DNA of 41,108 nt from an uncultured Fimbriimonadaceae bacterium (lineage in GTDB: Bacteria; Armatimonadota; Fimbriimonadia; Fimbriimonadales; Fimbriimonadaceae), in NCBI GenBank assembly GCA_937961665.1, contig CALGMO010000032.1, positions 1-41,108 of the forward strand, written 5' to 3'. Within the stretch, counting starts at the first letter, position 1; each line of letters opens with the position of its first letter. Under the pieces are notes generated by a model. That model did no database searches and was not told where the DNA came from. It saw only the letters and a list, made by a program, of their open reading frames with translations. Position numbers and translations under genes: made by a program. This document shows, in pieces, positions 1 to 41,108 of this stretch.

Positions 1-839
1 ACCACGGTCAACAGAGTCCACAGCAACAGGCGGAACAGGGCCCCGAGGCGATCGAGCAGGAGGCAGACCAACCAAGCCGCGCGCCCGCGATGGAGCAGGA
101 AGAACAGCTCCTTGCCGCGGTTGTAGCGTGCCACGGCCTCCCACCGGGCTTTGGAACTGGATCCGAGATGGTGCACGAAGCGGGCCTTCGGAACGTACAG
201 GATCCTGCCGTGGCGCCTCAGACGATGGCACAGCTCCGTGTCCTCGCAGTAGAGGAAGAACCGTTCGTCGAACCGCTCGACAGGCCGCATCATCAGGCAC
301 GCGCCCATCACTTGACCGACGTCGAACGGGCCGTCGCCGCGCCTGAGCAGCTTGGAGGACTGCCAATAGGGGCTGAGGACACGCGAGCGCGGAAAGGCCT
401 TCTCCAGCAGGGTCTGCTCGCAGAACACGGCCCAGAGCGTGAGCTCGCCGGCGGCGGACTCTTGGAGCGTTCCATCGGGGTTCACCAGCCGTCCGCCCGC
501 GGCCACCACCTCCGGATCGCGGAAGACGCCTGCAAGCGCCTCGACCGCGCCGGGGGTCGCGCGCGCGTCGGAGTTCAGCAGCAGGACGAGCGGCCGGCTG
601 GCGGCCTCCAGACCCTGGTTGTTGGCGGCTCCGAACCCGACGTTGCGGCGGTTCTCGATCAGGAGGGCGTTGGGGAACTCGCTGCGAACCATCTCGGCCG
701 AGCCGTCGGAGGAGGCGTTGTCCACCACCACGACTTCGCATGCCTCGGGCACGCTTCGGAGCGCCTCCCGCAGCAGCTCGCGGGTGTTGTAGCTCACGAA
801 CACCACGGAGACGTCCGCGGAGCCGGGCGTGGAGTTCAT
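1..839 (-). CDS. Family 2 glycosyltransferase (rhamnosyltransferase-like), 3' end outside the window
   Basis: Reads leftward and stays open to the window edge, giving about 279 residues. It probably transfers a sugar from a nucleotide-sugar donor onto a surface polysaccharide or LPS precursor at the inner face of the membrane. The N-terminus has the GT-A start of family 2 enzymes: VVFVSYN, then VVVDNASSDGS near residue 38, then LLLNSDA, where NSD stands where many relatives have NPD. Further on is GACLMMRP and then RFDERFFLYCEDTELCHRLR, the acceptor-side block typical of WbbL-like rhamnosyltransferases. The visible end is hydrophobic and basic, suggesting membrane contact. The start codon lies 16 bases from that of greA on the other strand. 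An in-frame ATG 18 bases upstream (at 857) is an alternative start inside greA. The family is sure; the sugar specificity cannot be told. Confidence 0.85.
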   Translation of the reverse strand, partial: MNSTPGSADVSVVFVSYNTRELLREALRSVPEACEVVVVDNASSDGSAEMVRSEFPNALLIENRRNVGFGAANNQGLEAASRPLVLLLNSDARATPGAVEALAGVFRDPEVVAAGGRLVNPDGTLQESAAGELTLWAVFCEQTLLEKAFPRSRVLSPYWQSSKLLRRGDGPFDVGQVMGACLMMRPVERFDERFFLYCEDTELCHRLRRHGRILYVPKARFVHHLGSSSKARWEAVARYNRGKELFFLLHRGRAAWLVCLLLDRLGALFRLLLWTLLTV

Positions 840-840
840 G

Positions 841-846
841 TACAAT
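841..846 (+). promoter_or_regulatory. -10-like hexamer of greA, close to the start codon
   Basis: TACAAT lies 9 bases before the greA ATG at 856, in the 16-base gap between divergent start codons. There is no Shine-Dalgarno sequence and no space for one, so a leaderless or nearly leaderless mRNA is inferred. No clear -35 box is visible inside the divergent glycosyltransferase gene. Confidence 0.45.
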
Positions 847-855
847 CTTGACCTC

Positions 856-1359
856 ATGGCAAGAGACGTGCTGCTGACTCGAACAGGTTTCGAGAAGCTG
901 AAGAAGGAGCTGGAGCACCTCCGTACCGTGGAGCGACCGGCGATCGCCGAGGCCATCCGCGAGGCGAAGTCCCACGGCGACCTGAGAGAGAACGCCGCTT
1001 ACCATGAGGCCAAGCTGAAGCAGTCCAGGTTGGAGGGGCGCATCGCGGATCTTCAGCGAGTCTTGGAGACGGCGAAGATCGTGGAGAGGCCGGAGACGGG
1101 GGAGAACGTCGCCCACCTCGGCAGCAAGGTGCGGCTGCTGATCGAGGACTTCGATGAGGAGATCGAAGTGACTCTCGTCGGTTCCTTCGAGGCCGACCCC
1201 AAGAAGGACCTGGTCTCAATCACCTCTCCTCTGGGCAGCGCGCTCGTGGGAGCCGAGCCGGGGCTGGAGATCGAGGTGGAGGCACCCGCAGGCGTCTGTC
1301 GCTACAAGGTCTTGGAGGTGATCGACCCGGAGAACGACGATGGCCCGTCGTCCAGCTGA
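856..1359 (+). CDS. greA: Transcription elongation factor GreA
   Basis: Rescues backtracked RNA polymerase by stimulating cleavage of the transcript 3' end through the secondary channel. The 167-residue product begins MARDVLLTRTGFEKLKKELE. The N-terminal coiled coil carries GDLRENAAYHEAK at its tip, with the conserved acidic residues that position catalytic magnesium. The C-terminal FKBP-like domain contains SPLGSALVGAEPG, matching the family block around SPIARALIG. Length is close to the usual 158. An earlier in-frame ATG at 829 would add nine residues, but homologues start at MARDV-like positions and 829 precedes the -10-like box. The 3' end overlaps the next gene by 20 bases, so the two are probably cotranscribed. 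Confidence 0.96.
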   Translation: MARDVLLTRTGFEKLKKELEHLRTVERPAIAEAIREAKSHGDLRENAAYHEAKLKQSRLEGRIADLQRVLETAKIVERPETGENVAHLGSKVRLLIEDFDEEIEVTLVGSFEADPKKDLVSITSPLGSALVGAEPGLEIEVEAPAGVCRYKVLEVIDPENDDGPSSS

Positions 1360-2011
1360 TCCGATCCGGAAGCTGAGTTGGCTGCTCGTGGCCGCAAGCT
1401 GGGCCACCGGGTGTGGGCCACAGCCGCGCGACGTTCCGATCGTTTCGCAGCAGCCCACGCTGTCGGCCGAGGCGCTGCCCAACCCGATGCCTCCTACTCG
1501 GCTCGGCCTTTGGCGGGATGGGCGCAAAGTGCGTCCCGGCGATACCGTGGAGGATGCGCTGGACGTGTTCCCGAGGCCCCGCAACGCCGCGGTGTTCTAC
1601 GACCCTCCGTCGGTGTTCGGCAAGGAGTTCCGCGCGAAAGGGTGGGATAGCGGCCGAGAGGGATTCGGCGTGATCGCCGCCCGCGGCCAGGTGGTCCTCG
1701 CGTTGCGGATCGAATACGACGTCGCTCAAGATCGGCCGACCGAGCTGGTGGAGCAGTACGAAGCGGAGCACGGGTTGCCGTCGGCGAACGTGGCTGAAGG
1801 CAAGACCTCCTATTGGTTCTGGGACCGTGCGCCGTACCGGCTGGCTGTCTGCCGAACGGAGGACGCGGAGGGCAACGTCGCCCTGATCAGCGCAGTCGGG
1901 GTGATTCCCGCGATGGAGGCGATCGGGATGGGCCCTGCCGTCGCCGCATCCGACATGGCGCTCGCCAGAAACCTGCTGTCCGAGAACTCCGCGCCCGAGT
2001 CCGGCCCCTAG
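1340..2011 (+). CDS. Putative secreted lipoprotein of unknown function
   Basis: A 223-residue protein that I do not recognise. A basic start (MARRPADPIRK) is followed by a short hydrophobic stretch ending WATGC near residue 25. This resembles a lipobox, though with Ala rather than the favoured Leu at -3, so lipid anchoring is plausible and not certain. The rest is soluble and mixed alpha/beta, with a segment about a yellow-zone motif FYDPPSVFGKEF and a VVLALRIEYD strand. There is no catalytic motif I can name. It overlaps greA by 20 bases and ends 19 bases before kdsB, which seems to have its own promoter. Confidence 0.7.
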   Translation: MARRPADPIRKLSWLLVAASWATGCGPQPRDVPIVSQQPTLSAEALPNPMPPTRLGLWRDGRKVRPGDTVEDALDVFPRPRNAAVFYDPPSVFGKEFRAKGWDSGREGFGVIAARGQVVLALRIEYDVAQDRPTELVEQYEAEHGLPSANVAEGKTSYWFWDRAPYRLAVCRTEDAEGNVALISAVGVIPAMEAIGMGPAVAASDMALARNLLSENSAPESGP

Positions 2012-2017
2012 ATCGGT

Positions 2018-2023
2018 TATCCT
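2018..2023 (+). promoter_or_regulatory. -10-like hexamer of kdsB
   Basis: TATCCT lies 7 bases before the GTG start at 2031, and no Shine-Dalgarno sequence is present. The same hexamer occurs 6 bases before the DUF1385 gene at 27940. A leaderless transcript is inferred. Confidence 0.45.
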
Positions 2024-2030
2024 AAGAACT

Positions 2031-2756
2031 GTGAGGCTCCTCGCCGTCATTCCCGCACGCATGGCCTCCACTCGGTTCCCGGGCAAGCCGTTGGTGGATC
2101 TGCTTGGCAAACCCATGGTCCAGTGGGTCTATGAGGCGACCGTCCGGTCGGGTGTAAGCCCGCGTGTGATCGTGGCCACTCCGGATCGGGAGATCGCGGA
2201 CACGGTCCGTTCGTTCGGCGGAGAGGCGGTGCTCACCAGGCCCGATCACCCATCGGGCACCGACCGGCTGGCGGAGGTGGCCAGGAGCCTCGTGTACGAC
2301 GGCTATGTGAACGTCCAAGGCGACGAGCCCCTGATTCGGCCCTCGGCGATCGCGGCGGTCGCGGAGGGCCTGAAGGCCGGAGCGGACGTGTGCAGCGGGT
2401 ACTGCGCGTGCCCGCCGGAAGAGGAGGAGAACCCAGCCGTCGTGAAGGTCGCGGTCTCGCTGGAGGGGCTGGCGCTCTACTTCAGCCGCTACCCGATCCC
2501 CTTCCCGCGGGGCGACCGGCGGGCGCCGCTCTGGAAGCACATCGGTCTGTACGCCTATACCCGAGAGAGCCTGCTGGCGTTTCCCGACTGGGGTCCGAGT
2601 CCGCTGGAGCTCACGGAAGGGCTGGAGCAGCTCAGGTTCCTCGAGCACGGGCGCTCCGTCCGAATGGTGGTGGTCGAGCCCTCCGAGACTGCGATCGACA
2701 CGCCGGAACAGGCCGAGACCGTTCGTCGTTTGTTGGAGGTGACGAACGGCTCATGA
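2031..2756 (+). CDS. kdsB: 3-deoxy-manno-octulosonate (Kdo) cytidylyltransferase
   Basis: Activates Kdo with CTP to CMP-Kdo, the donor for the inner core of lipopolysaccharide; cytoplasmic. The 241-residue product opens with the nucleotide-binding signature LLAVIPARMASTRFPGKPL. It contains HPSGTDRLAE and the metal-binding block YVNVQGDEPLI. Later blocks are YFSRYPIPFPR and WKHIGLYAYTRESL, all in family order, and the length fits (about 245-255). The start is GTG; the next methionine would remove the nucleotide-binding strand. It is coupled to rel by an ATGA overlap at 2753-2756. Its presence argues for a diderm envelope containing Kdo. Confidence 0.96.
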   Translation: MRLLAVIPARMASTRFPGKPLVDLLGKPMVQWVYEATVRSGVSPRVIVATPDREIADTVRSFGGEAVLTRPDHPSGTDRLAEVARSLVYDGYVNVQGDEPLIRPSAIAAVAEGLKAGADVCSGYCACPPEEEENPAVVKVAVSLEGLALYFSRYPIPFPRGDRRAPLWKHIGLYAYTRESLLAFPDWGPSPLELTEGLEQLRFLEHGRSVRMVVVEPSETAIDTPEQAETVRRLLEVTNGS

Positions 2757-5002
2757 GCGCCAGCGACGCGGCTTACTTGGCTGACTCCCATTGGGAAGAA
2801 CCCGACGGGCTCTCCAGCCTGTTGGAGGCGTTTTTGGCCGTCCGGCCCGAGGCGGACGTCTCCAGGATCCGGAGGGCGTACCGGTTCGCCGAGTGGGCGC
2901 ACCAGGGCCAGCTGCGCGAGTCGGGGGAGAAGTACATCGAGCACCCCTTGGCGGTGGCGCGGATTCTCGCCGACCTGCACATGGACGACGACACGATCGT
3001 TGCCGCCCTCCTGCACGACACGGTCGAGGACAGCGCGATCAACGTCAACAAGGTGACGCCCTCCGACGTGGAGCGTGAGTTCGGTCCTACGGTGAGGATG
3101 CTCGTGGAGGGCGTCACGAAGCTCGGCAAGGACTACCTGGCTGGCTTGTCGCCGAGGAAGCGCGAGCAGACGGAGGTGACCCGCTCCGGCGAAAGCCTCC
3201 GAAAGATGCTCCTCGCGATGGCGAAGGACTTCCGGGTGATGGTCATCAAGCTCGCCGACCGGCTGCACAACATGCAGACCCTCGAGGGCTTGAAGAAGGC
3301 TGAGAAGCGCACCCGGATCGCGTCGGAGACGCTCGAGGTCTACGCCCCCTTGGCGGCCCGGCTCGGCATCTGGCAGATCAAGTGGCAACTGGAGGACCTC
3401 GCCTTCAAGCACCTCCACCCGGAGGAGTTCCGCCAGATCAGCGAGCTCGTGGCCAAGAGCCGTGGGCAGAGAGAGAAGGAGGTCAACGAGGCGATCGTGC
3501 TGCTCAAGGAGCGCCTCCTGGCCCGGGGGCTCCGCGACGTGGAGGTGACCGGCCGCCCCAAGCACCTGTACAGCATCTTCAACAAGATGGTGCGGCAGGG
3601 GGTGCGATTCGAGGAGATCTACGACCTGCTGGCGATCCGCGTGATCGTGCAGACGCGAGACGACTGCTACGTCGCGCTGGGAGTCGTGCACGACTTGTGG
3701 ATGCCGGTGCCCGGCCTCTTCTACGACTACATCGCCAAGCCCAAGCCGAACGGGTACCAGAGCCTCCACACGAAGATCGTGGGGCCGCACGGCGATCCGC
3801 TCGAGGTGCAGATCCGCACGCGGGAGATGCACGAGATCGCGGAGTTCGGCGTGGCCGCCCATTGGGCGTACAAGGAGGGCCATTTCTCGCCAGAGGAGAC
3901 CGCGCGCCTTGGCAAGCTCCGCGAGCAGCTCGTCGACTGGTCGATGGAGAACAGAGGCGGCAGCGAGTTCATGCGTTCGCTCTCCACCGACCTGTTCTCC
4001 GAGCAGGTGTTCGTGTTCACGCCCAACGGGGACGTGATCGACCTGCCGAAGGACTCGACGCCCGTGGACGTCGCCTTCCGGGTTCACACGGAAATCGGCC
4101 TGACCACGGTGGGGGCGCGCGTCAACGGCATCCTGGTGCCGCTCAACACGAAGCTGCAGAACGGCGATGTCGTCGAGATCATCACCCGCTCGAACGCCCA
4201 GCCCAGCCTGGACTGGATCGAGTTCGTGCGGTCCGCTCACGCCCGCAGCAAGCTCCGGTCCTACTTCCGCAAGCTCAACCGGACCCAGGACGCCAGCCGC
4301 GGCCGCGAGCTGCTCGAAAAGGAGCTGAAGAGCCTCGGCCTCGAGCCGCGCGACTACCTCGGCGAGGACCGGCTGGAGGAGCTGGCCCGTGAGTACGACG
4401 GCTGCGAGAACGCCACCGACCTGTTGGCCAAGATCGGAGCGGGTCTCCTGTCCGTGCACAGCGCGGTCAACAAGCTCCGGGGAACGGTGATCGAGCCGCC
4501 GCGAGTCGATCAGATCCAGACCACGAAGACCAAGGAAGGGAAGGTCGTCCTCGCGACCGGCGGTGTGGACCATGTGATGCTCCGGCGCGGCCGATGCTGC
4601 GACCCCATTCCGGGCGACGACGTCGTGGGGTACATCAGCCGGGGTCGGGGCATCGTGATCCACCGGGCGAGTTGCCCGAACGTGCAGCATTTCCAGGAGG
4701 CCGAACCGGACCGTCTGATGCCGCTCGACTGGCCGCCGACGGGAGACGTGTTCGGCGTCATGCTTCGGATCGTCGCGGTGAACCGCCCAGGGTTGCTGAT
4801 GGATGTGAGCACGATCTTTGGGGAATCGAAGACGAACGTTTCGGGGGCGCGCGTGCGCACGAACTCCAACAACACCGCAGAGCTGGAGATCACGATCGAC
4901 GTGACCGGGACCGAGCACCTGTCGTCGATGATCAACCGGGTCAGCCAGTGTTCGGACGTGATCAGCGTCCTGAGGGCCATGGGGAGGACGAACGTCAAGT
5001 GA
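2753..5002 (+). CDS. rel: RelA/SpoT-family (p)ppGpp synthetase/hydrolase
   Basis: Makes and degrades the alarmone (p)ppGpp in the stringent response. The 749 residues hold all parts of a long RSH protein: an HD hydrolase domain at about 25-180 (His50, HD at 88-89, ED at 92-93, later LADRLHNMQT), a synthetase domain at about 230-370 ending in YIAKPKPNGYQSLHT, a TGS domain near 420-480 (VFVFTPNGDVIDLP), a zinc-finger-like region with RCCDPIPGD, and a C-terminal ACT domain. The intact HD residues suggest active hydrolysis. The position that reads RFKD in bifunctional enzymes and EFDD in RelA reads LFYD here (residues 322-325). The start overlaps the kdsB stop (ATGA) and the stop overlaps the dtd start (GTGA), so translation is likely coupled. 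Confidence 0.96.
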   Translation: MSASDAAYLADSHWEEPDGLSSLLEAFLAVRPEADVSRIRRAYRFAEWAHQGQLRESGEKYIEHPLAVARILADLHMDDDTIVAALLHDTVEDSAINVNKVTPSDVEREFGPTVRMLVEGVTKLGKDYLAGLSPRKREQTEVTRSGESLRKMLLAMAKDFRVMVIKLADRLHNMQTLEGLKKAEKRTRIASETLEVYAPLAARLGIWQIKWQLEDLAFKHLHPEEFRQISELVAKSRGQREKEVNEAIVLLKERLLARGLRDVEVTGRPKHLYSIFNKMVRQGVRFEEIYDLLAIRVIVQTRDDCYVALGVVHDLWMPVPGLFYDYIAKPKPNGYQSLHTKIVGPHGDPLEVQIRTREMHEIAEFGVAAHWAYKEGHFSPEETARLGKLREQLVDWSMENRGGSEFMRSLSTDLFSEQVFVFTPNGDVIDLPKDSTPVDVAFRVHTEIGLTTVGARVNGILVPLNTKLQNGDVVEIITRSNAQPSLDWIEFVRSAHARSKLRSYFRKLNRTQDASRGRELLEKELKSLGLEPRDYLGEDRLEELAREYDGCENATDLLAKIGAGLLSVHSAVNKLRGTVIEPPRVDQIQTTKTKEGKVVLATGGVDHVMLRRGRCCDPIPGDDVVGYISRGRGIVIHRASCPNVQHFQEAEPDRLMPLDWPPTGDVFGVMLRIVAVNRPGLLMDVSTIFGESKTNVSGARVRTNSNNTAELEITIDVTGTEHLSSMINRVSQCSDVISVLRAMGRTNVK

Positions 5003-5520
5003 GGGCGGTGGTCCAGCGCGTGGCCCGCGCCCAAGTGAACGTGGACGGCAGAACCGTCGGTCGGTGCGGACCCGGGTTGCTGGTGCTGGTAGCCGCCCAC
5101 CGTTGGGACGAGCCGGACCAGGCGCGCAAGATGGCCGACCGGCTGTGGGGTCTGAGGATCTTCAACGACGCGGAAGGAAGGATCAACGTCGCCCTGAAGG
5201 ACCTCCCTGACACCGGAGCGCCGAAGGTGCTCGCGGTCTCGAACTTCACCGTATACGGCGACACCGCGAAGAACCGCAGGCCCAGCTTCACCGAATCGGC
5301 GCCGTTCGATCGGGGCAGGGAGCTTTTCGATCAGATGGTCGAGGAGCTGCGGCGATTGGGGTGTCCGGTGGAGACCGGGGAGTTCGGCGCGCACATGGAG
5401 GTGGAAGCGGTCTGCGACGGCCCTGTGACCGTGATCGTGGACGTACCGCCCCTCGCCCGAACCCCGGAAGGGGACGGAGTCGAAACGGCGACCGGCGAGC
5501 GACGTCAAACCGATGGATGA
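4999..5520 (+). CDS. dtd: D-aminoacyl-tRNA deacylase
   Basis: Hydrolyses D-amino acids wrongly attached to tRNA. The GTG start at 4999 overlaps the rel stop; the encoded start RAVVQRVARAQVNVDG is the canonical DTD opening. The active-site block reads NFTVYGDTAKNRRPSFTESAP, where most homologues have SQFTLYAD followed by RRPSF. The Gly-cisPro motif appears in CDGPVTVIVDV. The product is 173 residues; the family usually ends near 145-150, so about 25 hydrophilic residues extend the C-terminus. It is part of the kdsB-rel-dtd coupled run. Function is well supported; the tail's role is unknown. Confidence 0.95.
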   Translation: MRAVVQRVARAQVNVDGRTVGRCGPGLLVLVAAHRWDEPDQARKMADRLWGLRIFNDAEGRINVALKDLPDTGAPKVLAVSNFTVYGDTAKNRRPSFTESAPFDRGRELFDQMVEELRRLGCPVETGEFGAHMEVEAVCDGPVTVIVDVPPLARTPEGDGVETATGERRQTDG

Positions 5521-5542
5521 AGCCCGACCCGAGGAGGAAAAG

Positions 5543-6157
5543 GTGAACGCCGCGGGAGTCGTGGGAGAGGCCCTCCAGGGCGTCTCGGTGGATTCGGACG
5601 AGGCGTTGGTCCGCTTGGCGCGCCAGGGGGACTTCGGAGCGTTCGAGAGGCTCTTCGAGCGGCACCGCGTGATGGTCTTCCGGATCGCCTACCGGATGAC
5701 CGGAAGGCGCGACGACGCGGAGGACATCACTCAGGACGCCTTCCTCAAGGCCTATCAGAACCTCCACCGCTACCGCGACGAGGCTCGCTTCACCACCTGG
5801 CTGGTGCGGATCGTGACGAACCTCGCCACCGACCGAGCGAGGATGGCGCACCGCAGGCACTCGCTCGAGCAGCAGGAGGCCGGTGGCGCGCTGGACTGGA
5901 TGACGGTGGGAACGACCCGCGAGGATCCCTCCGAGAACATCGAGAGGGAGCAGATGGCGAAGCTGGTGCGGTCCGCGCTGGCCGAGCTGCCCGCGCACCA
6001 CCGCCTGATGATCGTTCTCCGCGATCTTGAGGAAAGGGATTATCAGGAGATTGCCGACGTCCTCGGAACCACGGTGGGTGGAGCCAAGCTGCGCGTTCTC
6101 CGGGCGCGGAGGGCCCTTCGGGACAAAGTGAACCAGATGTTGGAGAAGACGCCATGA
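5543..6157 (+). CDS. ECF-type (group 4) RNA polymerase sigma factor
   Basis: Directs RNA polymerase to stress or envelope-type promoters. Region 2 lies near residues 20-95, with FRIAYRMTGRRDDAEDITQD and FTTWLVRIVTNLATDRAR. Region 4 is at the C-terminus: LPAHHRLMIVLRDLEERDYQEIADVLG followed by the helix-turn-helix VGGAKLRVLRARRALR. I chose the GTG at 5543 because GAGGAGG stands five bases before it; an in-frame ATG at 5513 (ten residues longer) has no ribosome-binding site. The product is 204 residues, similar to RpoE/SigW. It is followed by an ATGA-coupled membrane protein that is probably its anti-sigma factor. Which stimulus it answers to cannot be read from sequence. Confidence 0.93.
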   Translation: MNAAGVVGEALQGVSVDSDEALVRLARQGDFGAFERLFERHRVMVFRIAYRMTGRRDDAEDITQDAFLKAYQNLHRYRDEARFTTWLVRIVTNLATDRARMAHRRHSLEQQEAGGALDWMTVGTTREDPSENIEREQMAKLVRSALAELPAHHRLMIVLRDLEERDYQEIADVLGTTVGGAKLRVLRARRALRDKVNQMLEKTP

Positions 6158-6840
6158 GACTCGGATGGAAACGTCCCGCCGACGCGGACGAGGCGTGGGG
6201 TTCGGACTCGGTGAGCCGGAAGGTCCAGCTCGGTCTGGATGCCCTCCGGAGCGAGTCGCTCGAACCGTCGGTCGGCATCGAGGCGCTCAAAGACCGGATC
6301 CTGCAGGACTCGCTCGCCGCGCCGAGACGCCCCGCGTGGGTCTGGGCGGCGCCGGTGGCCGCATCGCTGGCGCTCGCCTTCTGGCTTGGGGTGGCTGTCC
6401 GCACGGTGCCTCCCGCCGCGACAGTCGGTTCCGAGCCGGCGGCGGGGGTGGCGCGGATCGCGCGTGCGGATTCTCCCCGTCTCGTCGCGAAACCGTCCCA
6501 ACAAGCCCTGCCCCAGCCCGCGGTCGAGAGTCCGTCGGCAGAGCCGGCCCGCACGGTGGACGCTCCGGCAGGCGCGGTCGCGTTGCGGATCGGTAGGGAC
6601 GGCGCCCGTCCCATGGTGGTCGCTCAGTCCTCCCCGATGCTTGCGAGCGACGCGGATCCCAAGCCGGACTCCGCCGCGTTCGGGCAGAGCGAGGCGCTCG
6701 CCGCGCCCCCGGACCCGCCGACAACGACGGATGACGCCGACGAGCAGATCGTGCTGATCCACGCTACGGAGGACACCGAGACGGGAGCGGCCTCGGCCGT
6801 CGAGTTGGAGAGTTCCGCGAATGTTCTGGTGGGCGGATAA
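6154..6840 (+). CDS. Probable membrane-bound anti-sigma factor
   Basis: The ATG overlaps the sigma factor stop (ATGA), the usual arrangement for a sigma/anti-sigma pair. The 228-residue protein has an N-terminal cytoplasmic part of about 60 residues with charged helices, one membrane segment at about 62-83 (WAAPVAASLALAFWLGVAV), and a long outer part rich in Pro, Ala and Ser. The zinc-binding HxxxCxxC motif of ZAS anti-sigma factors is absent and the N-terminal part is short, so assignment rests on position and topology rather than on a recognised domain. If right, it holds the sigma factor at the inner membrane until a signal triggers its release. It overlaps the next gene by 20 bases. Confidence 0.6.
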   Translation: MRLGWKRPADADEAWGSDSVSRKVQLGLDALRSESLEPSVGIEALKDRILQDSLAAPRRPAWVWAAPVAASLALAFWLGVAVRTVPPAATVGSEPAAGVARIARADSPRLVAKPSQQALPQPAVESPSAEPARTVDAPAGAVALRIGRDGARPMVVAQSSPMLASDADPKPDSAAFGQSEALAAPPDPPTTTDDADEQIVLIHATEDTETGAASAVELESSANVLVGG

Positions 6841-7810
6841 GGTTCTGATCCTCCTGGCGTTCGTAGCGCCGATTCCGGACGACCCCTCCATCGAGGCGGC
6901 CGTTCGGGATCTCCAGCCCTCGGTCGCCTACGTCTTGGATCGGGACCGCCGCGTTGGCGTGTTGGCGCTGGTGGACGACCAGGGCACGTTCGTCGGCCAC
7001 GCGCGCCTCGCAGGAGCCTTAGAGATCGACGCCGGTCTGCCGGACGGCAGGAGAATTCGGCTTCGGTTCAAGGCGGACGACTCGGTGACCGGTTTGGCGG
7101 CGTGGGTCTCCCAGCGTGGCGCGGTGCCGGGCATGAGGCCCGTAGCGATCGCCCGCCAGGCGCTCAAACCGGGCTCTCTGTTGGTCGGCTTGGTGCCCGG
7201 CGGAGCCTTTCGGGCGCAGCTCGCCTCGGCGGATCGGCTGGGGGTCGTCGGTTCAAGTCGCCAGGTGGTCGATCTCTCGGAGGTTTGGTTCGAGGCTCCT
7301 TCGGATCCTGTCGCGGGCGCGCTGCTGTTCACGCCGAGTGGTCAGCTGTACGGGATTCTCGGTGCGACGCTCTCCACGGCGCCGCCCGGCGAGGCAGCAA
7401 GGACAAACGATCTGACCAGGGGAGTGGGCGCGCGGCTCGCTCCGCCACCGGCGCGCCTCGGACCATCGAAGCTCACGGTGGGCTTCGCGCTCGGGAGAGA
7501 GCCCCTCCGAAGAGCCGTGGAAGGCCTGTCCTCGCCCCTGGGTCGGGTGGATCGACCGGCGCTCGGCGTGTTGTGTCGGGATGAGCCGTCCGGCGGAGCG
7601 GTGATCGAGCGCGTGGCCGAAGGCTCCGCGGCCGAGCGGGCCGGTCTGTCCCCGGGCGACGTGATCCTGCAGATCGGCGATACACCCGTGAGGAACCAGA
7701 TCGACTTCGCCAAGGCGATGCAGGCTCAGCGGATCGGCGAGCGCGTGAAGCTCAAGGTTCGGCGCGGCTCCCTGGTTTTGGAGATCTGGGCCACGCCCGA
7801 GCGAGGCTAG
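6821..7810 (+). CDS. HtrA/DegP-like PDZ protein lacking the protease triad (pseudoprotease)
   Basis: A 329-residue exported protein: a hydrophobic start (about residues 6-18), a degenerate trypsin-like domain (about 25-205), and a PDZ domain (about 242-325) with SAAERAGLSPGDVILQIGDTPV. The fold of HtrA proteases can be traced, but by hand alignment the catalytic residues are gone. The Ser region NPGNSGGALL is SDPVAGALL (161-169), the Asp region DPxTDLAVL is DDSVTGLAA (86-94), and the TNNHVV region is VGHARL (58-63). It follows the sigma and anti-sigma genes, as MucD follows AlgU-MucA-MucB, so a sensing or chaperone role in envelope stress is inferred. Its TAG stop shares the palindrome CTAG with the recJ stop on the other strand. 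Confidence 0.8.
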   Translation: MFWWADKVLILLAFVAPIPDDPSIEAAVRDLQPSVAYVLDRDRRVGVLALVDDQGTFVGHARLAGALEIDAGLPDGRRIRLRFKADDSVTGLAAWVSQRGAVPGMRPVAIARQALKPGSLLVGLVPGGAFRAQLASADRLGVVGSSRQVVDLSEVWFEAPSDPVAGALLFTPSGQLYGILGATLSTAPPGEAARTNDLTRGVGARLAPPPARLGPSKLTVGFALGREPLRRAVEGLSSPLGRVDRPALGVLCRDEPSGGAVIERVAEGSAAERAGLSPGDVILQIGDTPVRNQIDFAKAMQAQRIGERVKLKVRRGSLVLEIWATPERG

Positions 7811-9528
7811 TCCTCGGTCGGACGGAAGTCCCGAACCTGCCACTTGACCCTCTTCTCGCCCCGGAACTCGTCCACGATCGGATTGAACAGCACGTCGAAG
7901 CTTTGGCTCAGGTCCTCTTGCTGGAGTCGCTCCGCGTGCTGGAAGGTGACGCCTTGAACGGAGAAGCCGTCCGAGGCGGTGAGCCGCAACATGGCGGTCC
8001 GAGGGTTCCGGGTGGGTGTGGCCGAATCGATCCGCACACCCCTGGCGAGGAAGCAGGGCTCGCGGTTGGCCTCTCCGGTGGGCTGCAGCAGCTCGAGCGA
8101 CTCCGCGCCGGCGAGGTTGGCCTCCGACCCCTGCACCTCCAGATCGGCCTCGAAGGTTGGCACGAGGTCGGCAGGCGACAGCAGCGAGCGTGCATAGGAG
8201 GCCAAGGCCTCTCTGGCTTCGTCCAGTCGTTCCGAATCGATGGAGAACCCCGCGGCCCTCTCGTGTCCGCCCCCTTGGAGCAGATGCGGGTGCGCCAGGA
8301 TGGCCTCCGCGAGATGGAATCCCGGAATCGACCTCGCGGAGAACTTCAGTCGGTTCCCCTCCTCGTCGGTCGTTCCGACGAAGGCGGGCCGGTAGAAGCG
8401 TTGGGCAAGCTTGCCCGCCACGATGCCGATGATGCCACTGTGCCAGCTGGAATCGGCGAGCAGGAGGATCGGCTCCTCGGCGAGCTGGTCGGCTTCGATC
8501 CGTCGGATCGCCTCCTGGAAGACGCGCTCCTGCTCGCTCTTGCGTCGCTCGTTGATCGCCTCGAGCTGCTCGGCCAGAGACCGCGCCTCCTCTGGATCCT
8601 TGGTGAGCAACAGGCGGAGGGCCATGGCGGCGTCGTCGATGCGCCCGGCGGCGTTGAGGCGCGGCCCGAGAACCCAAGCGACGTGCCAAGAACGGATCGG
8701 GCGGTCCGTGCCGAGCTTGGAGGACTCCAGCAGAGCCAGAATGCCGGCCCTCTTGGTGGACCGGAGCTGCTCGAGACCGAACCGCGCGAGGATCCGATTC
8801 TCCCCCAGTAGCGGCACGACGTCGGCCACCGTGCCCAGCGCGGCCAGATCGAGGAAATGCCGCCGGAACTGATGTACCGGCCATCCGATCGCCCTCGTGA
8901 TCCCTTCGCAGAACCGGAAGGCGACGCCCACCCCGCAGAGGTTGGGGTCCGGATACGCGGATTCGGCCCGGTGGGGGTTGATGACGGCCTCGGCCTCCGG
9001 AATCTCCATGGGCACGTGGTGGTGGTCGGTCACTACGACCCGCATCCCAGCCTCGCGAGCCGCGCGGACCTGCTCGAACGCGGACGTGCCGCAATCGCAC
9101 GTCAGGAAGAGGCCGGCGCCCATCTCCTTCGCCGCGGCCACCGCGTCGAGGTGGATGCCGTACCCCTCGCGCAGCCGGTGTGGCACGTGCACGTGGACGT
9201 CGCAGCCGATTCGACGGAGGAAGTCGCCGAGCAGGGCGGTGCTCGTCACACCGTCGACGTCGTAATCCCCGTGGACAAAGATCTTTTCTCCGCGCTCGCG
9301 CGCGCCGAGAACTGCGCTCAGACCGGCCTCGAAGTCCGGCAGGAGGGAGGGGTCGCCAAGGTCTTCCAGCGACGGGTGCAGAAACCGGTGCGCAGAGTCC
9401 GGATCGGCGAATCCGCGGGCCGCGAGAACGGCCGCGAGCAGGGTAGGGACGCCCAGCTCCCTTTGGAGGAGTTGCTCCAGATCGGGCCTCCTCGGAGGGA
9501 CGACCCAGCGTTCCGCCGAAGGGGGCAT
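7807..9528 (-). CDS. recJ: Single-stranded-DNA-specific exonuclease RecJ
   Basis: Degrades single-stranded DNA 5' to 3' in recombination and mismatch or base-excision repair. The 573 residues carry DHH-family motifs in order: HGDYDVDGVTSTALL (86-100), LTCDCGTSA (142-150), VVTDHHH (165-171) and ALGTVADVVPL, all ligands for two Mn/Mg ions. A DHHA1 domain follows with QGGGHERAAGF, then the OB-like C-terminal part. Length fits the family. It starts 7 bases after the nusG stop, so it is cotranscribed with secE-nusG, a place normally filled by ribosomal protein L11. The stop codon is shared in CTAG with the convergent PDZ gene. Confidence 0.96.
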   Translation of the reverse strand: MPPSAERWVVPPRRPDLEQLLQRELGVPTLLAAVLAARGFADPDSAHRFLHPSLEDLGDPSLLPDFEAGLSAVLGARERGEKIFVHGDYDVDGVTSTALLGDFLRRIGCDVHVHVPHRLREGYGIHLDAVAAAKEMGAGLFLTCDCGTSAFEQVRAAREAGMRVVVTDHHHVPMEIPEAEAVINPHRAESAYPDPNLCGVGVAFRFCEGITRAIGWPVHQFRRHFLDLAALGTVADVVPLLGENRILARFGLEQLRSTKRAGILALLESSKLGTDRPIRSWHVAWVLGPRLNAAGRIDDAAMALRLLLTKDPEEARSLAEQLEAINERRKSEQERVFQEAIRRIEADQLAEEPILLLADSSWHSGIIGIVAGKLAQRFYRPAFVGTTDEEGNRLKFSARSIPGFHLAEAILAHPHLLQGGGHERAAGFSIDSERLDEAREALASYARSLLSPADLVPTFEADLEVQGSEANLAGAESLELLQPTGEANREPCFLARGVRIDSATPTRNPRTAMLRLTASDGFSVQGVTFQHAERLQQEDLSQSFDVLFNPIVDEFRGEKRVKWQVRDFRPTED

Positions 9529-9534
9529 CGGAGG

Positions 9535-10068
9535 CTAGACCTTCTCGACCTGGCTAAAGTCCACTTCCACGGGAGTCTCGCGGCCGAAGAGCGAGATGAG
9601 CACCTTCAGCTTCTCCCGGTCGGCGTTGACCTCCTCGATCTTGCCGGTGAGGTCGCCGAACGGGCCCTCGACGACGCGGATGGTGTCGCCCTTGGCGAAG
9701 GCCACCTTGGGCGCCTCCTTGCTCTCCTCGAGGTTCTTCAGAATCCTGCGGACCTCGTACTCCTCCAGCGGCACCGGCTTGTTGCCGCTCTGCACGAACC
9801 CGGTGACGCCGCTGGTCGACTTCACGAGCTTGTACGTGTCGTCGGTCAGGTCCATGTTGATGAGGATGTAGCCCGGGAACACCTTGCGGGGGACCACGAC
9901 CCTCTTGCCGGCACGGGTGGTGAGCTCCTGCTCGACCGGGATCAGGATCTCATGGATTCCATCCTCGGTTTCCCAATAGCCCTCGACCTGCGCTCGGCGA
10001 GTCAGAACGTCCTTGACCTTGTTCTCGTGCCCGGCGATCGTGTGGACGGCGTACCAAGCTCTGGCCAT
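9535..10068 (-). CDS. nusG: Transcription termination/antitermination factor NusG
   Basis: Binds the RNA polymerase clamp to suppress pausing and links transcription to Rho or to the leading ribosome. The 177 residues begin ARAWYAVHTIAGHENKVKD, the NGN domain, which continues to VFPGYILINMDL and SGVTGFVQSGNKPVPLEEYEV. The C-terminal KOW domain includes FAKGDTIRVVEGPFGDLTGKI. The length is normal and all conserved blocks are present. It starts two bases after the secE stop. Unlike most bacteria, the next gene is recJ rather than rplK. Confidence 0.97.
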   Translation of the reverse strand: MARAWYAVHTIAGHENKVKDVLTRRAQVEGYWETEDGIHEILIPVEQELTTRAGKRVVVPRKVFPGYILINMDLTDDTYKLVKSTSGVTGFVQSGNKPVPLEEYEVRRILKNLEESKEAPKVAFAKGDTIRVVEGPFGDLTGKIEEVNADREKLKVLISLFGRETPVEVDFSQVEKV

Positions 10069-10069
10069 G

Positions 10070-10309
10070 TCAGAAACCCTTCGTGAGAGCCTCGATGACG
10101 AAGCTCCAGACGTAGTTGAGAACGGTCAGCACGAGGACCACGATGCCGCAGACGGCGAGAACCACACCGGTGAGACGGTTGGTCTCGGCTCGGCTCGGCC
10201 AGTTCACCTTGCGCATCTCCCTGGAGACGTCGTGGAAGAAGCCTTTGACGCCTCTCCGCATCTTCGGGAGAGGGACGTTCGAAACCTTGGATTGCGGCGT
10301 TTGCGACAT
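10070..10309 (-). CDS. secE: Preprotein translocase subunit SecE
   Basis: The small subunit that clamps SecY in the SecYEG export channel. The 79-residue product has an amphipathic segment with the conserved GFFHDVSREMRKVNWPSR, followed by a single membrane helix (about residues 47-72, GVVLAVCGIVVLVLTVLNYVW). This is the one-helix form found in most bacteria. It leads the secE-nusG-recJ unit and has a strong-looking promoter at 10348-10377. Neither tRNA-Trp nor rpmG stands in front of it. Confidence 0.95.
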   Translation of the reverse strand: MSQTPQSKVSNVPLPKMRRGVKGFFHDVSREMRKVNWPSRAETNRLTGVVLAVCGIVVLVLTVLNYVWSFVIEALTKGF

Positions 10310-10347
10310 AAAGCCTTCGGGTTCGCAGTTCGCGGGGGATTGGCACC

Positions 10348-10377
10348 ACTATACCCGCCCGGCGGGGCAGAACCCAA
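10348..10377 (-). promoter_or_regulatory. Promoter of secE-nusG-recJ
   Basis: On the minus strand, -35-like TTGGGT (10372-10377) is followed after 18 bases by -10 TATAGT (10348-10353), preceded by GGG. The leader to the secE ATG is about 30 bases. The spacer contains the inverted repeat CCCGCC-C-GGCGGG (10354-10366), a possible operator or the end of the upstream transcript. Confidence 0.6.
10354..10366. repeat. 13-base G+C palindrome in the secE promoter spacer
   Basis: CCCGCC-C-GGCGGG is a perfect inverted repeat lying wholly between the -35 and -10 boxes of secE and 23 bases after the dehydrogenase stop codon. It could be an operator or the stem of a terminator without a U-tract. Sequence alone cannot decide between them. 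Confidence 0.4.
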
Positions 10378-10388
10378 CCCTCCCGGGT

Positions 10389-11459
10389 CTAGGAGCCGGT
10401 CAGCACCACCTTGACGGCGCCGGAAGCGTCCTTGTTCTCGGCGACGCGGAAAGCCTCGAGAGCGTCGTCCAGCGGGTACCGATGCGTAATCATGGGCGAC
10501 GGGTCCACGGCGCCGGTCTCCAGAAGGCGAACGGCCTCCGCATACTCGTCGAAGCGGAAGTTGCACGAGCTGGTGAGCGTCCGTTCTCCGGCCAGGAGCT
10601 TGGTCGGGAAGGGCACCGCCTCGTCCCTGACCGTCATCGTCACCATCGTTCCTCCGCGCTCGAGCAGGGGCAGGTACAGCCCAAGGGGCGCGCCGACGGT
10701 GTCCAGGATCGCGTCGTACGGCCGCCCGCCGTTGGCCTCTAGCGCCCGGGCCTGCACGTCGGCGCCGACAGCGAGCAGCGCGGCGTCGGCGCCCATCTTG
10801 CGGGAAACGGTCAGCGCCGATTCGTTCAGGTCGGCCACGACGACCTGCGTGGCACCACGGTTTCGGGCGACGGGCACCGCGAGCACTCCGACCGGCCCGG
10901 CTCCGACGATGAGCAGCGACCGCCCGGCACCCACGCCGGTGCGCCCGACGCCGTGAACCGCCACCCCGAGCGGATCCAGCACGGACGCCTCGAGGTTGCC
11001 GACGGCATCGGGCAGCTCCTGCAGCCACGCGGCCAGGATCGGCACGCGCTCGGCCATGCCGCCGTAGCAGTAGGGGCTGTCCGCCCAGCCCGCACCGTGG
11101 CCCAGATGCTGGGTGTTGGGGCAAAGCTGCGCTCTGCCGGTTGTGCAGAACTCACACTCGCCGCAGGTTCCGAAGGCAATGAGCGCCACTCGCTTGCCGA
11201 CCCAAGCGGGGTCCACGTCCGAGGCCACCCGCTCCACGACGCCCGTCGCTTCGTGGCCGAGGATGATGTTCGAGGGGTTCGGCCTCTTCTCGCCGAGCGT
11301 CTGCTTCGCCCAAGGGTTGTCGCCGCGCAGGTAGCGGACGTCGCTCCCACAGATGCCGCAGTGGGTCATCCGGACGACCGCATGGCCCGGCGGGCAGTCG
11401 GGCTCGGGCACGTCGAGCAGGGCCAGATCGCCGGGGCCGCGCAACACAACCGCCTTCAT
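10389..11459 (-). CDS. Zinc-dependent medium-chain alcohol/polyol dehydrogenase
   Basis: Probably oxidises a secondary alcohol or polyol with NAD; cytoplasmic. The 356 residues show the MDR fold: catalytic zinc ligands Cys37 (in CGICGSDVRY) and His69-Glu70 (GHE), and structural zinc ligands Cys99, 102, 105 and 113 in the CxxCxxCx7C spacing. A Rossmann motif VGAGPVGVLA lies near 185. An acidic residue after the second strand (VVADLNE) favours NAD over NADP. It resembles sorbitol and threonine dehydrogenases, but the substrate cannot be told. It has its own start-proximal -10 box within a GGGGT-AA-ACCCC inverted repeat. Confidence 0.88.
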   Translation of the reverse strand: MKAVVLRGPGDLALLDVPEPDCPPGHAVVRMTHCGICGSDVRYLRGDNPWAKQTLGEKRPNPSNIILGHEATGVVERVASDVDPAWVGKRVALIAFGTCGECEFCTTGRAQLCPNTQHLGHGAGWADSPYCYGGMAERVPILAAWLQELPDAVGNLEASVLDPLGVAVHGVGRTGVGAGRSLLIVGAGPVGVLAVPVARNRGATQVVVADLNESALTVSRKMGADAALLAVGADVQARALEANGGRPYDAILDTVGAPLGLYLPLLERGGTMVTMTVRDEAVPFPTKLLAGERTLTSSCNFRFDEYAEAVRLLETGAVDPSPMITHRYPLDDALEAFRVAENKDASGAVKVVLTGS

Positions 11460-11463
11460 ACAA

Positions 11464-11475
11464 CGGGGTTTACCC
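11464..11475 (-). promoter_or_regulatory. Inverted repeat and -10-like box before the dehydrogenase
   Basis: Minus strand GGGGTAAACCCC: a 5+2+5 inverted repeat whose centre contains TAAACC, 7 bases before the ATG at 11459. It closely resembles the palindrome GGGGTATACCCC before the URO-D gene (34564-34575). There is no Shine-Dalgarno site. Both a leaderless promoter and a repressor site are possible. Confidence 0.45.
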
Positions 11476-11493
11476 CAGCCGCTCGATCAGAAA

Positions 11494-12888
11494 TCACAGA
11501 AGCGGGACGGTCTCGCCGTGCCTGGGAATGTGGACCTTCCAGCCGAATTCCCCCTCGATGCGAGCCTGAAGGATCTCCTGAGCCTGGGGCTCTCCGTGGA
11601 CCAGGAAGGTGGCGCGAGGAGGCTCCTTGAAGTTCGCGAGCCACTGGAGAATCTCCGACTGGTCCGCATGCGCCGAAAGGGAGCTCAGCTGCTCGATCTG
11701 CGCACGGACGGTCACCGGCCTCTTGTGGATGACCACCTCGGGCGCGCCGTCCAGGATCTCCCGTCCCAAGGTGCCCTCCGCCTGGTAGCCGGTGAACAGC
11801 ACGATCGTAGAGGGATCGGGCAGACGGTTTAGGAGGTGGTGCGTGATGCGCCCACCGTTGCACATCCCGGATCCGGAGATGACCACCATCGGGCCCTGCA
11901 TCGCGTTGATCGCCTTGCTCTGGTTCACGTCTCGGACGAACTCCAGACGGTCCGGCCTGAGCGGGTTCTCCCGCTCCGAGAGTTGGAGGCGCATCTCGTC
12001 GTCCTGATCGTCGGGGCTCTCCAGGTAGAGCAGCGTGGCGCTCGTGGCCATCGGGCTGTCGACGAACACCGGGATGCGGCCCACGCGGCCGTCATCCTGC
12101 AGCTTCCGGATGTGGTAGAGGACCTCTTGGGTTCGCCCGATCGCGAAGCTGGGCACCAGCACGCAGCGCCCATGCTTCAAGGCGTCGCTCAGGATCCGCT
12201 CCAGAACGGTCTCCGGATCCTCGCTCGGATGGTTGCGGTCGCCATAAGTGCTCTCGAGGACCAGGTACTCTGCCCAATCCACGGTGGCTGGGTCGATCAG
12301 GATCGGCCGGTCTCTTCGGCCCAGGTCTCCGCTGAAGAGAATCCGCTCGCCCGACTCGAAGTACAGCTCCACGAACGCCGAACCGAGGATGTGTCCGGCG
12401 GGCAGAAACCGGAACGTGGCCCCGCCCGGCAGGTCGACGAACTCATAGTAGCGGAAGCTCTTCAGATGCTTGAGCGCCTCGAAAGCCTGGCGCTCCGTAT
12501 AGAGAGGGAGGGCCGTGGCGTGCCGGCTGAGTCCCTTCCTGTTGTAGTATCGCGCTTCCTCCTCTTGCAGGCGCCCGGAGTCGGGGAGGCTGATGCGGGC
12601 CACGGCCGCCGTCCCTCTGGTGCAGAAGACGGGGCCCGAGTACCCTTCGGCCACGAGGCGGGGAAGCCATCCGCAGTGGTCGAGGTGGGCGTGGGTGAGG
12701 ATCACCGCGTCGATCGAGGACGGATCGACCGGAAAGCGCTGCCAGTTGAGGTCCCGCAGTTCGCGAGCCCCCTGGAACATCCCGCAGTCGATGAGAACGG
12801 TGCGCCCGCCGGTCCTAAGAAGGTGTCGGGACCCGGTGACGGTCTGGGCGGCCCCGTAGAAGGTCAGCTCGCAAGCCTTGCGGTCCAC
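11494..12888 (-). CDS. Beta-CASP metallo-beta-lactamase (CPSF-like) RNA-processing nuclease
   Basis: A 464-residue protein of the CPSF73/TTHA0252 type, predicted to cleave RNA as endo- and/or 5' exonuclease with two zinc ions. The zinc signature HAHLDHCG is at 66-73 (His66, His68, Asp70, His71). Further ligands come from PAGHILGSA and LFSGDLGRRD. The beta-CASP insert includes VLVPSFAIGRTQEVLY and DSPMATSAT. VVISGSGMCNGGRI and SSLSAHADQSEI, then FLVHGE, supply the late motifs. It lies between a small membrane protein gene (10 bases upstream) and the dehydrogenase. Activity on RNA is known for close relatives and inferred here. Confidence 0.92.
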   Translation of the reverse strand: MDRKACELTFYGAAQTVTGSRHLLRTGGRTVLIDCGMFQGARELRDLNWQRFPVDPSSIDAVILTHAHLDHCGWLPRLVAEGYSGPVFCTRGTAAVARISLPDSGRLQEEEARYYNRKGLSRHATALPLYTERQAFEALKHLKSFRYYEFVDLPGGATFRFLPAGHILGSAFVELYFESGERILFSGDLGRRDRPILIDPATVDWAEYLVLESTYGDRNHPSEDPETVLERILSDALKHGRCVLVPSFAIGRTQEVLYHIRKLQDDGRVGRIPVFVDSPMATSATLLYLESPDDQDDEMRLQLSERENPLRPDRLEFVRDVNQSKAINAMQGPMVVISGSGMCNGGRITHHLLNRLPDPSTIVLFTGYQAEGTLGREILDGAPEVVIHKRPVTVRAQIEQLSSLSAHADQSEILQWLANFKEPPRATFLVHGEPQAQEILQARIEGEFGWKVHIPRHGETVPLL

Positions 12889-12897
12889 GCGAGCAGG

Positions 12898-13353
12898 TTA
12901 CCAGTAGGGCGGGAACCGGATGCCGTCTCGGCGCTCCCTGTCGCTGTTGATCGGTGTCGCGGTCTCTACCACCCAACCGGTCGGATCCTTGCGGGCCACG
13001 ACCCAGGCGGAGGGCCGCTCCTCGCCACCCCACTCGCTCGGCTCTCGGCCGACGACCAGCAGGCGGGCTCGGTCTCCTTGGAACAAGACCACCTTGTGAT
13101 ACGCAAGCTCGCCGCGCAGCCCGGCCTCGTAGTAGCCTTCCTCCGCGACCTCGGCCAGGGGCTTGCCCCAAACGGCCGTCTGGACCTCGCTGAGGAAGAA
13201 GGGGCCCGCGCCGAACAGGAACAAAGTGACGGCGAACGTCATCCCAGGCCTCGCTTCGTCCTTGCGGCGGAGCGGGGTCAGCCAAGCGACCAAGAGGGTG
13301 ACGACGATCGCGGTGGCCAACGCACCCAGCGAGTAGACGATCATGCTGAACAT
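12898..13353 (-). CDS. Small membrane protein of unknown function
   Basis: A 151-residue protein I do not recognise. The ATG at 13353 has AAAGGAG eight bases upstream. Two membrane segments lie near residues 4-26 (IVYSLGALATAIVVTLLVAW) and 37-57 (GMTFAVTLFLFGAGPFFL). A soluble C-terminal part follows, with LLVVGREPSEW and WVVARKDPTGWVVE. It ends ten bases before the metallo-beta-lactamase start, so the two are probably one operon. Its start faces that of the cation transporter across 60 bases holding an inverted repeat. Confidence 0.7.
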   Translation of the reverse strand: MFSMIVYSLGALATAIVVTLLVAWLTPLRRKDEARPGMTFAVTLFLFGAGPFFLSEVQTAVWGKPLAEVAEEGYYEAGLRGELAYHKVVLFQGDRARLLVVGREPSEWGGEERPSAWVVARKDPTGWVVETATPINSDRERRDGIRFPPYW

Positions 13354-13380
13354 GGCTTGCTCCTTTGCCGAGGTCGGACG

Positions 13381-13395
13381 CTCTCCAAAGGAGAG
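13381..13395. repeat. Inverted repeat between divergent genes
   Basis: CTCTCC-AAA-GGAGAG is a perfect 6-base inverted repeat in the 60-base gap between the divergent starts at 13353 and 13414, five bases upstream of the CATAAT box. Its place suits an operator acting on both directions, perhaps metal-responsive given the CDF gene. That role is inferred. Confidence 0.4.
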
Positions 13396-13399
13396 ATTC

Positions 13400-13405
13400 C
13401 ATAAT
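13400..13405 (+). promoter_or_regulatory. -10-like hexamer of the CDF gene
   Basis: CATAAT lies 8 bases before the ATG at 13414. The inverted repeat 13381-13395 lies directly upstream, where a -35 box would be expected; no -35 is recognised. Confidence 0.4.
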
Positions 13406-13413
13406 CCAGGCTG

Positions 13414-14304
13414 ATGCGGTCCCCAAGGACCCTCGCCTGGGCCTCGTTGGCCGCGACCGTCGCGGTGGTGGCCGTCAAGCTCGCCGCCGCTTGGTCGAGC
13501 CGGAGCGTGAGCGTGCTCTCCGAGGCGCTCCAATCGCTCGTGGACGTCGGCGTCTCGGCGCTGGCGGTTTTCACGCTTCGGGTTGCGAGCATGCCTCCGG
13601 ACGAGGACCACCCGTTCGGACACGGCAAGGCCGAGATGCTCGCCGGGGCGTTCCAGATGCTGGTCGTCGCCGCCTCCTGCCTGTTCATTCTCTGGCAGGC
13701 CTTGGGTCGCTTGGGAAGGCCCGAGCCGATCCGCTGGGACGTCGGTGCGGCGGCCATGGCCTACACCCTGGTCTCGAACACGCTGATGTCCCGCCTCCTG
13801 TACCGCGAGGGAAAGCGGCTGGGGTCGTCGGTGCTGGTGAGCGAGGCCATCCACCTGCGGGGCGACAGCCTCGCCTCGGCCGGCGTCCTCGTAGGCATGA
13901 TCGCCGTGGGAGCCACGGGCTGGGATCCGCTGGACCCTCTGCTGGCGATCCTCTTCGCTCTGATCGCCCTCGCGGCGGCCTTCCGCCAGCTGAGGGCCAT
14001 GGTCCATCCGTTGATGGACGGGGCGTTGCCCGCGGAGGATGTGCGGCGGGTGCGCGCCGTGCTGGAGGAACATCCCGACGTCCGCGGATACCACCGCTTG
14101 AGGACGCGCGACGTGGGCCTGAACCGCCACGTGGAGCTCCATGTGACCTTGGACGACGACCTGAGCTTCGTCCGGGCGCACGAGATCGCCGAGAAGATCG
14201 AGTCCGAGGTGAGCGAGGCCCTCGGCGGCGCCAAGGTGGAGATCCATTACGAACCGCACGAGGCGGAGATGGAGCACCAGATGCGCGAACACGATCGCTC
14301 CTAG
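13414..14304 (+). CDS. Cation diffusion facilitator (CDF) transporter
   Basis: Exports divalent metal ions in exchange for protons across the inner membrane. The 296 residues have about six membrane helices (residues 1-200) and a C-terminal cytoplasmic domain (about 205-285) with VELHVTLDDDLSFVRAHEIAEKIES, typical of CDF metal-sensing domains. The helix 5 site is HLRGD (HxxxD), as expected. In helix 2 the site reads EALQSLVD, giving QxxxD where Zn/Cd/Fe transporters have DxxxD or HxxxD. PFGHGKAE in the loop after helix 2 is the usual CDF motif. The metal may therefore differ from zinc. The start is ATG without a Shine-Dalgarno site. Confidence 0.92.
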   Translation: MRSPRTLAWASLAATVAVVAVKLAAAWSSRSVSVLSEALQSLVDVGVSALAVFTLRVASMPPDEDHPFGHGKAEMLAGAFQMLVVAASCLFILWQALGRLGRPEPIRWDVGAAAMAYTLVSNTLMSRLLYREGKRLGSSVLVSEAIHLRGDSLASAGVLVGMIAVGATGWDPLDPLLAILFALIALAAAFRQLRAMVHPLMDGALPAEDVRRVRAVLEEHPDVRGYHRLRTRDVGLNRHVELHVTLDDDLSFVRAHEIAEKIESEVSEALGGAKVEIHYEPHEAEMEHQMREHDRS

Positions 14305-14376
14305 ATTGCTCCAGAAATCCCCGTTTTACGGTTCCAGTTCGGTCGGCCGAGTGCCGATGCTTAGAAGCGTAGGCCG

Positions 14377-14694
14377 ATGGGCAACTGGTTCAGCATCCGC
14401 CAAGACACTCAGCGCGCTCCCCTCCGATCCCTGGCGGCGGAGCACCTCAAGCGATGCCCGCTCTGCGGGGCGCTCAACGCGGTCCGCAACGAGGAGTGCT
14501 TCGTGTGCCGATGGCACGGCGCCTTCGACCACGACGCCGGGCGGATCGAGAGCTGCCTGAGCGAGCTGGTGGACCGGTGCCCGGAGCTGGCCAGCGCCAT
14601 GGCCCGACCGCGCGTGAGCGCCAGAACGTTCCGGCCGAGCCTGTGGACCCGGCTGGGGCGCTGGTTCCGCAAGCGGATCGACCTGTCGGTTTGA
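14377..14694 (+). CDS. Small zinc-ribbon protein of unknown function
   Basis: A 105-residue protein with one likely zinc ribbon: CPLCG near residue 27, then ten residues, then CFVC near residue 41. The remaining sequence is basic at the C-terminus (WTRLGRWFRKRI), which might contact a membrane or nucleic acid. It has no clear ribosome-binding site. It sits between the CDF gene and dnaB with 72- and 50-base gaps. I do not recognise a family, and function is unknown. Confidence 0.65.
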   Translation: MGNWFSIRQDTQRAPLRSLAAEHLKRCPLCGALNAVRNEECFVCRWHGAFDHDAGRIESCLSELVDRCPELASAMARPRVSARTFRPSLWTRLGRWFRKRIDLSV

Positions 14695-14721
14695 CCGAGC
14701 GTCGCGCCGCGCCGGATCATC

Positions 14722-14740
14722 CATAATGGGTTTTCCGGAG
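14722..14740 (+). promoter_or_regulatory. -10-like box and ribosome-binding site of dnaB
   Basis: CATAAT (14722-14727) followed by GGAG (14737-14740) four bases before the ATG at 14745. The leader would be about ten bases, just long enough for a Shine-Dalgarno site. No convincing -35 is visible. Confidence 0.4.
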
Positions 14741-14744
14741 CGTC

Positions 14745-16106
14745 ATGGAGCGAACGGTCGACGATCTCATCCCCCTGCGCAGCCTCGAGGCCGAGATGGG
14801 CGTGCTCGGGTCCATGCTGCTGTCCGCCAGGGCGGCGGAGGAGGTCGCCGGGATGCTCGCCGAGGAGGATTTCTACCAGCCGGCGCACCGAGAGGTGTAC
14901 CGTGCGATGCTCCAGCTGATCCGCTCCGGCAAGGCGGTGGACATCCTCACCCTTCGGTCTGAGTTGGAGGCCCGCGGGACGCTTCAGCAGGTTGGGGGAG
15001 TGGACTACCTGGTGCAGGTCATGGAGTCCGTTCCGAGCGCCGCCAACGCCGTGCCCTACGCTCGGATCGTTCTCGAGAAGTCCACCCTTCGGAAGCTCGA
15101 GACGGCCGGCCGCCAGATCGCCGGCTTGGCTCGCTCGCCGGAGATCCCTGACGTCGACGGCAAGGTGGACGAGGCGGAGCGCCTCATCTACGAAGTCGGC
15201 TCCAAGCGCTTGGGGAAGGACTTCCAGGCCGTGGGGACGCTCGCAACCGATTTCTTCCGCGACATCGACCAGATCATGGAGACCGGCGAGCCGATGACCG
15301 GGGTCCACTCCGGCTTCTACAGTCTGGACGAGATGACGACCGGGTTCTACCCCGGAGACTTGGTGATCGTCGCCGCGCGCCCGTCCATGGGCAAGACGGC
15401 TCTGGTGCTGAACTTCGCCCTGAACGTGGCCAGCACCCGGAAGGGGCCGGTGGCGATCTTCAGCTTGGAGATGAGCGGCGCGCAGCTCGTGCGCCGCCTC
15501 GTGTCCATGATCAGCGGCGTCCGCGGCGACGTGCTGAAGAGCTCGCACATCACAGACGAGCAGTACGGGGACATCGTTGAAGCATGCGACAAGCTGTCGA
15601 ACCTCCCGATCTACATTGACGACTCCTCGGAGATCAACGGCCTGGAGATCAAAGGCAAGTGCCGCAGGCTGCAGCAACAGCACGGAAAGCTAGCACTGAT
15701 CGTGGTGGACTACCTCCAGCTGATGAGAGCGACGCGGAAGGTGGAGAACCGCGTGCAGGAGGTGGGCGAGATCGCCCGGTCGCTCAAGAGCGTCGCCAAG
15801 GACCTCTCGGTGCCGGTGGTGGCCCTGAGCCAGCTCAGCCGGAGCGTCGAGACGAGAGAGGGGAGGAGGCCGCAGCTGAGCGACCTGAGGGAGAGCGGCT
15901 CCATCGAGGCCGAGGCCGACCTGGTCATGTTCATCTTCCGGGAGGACTACTACAAGCCCAAGGAGGAGCGCGCCCAGGAGCTTGCGAACGAGAACGTGGC
16001 GCAGGAGGCGGAGATCATCATCGCCAAGCACCGGAACGGGCCCACGGGCACCGTCAAGGTCGGCTTCCAACCCGCCTTCGCGCGCTTCGTGAACTTGAAG
16101 GTATGA
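14745..16106 (+). CDS. dnaB: Replicative DNA helicase DnaB
   Basis: Hexameric 5'-3' helicase that unwinds DNA at the replication fork. The 453 residues begin with the DnaB N-terminal domain (RSLEAEMGVLGSMLLS, EEDFYQPAHREVYRAM). A RecA-like ATPase follows: Walker A ARPSMGKT near residue 211, then AIFSLEMSGAQLVRRL, Walker B LIVVDYLQLM, and SQLSRSVETREGRRPQLSDLRESGSIEAEADLVMF. The end AEIIIAKHRNGPTGTVKVGF is typical. No intein is present. Its stop overlaps the purD start (ATGA at 16103-16106). Confidence 0.97.
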   Translation: MERTVDDLIPLRSLEAEMGVLGSMLLSARAAEEVAGMLAEEDFYQPAHREVYRAMLQLIRSGKAVDILTLRSELEARGTLQQVGGVDYLVQVMESVPSAANAVPYARIVLEKSTLRKLETAGRQIAGLARSPEIPDVDGKVDEAERLIYEVGSKRLGKDFQAVGTLATDFFRDIDQIMETGEPMTGVHSGFYSLDEMTTGFYPGDLVIVAARPSMGKTALVLNFALNVASTRKGPVAIFSLEMSGAQLVRRLVSMISGVRGDVLKSSHITDEQYGDIVEACDKLSNLPIYIDDSSEINGLEIKGKCRRLQQQHGKLALIVVDYLQLMRATRKVENRVQEVGEIARSLKSVAKDLSVPVVALSQLSRSVETREGRRPQLSDLRESGSIEAEADLVMFIFREDYYKPKEERAQELANENVAQEAEIIIAKHRNGPTGTVKVGFQPAFARFVNLKV

Positions 16107-17362
16107 GCAGAGCGCTGATCGTCGGTTCGGGCGGGCGGGAGCACGCCCTAGCTTGGAAGCTCGCCCAAGAGGGAGAGGTTCACGCGGTTCCGGGAAACCC
16201 GGGCATCGCCGATGTTGCCGTGTGCCACGAGGGGTCCGCCGAGGACCTCGACGGCGTGCTGGAGACGGTGCGCCGCGTCCAGCCGGACCTCGTGGTGGTC
16301 GGTCCGGAGAACCCCCTGATCGCCGGCCTTGCGGACCGGTTGCGGGAGATCGGGGTTCCGTGCTTCGGCCCCGACGCGCAGGCAGCGATGCTGGAAGGGA
16401 GCAAGGCGTTCTCCAAGGAACTCATGGCCGAAGCCGGGGTGCCGACGCCCTTCGGCCGAGCGTGCTCCACGCCGGAGGAGGCTTGGGCGGCTGTGCGCGA
16501 GCTAGAGGACCTCGGCAAGCTCCCGGTCGTCAAGGCGAGCGGCGCGGCTCTGGGCAAGGGCGTGATCGTCTGTGACGATACGGAGCAGGCGCGGCAGGCC
16601 ATCCGCCGGGCGATGGTGGACAGGGAATTCGGGGACGCCGGCCAGACCGTCGTCGTCGAGGAGAGACTGACCGGTCGGGAGTTCAGCCTCCTGACGGTGT
16701 GCGGGGCAGGAACATACTGGAGCCTTCCGGTGGCCCAAGACTACAAGCGGGCCTTGGACGGCGACCGCGGCCCCAACACGGGCGGCATGGGGAGCGTCAG
16801 CCCCACCGCCTGGGTGACCCCGGATCTGGTGGCCCAGGCGGAGGAGCGCGTGGTGGCCCCGATCCTCGGCGCCTTGGCCGCTCGTGGACTGGACTATCGC
16901 GGGGTGCTCTTCAGCGGCTTGATGGTGCAGGACGGAGAGGTGTACTGCCTGGAGTACAACGTGCGCTTCGGAGACCCGGAGACGCAGAGCGTGCTGCCGC
17001 GCCTCGGCTCAGGCTTCTTCGACCTTCTACGGGAAGTCGCGAGCGGCGGAAGGCCGTCTCCGCTGAAAGTGGAGGACGTGGTCGCGGTGACCGTGGTGCT
17101 GGCGAGCGCGGGGTATCCGGACGCGTACCGCAAGGGCGTGCCGATCCGCTTGCCGGAGAGGTTGCCGGACGGCACCGTGCTGTTCCATGCGGGCACGAGG
17201 ATCGGTCCGCAGGGTCTGGAGACCTCCGGGGGCCGCGTGCTCGGGTGCACAGGTCTGGGCAAGGACCTCAGGACGGCGAGGGATCGCGCCTACCGTCTGG
17301 CCGAGGCGATCCAGTTCGAAGGGAAGCAGTTCAGGAGGGACATCGCTGCCAATGCGCATTGA
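16103..17362 (+). CDS. purD: Phosphoribosylamine-glycine ligase
   Basis: Second step of de novo purine synthesis: joins glycine to 5-phosphoribosylamine using ATP. The 419 residues begin RALIVGSGGREHALAWKL. The ATP-grasp domain includes GSKAFSKELM, KASGAALGKGVIV, VVVEERLTGREFSLL and QDYKRALDGDRGPNTGGMG. The metal-binding end reads VQDGEVYCLEYNVRFGDPETQ. Length is normal for PurD. The start is fixed by the ATGA overlap with dnaB. The gene overlaps the nucleotide pyrophosphatase gene by 11 bases, forming a coupled dnaB-purD-rdgB unit that joins replication with purine supply and nucleotide-pool cleaning. Confidence 0.97.
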   Translation: MSRALIVGSGGREHALAWKLAQEGEVHAVPGNPGIADVAVCHEGSAEDLDGVLETVRRVQPDLVVVGPENPLIAGLADRLREIGVPCFGPDAQAAMLEGSKAFSKELMAEAGVPTPFGRACSTPEEAWAAVRELEDLGKLPVVKASGAALGKGVIVCDDTEQARQAIRRAMVDREFGDAGQTVVVEERLTGREFSLLTVCGAGTYWSLPVAQDYKRALDGDRGPNTGGMGSVSPTAWVTPDLVAQAEERVVAPILGALAARGLDYRGVLFSGLMVQDGEVYCLEYNVRFGDPETQSVLPRLGSGFFDLLREVASGGRPSPLKVEDVVAVTVVLASAGYPDAYRKGVPIRLPERLPDGTVLFHAGTRIGPQGLETSGGRVLGCTGLGKDLRTARDRAYRLAEAIQFEGKQFRRDIAANAH

Positions 17363-17966
17363 GAGGCTCGTGGTCGCAACGCACAACAGGAAGAAGGGCG
17401 TCGAGATGCGGACGATCCTGCAGAGGGACTTTCCCGACCTGCAGGTCCTTACCCTGGACGATTACCCCGGCTGTCCGGAGCCGGAGGAGACCGGGGCCGA
17501 CTATCGGGAGAACGCGATCATCAAGGCTCTCTCCGCCTGTGAGTTCACCGGAGAATGGTCGGTCGCCGACGACGCGGGGCTGGAGGTGGACGCCTTGGGT
17601 GGCGCGCCCGGGCTGTACTCCAAGAGGTTCGCCGGCGAGGAGACGCCGTTCGCAGAGAAGATGCGGCGCATTCTCGAGCAGCTCGGCGACACTCCGGAGG
17701 AGCGGCGGACCGCTCGGTTTCGGGTCTGGGTTGCGCTCGCGGGGCCGGACGGGACGCTGGAGACTGTAGAGGGGGTCCGCGAGGGGAGAATCGCCTGGGA
17801 GCCCGCCGGCGAGGGCGGATTCGGCTACGATCCGATCTTTTTCCTGCCGGATCTCGGTCGGACGATGGCTCAGCTCTCACCCGACGAGAAGCACGCGACA
17901 AGCCACCGCGGCATGGCCCTCGGCAGGCTGGTCGCCGTGATCCGGCGACTCAACGGCGCAGGGTGA
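17352..17966 (+). CDS. rdgB: Non-canonical purine NTP pyrophosphatase (RdgB/HAM1)
   Basis: Hydrolyses dITP, XTP and similar damaged nucleotides to the monophosphate, keeping them out of DNA. The 204 residues begin IERLVVATHNRKKGVEM, the substrate-binding loop (usually ATxNxxKxxE). Then come DYRENAIIKA, the catalytic ADDAGLEVDALGGAPGLYS, and GFGYDPIFFLPDLGRTMAQL with DEKHATSHRG. Length and order match the family. It starts 11 bases before the purD stop. The ATG at 17352 is the only sensible start because the binding loop follows directly. Confidence 0.95.
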   Translation: MRIERLVVATHNRKKGVEMRTILQRDFPDLQVLTLDDYPGCPEPEETGADYRENAIIKALSACEFTGEWSVADDAGLEVDALGGAPGLYSKRFAGEETPFAEKMRRILEQLGDTPEERRTARFRVWVALAGPDGTLETVEGVREGRIAWEPAGEGGFGYDPIFFLPDLGRTMAQLSPDEKHATSHRGMALGRLVAVIRRLNGAG

Positions 17967-17969
17967 ACG

Positions 17970-19541
17970 ATGGCTCTTCTGAGCGTCTGCCTGGGGTGTC
18001 TCGCGGTGGCCGGCCCTCCGATCGATCTGCAGGATCGCTGGGGGCGTTCGCTCTTGGAGCGGGGCGTGGAGCTTGTCGACTGGGACGGCCCGGTGGCGAA
18101 CCCCGCGCCGACGCTGACCTTGCGGGCGACGGAACGCCTCCAGCCTCCGGCCCGCGTCACCGTCCGCTGCGACAAGCCGATCGTGGAGTTCGAGCTCTAC
18201 TCCAGCATCGGCCCTGAGGGCAGCGAGAAAACCCTGTTCCTGCAGGACAACCGCTCCGCCGTCTCCTTCCGGCTCGGCCTGGTGCCTTCCGCTTCCCGTG
18301 CGAGCGGTTCGCTGCACCTGACGGTGGAGGACGCGAACGAGCATCGGTATGTCCTCAAGGTGCCGTGGAGGAGCGTGGCGGTCCCGCCGCCGCCCGGTCC
18401 TCGGTCGGCACCCTCTCCTCTGAACGTCGTAGCCGACTTCGAACAGGACGCGACGGGCTTCTTGGCCGATCCGAAGGTGCGCGGCGTCGTGCGGCAGGCG
18501 CTCTGGTCTTGGACGCACTACTTGGCGGACCCGGGGTTCGACGAGGTGCCCGCCTTGTCGCAGAGCAGTTTCGTGTACGACTCGGACACGTTCGATCGCG
18601 GGCGGTGGCAGCCGATCGGCCACGCGTTCCGTGGCGTCCACCTGTTCGTCCAGGGAATCCGCAGCCCGTTGCTCAGGAGCGGCGGCGCAGCGTCGAGCCA
18701 CCCCAGAGAGCAGACCGTGAGAGGCCGCCCGGTGGGCCTCCGACCTTCGGGCACCGTGATCCTGGAGACCAGAGGCAACTACAACGAGCTCGGGTGGCAG
18801 GTTCTGGAGTGGGACGTCGACGATTGGCGGGCCTCCAACCAGTCGACGGTCACCCACGATCTGTACTCGATCTGCAGGCACGAAATGGGGCATGCGCTCG
18901 GGTTCCACCGCGTCCACCCCGCCTACGCTCGGCTCGCGGCGGGAGGGCGGTTCGGCGGTCGGCGGGTCAGGGAATACCTCGGCCTGGCGCCGGCGGCGGA
19001 CTCCACGGAGCACTTCGTCGGAGCCGTCGACCCGAGCAGCGGGTCGGGCGCCTTCGGCAACGAGTACGGCGGCGTTTTCCCCCGCAAGCGGTGGCATGTG
19101 ACCAAGCTGGATCTCCTGGCCATGGCGGACCTGGGCTATGGGCTTCAGGACCGGGATGCGTTCTGGGCGCTCGGATGCTCGGACCTGCGGTTGGAAGCTT
19201 CCCATCGCGGCCAGACGGTGCAGGCGTGGGGCGGCGTGCCACCCTACCGGTTCCGTGCGGAGGGGATCTGGCCTACCGGCCTGACGATCGACGAGCAGAC
19301 CGGGGCCGTACGGTGGGACGGCTCCCCGGGCGCAGGCGGAATCTTCCGGTACTCGGTCGAGGACCAGCTCGGCTCGAGGGCTCGGGGCCGGATCAGTCTG
19401 CCGAAGGGCGCTTCGGCTGTTGCTTCGCCGCCTCGCTCGCCTCGAAGTCGAACTCGCACCCGGACGTCATCCGCTTCGGAGCGTACGCCGGATCGACGCG
19501 CTTCCAAGGCGTCCGTGCGAGCTCTGCCAGAAGCCGCGTGA
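17970..19541 (+). CDS. Secreted zinc metalloprotease (metzincin-like) with Ig-like domain
   Basis: A 523-residue protein with a short hydrophobic start (MALLSVCLGCLAVAG) that may be a signal peptide. The zinc motif HEMGHALGFH begins at residue 304. HExxH and the conserved Gly are present, but the third His falls one place early (HExxHxxGxH, then RVH) compared with metzincins such as matrixins. Residues about 415-470 (GGVPPYRFRAEGIWPTGLTIDEQTGAVRW) look like a He_PIG-type immunoglobulin-like repeat. The last 50 residues are Arg/Ser-rich and lie antisense to the redoxin gene, an overlap of 149 bases; the natural protein may once have ended near 19395. It follows rdgB after 3 bases. The substrate is unknown. 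Confidence 0.75.
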   Translation: MALLSVCLGCLAVAGPPIDLQDRWGRSLLERGVELVDWDGPVANPAPTLTLRATERLQPPARVTVRCDKPIVEFELYSSIGPEGSEKTLFLQDNRSAVSFRLGLVPSASRASGSLHLTVEDANEHRYVLKVPWRSVAVPPPPGPRSAPSPLNVVADFEQDATGFLADPKVRGVVRQALWSWTHYLADPGFDEVPALSQSSFVYDSDTFDRGRWQPIGHAFRGVHLFVQGIRSPLLRSGGAASSHPREQTVRGRPVGLRPSGTVILETRGNYNELGWQVLEWDVDDWRASNQSTVTHDLYSICRHEMGHALGFHRVHPAYARLAAGGRFGGRRVREYLGLAPAADSTEHFVGAVDPSSGSGAFGNEYGGVFPRKRWHVTKLDLLAMADLGYGLQDRDAFWALGCSDLRLEASHRGQTVQAWGGVPPYRFRAEGIWPTGLTIDEQTGAVRWDGSPGAGGIFRYSVEDQLGSRARGRISLPKGASAVASPPRSPRSRTRTRTSSASERTPDRRASKASVRALPEAA

Positions 19542-20091
19542 CCTCGAGCAGCATGTCGCCGGAGTATCCGGGATACATCTTGAGGATCTGGCCGTCCTTC
19601 AGAACCGCGGTATAGACGGAGCGCGGCACCCCGTACGCCCGGATCGTCGCCCCTGAGGGGTCGGCCAGCACCAGATGCTCCGTGTCGTTCGCGTTGGCCC
19701 AGTCCTTGGCATCCTGGAGGCTCCCGTGCAGGATGCCGACCACGCTCGCCTTGCCCCGATAGGCGAGGTCGATCCTTCCGAACATCGGCTCGGCCTCGAT
19801 GCTGCAAGGGCAGTCCTTGTTGATGAAGTAGAGCAGAACGGGTTGCTTCAGCGAACGAAGGGAGTGGGTCCGCCCGTCCGTGCCTTCCAGCAGGAAGTCG
19901 GGGGCGGGTTTGGCCTCGAGGGTCTTGGCGAGGTTCCGCTCCGTTGGGCCGACGGGATGGCGGGACGGCAGTTCCCATGCGATCGGCCTGTCCCGGTTGG
20001 CGATGAGGTAGGCGAGCGCGATCCAGCCGATGACGATCGGCGTGAGGAACGCCGCAGCCGCAAGAACCAAGAGGCGCCGAGTGGGTTTCAT
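19393..20091 (-). CDS. Membrane-anchored redoxin (AhpC/TSA-like thiol protein)
   Basis: A 232-residue protein with one N-terminal membrane segment (about residues 7-31) and a thioredoxin-fold domain outside it. PAPDFLLEGTDGRTHSLRSL is the usual redoxin entry. The active-site region LLYFINKDCPCSIEAEPMF carries a CxC pair where the peroxidatic or resolving cysteine would be. Then follow LADPSGATIRAYGV and TAVLKDGQILKMYPGYS, with the cis-Pro region weak. It is probably a periplasmic thiol reductase or peroxidase. The ATG at 20091 overlaps the leuS stop (ATGA), so it is coupled to leuS. The 3' end runs 149 bases under the convergent protease gene. Confidence 0.82.
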   Translation of the reverse strand: MKPTRRLLVLAAAAFLTPIVIGWIALAYLIANRDRPIAWELPSRHPVGPTERNLAKTLEAKPAPDFLLEGTDGRTHSLRSLKQPVLLYFINKDCPCSIEAEPMFGRIDLAYRGKASVVGILHGSLQDAKDWANANDTEHLVLADPSGATIRAYGVPRSVYTAVLKDGQILKMYPGYSGDMLLEVTRLLAELARTPWKRVDPAYAPKRMTSGCEFDFEASEAAKQQPKRPSAD

Positions 20092-22736
20092 GGCGCGACG
20101 ATGTTTACGAGCTTGCCGGGAACGTAGACCACCTTCTTGATGGGCTTTCCGCCGACGTGCGACTGAACCTTCGCGCTCGCCAAGGCAGCGGACTCGACCT
20201 GCTCGCGCGTGGCATCGGCGGGCACCTCGACGGTGTCGCGGAGCTTGCCGTTCACCTGCACTGCGATCGTGAGCGTATCCTCGCGACAGAGTGCCTCGTC
20301 GTACTTCGGCCACTCCATCTGGTAGGTGAACCCGCCACCGCCGAGGCTTTCCCAGATCTCGTCCGCTGAGTGGGGCGCTGCGGGCGAGACCAGAAGGATC
20401 AGCGATTGCAGAGCCTCGCAGGCGACTGCCTTCTCCGACTCCGTCGGCTCGGGGCCTACGGCCCTCAGGAAGTCGTTGAAGGAGTTCACGAAGGTCATCA
20501 GCGCGGCCACATAGGTGTTGAACGCGAAGCGCTCGATATCCTCGGTGGCCTTGCGGATGGTCTGGTGCGTCTTGCGGCGCAGCTCCCGGGCCGGGGCGCT
20601 CAGGTCGCCCTGCAGGCCGTCCTCCCAGTCGAAGCGCCACCAGGGGGCCACCTCGCTGGCGATGCGGAAGACCCGGCTCAGGAAGCGCGCCGCGCCCTGC
20701 AGGCCCTCGTCGGTCCATTGGATGGCCTGGTCGAACGGCGCCACGAACAGCTCGTACACCCTCAGGGCGTCCGCGCCGAACTTCTCAACGGCCTCGTCCG
20801 GGGTCACCACGTTGCCCTTGGACTTGCTCATCTTCTCCCATCGGTAGAAGACCTGGTCCTGGGGCAGTCGCTGAGCCTCCTCGAAGGTGATCTGGATGCC
20901 GGGCTGGCCGACCTCCAGACGCTCGTTCTCCCGGGGATGCCGGAACGGCGTCAGGGCGAGGACCATGCCTTGGTTCTCCAACCGCTGGAACGGCTCCTTG
21001 ACCGGCACCAGGCCCTCGTCGTAGAGGAACTTCGTCCAGAAGCGGGCGTACAGCAGGTGCATCACCGCGTGCTCGGCCCCGCCCACGTAGCAATCGACGG
21101 GCATCCAATAGCGAACCGAATCCGGCGACCAGGGTTGACGACCGTTGTGCGGGTCGCAGAACCTCAGGAAGTACCACGAGGAGCAGGCGAAGCCCCCCAT
21201 GGTATCGGTCTCGCGCCGCGCCAGGCGACCCTCGGAGTCGGTGCAGTTCACGAACTCCTCGATGTGCGCCAGCGGGCTCGTGCCGTCCCCGGTCGGCTCG
21301 TAGTGCTCGACCTCCGGCAGGAGTACGGGAAGCTGGTCGTCCGGCACCGCCTCCATGTTGCCCTCAGCGTCGTGGATGATCGGGATCGGGCAACCCCAAT
21401 ACCGCTGGCGGCTGATCAGCCAGTCCCTCAGGCGGTACTGAACCTTCCTCTCCCCGATGCCCAAGGCTTCCATCCACTCGCCGAGCGCCCTCTGTCCCTC
21501 GGCCACGGTCATCCCGGTGTATTCGCCGGAGGCGACCATCACCCCGTCCTTGTCGACCCAGGGAAGGTCGACGGGCGAGCCGTCCTTCGGGGCGATGACC
21601 TGCACGATGGGGATGCCGAACTTCGTCGCGAACTCAAAGTCCCGCTCGTCGTGGGCGGGCACCGCCATGATCGCCCCGGTGCCGTAGCCGTACAGCACGT
21701 AGTCGGCGACCCAGATCGGCACCTCCTGTCCGTTCACGGGGTTGATCGCGTACAGGCCGGTGAACACTCCGGTCTTCTCGTGCGTGGTAGCGAGCCGGTC
21801 CTGCTCGCTCAGGCGCTTCGCCGCCGCGCGGTACTCCTCGATGGCGGCTCGGCGATCCTCCGGCACGTGCCGAAGCAGGCGGTCGACGAGCGGGTGCTCC
21901 GGCGCAAGGACGGCGAAGGTCATGCCGAAGACCGTGTCGATGCGCGTCGTGAACACCCGGAACGTGAGCGGCTTGTGGTCCGACAGCACTTCGAGATCGC
22001 CCTCGGACGGCCCGCCCGGGGGCAGCGCCACCTTCATCTCGAACTCGACCCCCTCGCTGCGGCCGATCCAGTTGCGCTGCATCTGCTTGATGCCCTCGGG
22101 CCAGTCGAGCTCCTCGAGGTCGTCCAGCAGGCGCTGGGCGTAGGCGGTGATCCTGAAGAACCACTGCGGGATGAACCGCTTCTCGACGACCGACTCGCAC
22201 CTCCAGCACAGGCCGCCGGCCACCTCCTCGTCCGCCAGAACCGTCTTGCACTGCGGGCACCAGTTGACGGCGGCCTCCTTGCGGTAGGCCAGACCTTTCT
22301 CGAACAGCCGCTTGAAGATCCACTGAGTCCACTTGTAGTACTCGGGATCGCTGCTGGCGAAGCTCCGCGACCAGTCGTAGCTGATGCCGATGAGTTCCAT
22401 CTGGCGGCGGTAGTTCTCCGCGTACCGCTTCACCATGGGCGCCGGATGGACCTTGTTCTTGATGGCCTCGTTCTCCGCGGGGAGGCCGAAGGCGTCGAAG
22501 CCCATGGGGTGCAGGACGTTGTAGCCCTGCATGTACTTCATCCGGCAGATGACGTCGGTCGGGATGTAGTTGCGGCAGTGACCGACGCTGAGTCCCGCAC
22601 CGGACGGGTAGGGGAAGAAGTCCAACCCGTAGAACTTGGGCCGATCGGGGTCCTGGCGGGTTGCGAACAGGTCGGCGGCCTTCCACCGCTCTCGCCATTT
22701 GGCCTCGAAGGAACTCGGATCGTATCGGTCGGGCAT
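20088..22736 (-). CDS. leuS: Leucyl-tRNA synthetase
   Basis: Charges tRNA-Leu. The 882 residues are of bacterial type. The HIGH-like motif reads SVGH (50-53, in FPYPSGAGLSVGHCRNY). A zinc-type insert has WCPQCKTVLADEEV and CWRCESVVEKR. The CP1 editing domain holds TTRIDTVFGMTFAVLAPEHPL and GTGAIMAVPAHDERD. KMSKSKGN lies near residue 635, then the anticodon-binding domain and a C-terminal tail VQVNGKLRDTVEVPADA. It starts 7 bases after a TACATT box. It is followed by the coupled redoxin gene. Confidence 0.97.
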   Translation of the reverse strand: MPDRYDPSSFEAKWRERWKAADLFATRQDPDRPKFYGLDFFPYPSGAGLSVGHCRNYIPTDVICRMKYMQGYNVLHPMGFDAFGLPAENEAIKNKVHPAPMVKRYAENYRRQMELIGISYDWSRSFASSDPEYYKWTQWIFKRLFEKGLAYRKEAAVNWCPQCKTVLADEEVAGGLCWRCESVVEKRFIPQWFFRITAYAQRLLDDLEELDWPEGIKQMQRNWIGRSEGVEFEMKVALPPGGPSEGDLEVLSDHKPLTFRVFTTRIDTVFGMTFAVLAPEHPLVDRLLRHVPEDRRAAIEEYRAAAKRLSEQDRLATTHEKTGVFTGLYAINPVNGQEVPIWVADYVLYGYGTGAIMAVPAHDERDFEFATKFGIPIVQVIAPKDGSPVDLPWVDKDGVMVASGEYTGMTVAEGQRALGEWMEALGIGERKVQYRLRDWLISRQRYWGCPIPIIHDAEGNMEAVPDDQLPVLLPEVEHYEPTGDGTSPLAHIEEFVNCTDSEGRLARRETDTMGGFACSSWYFLRFCDPHNGRQPWSPDSVRYWMPVDCYVGGAEHAVMHLLYARFWTKFLYDEGLVPVKEPFQRLENQGMVLALTPFRHPRENERLEVGQPGIQITFEEAQRLPQDQVFYRWEKMSKSKGNVVTPDEAVEKFGADALRVYELFVAPFDQAIQWTDEGLQGAARFLSRVFRIASEVAPWWRFDWEDGLQGDLSAPARELRRKTHQTIRKATEDIERFAFNTYVAALMTFVNSFNDFLRAVGPEPTESEKAVACEALQSLILLVSPAAPHSADEIWESLGGGGFTYQMEWPKYDEALCREDTLTIAVQVNGKLRDTVEVPADATREQVESAALASAKVQSHVGGKPIKKVVYVPGKLVNIVAP

Positions 22737-22743
22737 CGCCTCG

Positions 22744-22752
22744 AATGTACCC
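22744..22752 (-). promoter_or_regulatory. -10-like box of leuS (GGGTACATT)
   Basis: On the minus strand GGG precedes TACATT, which ends 7 bases before the ATG at 22736. There is no Shine-Dalgarno site. A leaderless mRNA is inferred. Only 24 bases separate the leuS start from the preceding gene's stop, so the box could work as an internal promoter. Confidence 0.45.
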
Positions 22753-22760
22753 GAGGGGGC

Positions 22761-23087
22761 CTACGGGGCTTCGAAGACGTGTCGGACCGCCGCCATGTCG
22801 ACCCGGTCGCCCACGAACGGGACTCCCTCTGCCTCGAGGCGCCTTCTCTGCTCGTCGGCGAGCAACGGGCTACGCTTCGCCAGCGCCAAGGCGCCGTCGC
22901 GGGCCACGATGCGCCACCACGGAACCGTCGGAGGGGCCATCGCCATCCACTTCCCGACGAGATAGCCGCTGACCGGGGGAGAGAGCTCCCTACCTACGTC
23001 TCCATAGCTCGCGACGCGGCCGTGCGGAACGGAAGCGACCACCTCCCACAGCCCGCGGAGGCGGTCGTTTAAGGGCCCGTCAGCCAT
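22761..23087 (-). CDS. Alkyltransferase-like DNA-binding protein (ATL)
   Basis: A 108-residue MGMT-fold protein. ATL proteins bind O6-alkylguanine, flip it out and flag it for nucleotide excision repair without removing the alkyl group. The winged-helix part shows VPHGRVASYGDVGRE and VGKWMAMAPPTVPWWRIVARDG; the position of the reactive PCHR motif is PWWR, so the alkyl-accepting Cys is absent, as in other ATLs. RRRLEAEGVPF closes the domain. It starts inside the end of the amidohydrolase gene (19-base overlap). Confidence 0.9.
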   Translation of the reverse strand: MADGPLNDRLRGLWEVVASVPHGRVASYGDVGRELSPPVSGYLVGKWMAMAPPTVPWWRIVARDGALALAKRSPLLADEQRRRLEAEGVPFVGDRVDMAAVRHVFEAP

Positions 23088-24235
23088 TCCACAACCTCTG
23101 GTCCGCCGTGTTCGATCAGGTCCTCCGTCGAGCGGGCCTCCGGCAGGTGCAGGGCGATCAGAGGAACTCTGGACCCTGGATCCAGACTCCAGCCTTCCAG
23201 TTCCAAGGAGCCCGCGCCCCAGTCGGTCGCCATCCGCCAGACCTCTTCCGGCTGAAGGGGCTCGCCCAGCGCGAAGGAACAGGCCAACGCCGCCCTCATC
23301 TCGGCGAACATGTCCGGCGGGCCGGCGCTCGCGGCCGAATCGGTCCCCAGGCCGACGAGCAATCCGTTCCGGATCATTCTCCGCACGGGAGCTCGCGGGC
23401 ACCCCAGCGCGGCGTTCGACCTCGGACAGTGCGCCACGGCCACCCCTCCGCCGGCCATCAGCTCCAGATCCCGGTCGTCGACGTCGCAGCAGTGCACCCA
23501 CTGGACGCCGCGCCGACAGAGCCCCGCCTCCTTCAGGTACTCGACCGCAGACCGGGCACGGATCGGAGGGTGCCCCGCGCGATCGTGCATCCCGTGGAGC
23601 GGGCCCGCCCCCTCGGCCAACCAGCGCCGCTCGTGGGCCGACTCCGCCACGTGGATGCTCACTCTCTCGCCCGACGCTCCGAACGAGCGCAGAGAAGCCG
23701 GGTCGACGGTGTAGGGCGCGTGGGGGCTGGGAAGAACCGGGATCCGTTGCTGGGAGCCCTGATGGCTCTTCGCCCGCTCTCGGACGCGGCGCAGGGTCTC
23801 CTCGGGGGCTTCCCAATCCCGGAACGTGATCGTCTCCTGAAACACGATCCCCCTCAGCCCAAATCCCAGCAAGGCGGGGACCGAAACCGGAAGGTCGGCG
23901 TGCTCGGCGACGAACGCGACGCCGCAGGCGAGGTTCTCCTTGGCTGCCAAGGCGGCGCCGCCGGCGGCCGTTTGCTCGTCGAGCTCCCGCTTGAGGGGCA
24001 GCAGCGCCTCCAACCAACTGAAGAATTCCCCCTCCGCGATTCGCCCCGCGAGGGATCGGTACTCGAGGTGCGAGTGCGCGTTCACGAACGCCGGCGAGAC
24101 GACGAACGGCTCGGGCACTCCGGTGTGGGGCCTGATCTCGGCCACCGCCCCCTCGGCGAGCAGGATCTCGAGCCCGAGCTCAAGGCGGCCATCGATGACC
24201 AGCCCGTTCGGACGAATCAGAGTTCGGTCATCCAC
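23069..24235 (-). CDS. Amidohydrolase-family deaminase (Atz/Trz, MqnX-like)
   Basis: A 388-residue metal-dependent hydrolase. Ligands are visible: HxH in [12 protein letters not shown], His in [14 protein letters not shown], His in [15 protein letters not shown], and Asp in [18 protein letters not shown] before the third ligand is shared by the TrzN/Mtad/aminofutalosine deaminase branch. Deamination of a nucleoside-type substrate is likely; aminofutalosine (menaquinone synthesis) or methylthioadenosine are candidates, but no other menaquinone gene is nearby to support one. It overlaps the pseudopilin gene upstream and the ATL gene downstream by 19 bases each, so the three are one transcript. 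Confidence 0.82.
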
Positions 24236-24888
24236 GCCTGCTGAATCTCGTCGAAGGTGAGGGACTTGGCGTGAAGGTCGCCGAACAGGGTGTTGTAGCG
24301 ATAGCCCCGGACCTTGCCCAGGTAGTCGTCGAAGGAGTCGTCCAACTCGAGGCGTCCGGTAGATCCGTGCCAGTGCCCGGCTCCGTCGAACAGGACGTTC
24401 ACGTTCGCCGGCAGCTGAAAGTCCGTCTGGGAGAAGAAGCGAAAGGCGATCTCGGTTCGAAAGAAGTAGCTGGACCCGTAGGTGGCGAACAGGCTGGGGG
24501 CCGTCTCGAAGTCGAGAGGAAAGCTGTTGTCAAGGACGGCGGTGCCGGTGTCCGAGGGGCATCGGAAGACCTCACGGCTCTTCACGTACGGCTGGAGCGC
24601 CTCATGCAGAAGCGGCATGTAGGGAATCCTCGCCTGAAAGTCGGGATGCTCCGACCAGATCTCGGGCCGGTAGCGATCCGAGGCGTCGACGGCGTGCGGG
24701 AACTTGTCGTCGTAGTCGGATGCGTAGAGAGCGAGGGCGGATCCGATCTGCTTCAGGTTCGAGAGGCAGGCGGTTTGCTTGGCCCTGGCCTTCGCCCGTG
24801 AGAACACTGGGAACAAAAGCCCAGCCAAGATCGCGATGATGGCGACCACCACCAGCAGCTCGATGAGAGTGAAGGCGACCTTGCGCAC
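24217..24888 (-). CDS. Type II/IV-system pseudopilin-like secreted protein (DUF1559-like)
   Basis: The 223 residues begin with a very short basic leader and a class III prepilin signal: [28 protein letters not shown]. Cleavage is expected before Phe6 and Glu at mature position 5 is present. The start is GTG at 24888. Next comes the helix-connected block [33 protein letters not shown], a family feature of planctomycetes, verrucomicrobia and armatimonadetes. The end [18 protein letters not shown] matches the H-x-DG type of C-terminus. It probably sits in the envelope and may be part of a pilus-like or secretion structure; the precise role is unknown. The promoter of the LysM gene lies divergently upstream. 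Confidence 0.88.
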
Positions 24889-24946
24889 AACCTTGGTTAC
24901 GCCGAGAGAGGGCCGGCCGTTCCACTCCGATCCGGGAGGCGGGAGG

Positions 24947-24975
24947 TTGTCTGAGCCGGCTATGCGGGGTATAGT
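24947..24975 (+). promoter_or_regulatory. Promoter of the LysM/NlpC gene
   Basis: TTGTCT (24947-24952), a 17-base spacer, then TATAGT (24970-24975) preceded by GGGG. This is the best-formed promoter in the window. The leader to the start codon at 25042 is about 60 bases and includes GGAGGGAGAGGG as ribosome-binding site (25027-25038). The rest of the 153-base divergent gap shows nothing else I can name. Confidence 0.65.
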
Positions 24976-25041
24976 GCCAAGAACCGTGACTGTTTCCGCC
25001 GCAAGGAGCGGCCAACCGACCCAACGAGGAGGGAGAGGGTC

Positions 25042-26262
25042 TTGCTGAGACTGAGGTGCACGCTAGGCCTGTTGGCTTCCGTCCCGGGCCTGGCCTTCGG
25101 ACAGGACAAGACATACACCGTTCGGGAAGGAGACACCCTGTCGGCGATCGCGAGCAGGCTCGGTGTCACGGTGCGCCAGCTGAGCGAGGCGAACCGGCTG
25201 ACCAACCCCGACTCCTTGAAGCCGGGAATGGTTCTCAAGGTGCCTGCCGTCAAGAGCGCGCGGCAGCTGCCTACGCTTCTCGAAAAGATTCGGCAGTCCG
25301 CGAAGTTGCCCGGAGCGCGAGTGGCCAAAGCGACGAGCCAGCAGGCCCAAGCGCCGCTGGCCGCGAAGGCCGCCTCCCCGACGAGCGGCAAGACGTACAC
25401 CGTGAAGCCCGGCGACAACGACTGGATCATCGCGGCGCGCGTGGGCGTCACACCGCGCCAGCTGAGGCTGGCCAACCCTGGAATCGTCTGGAATCGGTTG
25501 CAGATCGGGACGAAGCTCGCCCTGCCGGCGGGCGCGACGATTCCACGGAATCCCGGCTCGGTCGCGCTGCGGTCACCTTACGCCAAGGTCGCGAAGGACT
25601 CCGTCGTCGTGCGGTCCGGCCCTGGCTCGGACCATAGGAAGGTCGTGGTCGTCCCCTCAGGCACGCTCGTCAAGGTGCTCGACCGTTCGAACGGCTGGTA
25701 CAAGCTCAGGTTCCCCCTCGGCACCGTAGGGTGGGTGAGGGGAGACCTGCTGAAGCCGGCCAGCAAGCCCGCGGTGCAGGTCGCCACAGGACGGCGCGAT
25801 CGGAGCCCTCGCGCGGCAGTAGCCTCCACGCGGGTCTCCAAGCGACGCAATCAGGGCTCGATCGTCCGCCCTCTGCCGGAGGGGAACGGCTCTGTTCTCG
25901 AGACGGCCTTCGCGATGCGCGGCACACGGTACCGGTACGGCGCAAGCTCGCGTTCTGCGGTGGATTGCTCCGGGTTCACAAGGCTGGTGTACGAGAGGCA
26001 CGGCGTCTCGCTGCCCCACAGCAGCCGGGCCCAGGCGAACCTGGGCGTGAGCGTGCCGAGATCCCAACTGCAGAAGGGCGACCTCGTGTTCTTCAAGACG
26101 AACCGCGGGACGCGCATCAACCACGTCGGGATCTACATCGGTGGTGGGAAGTTCATCCACGCGAGCAGCGGTGGCGGCCGCGTCCAGGTGAACTCGCTCG
26201 ACGAGGGCTACTACAAGAATAGGTTCGCCGGGGCGCGTCGCGTCGCCAAGAACTCCAGGTAG
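25042..26262 (+). CDS. Secreted LysM-SH3-NlpC/P60 peptidoglycan hydrolase
   Basis: A 406-residue cell-wall peptidase, probably a D,L-endopeptidase cutting stem peptides. A TTG start is used, close behind a strong purine-rich ribosome-binding site. Signal peptide about 1-20 (ending GLAFGQ). LysM domains lie at about 24-68 and 117-161 (both KTYTVxxGDxxxxIAxRxGVTxRQL), a bacterial SH3 domain at 180-238, and the NlpC/P60 domain at about 285-400. The catalytic residues are Cys309 (DCSGF), His361 (HVGIYIG) and His373 (FIHASS). The two LysM units bind glycan. The gene stands alone with its own promoter and ends 70 bases before the tRNA. Confidence 0.94.
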
Positions 26263-26284
26263 GATATCCGCTGCGGAGAGCAGG

Positions 26285-26303
26285 GTCGCCTTGAGCGGGC
26301 GAC
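26285..26303 (+). terminator. Possible hairpin terminator after the LysM/NlpC gene
   Basis: GTCGCC (26285-26290) and GGCGAC (26298-26303) form a 6-base stem with a 7-base loop, 22 bases after the stop codon and 30 before the tRNA. There is no U-tract. Weak on its own. Confidence 0.3.
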
Positions 26304-26332
26304 GCCCGATGTGCCAAGATTGAGGTTGGCGT

Positions 26333-26408
26333 GGCCCGGTCGTCTAGTGGTTAGGATGCCGCCCTTTCAAGGCGGAGGTCGCGGGTTCAAGTCCCGTCCG
26401 GGCTACCA
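26333..26408 (+). tRNA. tRNA-Glu (UUC)
   Basis: A complete 76-base cloverleaf with CCA encoded. Acceptor GGCCCGG pairs with CCGGGCT (the end pair is G-U); the D arm begins GTCTAGTGGTTAGG; the anticodon stem is CCGCC/GGCGG with loop CTTTCAA and anticodon TTC at 26366-26368; the T arm is GCGGG-TTCAAGT-CCCGT. This matches glutamate tRNAs base for base in the D and anticodon arms. The last six bases overlap the end of the convergent Nif3-like gene. No convincing promoter box was found just upstream. Confidence 0.97.
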
Positions 26409-27509
26409 TTCCACCGGTCTGCCGCCCTCGCCGGGATCCGGCTCGAAGAACTCCCACTCCACTTCGGGGAAGCGGTCGGCGAGCAGCTCGCACAACCTTC
26501 TGGTGCCAGGGTTCTCCGTGGCGTAGTGGCCTGCAGAGAGCAGGGCGAAGCCGCTCTCGCTCGCCGAAAGGCCGTGGTGCTGCCGGACCTCGCCGGTGAG
26601 AAGCGCGTCGGCGCCCGCCCTCTGAGCGTCCTGCCACAGGTCGTCGCCGGAACCACCCACGACCGCCAGTCGCCGCACTGCCCGGTCGCTGGATCCCCAT
26701 GTTGAGCACCGTGTGCCGAGGACCCGGTTTGCCAGACGGGCCAGGTCCTCCAAGCGCAGGGGCTCGGTGAGCTGGCCGATGCGCCCGATCGGCCAAGGCT
26801 TTCGGTCGCCCAAGGGGATCACGTCGTAGGCCGGCTCCTCGTAGGGGTGTGCGTGCCGCAGTGCACCGATCGCGCGCTCCAGCCGCTCGTTGGGCACGAG
26901 CATTTCCAGGCGGATCTCGGGGAGTTTCTCCACCCGGCCGACCTGGCCGACGGTCGGATTCGAGCCCTCCAGCGCTTGGAAGGTGCCGGTTCCCGCCCCG
27001 AAGAACGCACAGCGGCGGTACAGGCCGATCTCGCCGCAGCCGGCGGCGGCCAGCGCGTCGATCAGCCCCTCAACGTTCGCCTCCGGGACAAACACCACGA
27101 GCTTGCTCTCGTTGGAGGGACCCGAGGGCCCGAACGCTCGGACGTCGCGGAGGCCCAAGAGTTCCGCCAAGGTGTCGTTGACGCCACCGCGGGCGGCATC
27201 CCAGTTCGTGTGCGCCGAGACCAGCGACATGCCTCTCTGGGCGAGAAACAGCGCCAGCCGCCCTTCCTCCGTGTCTGGGCTCAGCCGGGCGAGCGGGCGG
27301 AAGAAGAGCGGATGGTGGGTGACCCAGAGCTCGGCTCCGATCTCCGCCGCGCGGGATGCCGCCGAGTCGGAACGGTCCAAGGAGACGAGAGCCTTTCGGA
27401 CCGGCGAGTCTTTGGAACCGACCTGCAGTCCAACGGGATCGCCCTCATAGGCGGAGCGCCAAGGCGCGATCCGGTTGATCCACTCGAGGACGGAGGCTAC
27501 GGTCACCAC
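26403..27509 (-). CDS. Nif3-like dinuclear metal centre protein (GTP cyclohydrolase I type 2 homologue)
   Basis: A 368-residue member of the NIF3/YbgI/YqfO family, which forms hexamers with a two-metal site; the cellular role is still unclear. Family blocks are WVTHHPLFFRP (two His ligands), SAHTNWDAARGGVNDTLAELLG, a central PII-like insert with RLEMLVPNERLERAIGALRHAHPYEEPAYDV, then VVGGSGDDL, ADALLTGEVRQHH and LSAGHYATE. The insert places it with the longer YqfO-like form. A GTG start at 27509 is preceded after 6 bases by CACAAT; the next GTG at 27506 is an alternative. The stop codon falls inside the tRNA-Glu CCA end on the other strand. Confidence 0.92.
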   Translation of the reverse strand: MVTVASVLEWINRIAPWRSAYEGDPVGLQVGSKDSPVRKALVSLDRSDSAASRAAEIGAELWVTHHPLFFRPLARLSPDTEEGRLALFLAQRGMSLVSAHTNWDAARGGVNDTLAELLGLRDVRAFGPSGPSNESKLVVFVPEANVEGLIDALAAAGCGEIGLYRRCAFFGAGTGTFQALEGSNPTVGQVGRVEKLPEIRLEMLVPNERLERAIGALRHAHPYEEPAYDVIPLGDRKPWPIGRIGQLTEPLRLEDLARLANRVLGTRCSTWGSSDRAVRRLAVVGGSGDDLWQDAQRAGADALLTGEVRQHHGLSASESGFALLSAGHYATENPGTRRLCELLADRFPEVEWEFFEPDPGEGGRPVEW

Positions 27510-27515
27510 GCGACC

Positions 27516-27521
27516 ATTGTG
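27516..27521 (-). promoter_or_regulatory. -10-like hexamer of the Nif3-like gene
   Basis: Minus-strand CACAAT, 6 bases before the GTG at 27509. There is no Shine-Dalgarno site. It deviates from TATAAT at the first and third places, so weaker than the others in this class. Confidence 0.35.
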
Positions 27522-27562
27522 AACCACCGGAAGCGGTGGCCGCAGGGGGATTCGCCGCCGGG

Positions 27563-27588
27563 CAGGCGGGGGATCAACCCCCCGCCTG
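27563..27588 (-). terminator. 10-base-pair hairpin containing the stop codon of the 74-residue gene
   Basis: CAGGCGGGGG (27563-27572) and CCCCCGCCTG (27579-27588) form a perfect stem with a 6-base loop. The TGA of the upstream gene (27574-27576) lies in the loop. No U-tract follows. Its strength and place suit a transcription terminator or mRNA-end protection. Confidence 0.55.
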
Positions 27589-27798
27589 TTCGAGCTCGCG
27601 CGCGACTCCGGCCGGGCCAAGGAACAAAGATGATTGCTTCTTCAAATGGCCCACCTGCAGACAGTAGTCCGCAAGCTTCCTGAGTGCGCGCTCCGAGGTG
27701 GAGTTCAGCTTCTGTGGACTTGTGAGGCACAATTCCAACAGCTGGAACGCCTCCTCTTCGGTGAGCTCTAGCCCGGCTGGGTTCTTACCCGCCGACAT
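27574..27798 (-). CDS. Small hypothetical protein (74 residues)
   Basis: I do not recognise this protein. It is soluble, helical and without cysteine motifs: ELTEEEAFQLLELCLTSP followed by STSERALRKLADYCLQ suggests two or three helices. The start at 27798 is well supported by AGGAGG 5-6 bases upstream, and a perfect TATAAT lies at 27826-27831. The stop codon sits in the loop of a strong hairpin. These signals make it a real, independently expressed gene, although its function is unknown. It lies back to back with the DUF1385 gene. Confidence 0.75.
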   Translation of the reverse strand: MSAGKNPAGLELTEEEAFQLLELCLTSPQKLNSTSERALRKLADYCLQVGHLKKQSSLFLGPAGVARELEQAGG

Positions 27799-27825
27799 AG
27801 ATCCCTCCTGGAGAAGCGACTCCTC

Positions 27826-27831
27826 ATTATA
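27826..27831 (-). promoter_or_regulatory. Consensus -10 box of the 74-residue gene
   Basis: Minus-strand TATAAT, about 27 bases before the ATG at 27798, with GGAGG ribosome-binding site between. No good -35 hexamer stands at the usual distance. Confidence 0.5.
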
Positions 27832-27927
27832 GACGTTGTTCCACACTCGGATGTTCTGCACCCGATTCCGTTCTTCGGCCGTTTGGGGCCGCTGGGACAG
27901 GGCGGAGGCCAAAAACTGGTATACGGG

Positions 27928-27933
27928 TATCCT
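27928..27933 (+). promoter_or_regulatory. -10-like hexamer of the DUF1385 gene
   Basis: GGG-TATCCT ends 6 bases before the ATG at 27940, with no Shine-Dalgarno site. The hexamer is the same as at kdsB. Confidence 0.45.
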
Positions 27934-27939
27934 GCTGGG

Positions 27940-28932
27940 ATGCCGCAGGGGGAGTATCTCCAATACGGCGGGCAGGCGATCGTCGAAGGGGTCATGATGC
28001 GGTCGCCGCGCTTCTACAGCGTCGCGGTCCGCGCGCCGGACGGCCGCATCGTCGCCCGGACGGAGCCGGTCGAGAACACTTGGGTGGGCCGACAGAAGTG
28101 GCTCCGGTGGCCTTTCGTTCGCGGAACTCTGGCTCTTCTGGACGCCATGACCCTCGGGGCCAAGGCCATGCGCTTCGCCGCGAACGTCCAGCTCGCGGAG
28201 GAGTACCAGCCTGCGGGTTCGGTTGCCCCGACCGGCAAGCAGACGCCGGAGTCCGTTCGGAATCTCCAGGTCGGTGGCGCGCTCGTCGCAGGCTTGGCGA
28301 TCGGCGTGCTGCTGTTCGTTTTCCTCCCCAACCTGCTCGCCGAACAGCTCCGACGGTTCCAGTTCACTCCGACCCAGACGAATCTGAGCACCGAGATTCT
28401 GAAGATCGTCTTCTTCTTGGTCTACGTGTCGGCGATCGGCCGGATGAGGGAGATTCGTCGGATCTTTCAGTACCACGGCGCCGAGCACAAGGCCATCAAC
28501 GCTCTCGAGCACGGTCAGGAATTGACCGTCGAGGTGTGCAAGCGCAACAGCCGTTTCCACCCGCGCTGCGGCACCAGCTTCGCGATCGTGGTGCTTCTCG
28601 TCAGCCTCCTGCTCTTCACCTTCGTTCCGAGGTATCCGCTGGGGGATCACCATCCGATGGTCGTGAACGTCACGATCCGCTTCGTGCTGGAGATCCTGAT
28701 CCTGCCGCTCGTGGCTGGCGTGAGCTACGAGGCGATCCGCATCGCCGGGAAGTTCCGCTTCAACGCTCTGGTGGACGCGCTCTTCCGCCCGGGCCTGTGG
28801 ACTCAGAGGCTCACGACCGCGGAGCCGGACGACGGCATGGTCGAGGTGGCCGTGCTCGCCCTGCGGAACGTGATCGACGCGGAGGCGGGCAACCTGCCGG
28901 CCGAGGAGACGACGGTACCGGCCTCAGCCTGA
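27940..28932 (+). CDS. DUF1385 family membrane protein (YqhQ-like)
   Basis: A 330-residue integral membrane protein of a widespread family with no settled function. The opening GEYLQYGGQAIVEGVMMR is the family signature. Membrane segments lie near 107-127 (GALVAGLAIGVLLFVFLPNLL), 148-165, 207-230 (AIVVLLVSLLLFTFV) and 245-268. The conserved block YHGAEHKAINALEHG and the region RFHPRCGTSFAIVV are intact. Earlier in-frame codons exist upstream, but the family signature starts within six residues of this ATG. Its last 9 bases overlap the end of the convergent small membrane gene. Confidence 0.9.
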   Translation: MPQGEYLQYGGQAIVEGVMMRSPRFYSVAVRAPDGRIVARTEPVENTWVGRQKWLRWPFVRGTLALLDAMTLGAKAMRFAANVQLAEEYQPAGSVAPTGKQTPESVRNLQVGGALVAGLAIGVLLFVFLPNLLAEQLRRFQFTPTQTNLSTEILKIVFFLVYVSAIGRMREIRRIFQYHGAEHKAINALEHGQELTVEVCKRNSRFHPRCGTSFAIVVLLVSLLLFTFVPRYPLGDHHPMVVNVTIRFVLEILILPLVAGVSYEAIRIAGKFRFNALVDALFRPGLWTQRLTTAEPDDGMVEVAVLALRNVIDAEAGNLPAEETTVPASA

Positions 28933-29238
28933 GAGCGCCGCCCCGGCCATCCAGGCGAGCCAAACCACCACGTACACGACCGAACCGCCCACGCAGGCCG
29001 CGTCGATGAAACGGCCGTGGGTGGCGTAGTAGCGCCGCATCGCGAACCACGCCGCCAGCAGCGTCATCCCCTTCACCAGCGCGAAGAGCGCCTCGCTGCG
29101 CTCGATCAGCGGGCGCATCAGCGGGTTCAGCTCAACGATGAGCCCACGCTGGTGCAGCCAGGCCGTGGACAAAAGGTCGAGCAGACCGATCGCCAGCAGC
29201 AACGCCAGACCGCGCGAAGGGAAGAGACTGCGCAGCAT
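28924..29238 (-). CDS. Small DUF5658-like membrane protein
   Basis: A 104-residue protein with about three membrane helices: near 8-30 (GLALLLAIGLLDLLSTAWLH), 50-66 (LFALVKGMTLLAAWFA) and 80-100 (VGGSVVYVVVWLAWMAG). The motif LLDLLSTAWLHQRGLIVELNPLM is typical of DUF5658-like proteins. The start at 29238 keeps helix 1; a start at 29286 would add 16 residues. Either choice means a same-strand overlap of at least 107 bases with the carboxypeptidase gene. Function unknown. Confidence 0.7.
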   Translation of the reverse strand: MLRSLFPSRGLALLLAIGLLDLLSTAWLHQRGLIVELNPLMRPLIERSEALFALVKGMTLLAAWFAMRRYYATHGRFIDAACVGGSVVYVVVWLAWMAGAALSG

Positions 29239-30532
29239 CGCTCCGACGGATTTCAATGGCTGTGCCAAACTCCCTCGCCTCAGCAAGTTTTTCCACGAAA
29301 CGGTCGATCGCCTGCCTGGCTTCCGAGGCCGGGCGCTTGAAGTGGTTGCAGACGACGCTCACGATCAGCACGCTCCCGTCGGTCCGCTTCAGGTAGCCCG
29401 ATAGGGAAGCGACCGAATCGATGTATCCCGTCTTGCCCGCAAAGTCCAGGCCCTTCAGCCTGTTGGCTAGGGTGCCGGGGCCGCCCGAGCGGGCTTGCGC
29501 CTCCAGCCAGACGTCCCTCCACGGCTGGTCCAGGCACCAAGCGAGCAGAGCCACGATGGACCGTGCCGTGACGAGGTCGTGGCGGCTGAGGCCGCTTCCG
29601 TCCCACGGTCGCAGATCATCCGCATCGATGCCCACGGTCTTGGCCGCAAAGAGCACGAGGCGGTCGGTGGCCTGGGGGTAAGGGTCTTCAGAGCTCAGCG
29701 GCCCCTCGGACAGCGCGGCCGTGAGCAGGAGGTGCTCCGCGATGTTGTTGTCGCTGGGTTGGAGGCACATCGCCGCGATCTCCCGCAGAGGCCGGCTCTC
29801 GATGGTGATGTCCGGCTCGCGGGCGGGAAGGGCTTCGAGAGGCGGAGCCTCCACGCCGCCGAGCGCGCGGCAGGCAGCCTCGGAAGGATCCGGAGAGGCC
29901 AGGGCGATAACCCTCTGCGGCTCCTTGGGCAGCGCCCCCCGGACCGTGACGGTGCGCCCGGGCAGGTCATAGCTGACCCGCAACGGCTTCTCATCCGGCT
30001 GGTGGAGGAGGCGAACGCCGCAGGAGGGGCTGCGCAAGGAAACGCCCTTGGAGTCCGCCCAGACCTCGAAGCCACCGCGATCCACGCTCCAAGCCTCGAT
30101 CTGCGCCGCGTAGCGTGCGGTCAGGTACCCGTGGTTCCACCCTTGGGGCACTCCCGGGGCGTAGGCTTGGACGACCCGGATTCGGGTCCTGCGCCCCACG
30201 CCCAGCCGTCTGCCCACAGCGGCCAGCTGCGCGCTGTCCAGCGTGGGATCTCCCGGGGCGTCGACCCACACCTCGTTCCCAACCTTGAAGAACCGCGTGC
30301 GATAGCGGAAGTCCGGACCCAGCCGATGCAGGGCGTAGGCGACGGTGAACAGCTTCATGTTGCTCGCCGGCATCACGCGCGTGGCTTCGGAGTTCGAGAG
30401 AAGGAGCTCCCCCCGTTCGTCGGCGACCGCCACAGCGACCACGGAGCTTTTCAGCGCACGGTCCTGCAGCAGCTCATGGAGCGGCTCGAAGCGTCCCAAG
30501 GCCAGGAACGTCAGCGTCAATCCAGCCAGCAT
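29132..30532 (-). CDS. dacB: D-alanyl-D-alanine carboxypeptidase/endopeptidase (PBP4, DacB type)
   Basis: Periplasmic serine peptidase that trims or opens peptidoglycan cross-links. The 466 residues begin with a hydrophobic start (LAGLTLTFLALG). The three penicillin-binding motifs are SNMK (Ser57, Lys60, in VMPASNMKLFT), SDN (in QPSDNNIAEHLLL), and KTG (in DFAGKTGYIDSVASLSGY). The long insert after SxxK is the class C mark. The final 45 residues beyond FVEKLAEA have no family counterpart and are read across the start of the small membrane gene. Its ATG lies 4 bases after the stop of the HEAT-like gene, with GAGGAGG upstream, so the two are coupled. Confidence 0.93.
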   Translation of the reverse strand: MLAGLTLTFLALGRFEPLHELLQDRALKSSVVAVAVADERGELLLSNSEATRVMPASNMKLFTVAYALHRLGPDFRYRTRFFKVGNEVWVDAPGDPTLDSAQLAAVGRRLGVGRRTRIRVVQAYAPGVPQGWNHGYLTARYAAQIEAWSVDRGGFEVWADSKGVSLRSPSCGVRLLHQPDEKPLRVSYDLPGRTVTVRGALPKEPQRVIALASPDPSEAACRALGGVEAPPLEALPAREPDITIESRPLREIAAMCLQPSDNNIAEHLLLTAALSEGPLSSEDPYPQATDRLVLFAAKTVGIDADDLRPWDGSGLSRHDLVTARSIVALLAWCLDQPWRDVWLEAQARSGGPGTLANRLKGLDFAGKTGYIDSVASLSGYLKRTDGSVLIVSVVCNHFKRPASEARQAIDRFVEKLAEAREFGTAIEIRRSDAAQSLPFARSGVAAGDRSARPFVHGLAAPAWAHR

Positions 30533-30536
30533 CGGT

Positions 30537-31535
30537 TCACACCTCCTCCTCGGGGAAGACGGGGTCCGGGCCGTGGTCTCGCCCGGCCTCCAGGTCGTCG
30601 GCCATGGCGGCCGCATAGCGCCGGAGAATCGGTTCCGGATCGTTGAGGCTTGCCTCCCGGAGCCGCCCGACGATCTCACGCAGTGCGGGAGGATGCCACT
30701 CCACCACGTGGAACACGCCGTGCATCGCCGCCCGCCGACCGTACTTGCTCGGGGCGTGGAAGCACTCCAGCAGAACCTCCTTGCCGATCTGGCCCGGCAG
30801 GTGCCCTCCGATCACCACGCCGGCCTTGTAGACCGTCCGCGCGTAATCGTCGGTCGCGTTCCAGAGAAGGTCCCGCATCGCGGAGATCGCCTCTCTCTGG
30901 TCCGCCTCGTCAGGCAGGATCAGCGCGATGTCCTCCATCATGTCCAGCACGCACCACTGCGCCGACCGGCGGTGCGGATGGCGGTCGTCGCGCAGAATAT
31001 GGATGAGCGCCGGTCCGAAGACCCCGAGGCTGGCGTGCTTCTCAATCTCCAGCTTGGCCTCGTAGGCGACGTCGCGGTCCGGGCAGTAAAGCAGCCGAAC
31101 GAGGTCCTGGGGAGCCAGGTCGGAGATCCTGCCCACGAAGCGCCCAGGGAAGCCCAGGGTCTTGCCGATGGCGAGCTGGCGGCGGAAGAGCGGCTCGCCG
31201 GCCCTCTGGAGCCTCCGCAGCATCTCCTCCACAGTGTCCCCTTTGGCCTCGTGCCAGCACTTCTCGCATCGTCCGAAGACGCCGTGCGGCGTGTGGGCCA
31301 CGCGGACGGGGAACCTCTCGCCGTGCGCCTCGTACTCCGCCCTGTCGGTCCACGCCTTGGCCGGGATGTGGTACTGGTGGCTGATCGCCTTCGGGGGCCA
31401 GGAGAAGGGCACCCGGTGCTTCGGCTTCACGGGTTTCGTGGAACCGTGGTTCTCCTCGACGGCCTGTTCGATGAACTCCTGGAGGTCGGCCAGGATCTGC
31501 TCCGGCGAGGGGAGGTTCTCCGTAGGGTGAGGCAT
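30537..31535 (-). CDS. HEAT-like helical repeat protein of unknown function
   Basis: A 332-residue soluble protein. Residues about 145-320 are a run of alpha-helical pairs resembling HEAT repeats (DVAYEAKLEIEKHASLGVFGPALIHIL, HRRSAQWCVLDMMEDIALIL, GRRAAMHGVFHVVEWHPPALREIVGRL). The N-terminal part has one CxxC pair (RCEKCWHEAKGDTVEEMLRRL). No enzyme motif is seen. HEAT-type proteins usually act by binding partners. It leads a two-gene unit with the PBP4 peptidase. A TAGCCT box ends 9 bases before the ATG. Confidence 0.7.
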   Translation of the reverse strand: MPHPTENLPSPEQILADLQEFIEQAVEENHGSTKPVKPKHRVPFSWPPKAISHQYHIPAKAWTDRAEYEAHGERFPVRVAHTPHGVFGRCEKCWHEAKGDTVEEMLRRLQRAGEPLFRRQLAIGKTLGFPGRFVGRISDLAPQDLVRLLYCPDRDVAYEAKLEIEKHASLGVFGPALIHILRDDRHPHRRSAQWCVLDMMEDIALILPDEADQREAISAMRDLLWNATDDYARTVYKAGVVIGGHLPGQIGKEVLLECFHAPSKYGRRAAMHGVFHVVEWHPPALREIVGRLREASLNDPEPILRRYAAAMADDLEAGRDHGPDPVFPEEEV

Positions 31536-31544
31536 CTACCCTTA

Positions 31545-31553
31545 AGGCTACCC
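31545..31553 (-). promoter_or_regulatory. -10-like box of the HEAT-like gene
   Basis: Minus-strand GGG-TAGCCT ends 9 bases before the ATG at 31535. There is no Shine-Dalgarno site. Fits the GGGTAnnnT pattern seen before other genes here. Confidence 0.35.
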
Positions 31554-31602
31554 TTCCCCGGTCCCCGGCCAGGATGGCCGACAGGCCCTGGTGGCAAGGT
31601 TC

Positions 31603-31624
31603 GCGGGGGCCCGTTGGCCCCCGC
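31603..31624 (-). terminator. Hairpin terminator after the PEP-CTERM-like gene
   Basis: GCGGGGGCC and GGCCCCCGC form a perfect 9-base stem with a 4-base loop, 31 bases after the stop codon. A second stem, GTCCC/GGGAC, lies at about 31635-31649. There is no U-tract. Strong stability makes a role in ending or protecting the transcript likely. Confidence 0.5.
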
Positions 31625-31654
31625 CGGAGAGGATGTCCCGCTTCGGGGACCGTT

Positions 31655-32287
31655 TCAGGAACGCTTTCTTCGCCGGCTGGCGAGAAGGCCCAAGGCGAAG
31701 GGCAGAGCCGCCAAGGGTCCGGGCACCGCCGGAACGCCCGCCTTCTCGAAGCGGACGTTGTCGAAGTAGATGTTGTTGAGTCCCTGGTAGCCGACGCTGC
31801 CGAAAAGAATCGACCGGATGGGGGTCGCCGAGCCCACAGAGAGTGTCACGAAGTCGGCATTCGATAGGGCGCGGCTGCTGTCATAGAACAGGCTGACCGA
31901 TCCCAGCAGCGACCCAGAACCGTCGAGTCCGGAATAGGCTCGGAGGAAGATCTGGTCGTCGTCCGCTCCAAAGTCGCCGAACTCCATGGAAACCCAAGAG
32001 AGGCCCTCGCTGAAGTTGCCGGTCGTCGGTCCCGAGGCGCTGGAGCTGCCGCCGCTCCAGACGGACCTCGAGCCCCAAGAGGCCGGGGCGGAGTAGGGGG
32101 AGAGGTTCCACACGGCGAGCATCTCCGATCCGCCGTTGAAGAAGGTCGCCGTGACACCCTGATCGGTCGCGCTGAGGGAGGAAACAAGGCCCGTGGCTTG
32201 AGACTCGAAGTCGATCACGGCAAGCGCCGGACCGCCCAGGGAGGCCATGGCAAGGGCGGGCAGGGCCCGCAGGATCATCGTCTTCAT
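31655..32287 (-). CDS. PEP-CTERM-like surface protein
   Basis: A 210-residue secreted protein. Signal peptide about 1-23 (MKTMILRALPALAMASLGGPALA). The middle is Ser/Gly-rich and beta-like, similar to carbohydrate-binding or jelly-roll modules: FFNGGSEMLAVWNLSPYS, EFGDFGADDDQIFLRAYSG, NIYFDNVRFE. The C-terminus is tripartite: VPAVPGP, a hydrophobic helix, then RRRKRS. That is the design of PEP-CTERM signals handled by exosortase/EpsH, here with VPGP in place of VPEP. The start at 32287 is supported by AAAGGAG. A hairpin (32299-32320) adjoins that site. No exosortase gene is in this window. Confidence 0.82.
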   Translation of the reverse strand: MKTMILRALPALAMASLGGPALAVIDFESQATGLVSSLSATDQGVTATFFNGGSEMLAVWNLSPYSAPASWGSRSVWSGGSSSASGPTTGNFSEGLSWVSMEFGDFGADDDQIFLRAYSGLDGSGSLLGSVSLFYDSSRALSNADFVTLSVGSATPIRSILFGSVGYQGLNNIYFDNVRFEKAGVPAVPGPLAALPFALGLLASRRRKRS

Positions 32288-32298
32288 CTGTTCTCCTT

Positions 32299-32320
32299 TT
32301 CGCTCGAACAAACAAGCGAA
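32299..32320 (-). promoter_or_regulatory. Leader hairpin next to the PEP-CTERM gene ribosome-binding site
   Basis: In the roughly 43-base leader, TTCGCT (minus strand) and AGCGAA form a 6-base stem around a 10-base loop, ending at the start of the AAAAGGAG site. Folding could tune ribosome access. The role is inferred. Confidence 0.35.
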
Positions 32321-32330
32321 CAACAAACTC

Positions 32331-32336
32331 ACTCTA
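32331..32336 (-). promoter_or_regulatory. -10-like hexamer of the PEP-CTERM gene
   Basis: Minus-strand TAGAGT preceded by a run of G's, 50 bases before the start codon. The transcript would carry a T-rich leader of about 43 bases. No clear -35. Confidence 0.4.
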
Positions 32337-32398
32337 TCCCCCCTCGCGCCAAAGCGGCTATGAGGACGCGCGAAGAGGGCCTTTGGACCTGTTCGGAG

Positions 32399-33571
32399 CT
32401 ACGACCCGTACAGCCTCGAGGCGACGAGCTCGGCCTCGAAACTCTGGGCCTCATCGTCCAGCCTCCGAACGATCGATTCCAGCGGCTCGTCCGTCTCCAA
32501 CGCCGGGCGCACCCACCCGTTGCCGAGCAGAATGTCGATCGGCAGCTTCTCGTACTCGTACTCGTACGGCGGAGGATTCCAAGCGAAGTCGTTGGGAGCC
32601 TGCCTCAGGGCGACGCGCAGCACCGCCAGGCCCGCCTGCATGGCGTGGAACGTCTTGCGATCCGTCACATGGAGGAAGGCCCCGCCGCAGAGCCTCTCCG
32701 CGTGCTTGTTGAACGTCGGCTCGAAGACGACCGGCCTGAACCAAGCCCCCGGAGCCTTCAGGGAGTTCAGCTCCTCGCAGAACCGCCAAGCATCCAACCA
32801 CGGTGCGCCGAACATCTCAAACGGCCGCGTGGTGCCCCGGCCCTCGCTCATGTTCGTTCCCTCGAGGAGGCAGAGTCCGGGGTACACGAGCGCCGTGTCC
32901 GGAGTCGGCATGTTCGGGGACGGCAACGCCCAAGGCACACCGGACTCCTCGAAGCGCATCTCCCTCGTCCAGCCGACCATCTGCACGACCTCCAAGAGGC
33001 TTCGGGGGTAGTGGCGTCGGCGGAAGAGCAGGGCCAACTCGCCCATCGTGAGCCCGTGCCGGGCCGGCAGAGGATGCAGCCCGACGAAGCTGGAATAGTC
33101 GGGGTCCAGCACCCCTCCCTCGACCTTTCCGCCGATGGGGTTGGGCCGATCCAGAACCACAACCCGGAGTCCGAGCGGCTCGCAGGCCTTCATGCAGAGC
33201 GCCAGCGTCCACATGAACGTGTAGTAGCGCGAGCCGACGTCCTGCAGGTCGACGACCAGCACATCCAAGCCGGCCAGCATCCCGGCGGTCGGCTCGCGGT
33301 GCTGGCCGTACAGGCTGTGGAAGGGGATGCCCGTTCTCGGGTCCCGATAGCCCTCCCACTCGATCATGTTGTCCTGCGTGTGGCCCCAGATGCCGTGCTG
33401 CGGACCGAACGCGGCGCGCACGTCCACTCCCGCCGCCAGCATCTCATCCAAGGCGTGAACGAACCGGGACGAGACGGACGCCTGGTTGCACACGAGGCCC
33501 ACGCGGAGCCCCCGCAATGCGGCGAAACCTTCCGCAACCCATCGATCCAGACCGGTGAGGACCCTGCCCAT
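32399..33571 (-). CDS. namZ: Exo-beta-N-acetylmuramidase NamZ-like protein (DUF1343, GH171)
   Basis: A 390-residue member of DUF1343. Characterised members of the family release MurNAc from the non-reducing end of peptidoglycan fragments. Family blocks: VLTGLDRWV, LRVGLVCNQASVSSRFVHALD, FGPQHGIWGHTQDNM, LDVLVVDLQDVGSRYYTFMWTL, RVVVLDRPNPIGG, GLCLLEGTNMSEGRGTTRPFEMFGAPW. There is no signal peptide at the chosen start, unlike secreted NamZ of Bacillus, so a cytoplasmic recycling role is possible. A CATACT box ends 9 bases before the ATG. The nearby dacB and dapA also serve peptidoglycan, but each of these appears to have its own promoter. Confidence 0.88.
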   Translation of the reverse strand: MGRVLTGLDRWVAEGFAALRGLRVGLVCNQASVSSRFVHALDEMLAAGVDVRAAFGPQHGIWGHTQDNMIEWEGYRDPRTGIPFHSLYGQHREPTAGMLAGLDVLVVDLQDVGSRYYTFMWTLALCMKACEPLGLRVVVLDRPNPIGGKVEGGVLDPDYSSFVGLHPLPARHGLTMGELALLFRRRHYPRSLLEVVQMVGWTREMRFEESGVPWALPSPNMPTPDTALVYPGLCLLEGTNMSEGRGTTRPFEMFGAPWLDAWRFCEELNSLKAPGAWFRPVVFEPTFNKHAERLCGGAFLHVTDRKTFHAMQAGLAVLRVALRQAPNDFAWNPPPYEYEYEKLPIDILLGNGWVRPALETDEPLESIVRRLDDEAQSFEAELVASRLYGS

Positions 33572-33580
33572 CTTCGCTGC

Positions 33581-33586
33581 AGTATG
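33581..33586 (-). promoter_or_regulatory. -10-like hexamer of the NamZ-like gene
   Basis: Minus-strand CATACT, 9 bases before the ATG at 33571, in the 32-base gap after the URO-D-like gene. No Shine-Dalgarno site is present. Confidence 0.35.
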
Positions 33587-33603
33587 GCGCAGGCCGGAAA
33601 GTC

Positions 33604-34557
33604 TCAGTTGCGGACGCCCTCTCGCCGCCACACGTCGAGGATCAGCTCGTAGCGCTCGAGGGCCATTCCCGTGTACACGCAGTTGCTGGTGCTGAAGACG
33701 TATCCAGGAGCCTTCTTGCCCTCGACACACGCGTAGCGCGCCGACTCGACGCACTCGTCGTCGGTGCCGGTCTGAAGCTTGCCGCAGTCGACGTTGCCGA
33801 TCAGGCAGACTCGGTCCCCGACGCGCCGCACAACCTCCGCGATGTCCACGCCACCCTGCGGATCGAGCGAATGGAGCGCGTGCGGGTTCGCATCCACGAG
33901 CCTGTCCAGGATCGGCATGATGTTCCCGTCCGTGTGCTTGATCGTGTAGAACCCCATCTCCCGGTAGGCGGCGATAGCCTGGCGGAGGTAGGGAAGGACG
34001 AATCGGTCGAACCAAGGCAGCGGGAGGAACGAGCCCGTGTTGAAGCAGTAGTCCGAGCAGAGCGCGAAGCCGTCCAGCACGCCGTGCCGACGGAGCCTCT
34101 CCGCGTGGCGCACGGCATACTCCAGGTTGCGGGCGGCCTGCTCCTCGACCTTGTCCGGCTCCTCCGCCATCCGAAGGCTCATCTCCTCCATGCCGGCGCC
34201 GTCGGGGATGGCGAACGTCGGGTCTCCGTGCATCATTAGGAAGTACCGATCGCCGCTGAGCTCGCGGATCTCGTCGAGCAGACGCATCTGCTCCTCCGCC
34301 GTTCCGGGGTTGGGGTGGACGAAGATGGCGTCGTGCTCGAAACGCTCCGCCGTGTCGATGTAGAGCTGGGCCTGGTCTCGGCGGTGCAGCCTCTTCTCCC
34401 TCTCACTCATCTGATCCCATTGGTGGTAGGCCCTGTGGCTCGGATGCACCTTGCCGAAGGCCTCCATGGTGAGGAAGAAAACGAGCTCGAAGTGGGGCAC
34501 CCGGCCCGGCAGAGGACGGCGTTCCAAGGCGGCGATGAACCGTTCGCGAGGAGTCAT
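33604..34557 (-). CDS. Uroporphyrinogen decarboxylase (URO-D) superfamily protein
   Basis: A 317-residue TIM-barrel protein of the URO-D superfamily. The start TPRERFIAALERRPLPGRVPHFE is typical of the branch that includes methyltransferase-like members rather than HemE. The core includes DAIFVHPNPG, LCSDYCFNTGSFLPLPWFDRFVLPYL, the conserved YTIKHTDGNIMPILDRLVD, and LIGNVDCGKLQTGT. HemE's substrate-binding N-terminal FMRQAGR-like motif is absent, so haem synthesis is unlikely. The HxCxnC zinc site of corrinoid methyltransferases is not present in that form (HTDGN instead). Function therefore open. Its promoter box lies in the palindrome GGGGTATACCCC. Confidence 0.8.
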   Translation of the reverse strand: MTPRERFIAALERRPLPGRVPHFELVFFLTMEAFGKVHPSHRAYHQWDQMSEREKRLHRRDQAQLYIDTAERFEHDAIFVHPNPGTAEEQMRLLDEIRELSGDRYFLMMHGDPTFAIPDGAGMEEMSLRMAEEPDKVEEQAARNLEYAVRHAERLRRHGVLDGFALCSDYCFNTGSFLPLPWFDRFVLPYLRQAIAAYREMGFYTIKHTDGNIMPILDRLVDANPHALHSLDPQGGVDIAEVVRRVGDRVCLIGNVDCGKLQTGTDDECVESARYACVEGKKAPGYVFSTSNCVYTGMALERYELILDVWRREGVRN

Positions 34558-34563
34558 CGCACC

Positions 34564-34575
34564 GGGGTATACCCC
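34564..34575 (-). promoter_or_regulatory. Perfect 12-base palindrome over the -10 box of the URO-D-like gene
   Basis: GGGGTATACCCC is a perfect palindrome; it contains TATACC, which ends 8 bases before the ATG at 34557. The repeat before the dehydrogenase gene (GGGGTAAACCCC, 11464-11475) is almost the same. A repressor binding here would cover the -10. There is no Shine-Dalgarno site. Confidence 0.5.
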
Positions 34576-34617
34576 CGGGCTCGGCCGGGCGGCCTTCGCA
34601 CGTTGGACCGTAACCTC

Positions 34618-35514
34618 CTACGGCAGCCAGGGGCGGATCGCGGCGTCCACGACGGCTTTCTCCTCCTCCGTCAGTTCAACCAAAGGCAGGCGCACCGACC
34701 GGCAGTCAAAGCCGAACCGTGAGAGCGCGTACTTCACGGGCACCGGGCTCGGCGCGTGGAAGAGGGCTTTGACCACCGGCATCAGCCGATGATGGATAGC
34801 GGTGGCCTCGGCAGGCTTCGAGGCAAAGGCTGCGATCATTTCCTGGATCGCGGAGCCGACGACGTGTCCCGCGACGCTGACCACCCCGTAGCCTCCGAGG
34901 CTGAGAATCGGAAGCGTGAGGCCGTCGTCGCCGGAGTAGACGCGGAATCCTTCGGGCACGGCGCCGCAGACGTCCGAGATCTGCGGAACGTTGCCGCTGG
35001 CCTCCTTGACGGCGACGATGTTCCGGACCTGGGCGAGCCGCAGAAGCGTGGGAGTCTCCAGGTTGATCGAGGTCCTGCCTTGGATGTTGTACAGCATTAC
35101 GGGAAGGCCCGTGCTGGCGGCCACGGCCCGGAAGTGCGCCTCCAGCCCCCGCTGGCCCGGCTTGTTGTAGTATGGGTTCACCAGCATGACCCCGTGGGCT
35201 CCGCGCCGCTCCGCCTCCTGGGCCATCTCGATGGACTCCGCCGTGTTGTACGAGCCGGCGCCGAACACCACCGCGGCCCGGTCGCCGACCTCCTCCAGAA
35301 CGGCCTCAAGCAGGCCGAGCTTCTCCTCGCGAGACAGGGTGGGGGACTCGCCGGTCGTGCCGCTCACCACCAAGCCGTCGTTCTTCTGCACCTCCACGAG
35401 GAAGCGGGCGATGCGCCTGGCCTCCCCCAGATTCACGGTGCCATCCGCGCGGAACGGAGTCACCATCGCGGTCAGCAAGCGTCCCCAGTCCTTCGGTGCG
35501 AAAAACCCAGCCAT
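34618..35514 (-). CDS. dapA: 4-hydroxy-tetrahydrodipicolinate synthase
   Basis: Condenses pyruvate with aspartate semialdehyde in the lysine and diaminopimelate pathway. The 298-residue TIM barrel shows LLTAMVTPFRADGTVN, VVSGTTGESPTLSREEK, the tyrosine in LYNIQGRTS (usually YNVPGRT), the Schiff-base lysine in IVAVKEASGN, and VYSGDDGLTLPILSLGGYGVVSVAGHV. Length is normal. The Gln in YNIQGRT is a mild change. A TAAACT box ends 8 bases before the ATG. Diaminopimelate feeds peptidoglycan stem peptides, in keeping with nearby wall genes. Confidence 0.95.
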   Translation of the reverse strand: MAGFFAPKDWGRLLTAMVTPFRADGTVNLGEARRIARFLVEVQKNDGLVVSGTTGESPTLSREEKLGLLEAVLEEVGDRAAVVFGAGSYNTAESIEMAQEAERRGAHGVMLVNPYYNKPGQRGLEAHFRAVAASTGLPVMLYNIQGRTSINLETPTLLRLAQVRNIVAVKEASGNVPQISDVCGAVPEGFRVYSGDDGLTLPILSLGGYGVVSVAGHVVGSAIQEMIAAFASKPAEATAIHHRLMPVVKALFHAPSPVPVKYALSRFGFDCRSVRLPLVELTEEEKAVVDAAIRPWLP

Positions 35515-35522
35515 CGGCGTGG

Positions 35523-35528
35523 AGTTTA
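35523..35528 (-). promoter_or_regulatory. -10-like hexamer of dapA
   Basis: Minus-strand TAAACT preceded by GG, 8 bases before the ATG at 35514. No Shine-Dalgarno site. A leaderless transcript is inferred. Confidence 0.45.
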
Positions 35529-35556
35529 CCGAAGGCGCCCGTCAGGCAGGGCCGCA

Positions 35557-35580
35557 GGGCGCCTCGCCGTTGAGGCGCCC
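35557..35580 (-). terminator. Hairpin terminator after the EamA transporter gene
   Basis: GGGCGCCTC and GAGGCGCCC form a perfect 9-base stem with a 6-base loop, 15 bases after the stop at 35596. There is no U-tract. It separates the lrp-eamA unit from the dapA promoter. Confidence 0.55.
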
Positions 35581-35595
35581 GAACCGCGGGCCTTC

Positions 35596-36552
35596 TTAGG
35601 AGGCGCGGGCGAAAAGCGTCTTCCTGCGGTGGCGCGGGGCGTCCGGCTGACCCTCGGCCGCGGGCCGAGGCCTCGGTTCGTTCAAGAGGATCACGCTCAG
35701 AATGATCAGCGCCGACGCGACCAGCGTCACCGGGGTGAGGGGCTCGGCATTCAGGGCCGCGCCCAACCCTAACGCGACGAGAGGGTTCACGAACGCGTAG
35801 GTCGCCACGACGGGCGCGGGGTAGCGGAGCAACAGCCAGAGGTACGCGCTCAGTCCAAGGATCGATGCGGTGATCGCGAGGTACGCGACGGCTCCGATGG
35901 ACTGCCACCCGATCGCTGCCAAGTCGAGCCTCGCCGGCTCTCCGAGCGCCCATCCCATGGCGCCGCACACCAAGCCGCCCGTGAGCATCGCCACGGCCGA
36001 GGCCATGAAGGGAGACCGGGGCGTGTCCATACACACACCGAGCGCAGAGCCGAGCGACCAACTGATCGCCGTCAGCAGAACCATGGCAGCGGCCACCAGC
36101 TGGACGGCGCCCTGCGGGCCGCGCACCACGTCGCCACTGAGGGCCACGATGCCGCCGACCCCAACCAGCAGCCCGATGCCCGTCCGCAAACTAGGCCTGT
36201 GACCGTGCCCGAGGAGCCACAGCATCAGGACGAGCCAAACCGGTTCGGTGGCGATCAGAAGAGCGGCCGTGCCGGTCGGAAGGTGCTGCACCGCCCACGT
36301 GACGCCGGCGTTGCCGCCGAACACCAGCAGGAAGCCCTGCACCCCGCCGTAGAGCCACTGGCGGGGCGTGGGAGAGGGAATCCGGGCCACCCTGCAACCG
36401 ACATAGAGAAGGATTCCCGCCAGGAGGAAGCGGAAGGCGAGCATCAGCATCGGAGGAATCTCGCGCACCGCCCGCTCCGTGGCCAGGTAGGTCGACCCCC
36501 AGAAGAAGTAGACCGAGAAGAACGCCGCGGCCGCGATCAGCCTCGTCCTCAC
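35596..36552 (-). CDS. EamA/DMT-family transporter, probable metabolite exporter
   Basis: A 318-residue inner-membrane protein with ten predicted helices in two repeats, as in RhaT/YdcZ/EamA exporters. The start FFSVYFFWGSTYLATERAV and the block FLLAGILLY are typical of the first repeat; the second repeat includes YLAITASILGLSAYLWLL and APVVATYAFVNPLVALGLG. The tail is basic (RHRRKT). The GTG start at 36552 overlaps the lrp stop (GTGA), so regulator and transporter are coupled; export of an amino acid is the usual reading of such a pair, and is inferred. Confidence 0.9.
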   Translation of the reverse strand: MRTRLIAAAAFFSVYFFWGSTYLATERAVREIPPMLMLAFRFLLAGILLYVGCRVARIPSPTPRQWLYGGVQGFLLVFGGNAGVTWAVQHLPTGTAALLIATEPVWLVLMLWLLGHGHRPSLRTGIGLLVGVGGIVALSGDVVRGPQGAVQLVAAAMVLLTAISWSLGSALGVCMDTPRSPFMASAVAMLTGGLVCGAMGWALGEPARLDLAAIGWQSIGAVAYLAITASILGLSAYLWLLLRYPAPVVATYAFVNPLVALGLGAALNAEPLTPVTLVASALIILSVILLNEPRPRPAAEGQPDAPRHRRKTLFARAS

Positions 36553-37019
36553 CGCTTGGCCTCCTCCTCCGGCACGGGCAGCGCCGAAGTCTCCTTGACC
36601 GTCGTGAGAACGATGGTGGACATCGTGGAGGTGATGCCCGGAATCGAGCCGACCTTGTCGCGCAGGAACGCGCCCAGCTCGTTGGCGTCCTTGGTCCTCA
36701 CTTTGACGAGGTAGCCATCCTCGCCGGCCACGTAATGGACCTCGAGAACCTCCGGGAACGCCGCCAAGGCCTCGCCGACGCCCATGGAATGGACGGGCTC
36801 GTCGGCGCGCACGCGGATGAAGGCCAGGAGACCGAGGCCGAGACTCTCGGGGTTCATCTTCGCCTCGTAGCCGGTGATGATCCCCCGGGCCTCCAGCTTG
36901 CGGAGCCGCTCCAGAACGGCGGAGGGAGCCATGCCGATCTGACGCGCCACCTCGGCGTTGGAGATTCGGCCTTCCGTGCGAATGATCTTCAGAATCTTGG
37001 CATCGACGGCGTCAATCAT
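36549..37019 (-). CDS. Lrp/AsnC family transcriptional regulator
   Basis: A 156-residue regulator with an N-terminal helix-turn-helix (about 1-60: DAKILKIIRTEGRISNAEVARQIGMAPSAVLERLRKLEARGIITGYEA) and a C-terminal RAM ligand-binding domain (about 70-145: AFIRVRADEP, VLEVHYVAGEDGYLVKVRT, VGSIPGITSTMSTIVLT). Such proteins sense amino acids and often control a neighbouring transporter; here that is the coupled EamA gene. A CATAAT box lies about 23 bases upstream. Next to it is ATCA-G-TGAT (37037-37045), a possible autoregulatory site. Confidence 0.92.
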   Translation of the reverse strand: MIDAVDAKILKIIRTEGRISNAEVARQIGMAPSAVLERLRKLEARGIITGYEAKMNPESLGLGLLAFIRVRADEPVHSMGVGEALAAFPEVLEVHYVAGEDGYLVKVRTKDANELGAFLRDKVGSIPGITSTMSTIVLTTVKETSALPVPEEEAKR

Positions 37020-37036
37020 TGCGCGAAACGCTCCTA

Positions 37037-37048
37037 TCAGTGATTATG
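37037..37048 (-). promoter_or_regulatory. Lrp promoter region with small palindrome
   Basis: Minus-strand CATAAT (37043-37048) overlaps the palindrome ATCAGTGAT (37037-37045). An AGGAG lies 12 bases from the ATG, further than ideal. Overlap of box and palindrome would suit self-repression; this is inference. Confidence 0.35.
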
Positions 37049-37142
37049 ATGCGGAAAGACGGAAAACTGCAACCCCGGCGCCCGCGACCGTGCCCAGACA
37101 GCGGCCGTGGCGGTGGTGCATCATGGCGGATGGAGCAGGGGC

Positions 37143-37340
37143 GTGCCGAAGAGCAGGGTTCTCTTTCTAGGCGTGGCCGTCATCGCAGCCGCCGATGTCG
37201 TCTGGCTGACGAAGGCGCTCCTAGCTCAGGTACCCGACGAGGCGATCGTCATAGCGCTGGGCGTCGGTGCGTTGCTGATCGTAGGGGGTTCGGTCCTCCA
37301 GCTCACGACGGGCCGTGAGGGCCCTGAGGAAGGCGAATGA
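37143..37340 (+). CDS. Small two-helix membrane protein
   Basis: A 65-residue protein with two membrane helices: near 4-24 (SRVLFLGVAVIAAADVVWLT) and 33-51 (AIVIALGVGALLIVGGSVLQL), and an acidic tail. The GTG at 37143 has GGAG seven bases upstream; an in-frame GTG at 37107 has no such site. It ends one base before the nucleotidase ATG, so the two are cotranscribed. I do not recognise a family. Confidence 0.6.
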   Translation: MPKSRVLFLGVAVIAAADVVWLTKALLAQVPDEAIVIALGVGALLIVGGSVLQLTTGREGPEEGE

Positions 37341-37341
37341 C

Positions 37342-38865
37342 ATGAGAATTGGCAATAGACTTCTCGCGAGGGTGCTGCTCTGTGCGCTGGCTATCGGCGC
37401 GACCGTCGGGCTCGGTTTCGCTCAGAGCGTCCGGCTCACGATCCTTCACACGAACGACACGCACGGGCATCTGTTGCCCTTCAGCTACCCCTCCTTGATC
37501 GAGCCGGGTTCCGATGTGGCCAAGCTGGCGGCCAGGCAGGACATCGGCGGCATCGCCCGCATCGCGACGGTGGCGAGGCAGATTCGCGAGTCGGTGAAGC
37601 GCGCAGGAGGGACGGCGTGGCTCGTGGACGCCGGAGACTTCTGCGACGGCACCCCGTTCTCTACGGAGTACAAAGGGGATGCGGACAACGACGCGATGAA
37701 CGCCGTGGGCTACGACTTTGGCACCTTTGGCAACCACGAGTTCAACAACACCCTGGCCCAGGTCCGAAAGCTGATCGCAAAGTCCAAGCGGAATCTCGTC
37801 GCCGCCAACGCCCGCCTGAAGAGCGACGGCAGGCCGCTGCTCGAGCCGTACCGGATCGAGCGGGTGGGAGGCGCGCGCGTGGCCATCACCGGCGTGATCA
37901 CCACCAGCTCCGGCACGTACCCCGCCGCCCGTGAGGGCGTCGAGTTCGAGGACGAGGTCAAGGCACTCCAGCGGGTGACGAGCGAGCTTAAGGGTAAGGC
38001 GGACGTCATCGTGGTCCTCTCGCACGCGGGCTACGAAGTCGACCTGAGGATCGCGAGGCAGGTTCCCGGCATCGACGTGATCGTCGGTGGGCACTCGCAC
38101 ACTCGATTGCCCTACGGCTTCGTGGAGTGGGCCGGTGACGAGCTCTTCCAGGATCGGGTCAACGGCACGATCATCGTTCAGGCGTTCCAGTGGGGTGGGG
38201 AACTGGGCCGCCTGGATCTGCTCCTCACGAAGGGGAAGGCGGGGTGGAAGATCTCCCGCCACCGAGCGAGTCTGATCCCGATCACGTCGGCCATTCCCGA
38301 GGATCCCCGCGTCGCGGCGGTCGTGGAGCGCTACTGGAGGCCGATCGCGTCGAAGTACGGCGAGGTGGTCGGCGAGGCCGTCGCGGACGTGGCCCCCAGG
38401 TACGACGACCTCGCGGAGTACAACCTGGTGGCCGATGCGGTTCGCGAGACGCTCGGGGTGGAGTTCGATCTGGAGAACATCGGGGGCGTCCGCGCTCCGT
38501 TGGTCAAGGGTCCGATCACGATGGGCGACCTGGTCACGATGGATCCGTTCAACAACTCCGTGGTCACCACCAAGCTCACGGGAGCGCAGCTGAAGGCGGT
38601 TCTCCTCAGGCACAAGCCCGCCGTGTCCGGCATCCGGTACCGCATCGAGGGCGGGAGGCTGGTGGAGGCATCGATCGCGGGCCAGCCGATTCGAGACGAG
38701 GAGACGTATGTCGGTGCCGCGAACTCCTACTTCGCCAACTACGCGCTGAAGGATTACGGCTACCAAGACACGGGCCGAGGCCGGTTGGAGGTCCTCATCG
38801 GGTACGTCCGAAGCAAAGGCCGCATCGTCCCGAGCTACGACGGCCGGCGGGTGATCATTCCTTAG
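37342..38865 (+). CDS. Secreted 5'-nucleotidase / 2',3'-cyclic phosphodiesterase family
   Basis: A 507-residue periplasmic enzyme that removes phosphate from nucleotides. Signal peptide about 1-27 (ending GLGFAQS). The N-terminal calcineurin-like domain has the metal ligands: LTILHTNDTHGH, VDAGDFCDGTPFS, FGTFGNHEFNNT, VVLSHAGYEVD and VIVGGHSHT. The C-terminal 5'-nucleotidase domain (about 335-500) shows YNLVADAVRE, ENIGGVRAPLVKGPITMGDL and DPFNNSVVTTKLTGAQLK. All expected ligands are there. It starts one base after the small membrane gene. Probably salvages nucleosides and phosphate from outside. Confidence 0.93.
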   Translation: MRIGNRLLARVLLCALAIGATVGLGFAQSVRLTILHTNDTHGHLLPFSYPSLIEPGSDVAKLAARQDIGGIARIATVARQIRESVKRAGGTAWLVDAGDFCDGTPFSTEYKGDADNDAMNAVGYDFGTFGNHEFNNTLAQVRKLIAKSKRNLVAANARLKSDGRPLLEPYRIERVGGARVAITGVITTSSGTYPAAREGVEFEDEVKALQRVTSELKGKADVIVVLSHAGYEVDLRIARQVPGIDVIVGGHSHTRLPYGFVEWAGDELFQDRVNGTIIVQAFQWGGELGRLDLLLTKGKAGWKISRHRASLIPITSAIPEDPRVAAVVERYWRPIASKYGEVVGEAVADVAPRYDDLAEYNLVADAVRETLGVEFDLENIGGVRAPLVKGPITMGDLVTMDPFNNSVVTTKLTGAQLKAVLLRHKPAVSGIRYRIEGGRLVEASIAGQPIRDEETYVGAANSYFANYALKDYGYQDTGRGRLEVLIGYVRSKGRIVPSYDGRRVIIP

Positions 38866-38874
38866 GGAAGCGTT

Positions 38875-38898
38875 GGGCGGGCGATCCTACCACCGCCC
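38875..38898. terminator. Possible bidirectional hairpin between convergent genes
   Basis: GGGCGG (38875-38880) and CCGCCC (38893-38898) could pair across 12 bases. An overlapping 6-base repeat, CCACCG-CC-CGGTGG, lies at 38890-38903 within the last codons of the NfnB-like gene. Located between the nucleotidase stop and the convergent gene end. No U-tract. Confidence 0.3.
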
Positions 38899-40359
38899 GG
38901 TGGTCAGGTACTCGTGGATCGCCCGCGCAGCCTTGCGGCCCTCGCCCATGGCGAGGATGACCGTGGCGGCGCCCAGGACCACGTCGCCGCCGGCGAAGAC
39001 CCCCCGCTTGCTCATCTTGCCCGTTGCGGGGTCGACGACGATGCGCCCCTTCCGGTCGGTCTGCAGGTCGGGTGTGGTCGAGGTGGCCAGAGGATTGGGA
39101 CCGTTGCCGATCGCCTCGATCACCAGCTCCGCGGGCACGTCGAACTCCGAACCGGGGACGGGCACGGGCCTTCGCCTGCCGCTCGCATCCGGCTCGCCCA
39201 GCTCCATGCGCAGACACCGGACCCCGCGCACGCGCCCCTGCTCATCGCCGAGGATCTCCGAGGGGTTGGTGAGCAGAAGGAAACGCACGCCCTCCTCCTC
39301 GGCGTGATGGATCTCCTCCGCGCGGGCCGGCATCTCGGCGCGCGAGCGGCGATAGATCAGCGTGACCTCCTCGGCGCCCAGGCGCAGAGCCGTTCGGGCG
39401 GCGTCCATCGCCACGTTGCCGCCGCCGACGACCACAACCCGATCGGCCTTGACGACGGGCGTGTCCACCTTGGGGAAGGCGTAAGCCTGCATCAGGTTGG
39501 CGCGGGTGAGGTACTCGTTGGCGGAGTAGACGCCGATGAGGTGCTCGCCAGGAATCTCGAGGAACATCGGCAGGCCCGCGCCCGTCCCGAGGAACACGGC
39601 GTCGTACCCCTCCTCCTCCAGCAGCTCGTCCACGGTGACCGTCTGTCCGACCACCACGTTCGGCTCGAACCTCACGCCCTGGGCCGCGAGGCCGTCGACC
39701 TCCTCCTGCACGATCTCCTTGGGCAGGCGGAACTCGGGGATGCCGTACACCAGCACGCCACCCATCTTGTGGAACGCCTCGAAGACCGTGACCTCGTGAC
39801 CGAGCCGGACGAGGTCGCCCGCCGCCGAGAGGCCCGCCGGTCCCGATCCGACGATGGCGACCCGCTTTCCCGTCGGCGGAGCCGGGGGTTCGACTCGCCG
39901 AGCGTGGTGCTCGCGCTCCCAGTCCGCCACGAAGCGCTCTAGACGCCCGATGGACACAGCCTCCTCGGGGTCCTTGCGCGCCTTGGCGATCGTGCAATGG
40001 AGCTGACACTGGGTCTCCTGGGGGCAGACCCGGCCCGTCACCGCCGGCAGGCAGTTGCACTCGCGGATCTTGGCGATTGCCCCCGCGAAGTCTCCTTGAC
40101 GGATCAGGCGGATGAAGCCAGGGATGTCGATTCCCACCGGACAGCCAGCGACGCAAGGTTTCGCCTTGCACTCGAGGCAGCGGCAGGCCTCGAGCATCGC
40201 GTGGACCTCGTCGAAGCCGAGCGGAACCTCCTCCTGGCTCCGCTTCCGTTCTTCCGGCTCCCTCTCGGGCATCGGCTGCTTGGGAAGAGACAGCCTCTCC
40301 TTGGGAGACAGCTCGTCCGCCCTCCGCAGCACCTCGTCTGGCCGCTCAGGATCCGGCAC
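38887..40359 (-). CDS. NfnB/GltD-like NADPH-dependent oxidoreductase, FAD and Fe-S subunit
   Basis: A 490-residue flavoprotein of the glutamate synthase small-subunit family. The N-terminus (about 55-125) binds two [4Fe-4S] clusters: Cys61, 64, 69 and 73 in CLECKAKPCVAGCPVGIDIPGFI, then CNCLPAVTGRVCPQETQCQLHC. A FAD site follows (VAIVGSGPAGLSAAGDL, about 170), then an NADPH site (VVVVGGGNVAMDAARTAL) with YRRSRAEMPAR, and the closing FAGGDVVLGAATVILAMGEGRKAA. Together with the overlapping partner gene upstream it should form an NfnAB-type transhydrogenase that couples NADH, NADPH and ferredoxin. A true glutamate synthase small subunit is less likely without gltB. Confidence 0.9.
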   Translation of the reverse strand: MPDPERPDEVLRRADELSPKERLSLPKQPMPEREPEERKRSQEEVPLGFDEVHAMLEACRCLECKAKPCVAGCPVGIDIPGFIRLIRQGDFAGAIAKIRECNCLPAVTGRVCPQETQCQLHCTIAKARKDPEEAVSIGRLERFVADWEREHHARRVEPPAPPTGKRVAIVGSGPAGLSAAGDLVRLGHEVTVFEAFHKMGGVLVYGIPEFRLPKEIVQEEVDGLAAQGVRFEPNVVVGQTVTVDELLEEEGYDAVFLGTGAGLPMFLEIPGEHLIGVYSANEYLTRANLMQAYAFPKVDTPVVKADRVVVVGGGNVAMDAARTALRLGAEEVTLIYRRSRAEMPARAEEIHHAEEEGVRFLLLTNPSEILGDEQGRVRGVRCLRMELGEPDASGRRRPVPVPGSEFDVPAELVIEAIGNGPNPLATSTTPDLQTDRKGRIVVDPATGKMSKRGVFAGGDVVLGAATVILAMGEGRKAARAIHEYLTTGRW

Positions 40360-41108
40360 GGCGCACCTCCTCGCTCAGTCGGCACGACCCTCCGGCGAAC
40401 CGGTGCCCCTCGGCGAGGGAGCGCAGGCTCTGCTGTTCGTACTCCTTGTAGGCGTTCAGCCGGGCGATCAGGTTGTCGAAGTCGACCTGGTGCCCGTCGA
40501 ACTCCGGCCCCTCGACGCAGACGAACCGGTTTTGGCCGCCCACGAGGACGCGGCAGCCGCCGCACATGCCCGTGCCGTCGACCATGATTGGATTCAGGGA
40601 GACGACCGTGGGAATCCGCATCGGTCTGGTCAGCTCGGAGACGGCCTTCATCATCACGGGCGGCCCGATCGCCACGACGAGGTCGAGCTTCCTCCTCTCG
40701 GCGATCTCCGCGAGGGCGTCCGTCACCCTTCCGGCTCGCCCATAGGATCCGTCGTCGGTCGTTACGACGAGCTCGTCGCAGACCGAAGAGAGGCGGTCCT
40801 CCCAAACTACGAGATTCCGGGTCCTGGCACCGAGAACGCCGACAAGGCGGTTGCCGGCCTCGGCGAAGCCCTTGGCGATGGGATAGAGGGGGGCCACGCC
40901 GATGCCTCCGGCGACCACGGCAACCGTGCCGACGAGGTCTACAGAGGTGGGCCTTCCCAGCGGTCCGGCGAGGTCCAGAATGGCGTCGCCCGGAGCCAGC
41001 TCCGAGAGGAGCGTGGTTGTCTTGCCGACGACCTGGACAACCAACGTGATCGAACCCTCCGCCGGGTCCGCGTCGGCGATGGTCAGAGGAATCCGCTCCC
41101 CGCCCTCC
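40346..41108 (-). CDS. NfnA-like ferredoxin-NADP reductase subunit, 5' end outside the window
   Basis: Open at the window edge; about 254 residues are visible. The frame continues above the first possible start, with ERIPLTIADADPAEGSITLVV, which is the normal N-terminal region of this family, so the gene begins outside. The FAD/NAD domain has LAGPLGRP and VAGGIGVAPLYPIAKGF. The C-terminal part binds a [2Fe-2S] cluster: MCGGCRV and then CVEGPEFDGHQVDFD. The stop overlaps the NfnB-like start by 14 bases. In the complex this subunit handles NAD(H); sulfide dehydrogenase SudB is the same family. Confidence 0.9.
   Translation of the reverse strand, partial: EGGERIPLTIADADPAEGSITLVVQVVGKTTTLLSELAPGDAILDLAGPLGRPTSVDLVGTVAVVAGGIGVAPLYPIAKGFAEAGNRLVGVLGARTRNLVVWEDRLSSVCDELVVTTDDGSYGRAGRVTDALAEIAERRKLDLVVAIGPPVMMKAVSELTRPMRIPTVVSLNPIMVDGTGMCGGCRVLVGGQNRFVCVEGPEFDGHQVDFDNLIARLNAYKEYEQQSLRSLAEGHRFAGGSCRLSEEVRRAGS

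Follow-up and report, generated by a model that had tools for sequence, protein, structure and literature searches.

A class-wide sigma/anti-sigma cassette of Armatimonadota encodes a predicted HtrA-derived pseudoprotease

The window analyzed here is a 41,108-nucleotide stretch of DNA from an uncultured Fimbriimonadaceae bacterium (contig CALGMO010000032.1 of assembly GCA_937961665.1). Three overlapping open reading frames (ORFs), encoding an ECF sigma factor, an anti-sigma factor and an HtrA-like protein, occupy positions 5543-7810, or 5513-7810 with a longer sigma start. The cassette is flanked by dtd/relA upstream and by recJ/nusG downstream on the other strand. Its features are as follows.

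5482..5506, + strand: ECF-type promoter GAAAC-N16-CGTC (-35 at 5482-5486, -10 at 5503-5506), conserved upstream of sigma
5543..6157, + strand: ECF sigma factor (Sigma70_r2, 6e-20; Sigma70_r4_2, 1e-11; TIGR02937, 7e-31)
6154..6840, + strand: membrane anti-sigma factor, by its position, 4-nt overlap with sigma and one transmembrane (TM) helix
6736..6837, + strand: C-terminal hairpin and tail of the anti-sigma factor, residues 195-228 (pLDDT of about 91 over the hairpin)
6821..6840, + strand: 20-nt overlap of the anti-sigma end and the HtrA-like start (HtrA frame +1)
6821..7810, + strand: predicted exported HtrA-fold pseudoprotease with PDZ domain (AlphaFold, Foldseek and VIA matches; triad absent)
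6905..7372, + strand: dead protease-like domain, residues 29-184 (pN/pS of 0.09 and 0.22)
7004..7006, + strand: Arg62, at the catalytic His position (family alignments)
7091..7093, + strand: Gly91, at the catalytic Asp position (family alignments)
7313..7315, + strand: Ala165, at the catalytic Ser position (family alignments)
7556..7780, + strand: PDZ domain, residues 246-320 (PDZ_6, 1.6e-13; PDZ_2, 1.6e-12)

The sigma factor shares 47-93% identity with its orthologs, and its best matches among named genomes lie in Fimbriimonadaceae and related Armatimonadetes bins. Its start is most likely the GTG at 5543, directly preceded by an AGGAGG Shine-Dalgarno sequence; an ATG at 5513 is the longer alternative. 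All three genes were covered by the Pfam search, and the second matched no Pfam or NCBIfam family. A preliminary description of this DNA had presented the genes as one overlapping cassette. The ORFs bear this out, and the same order and overlaps are repeated in dozens of genomes, which places the arrangement far beyond chance. The overlap between the anti-sigma and HtrA-like genes equals exactly 20 nt in most genomes. In correctly delimited loci, the HtrA-like gene reads in frame +1 and the anti-sigma gene stops at TAA or TAG without exception.

In Pfam, the PDZ domain is the only match of the third gene product, in line with the intact PDZ domain that had been proposed. The HtrA identity of residues 25-205, invisible to Pfam alone, emerged from profile and structure comparisons. 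A family profile built from 42 HtrA-like members and searched against PDB sequences matched several HtrAs over its whole length, among them DegP (2e-41 for its top-scoring chain) and DegS (2.5e-30, profile positions 25-331). The AlphaFold model (pLDDT of 88, pTM of 0.80) found DegS with activating peptide as its best Foldseek match (E value of 1.8e-18), while VIA-align ranked M. tuberculosis HtrA, PepD, plant Deg1, MucD, DegS and AlgW highest (Z of 23 to 25). Many HtrAs tie in score in both lists, and no single one is closest. The protein has the double-barrel protease fold followed by a PDZ domain that characterizes the HtrA/DegP family (S1C), and the modeled fold is that of HtrA along the whole chain.

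The catalytic Ser, Asp and His had been reported as lost on the basis of a hand alignment. This reading is correct: the equivalent residues are A165, G91 and R62, and alignments to DegP and to the active HtrAs of the same genome agree, with a leeway of one residue for Ser. H60 in the VGHARL motif, the sole histidine of the protein, precedes the catalytic position by two residues and is conserved in 56% of the 39 members aligned. Among 73 aligned cassette members, none has the catalytic His (0/73), eight, mostly from family f5, retain Asp at the catalytic position, and Ser is retained in families f19 and f13 and a few others. The Gly-Asn-Ser-Gly-Gly loop is gone, and with it the His-Asp-Ser triad with GNSGG that marks an HtrA/DegP protease. 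Judged by these alignments, the gene 3 product is a pseudoprotease derived from the HtrA/DegP family rather than a protease member of it. Because His and Asp are gone where Ser is still kept, the residues suggest a stepwise loss, with His and Asp first and Ser later. A catalytic triad formed at another place in the protein, which would have spoken against the preliminary description, is very unlikely given a single, off-site and poorly kept histidine, and this candidate was rejected. Relatives with an intact triad at the same locus, which would equally have spoken against it, were also looked for. No orthologous cassette of this kind was found, and the catalytic center is lost in all.

The dead domain is under strong constraint. 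In comparisons between congeners, its pN/pS (0.09 and 0.22) does not exceed that of the PDZ region (0.10 and 0.33), and the inner linker has much higher values (0.36 and 0.59). Strong purifying selection, together with the absence of His throughout, argues that the domain is kept for a non-catalytic function.

The distribution of the cassette was explored in 113 genomes of the class. The HtrA-like gene is present in 101 of these, and in all loci read the order is sigma, anti-sigma, HtrA-like. Among the 12 genomes without the HtrA-like gene, four carry the sigma and anti-sigma genes at a contig end and eight also lack the cassette sigma. Two of these eight are 97% complete with a size of 1.5 Mb, and represent a joint loss of cassette sigma and HtrA-like gene; the assemblies of the remaining six are of lower completeness. 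The HtrA-like gene is thus missing only together with the cassette sigma or at a contig end, which indicates an obligate partnership. In genus g29 of the family, the reduced 1.5-Mb genomes G030 and G094 lack the cassette sigma, the HtrA-like gene and the promoter-motif site.

Outside the class, the Armatimonadota families f19 and f13 share the gene order with a partly eroded protein (His and Asp lost, Ser kept). In the sigma tree, all 77 sigmas of dead cassettes fall in one group, apart from the sigmas beside active HtrAs. The split between dead and active is supported at 0.975, and the deepest node within the dead group is weak (0.14). Four sigma operons with active HtrAs (L139, L140, L181 and L204) were considered as orthologous cassettes and rejected, as their sigmas belong to another clade. 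Overall, the whole class has preserved the cassette over a very long period.

The anti-sigma factor consists of a short helical N-terminus, a TM helix (residues 61-81), a disordered Pro/Ala-rich tether of about 115 residues and a C-terminal beta-hairpin. AlphaFold places helices at residues 18-33, 42-54 and 61-81 and strands at 199-206 and 213-218. The two N-terminal helices that precede the TM helix are modeled at moderate pLDDT; a class I anti-sigma domain comprises a three-helix bundle and a fourth helix for sigma binding. The HxxxCxxC zinc motif (ZAS motif, Hx3Cx2C) is absent from the window and its family f1, whereas the orthologs in f2, f3, f13 and f19, and some of those in f5, carry it, with weak zf-HC2 matches in a number of cases. 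Since outgroup orthologs keep the motif, its lack is a derived loss within f1. The missing zinc motif mentioned in the preliminary description therefore stands as an observation on the window, but not as a special feature, since it was lost within the family and many class I domains, such as that of RseA, do without zinc (PMC7406223).

The two ends of the periplasmic part evolve differently. Between congeners, the C-terminal 34 residues are 91% and 82% identical, versus 46% and 27% for the tether, whose pN/pS reaches 0.66 and 0.82. The motif of the hairpin region is found across the family, and in f1 and f5 the anti-sigma C-terminus reads [ND]VxxGG. As this end lies in the gene overlap, wobble positions of the HtrA frame were compared in 37 loci: the G that yields each of the two glycines occurs in 33/37 and 31/37, against 16.7 and 13.2 expected. 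This excess shows that the Gly-Gly ending is selected at the level of the anti-sigma protein. A hairpin that is predicted to be folded and is conserved while its tether drifts, with a selected ending, is likely a docking element. Binding of this tail by the PDZ domain is not suggested outside family f2, because a Gly-Gly end is an atypical PDZ ligand. The f2 anti-sigmas (L068, L069, L070, L104, L106-L109 and L111) end in Ser-Phe (AIICSF, VIGSF, HVFSF), which resembles a classical PDZ ligand.

Upstream of the sigma gene, G[AT]AAC-N16-CGTC (GWAAC-N16-CGTC) with a spacing of exactly 16 was found in 39 of 42 cassettes, and the looser AAC-N15-18-CGTC in 93% of loci, compared to 9% in shuffles. The conserved promoter indicates probable autoregulation by the cassette sigma. 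Genome-wide, the motif shows no excess over a reversed-pattern control, and the regulon is therefore either limited in size or poorly delimited. Under a home-made and rough signal-peptide rule, 5 of 22 non-cassette motif sites stand directly before a signal-peptide-like ORF, versus 0.8% of random positions (p = 8.5e-7). By the same rule, a second set of sites, chosen before looking, gave 2 of 20 before exported proteins, again versus 0.8% (p = 0.012). These sites support a putative envelope regulon. The candidate regulon sites before signal-peptide ORFs are L230, L233, L236, L239, L242, L254 and L259; the exported proteins at L239 and L254 are homologous to each other.

The same genome encodes active HtrAs and an RseP homolog (TIGR00054, 185.8 bits; NCBIfam cut-off, 147.55). 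A second operon, L225 (G000:C93, 599-4315, minus strand), contains an ECF sigma factor, a zinc anti-sigma factor (zf-HC2, 7e-11), an exported-looking ORF and an active two-PDZ HtrA, and resembles AlgU-MucA-x-MucD. Its third gene (2307-3422) looks MucB-like by eye; it was rejected as RseB/MucB since it has no Pfam, NCBIfam or PDB-sequence match. As this active HtrA has its own sigma/zinc-anti-sigma pair, the dead cassette constitutes an additional system. Elsewhere in the genome, a degenerate trypsin-like domain (L074, G000:C71:14906-15244) lies near an active HtrA (L073) and PDZ repeats, and may be a second pseudoprotease.

The cassette resembles several known systems in part. Like RpoE-RseA-RseB with DegS/RseP in E. 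coli and AlgU-MucA-MucB-MucD with AlgW in Pseudomonas, it pairs an ECF sigma factor with an adjoining one-pass membrane anti-sigma factor, assigned by position and TM helix. It also shares with them a periplasmic partner gene in the operon, an HtrA-fold protein in the position of stress sensor and RseP in the genome. It differs in that its HtrA is catalytically dead where those systems have an active partner, in lacking an RseB/MucB gene, and in the long tether and terminal hairpin of its anti-sigma factor. The gene order sigma, anti-sigma, htrA is that of M. tuberculosis SigE-RseA-HtrA (Rv1223; PMC10027907), whose HtrA ranks with the best fold matches (Z of 24.6, a score shared with others). 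In contrast to the cassette protein, this HtrA is reported to be an essential serine protease, and release of its anti-sigma factor takes place either through oxidation or through phosphorylation and ClpC1P2. The active Armatimonadota operons (L225 in the same genome, L139, L140 and HR16 L181) likewise combine an ECF sigma factor, a zinc anti-sigma factor and an HtrA. Unlike the dead cassette, their HtrAs have an intact triad, and the sigmas of L139, L140 and L181 belong to a different clade. Finally, the magnetosome protein MamO is, similar to the cassette protein, HtrA-derived with a degenerate active site and a retained non-catalytic role (PMC4794232). However, it acts in biomineralization with MamE and has no sigma/anti-sigma partner, and the neighbors of the cassette are relA, dtd, recJ and nusG rather than a magnetosome island.

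The obligate pairing, the retention of a dead fold and the conservation of a terminal hairpin beyond a drifting tether are signs that the protein acts as a binding partner. With its cutting residues lost, it very probably senses and signals through binding instead of cleavage, and it may respond to misfolded proteins or peptides, as the preliminary description proposed. By analogy with the RpoE and AlgU systems, we propose, at a probability of roughly one half, that the pseudo-HtrA would serve the anti-sigma factor as a non-catalytic periplasmic partner of the RseB type in an autoregulated envelope-stress switch. Both its binding and its signaling are inferred here. In such a switch, the membrane anti-sigma factor would hold the sigma factor, a contact presumed because it is standard for this gene order. 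In the periplasm, the tethered C-terminal hairpin would dock on the dead HtrA domain. RseB/MucB binds the periplasmic part of its anti-sigma factor and must leave before cutting (PMC8103513), and the bound HtrA-fold protein may similarly shield the anti-sigma factor from a separate site-1 protease, which would make the presumed sign of its regulation negative. Once its PDZ or protease-like domain binds a stress ligand, which is probably a peptide exposed on an exported protein, the HtrA-fold protein would let go or rearrange. An active protease from elsewhere in the genome, putatively one of the HtrAs, and RseP would then cut the anti-sigma factor. The freed sigma factor would transcribe its own operon and some genes for exported proteins. 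Slightly more tentatively, this could be a class-wide pathway, in which a former protease of the HtrA family serves as a binding-only anti-sigma receptor that grips the tethered C-terminal beta-hairpin and reads stress ligands via its PDZ domain or dead cleft.

The opposite sign of regulation is unlikely, yet it has a precedent. As an activating adaptor, the dead HtrA would assemble with or recruit an active HtrA, present the anti-sigma factor and promote its cutting. HtrA family members are trimers, and the genome supplies active ones with which such assemblies might form. MamO, itself a dead HtrA, is needed for MamE-dependent proteolysis (PMC4794232). However, mixing of active and dead HtrAs has left no sign, and sigma/anti-sigma neighbors of its own accompany the active HtrA on contig C93.

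HtrAs of the DegP type combine chaperone and protease roles, and the operon is under a conserved promoter. As a chaperone belonging to the regulon, the gene 3 product could bind misfolded exported proteins in the periplasm without contacting the anti-sigma factor. We consider this quite unlikely, as the obligate co-occurrence and co-loss, the near-fixed 20-nt overlap and the conserved anti-sigma hairpin all fit a partner better. That the protein retains protease activity through a rearranged catalytic center is very improbable: retention of the fold is the one point in its favor, against an off-site histidine that only about half of the members keep, the lack of His at the site in 73/73 and the lost Gly-Asn-Ser-Gly-Gly loop. 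A decaying pseudogene or a chance arrangement, in favor of which nothing was found, is refuted by class-wide conservation and purifying selection and has a negligible probability.

The components of the binding-partner switch are known separately, as sigma/anti-sigma/HtrA operons in M. tuberculosis and AlgU-MucD, and as dead HtrAs in MamO. In the open-licence literature searched, no work joining a sigma/anti-sigma operon with a dead HtrA was found, nor any account of sigma-factor signaling together with HtrA in these bacteria. HtrA proteins are the textbook link from envelope damage to sigma factor release, which they achieve by cutting. Here, the HtrA fold and the same kind of partners have been kept after cutting was lost, apparently stepwise across the phylum. 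The cassette thereby uncouples sensing by the fold from its proteolytic activity, and is a natural experiment on the requirements of a stress sensor.
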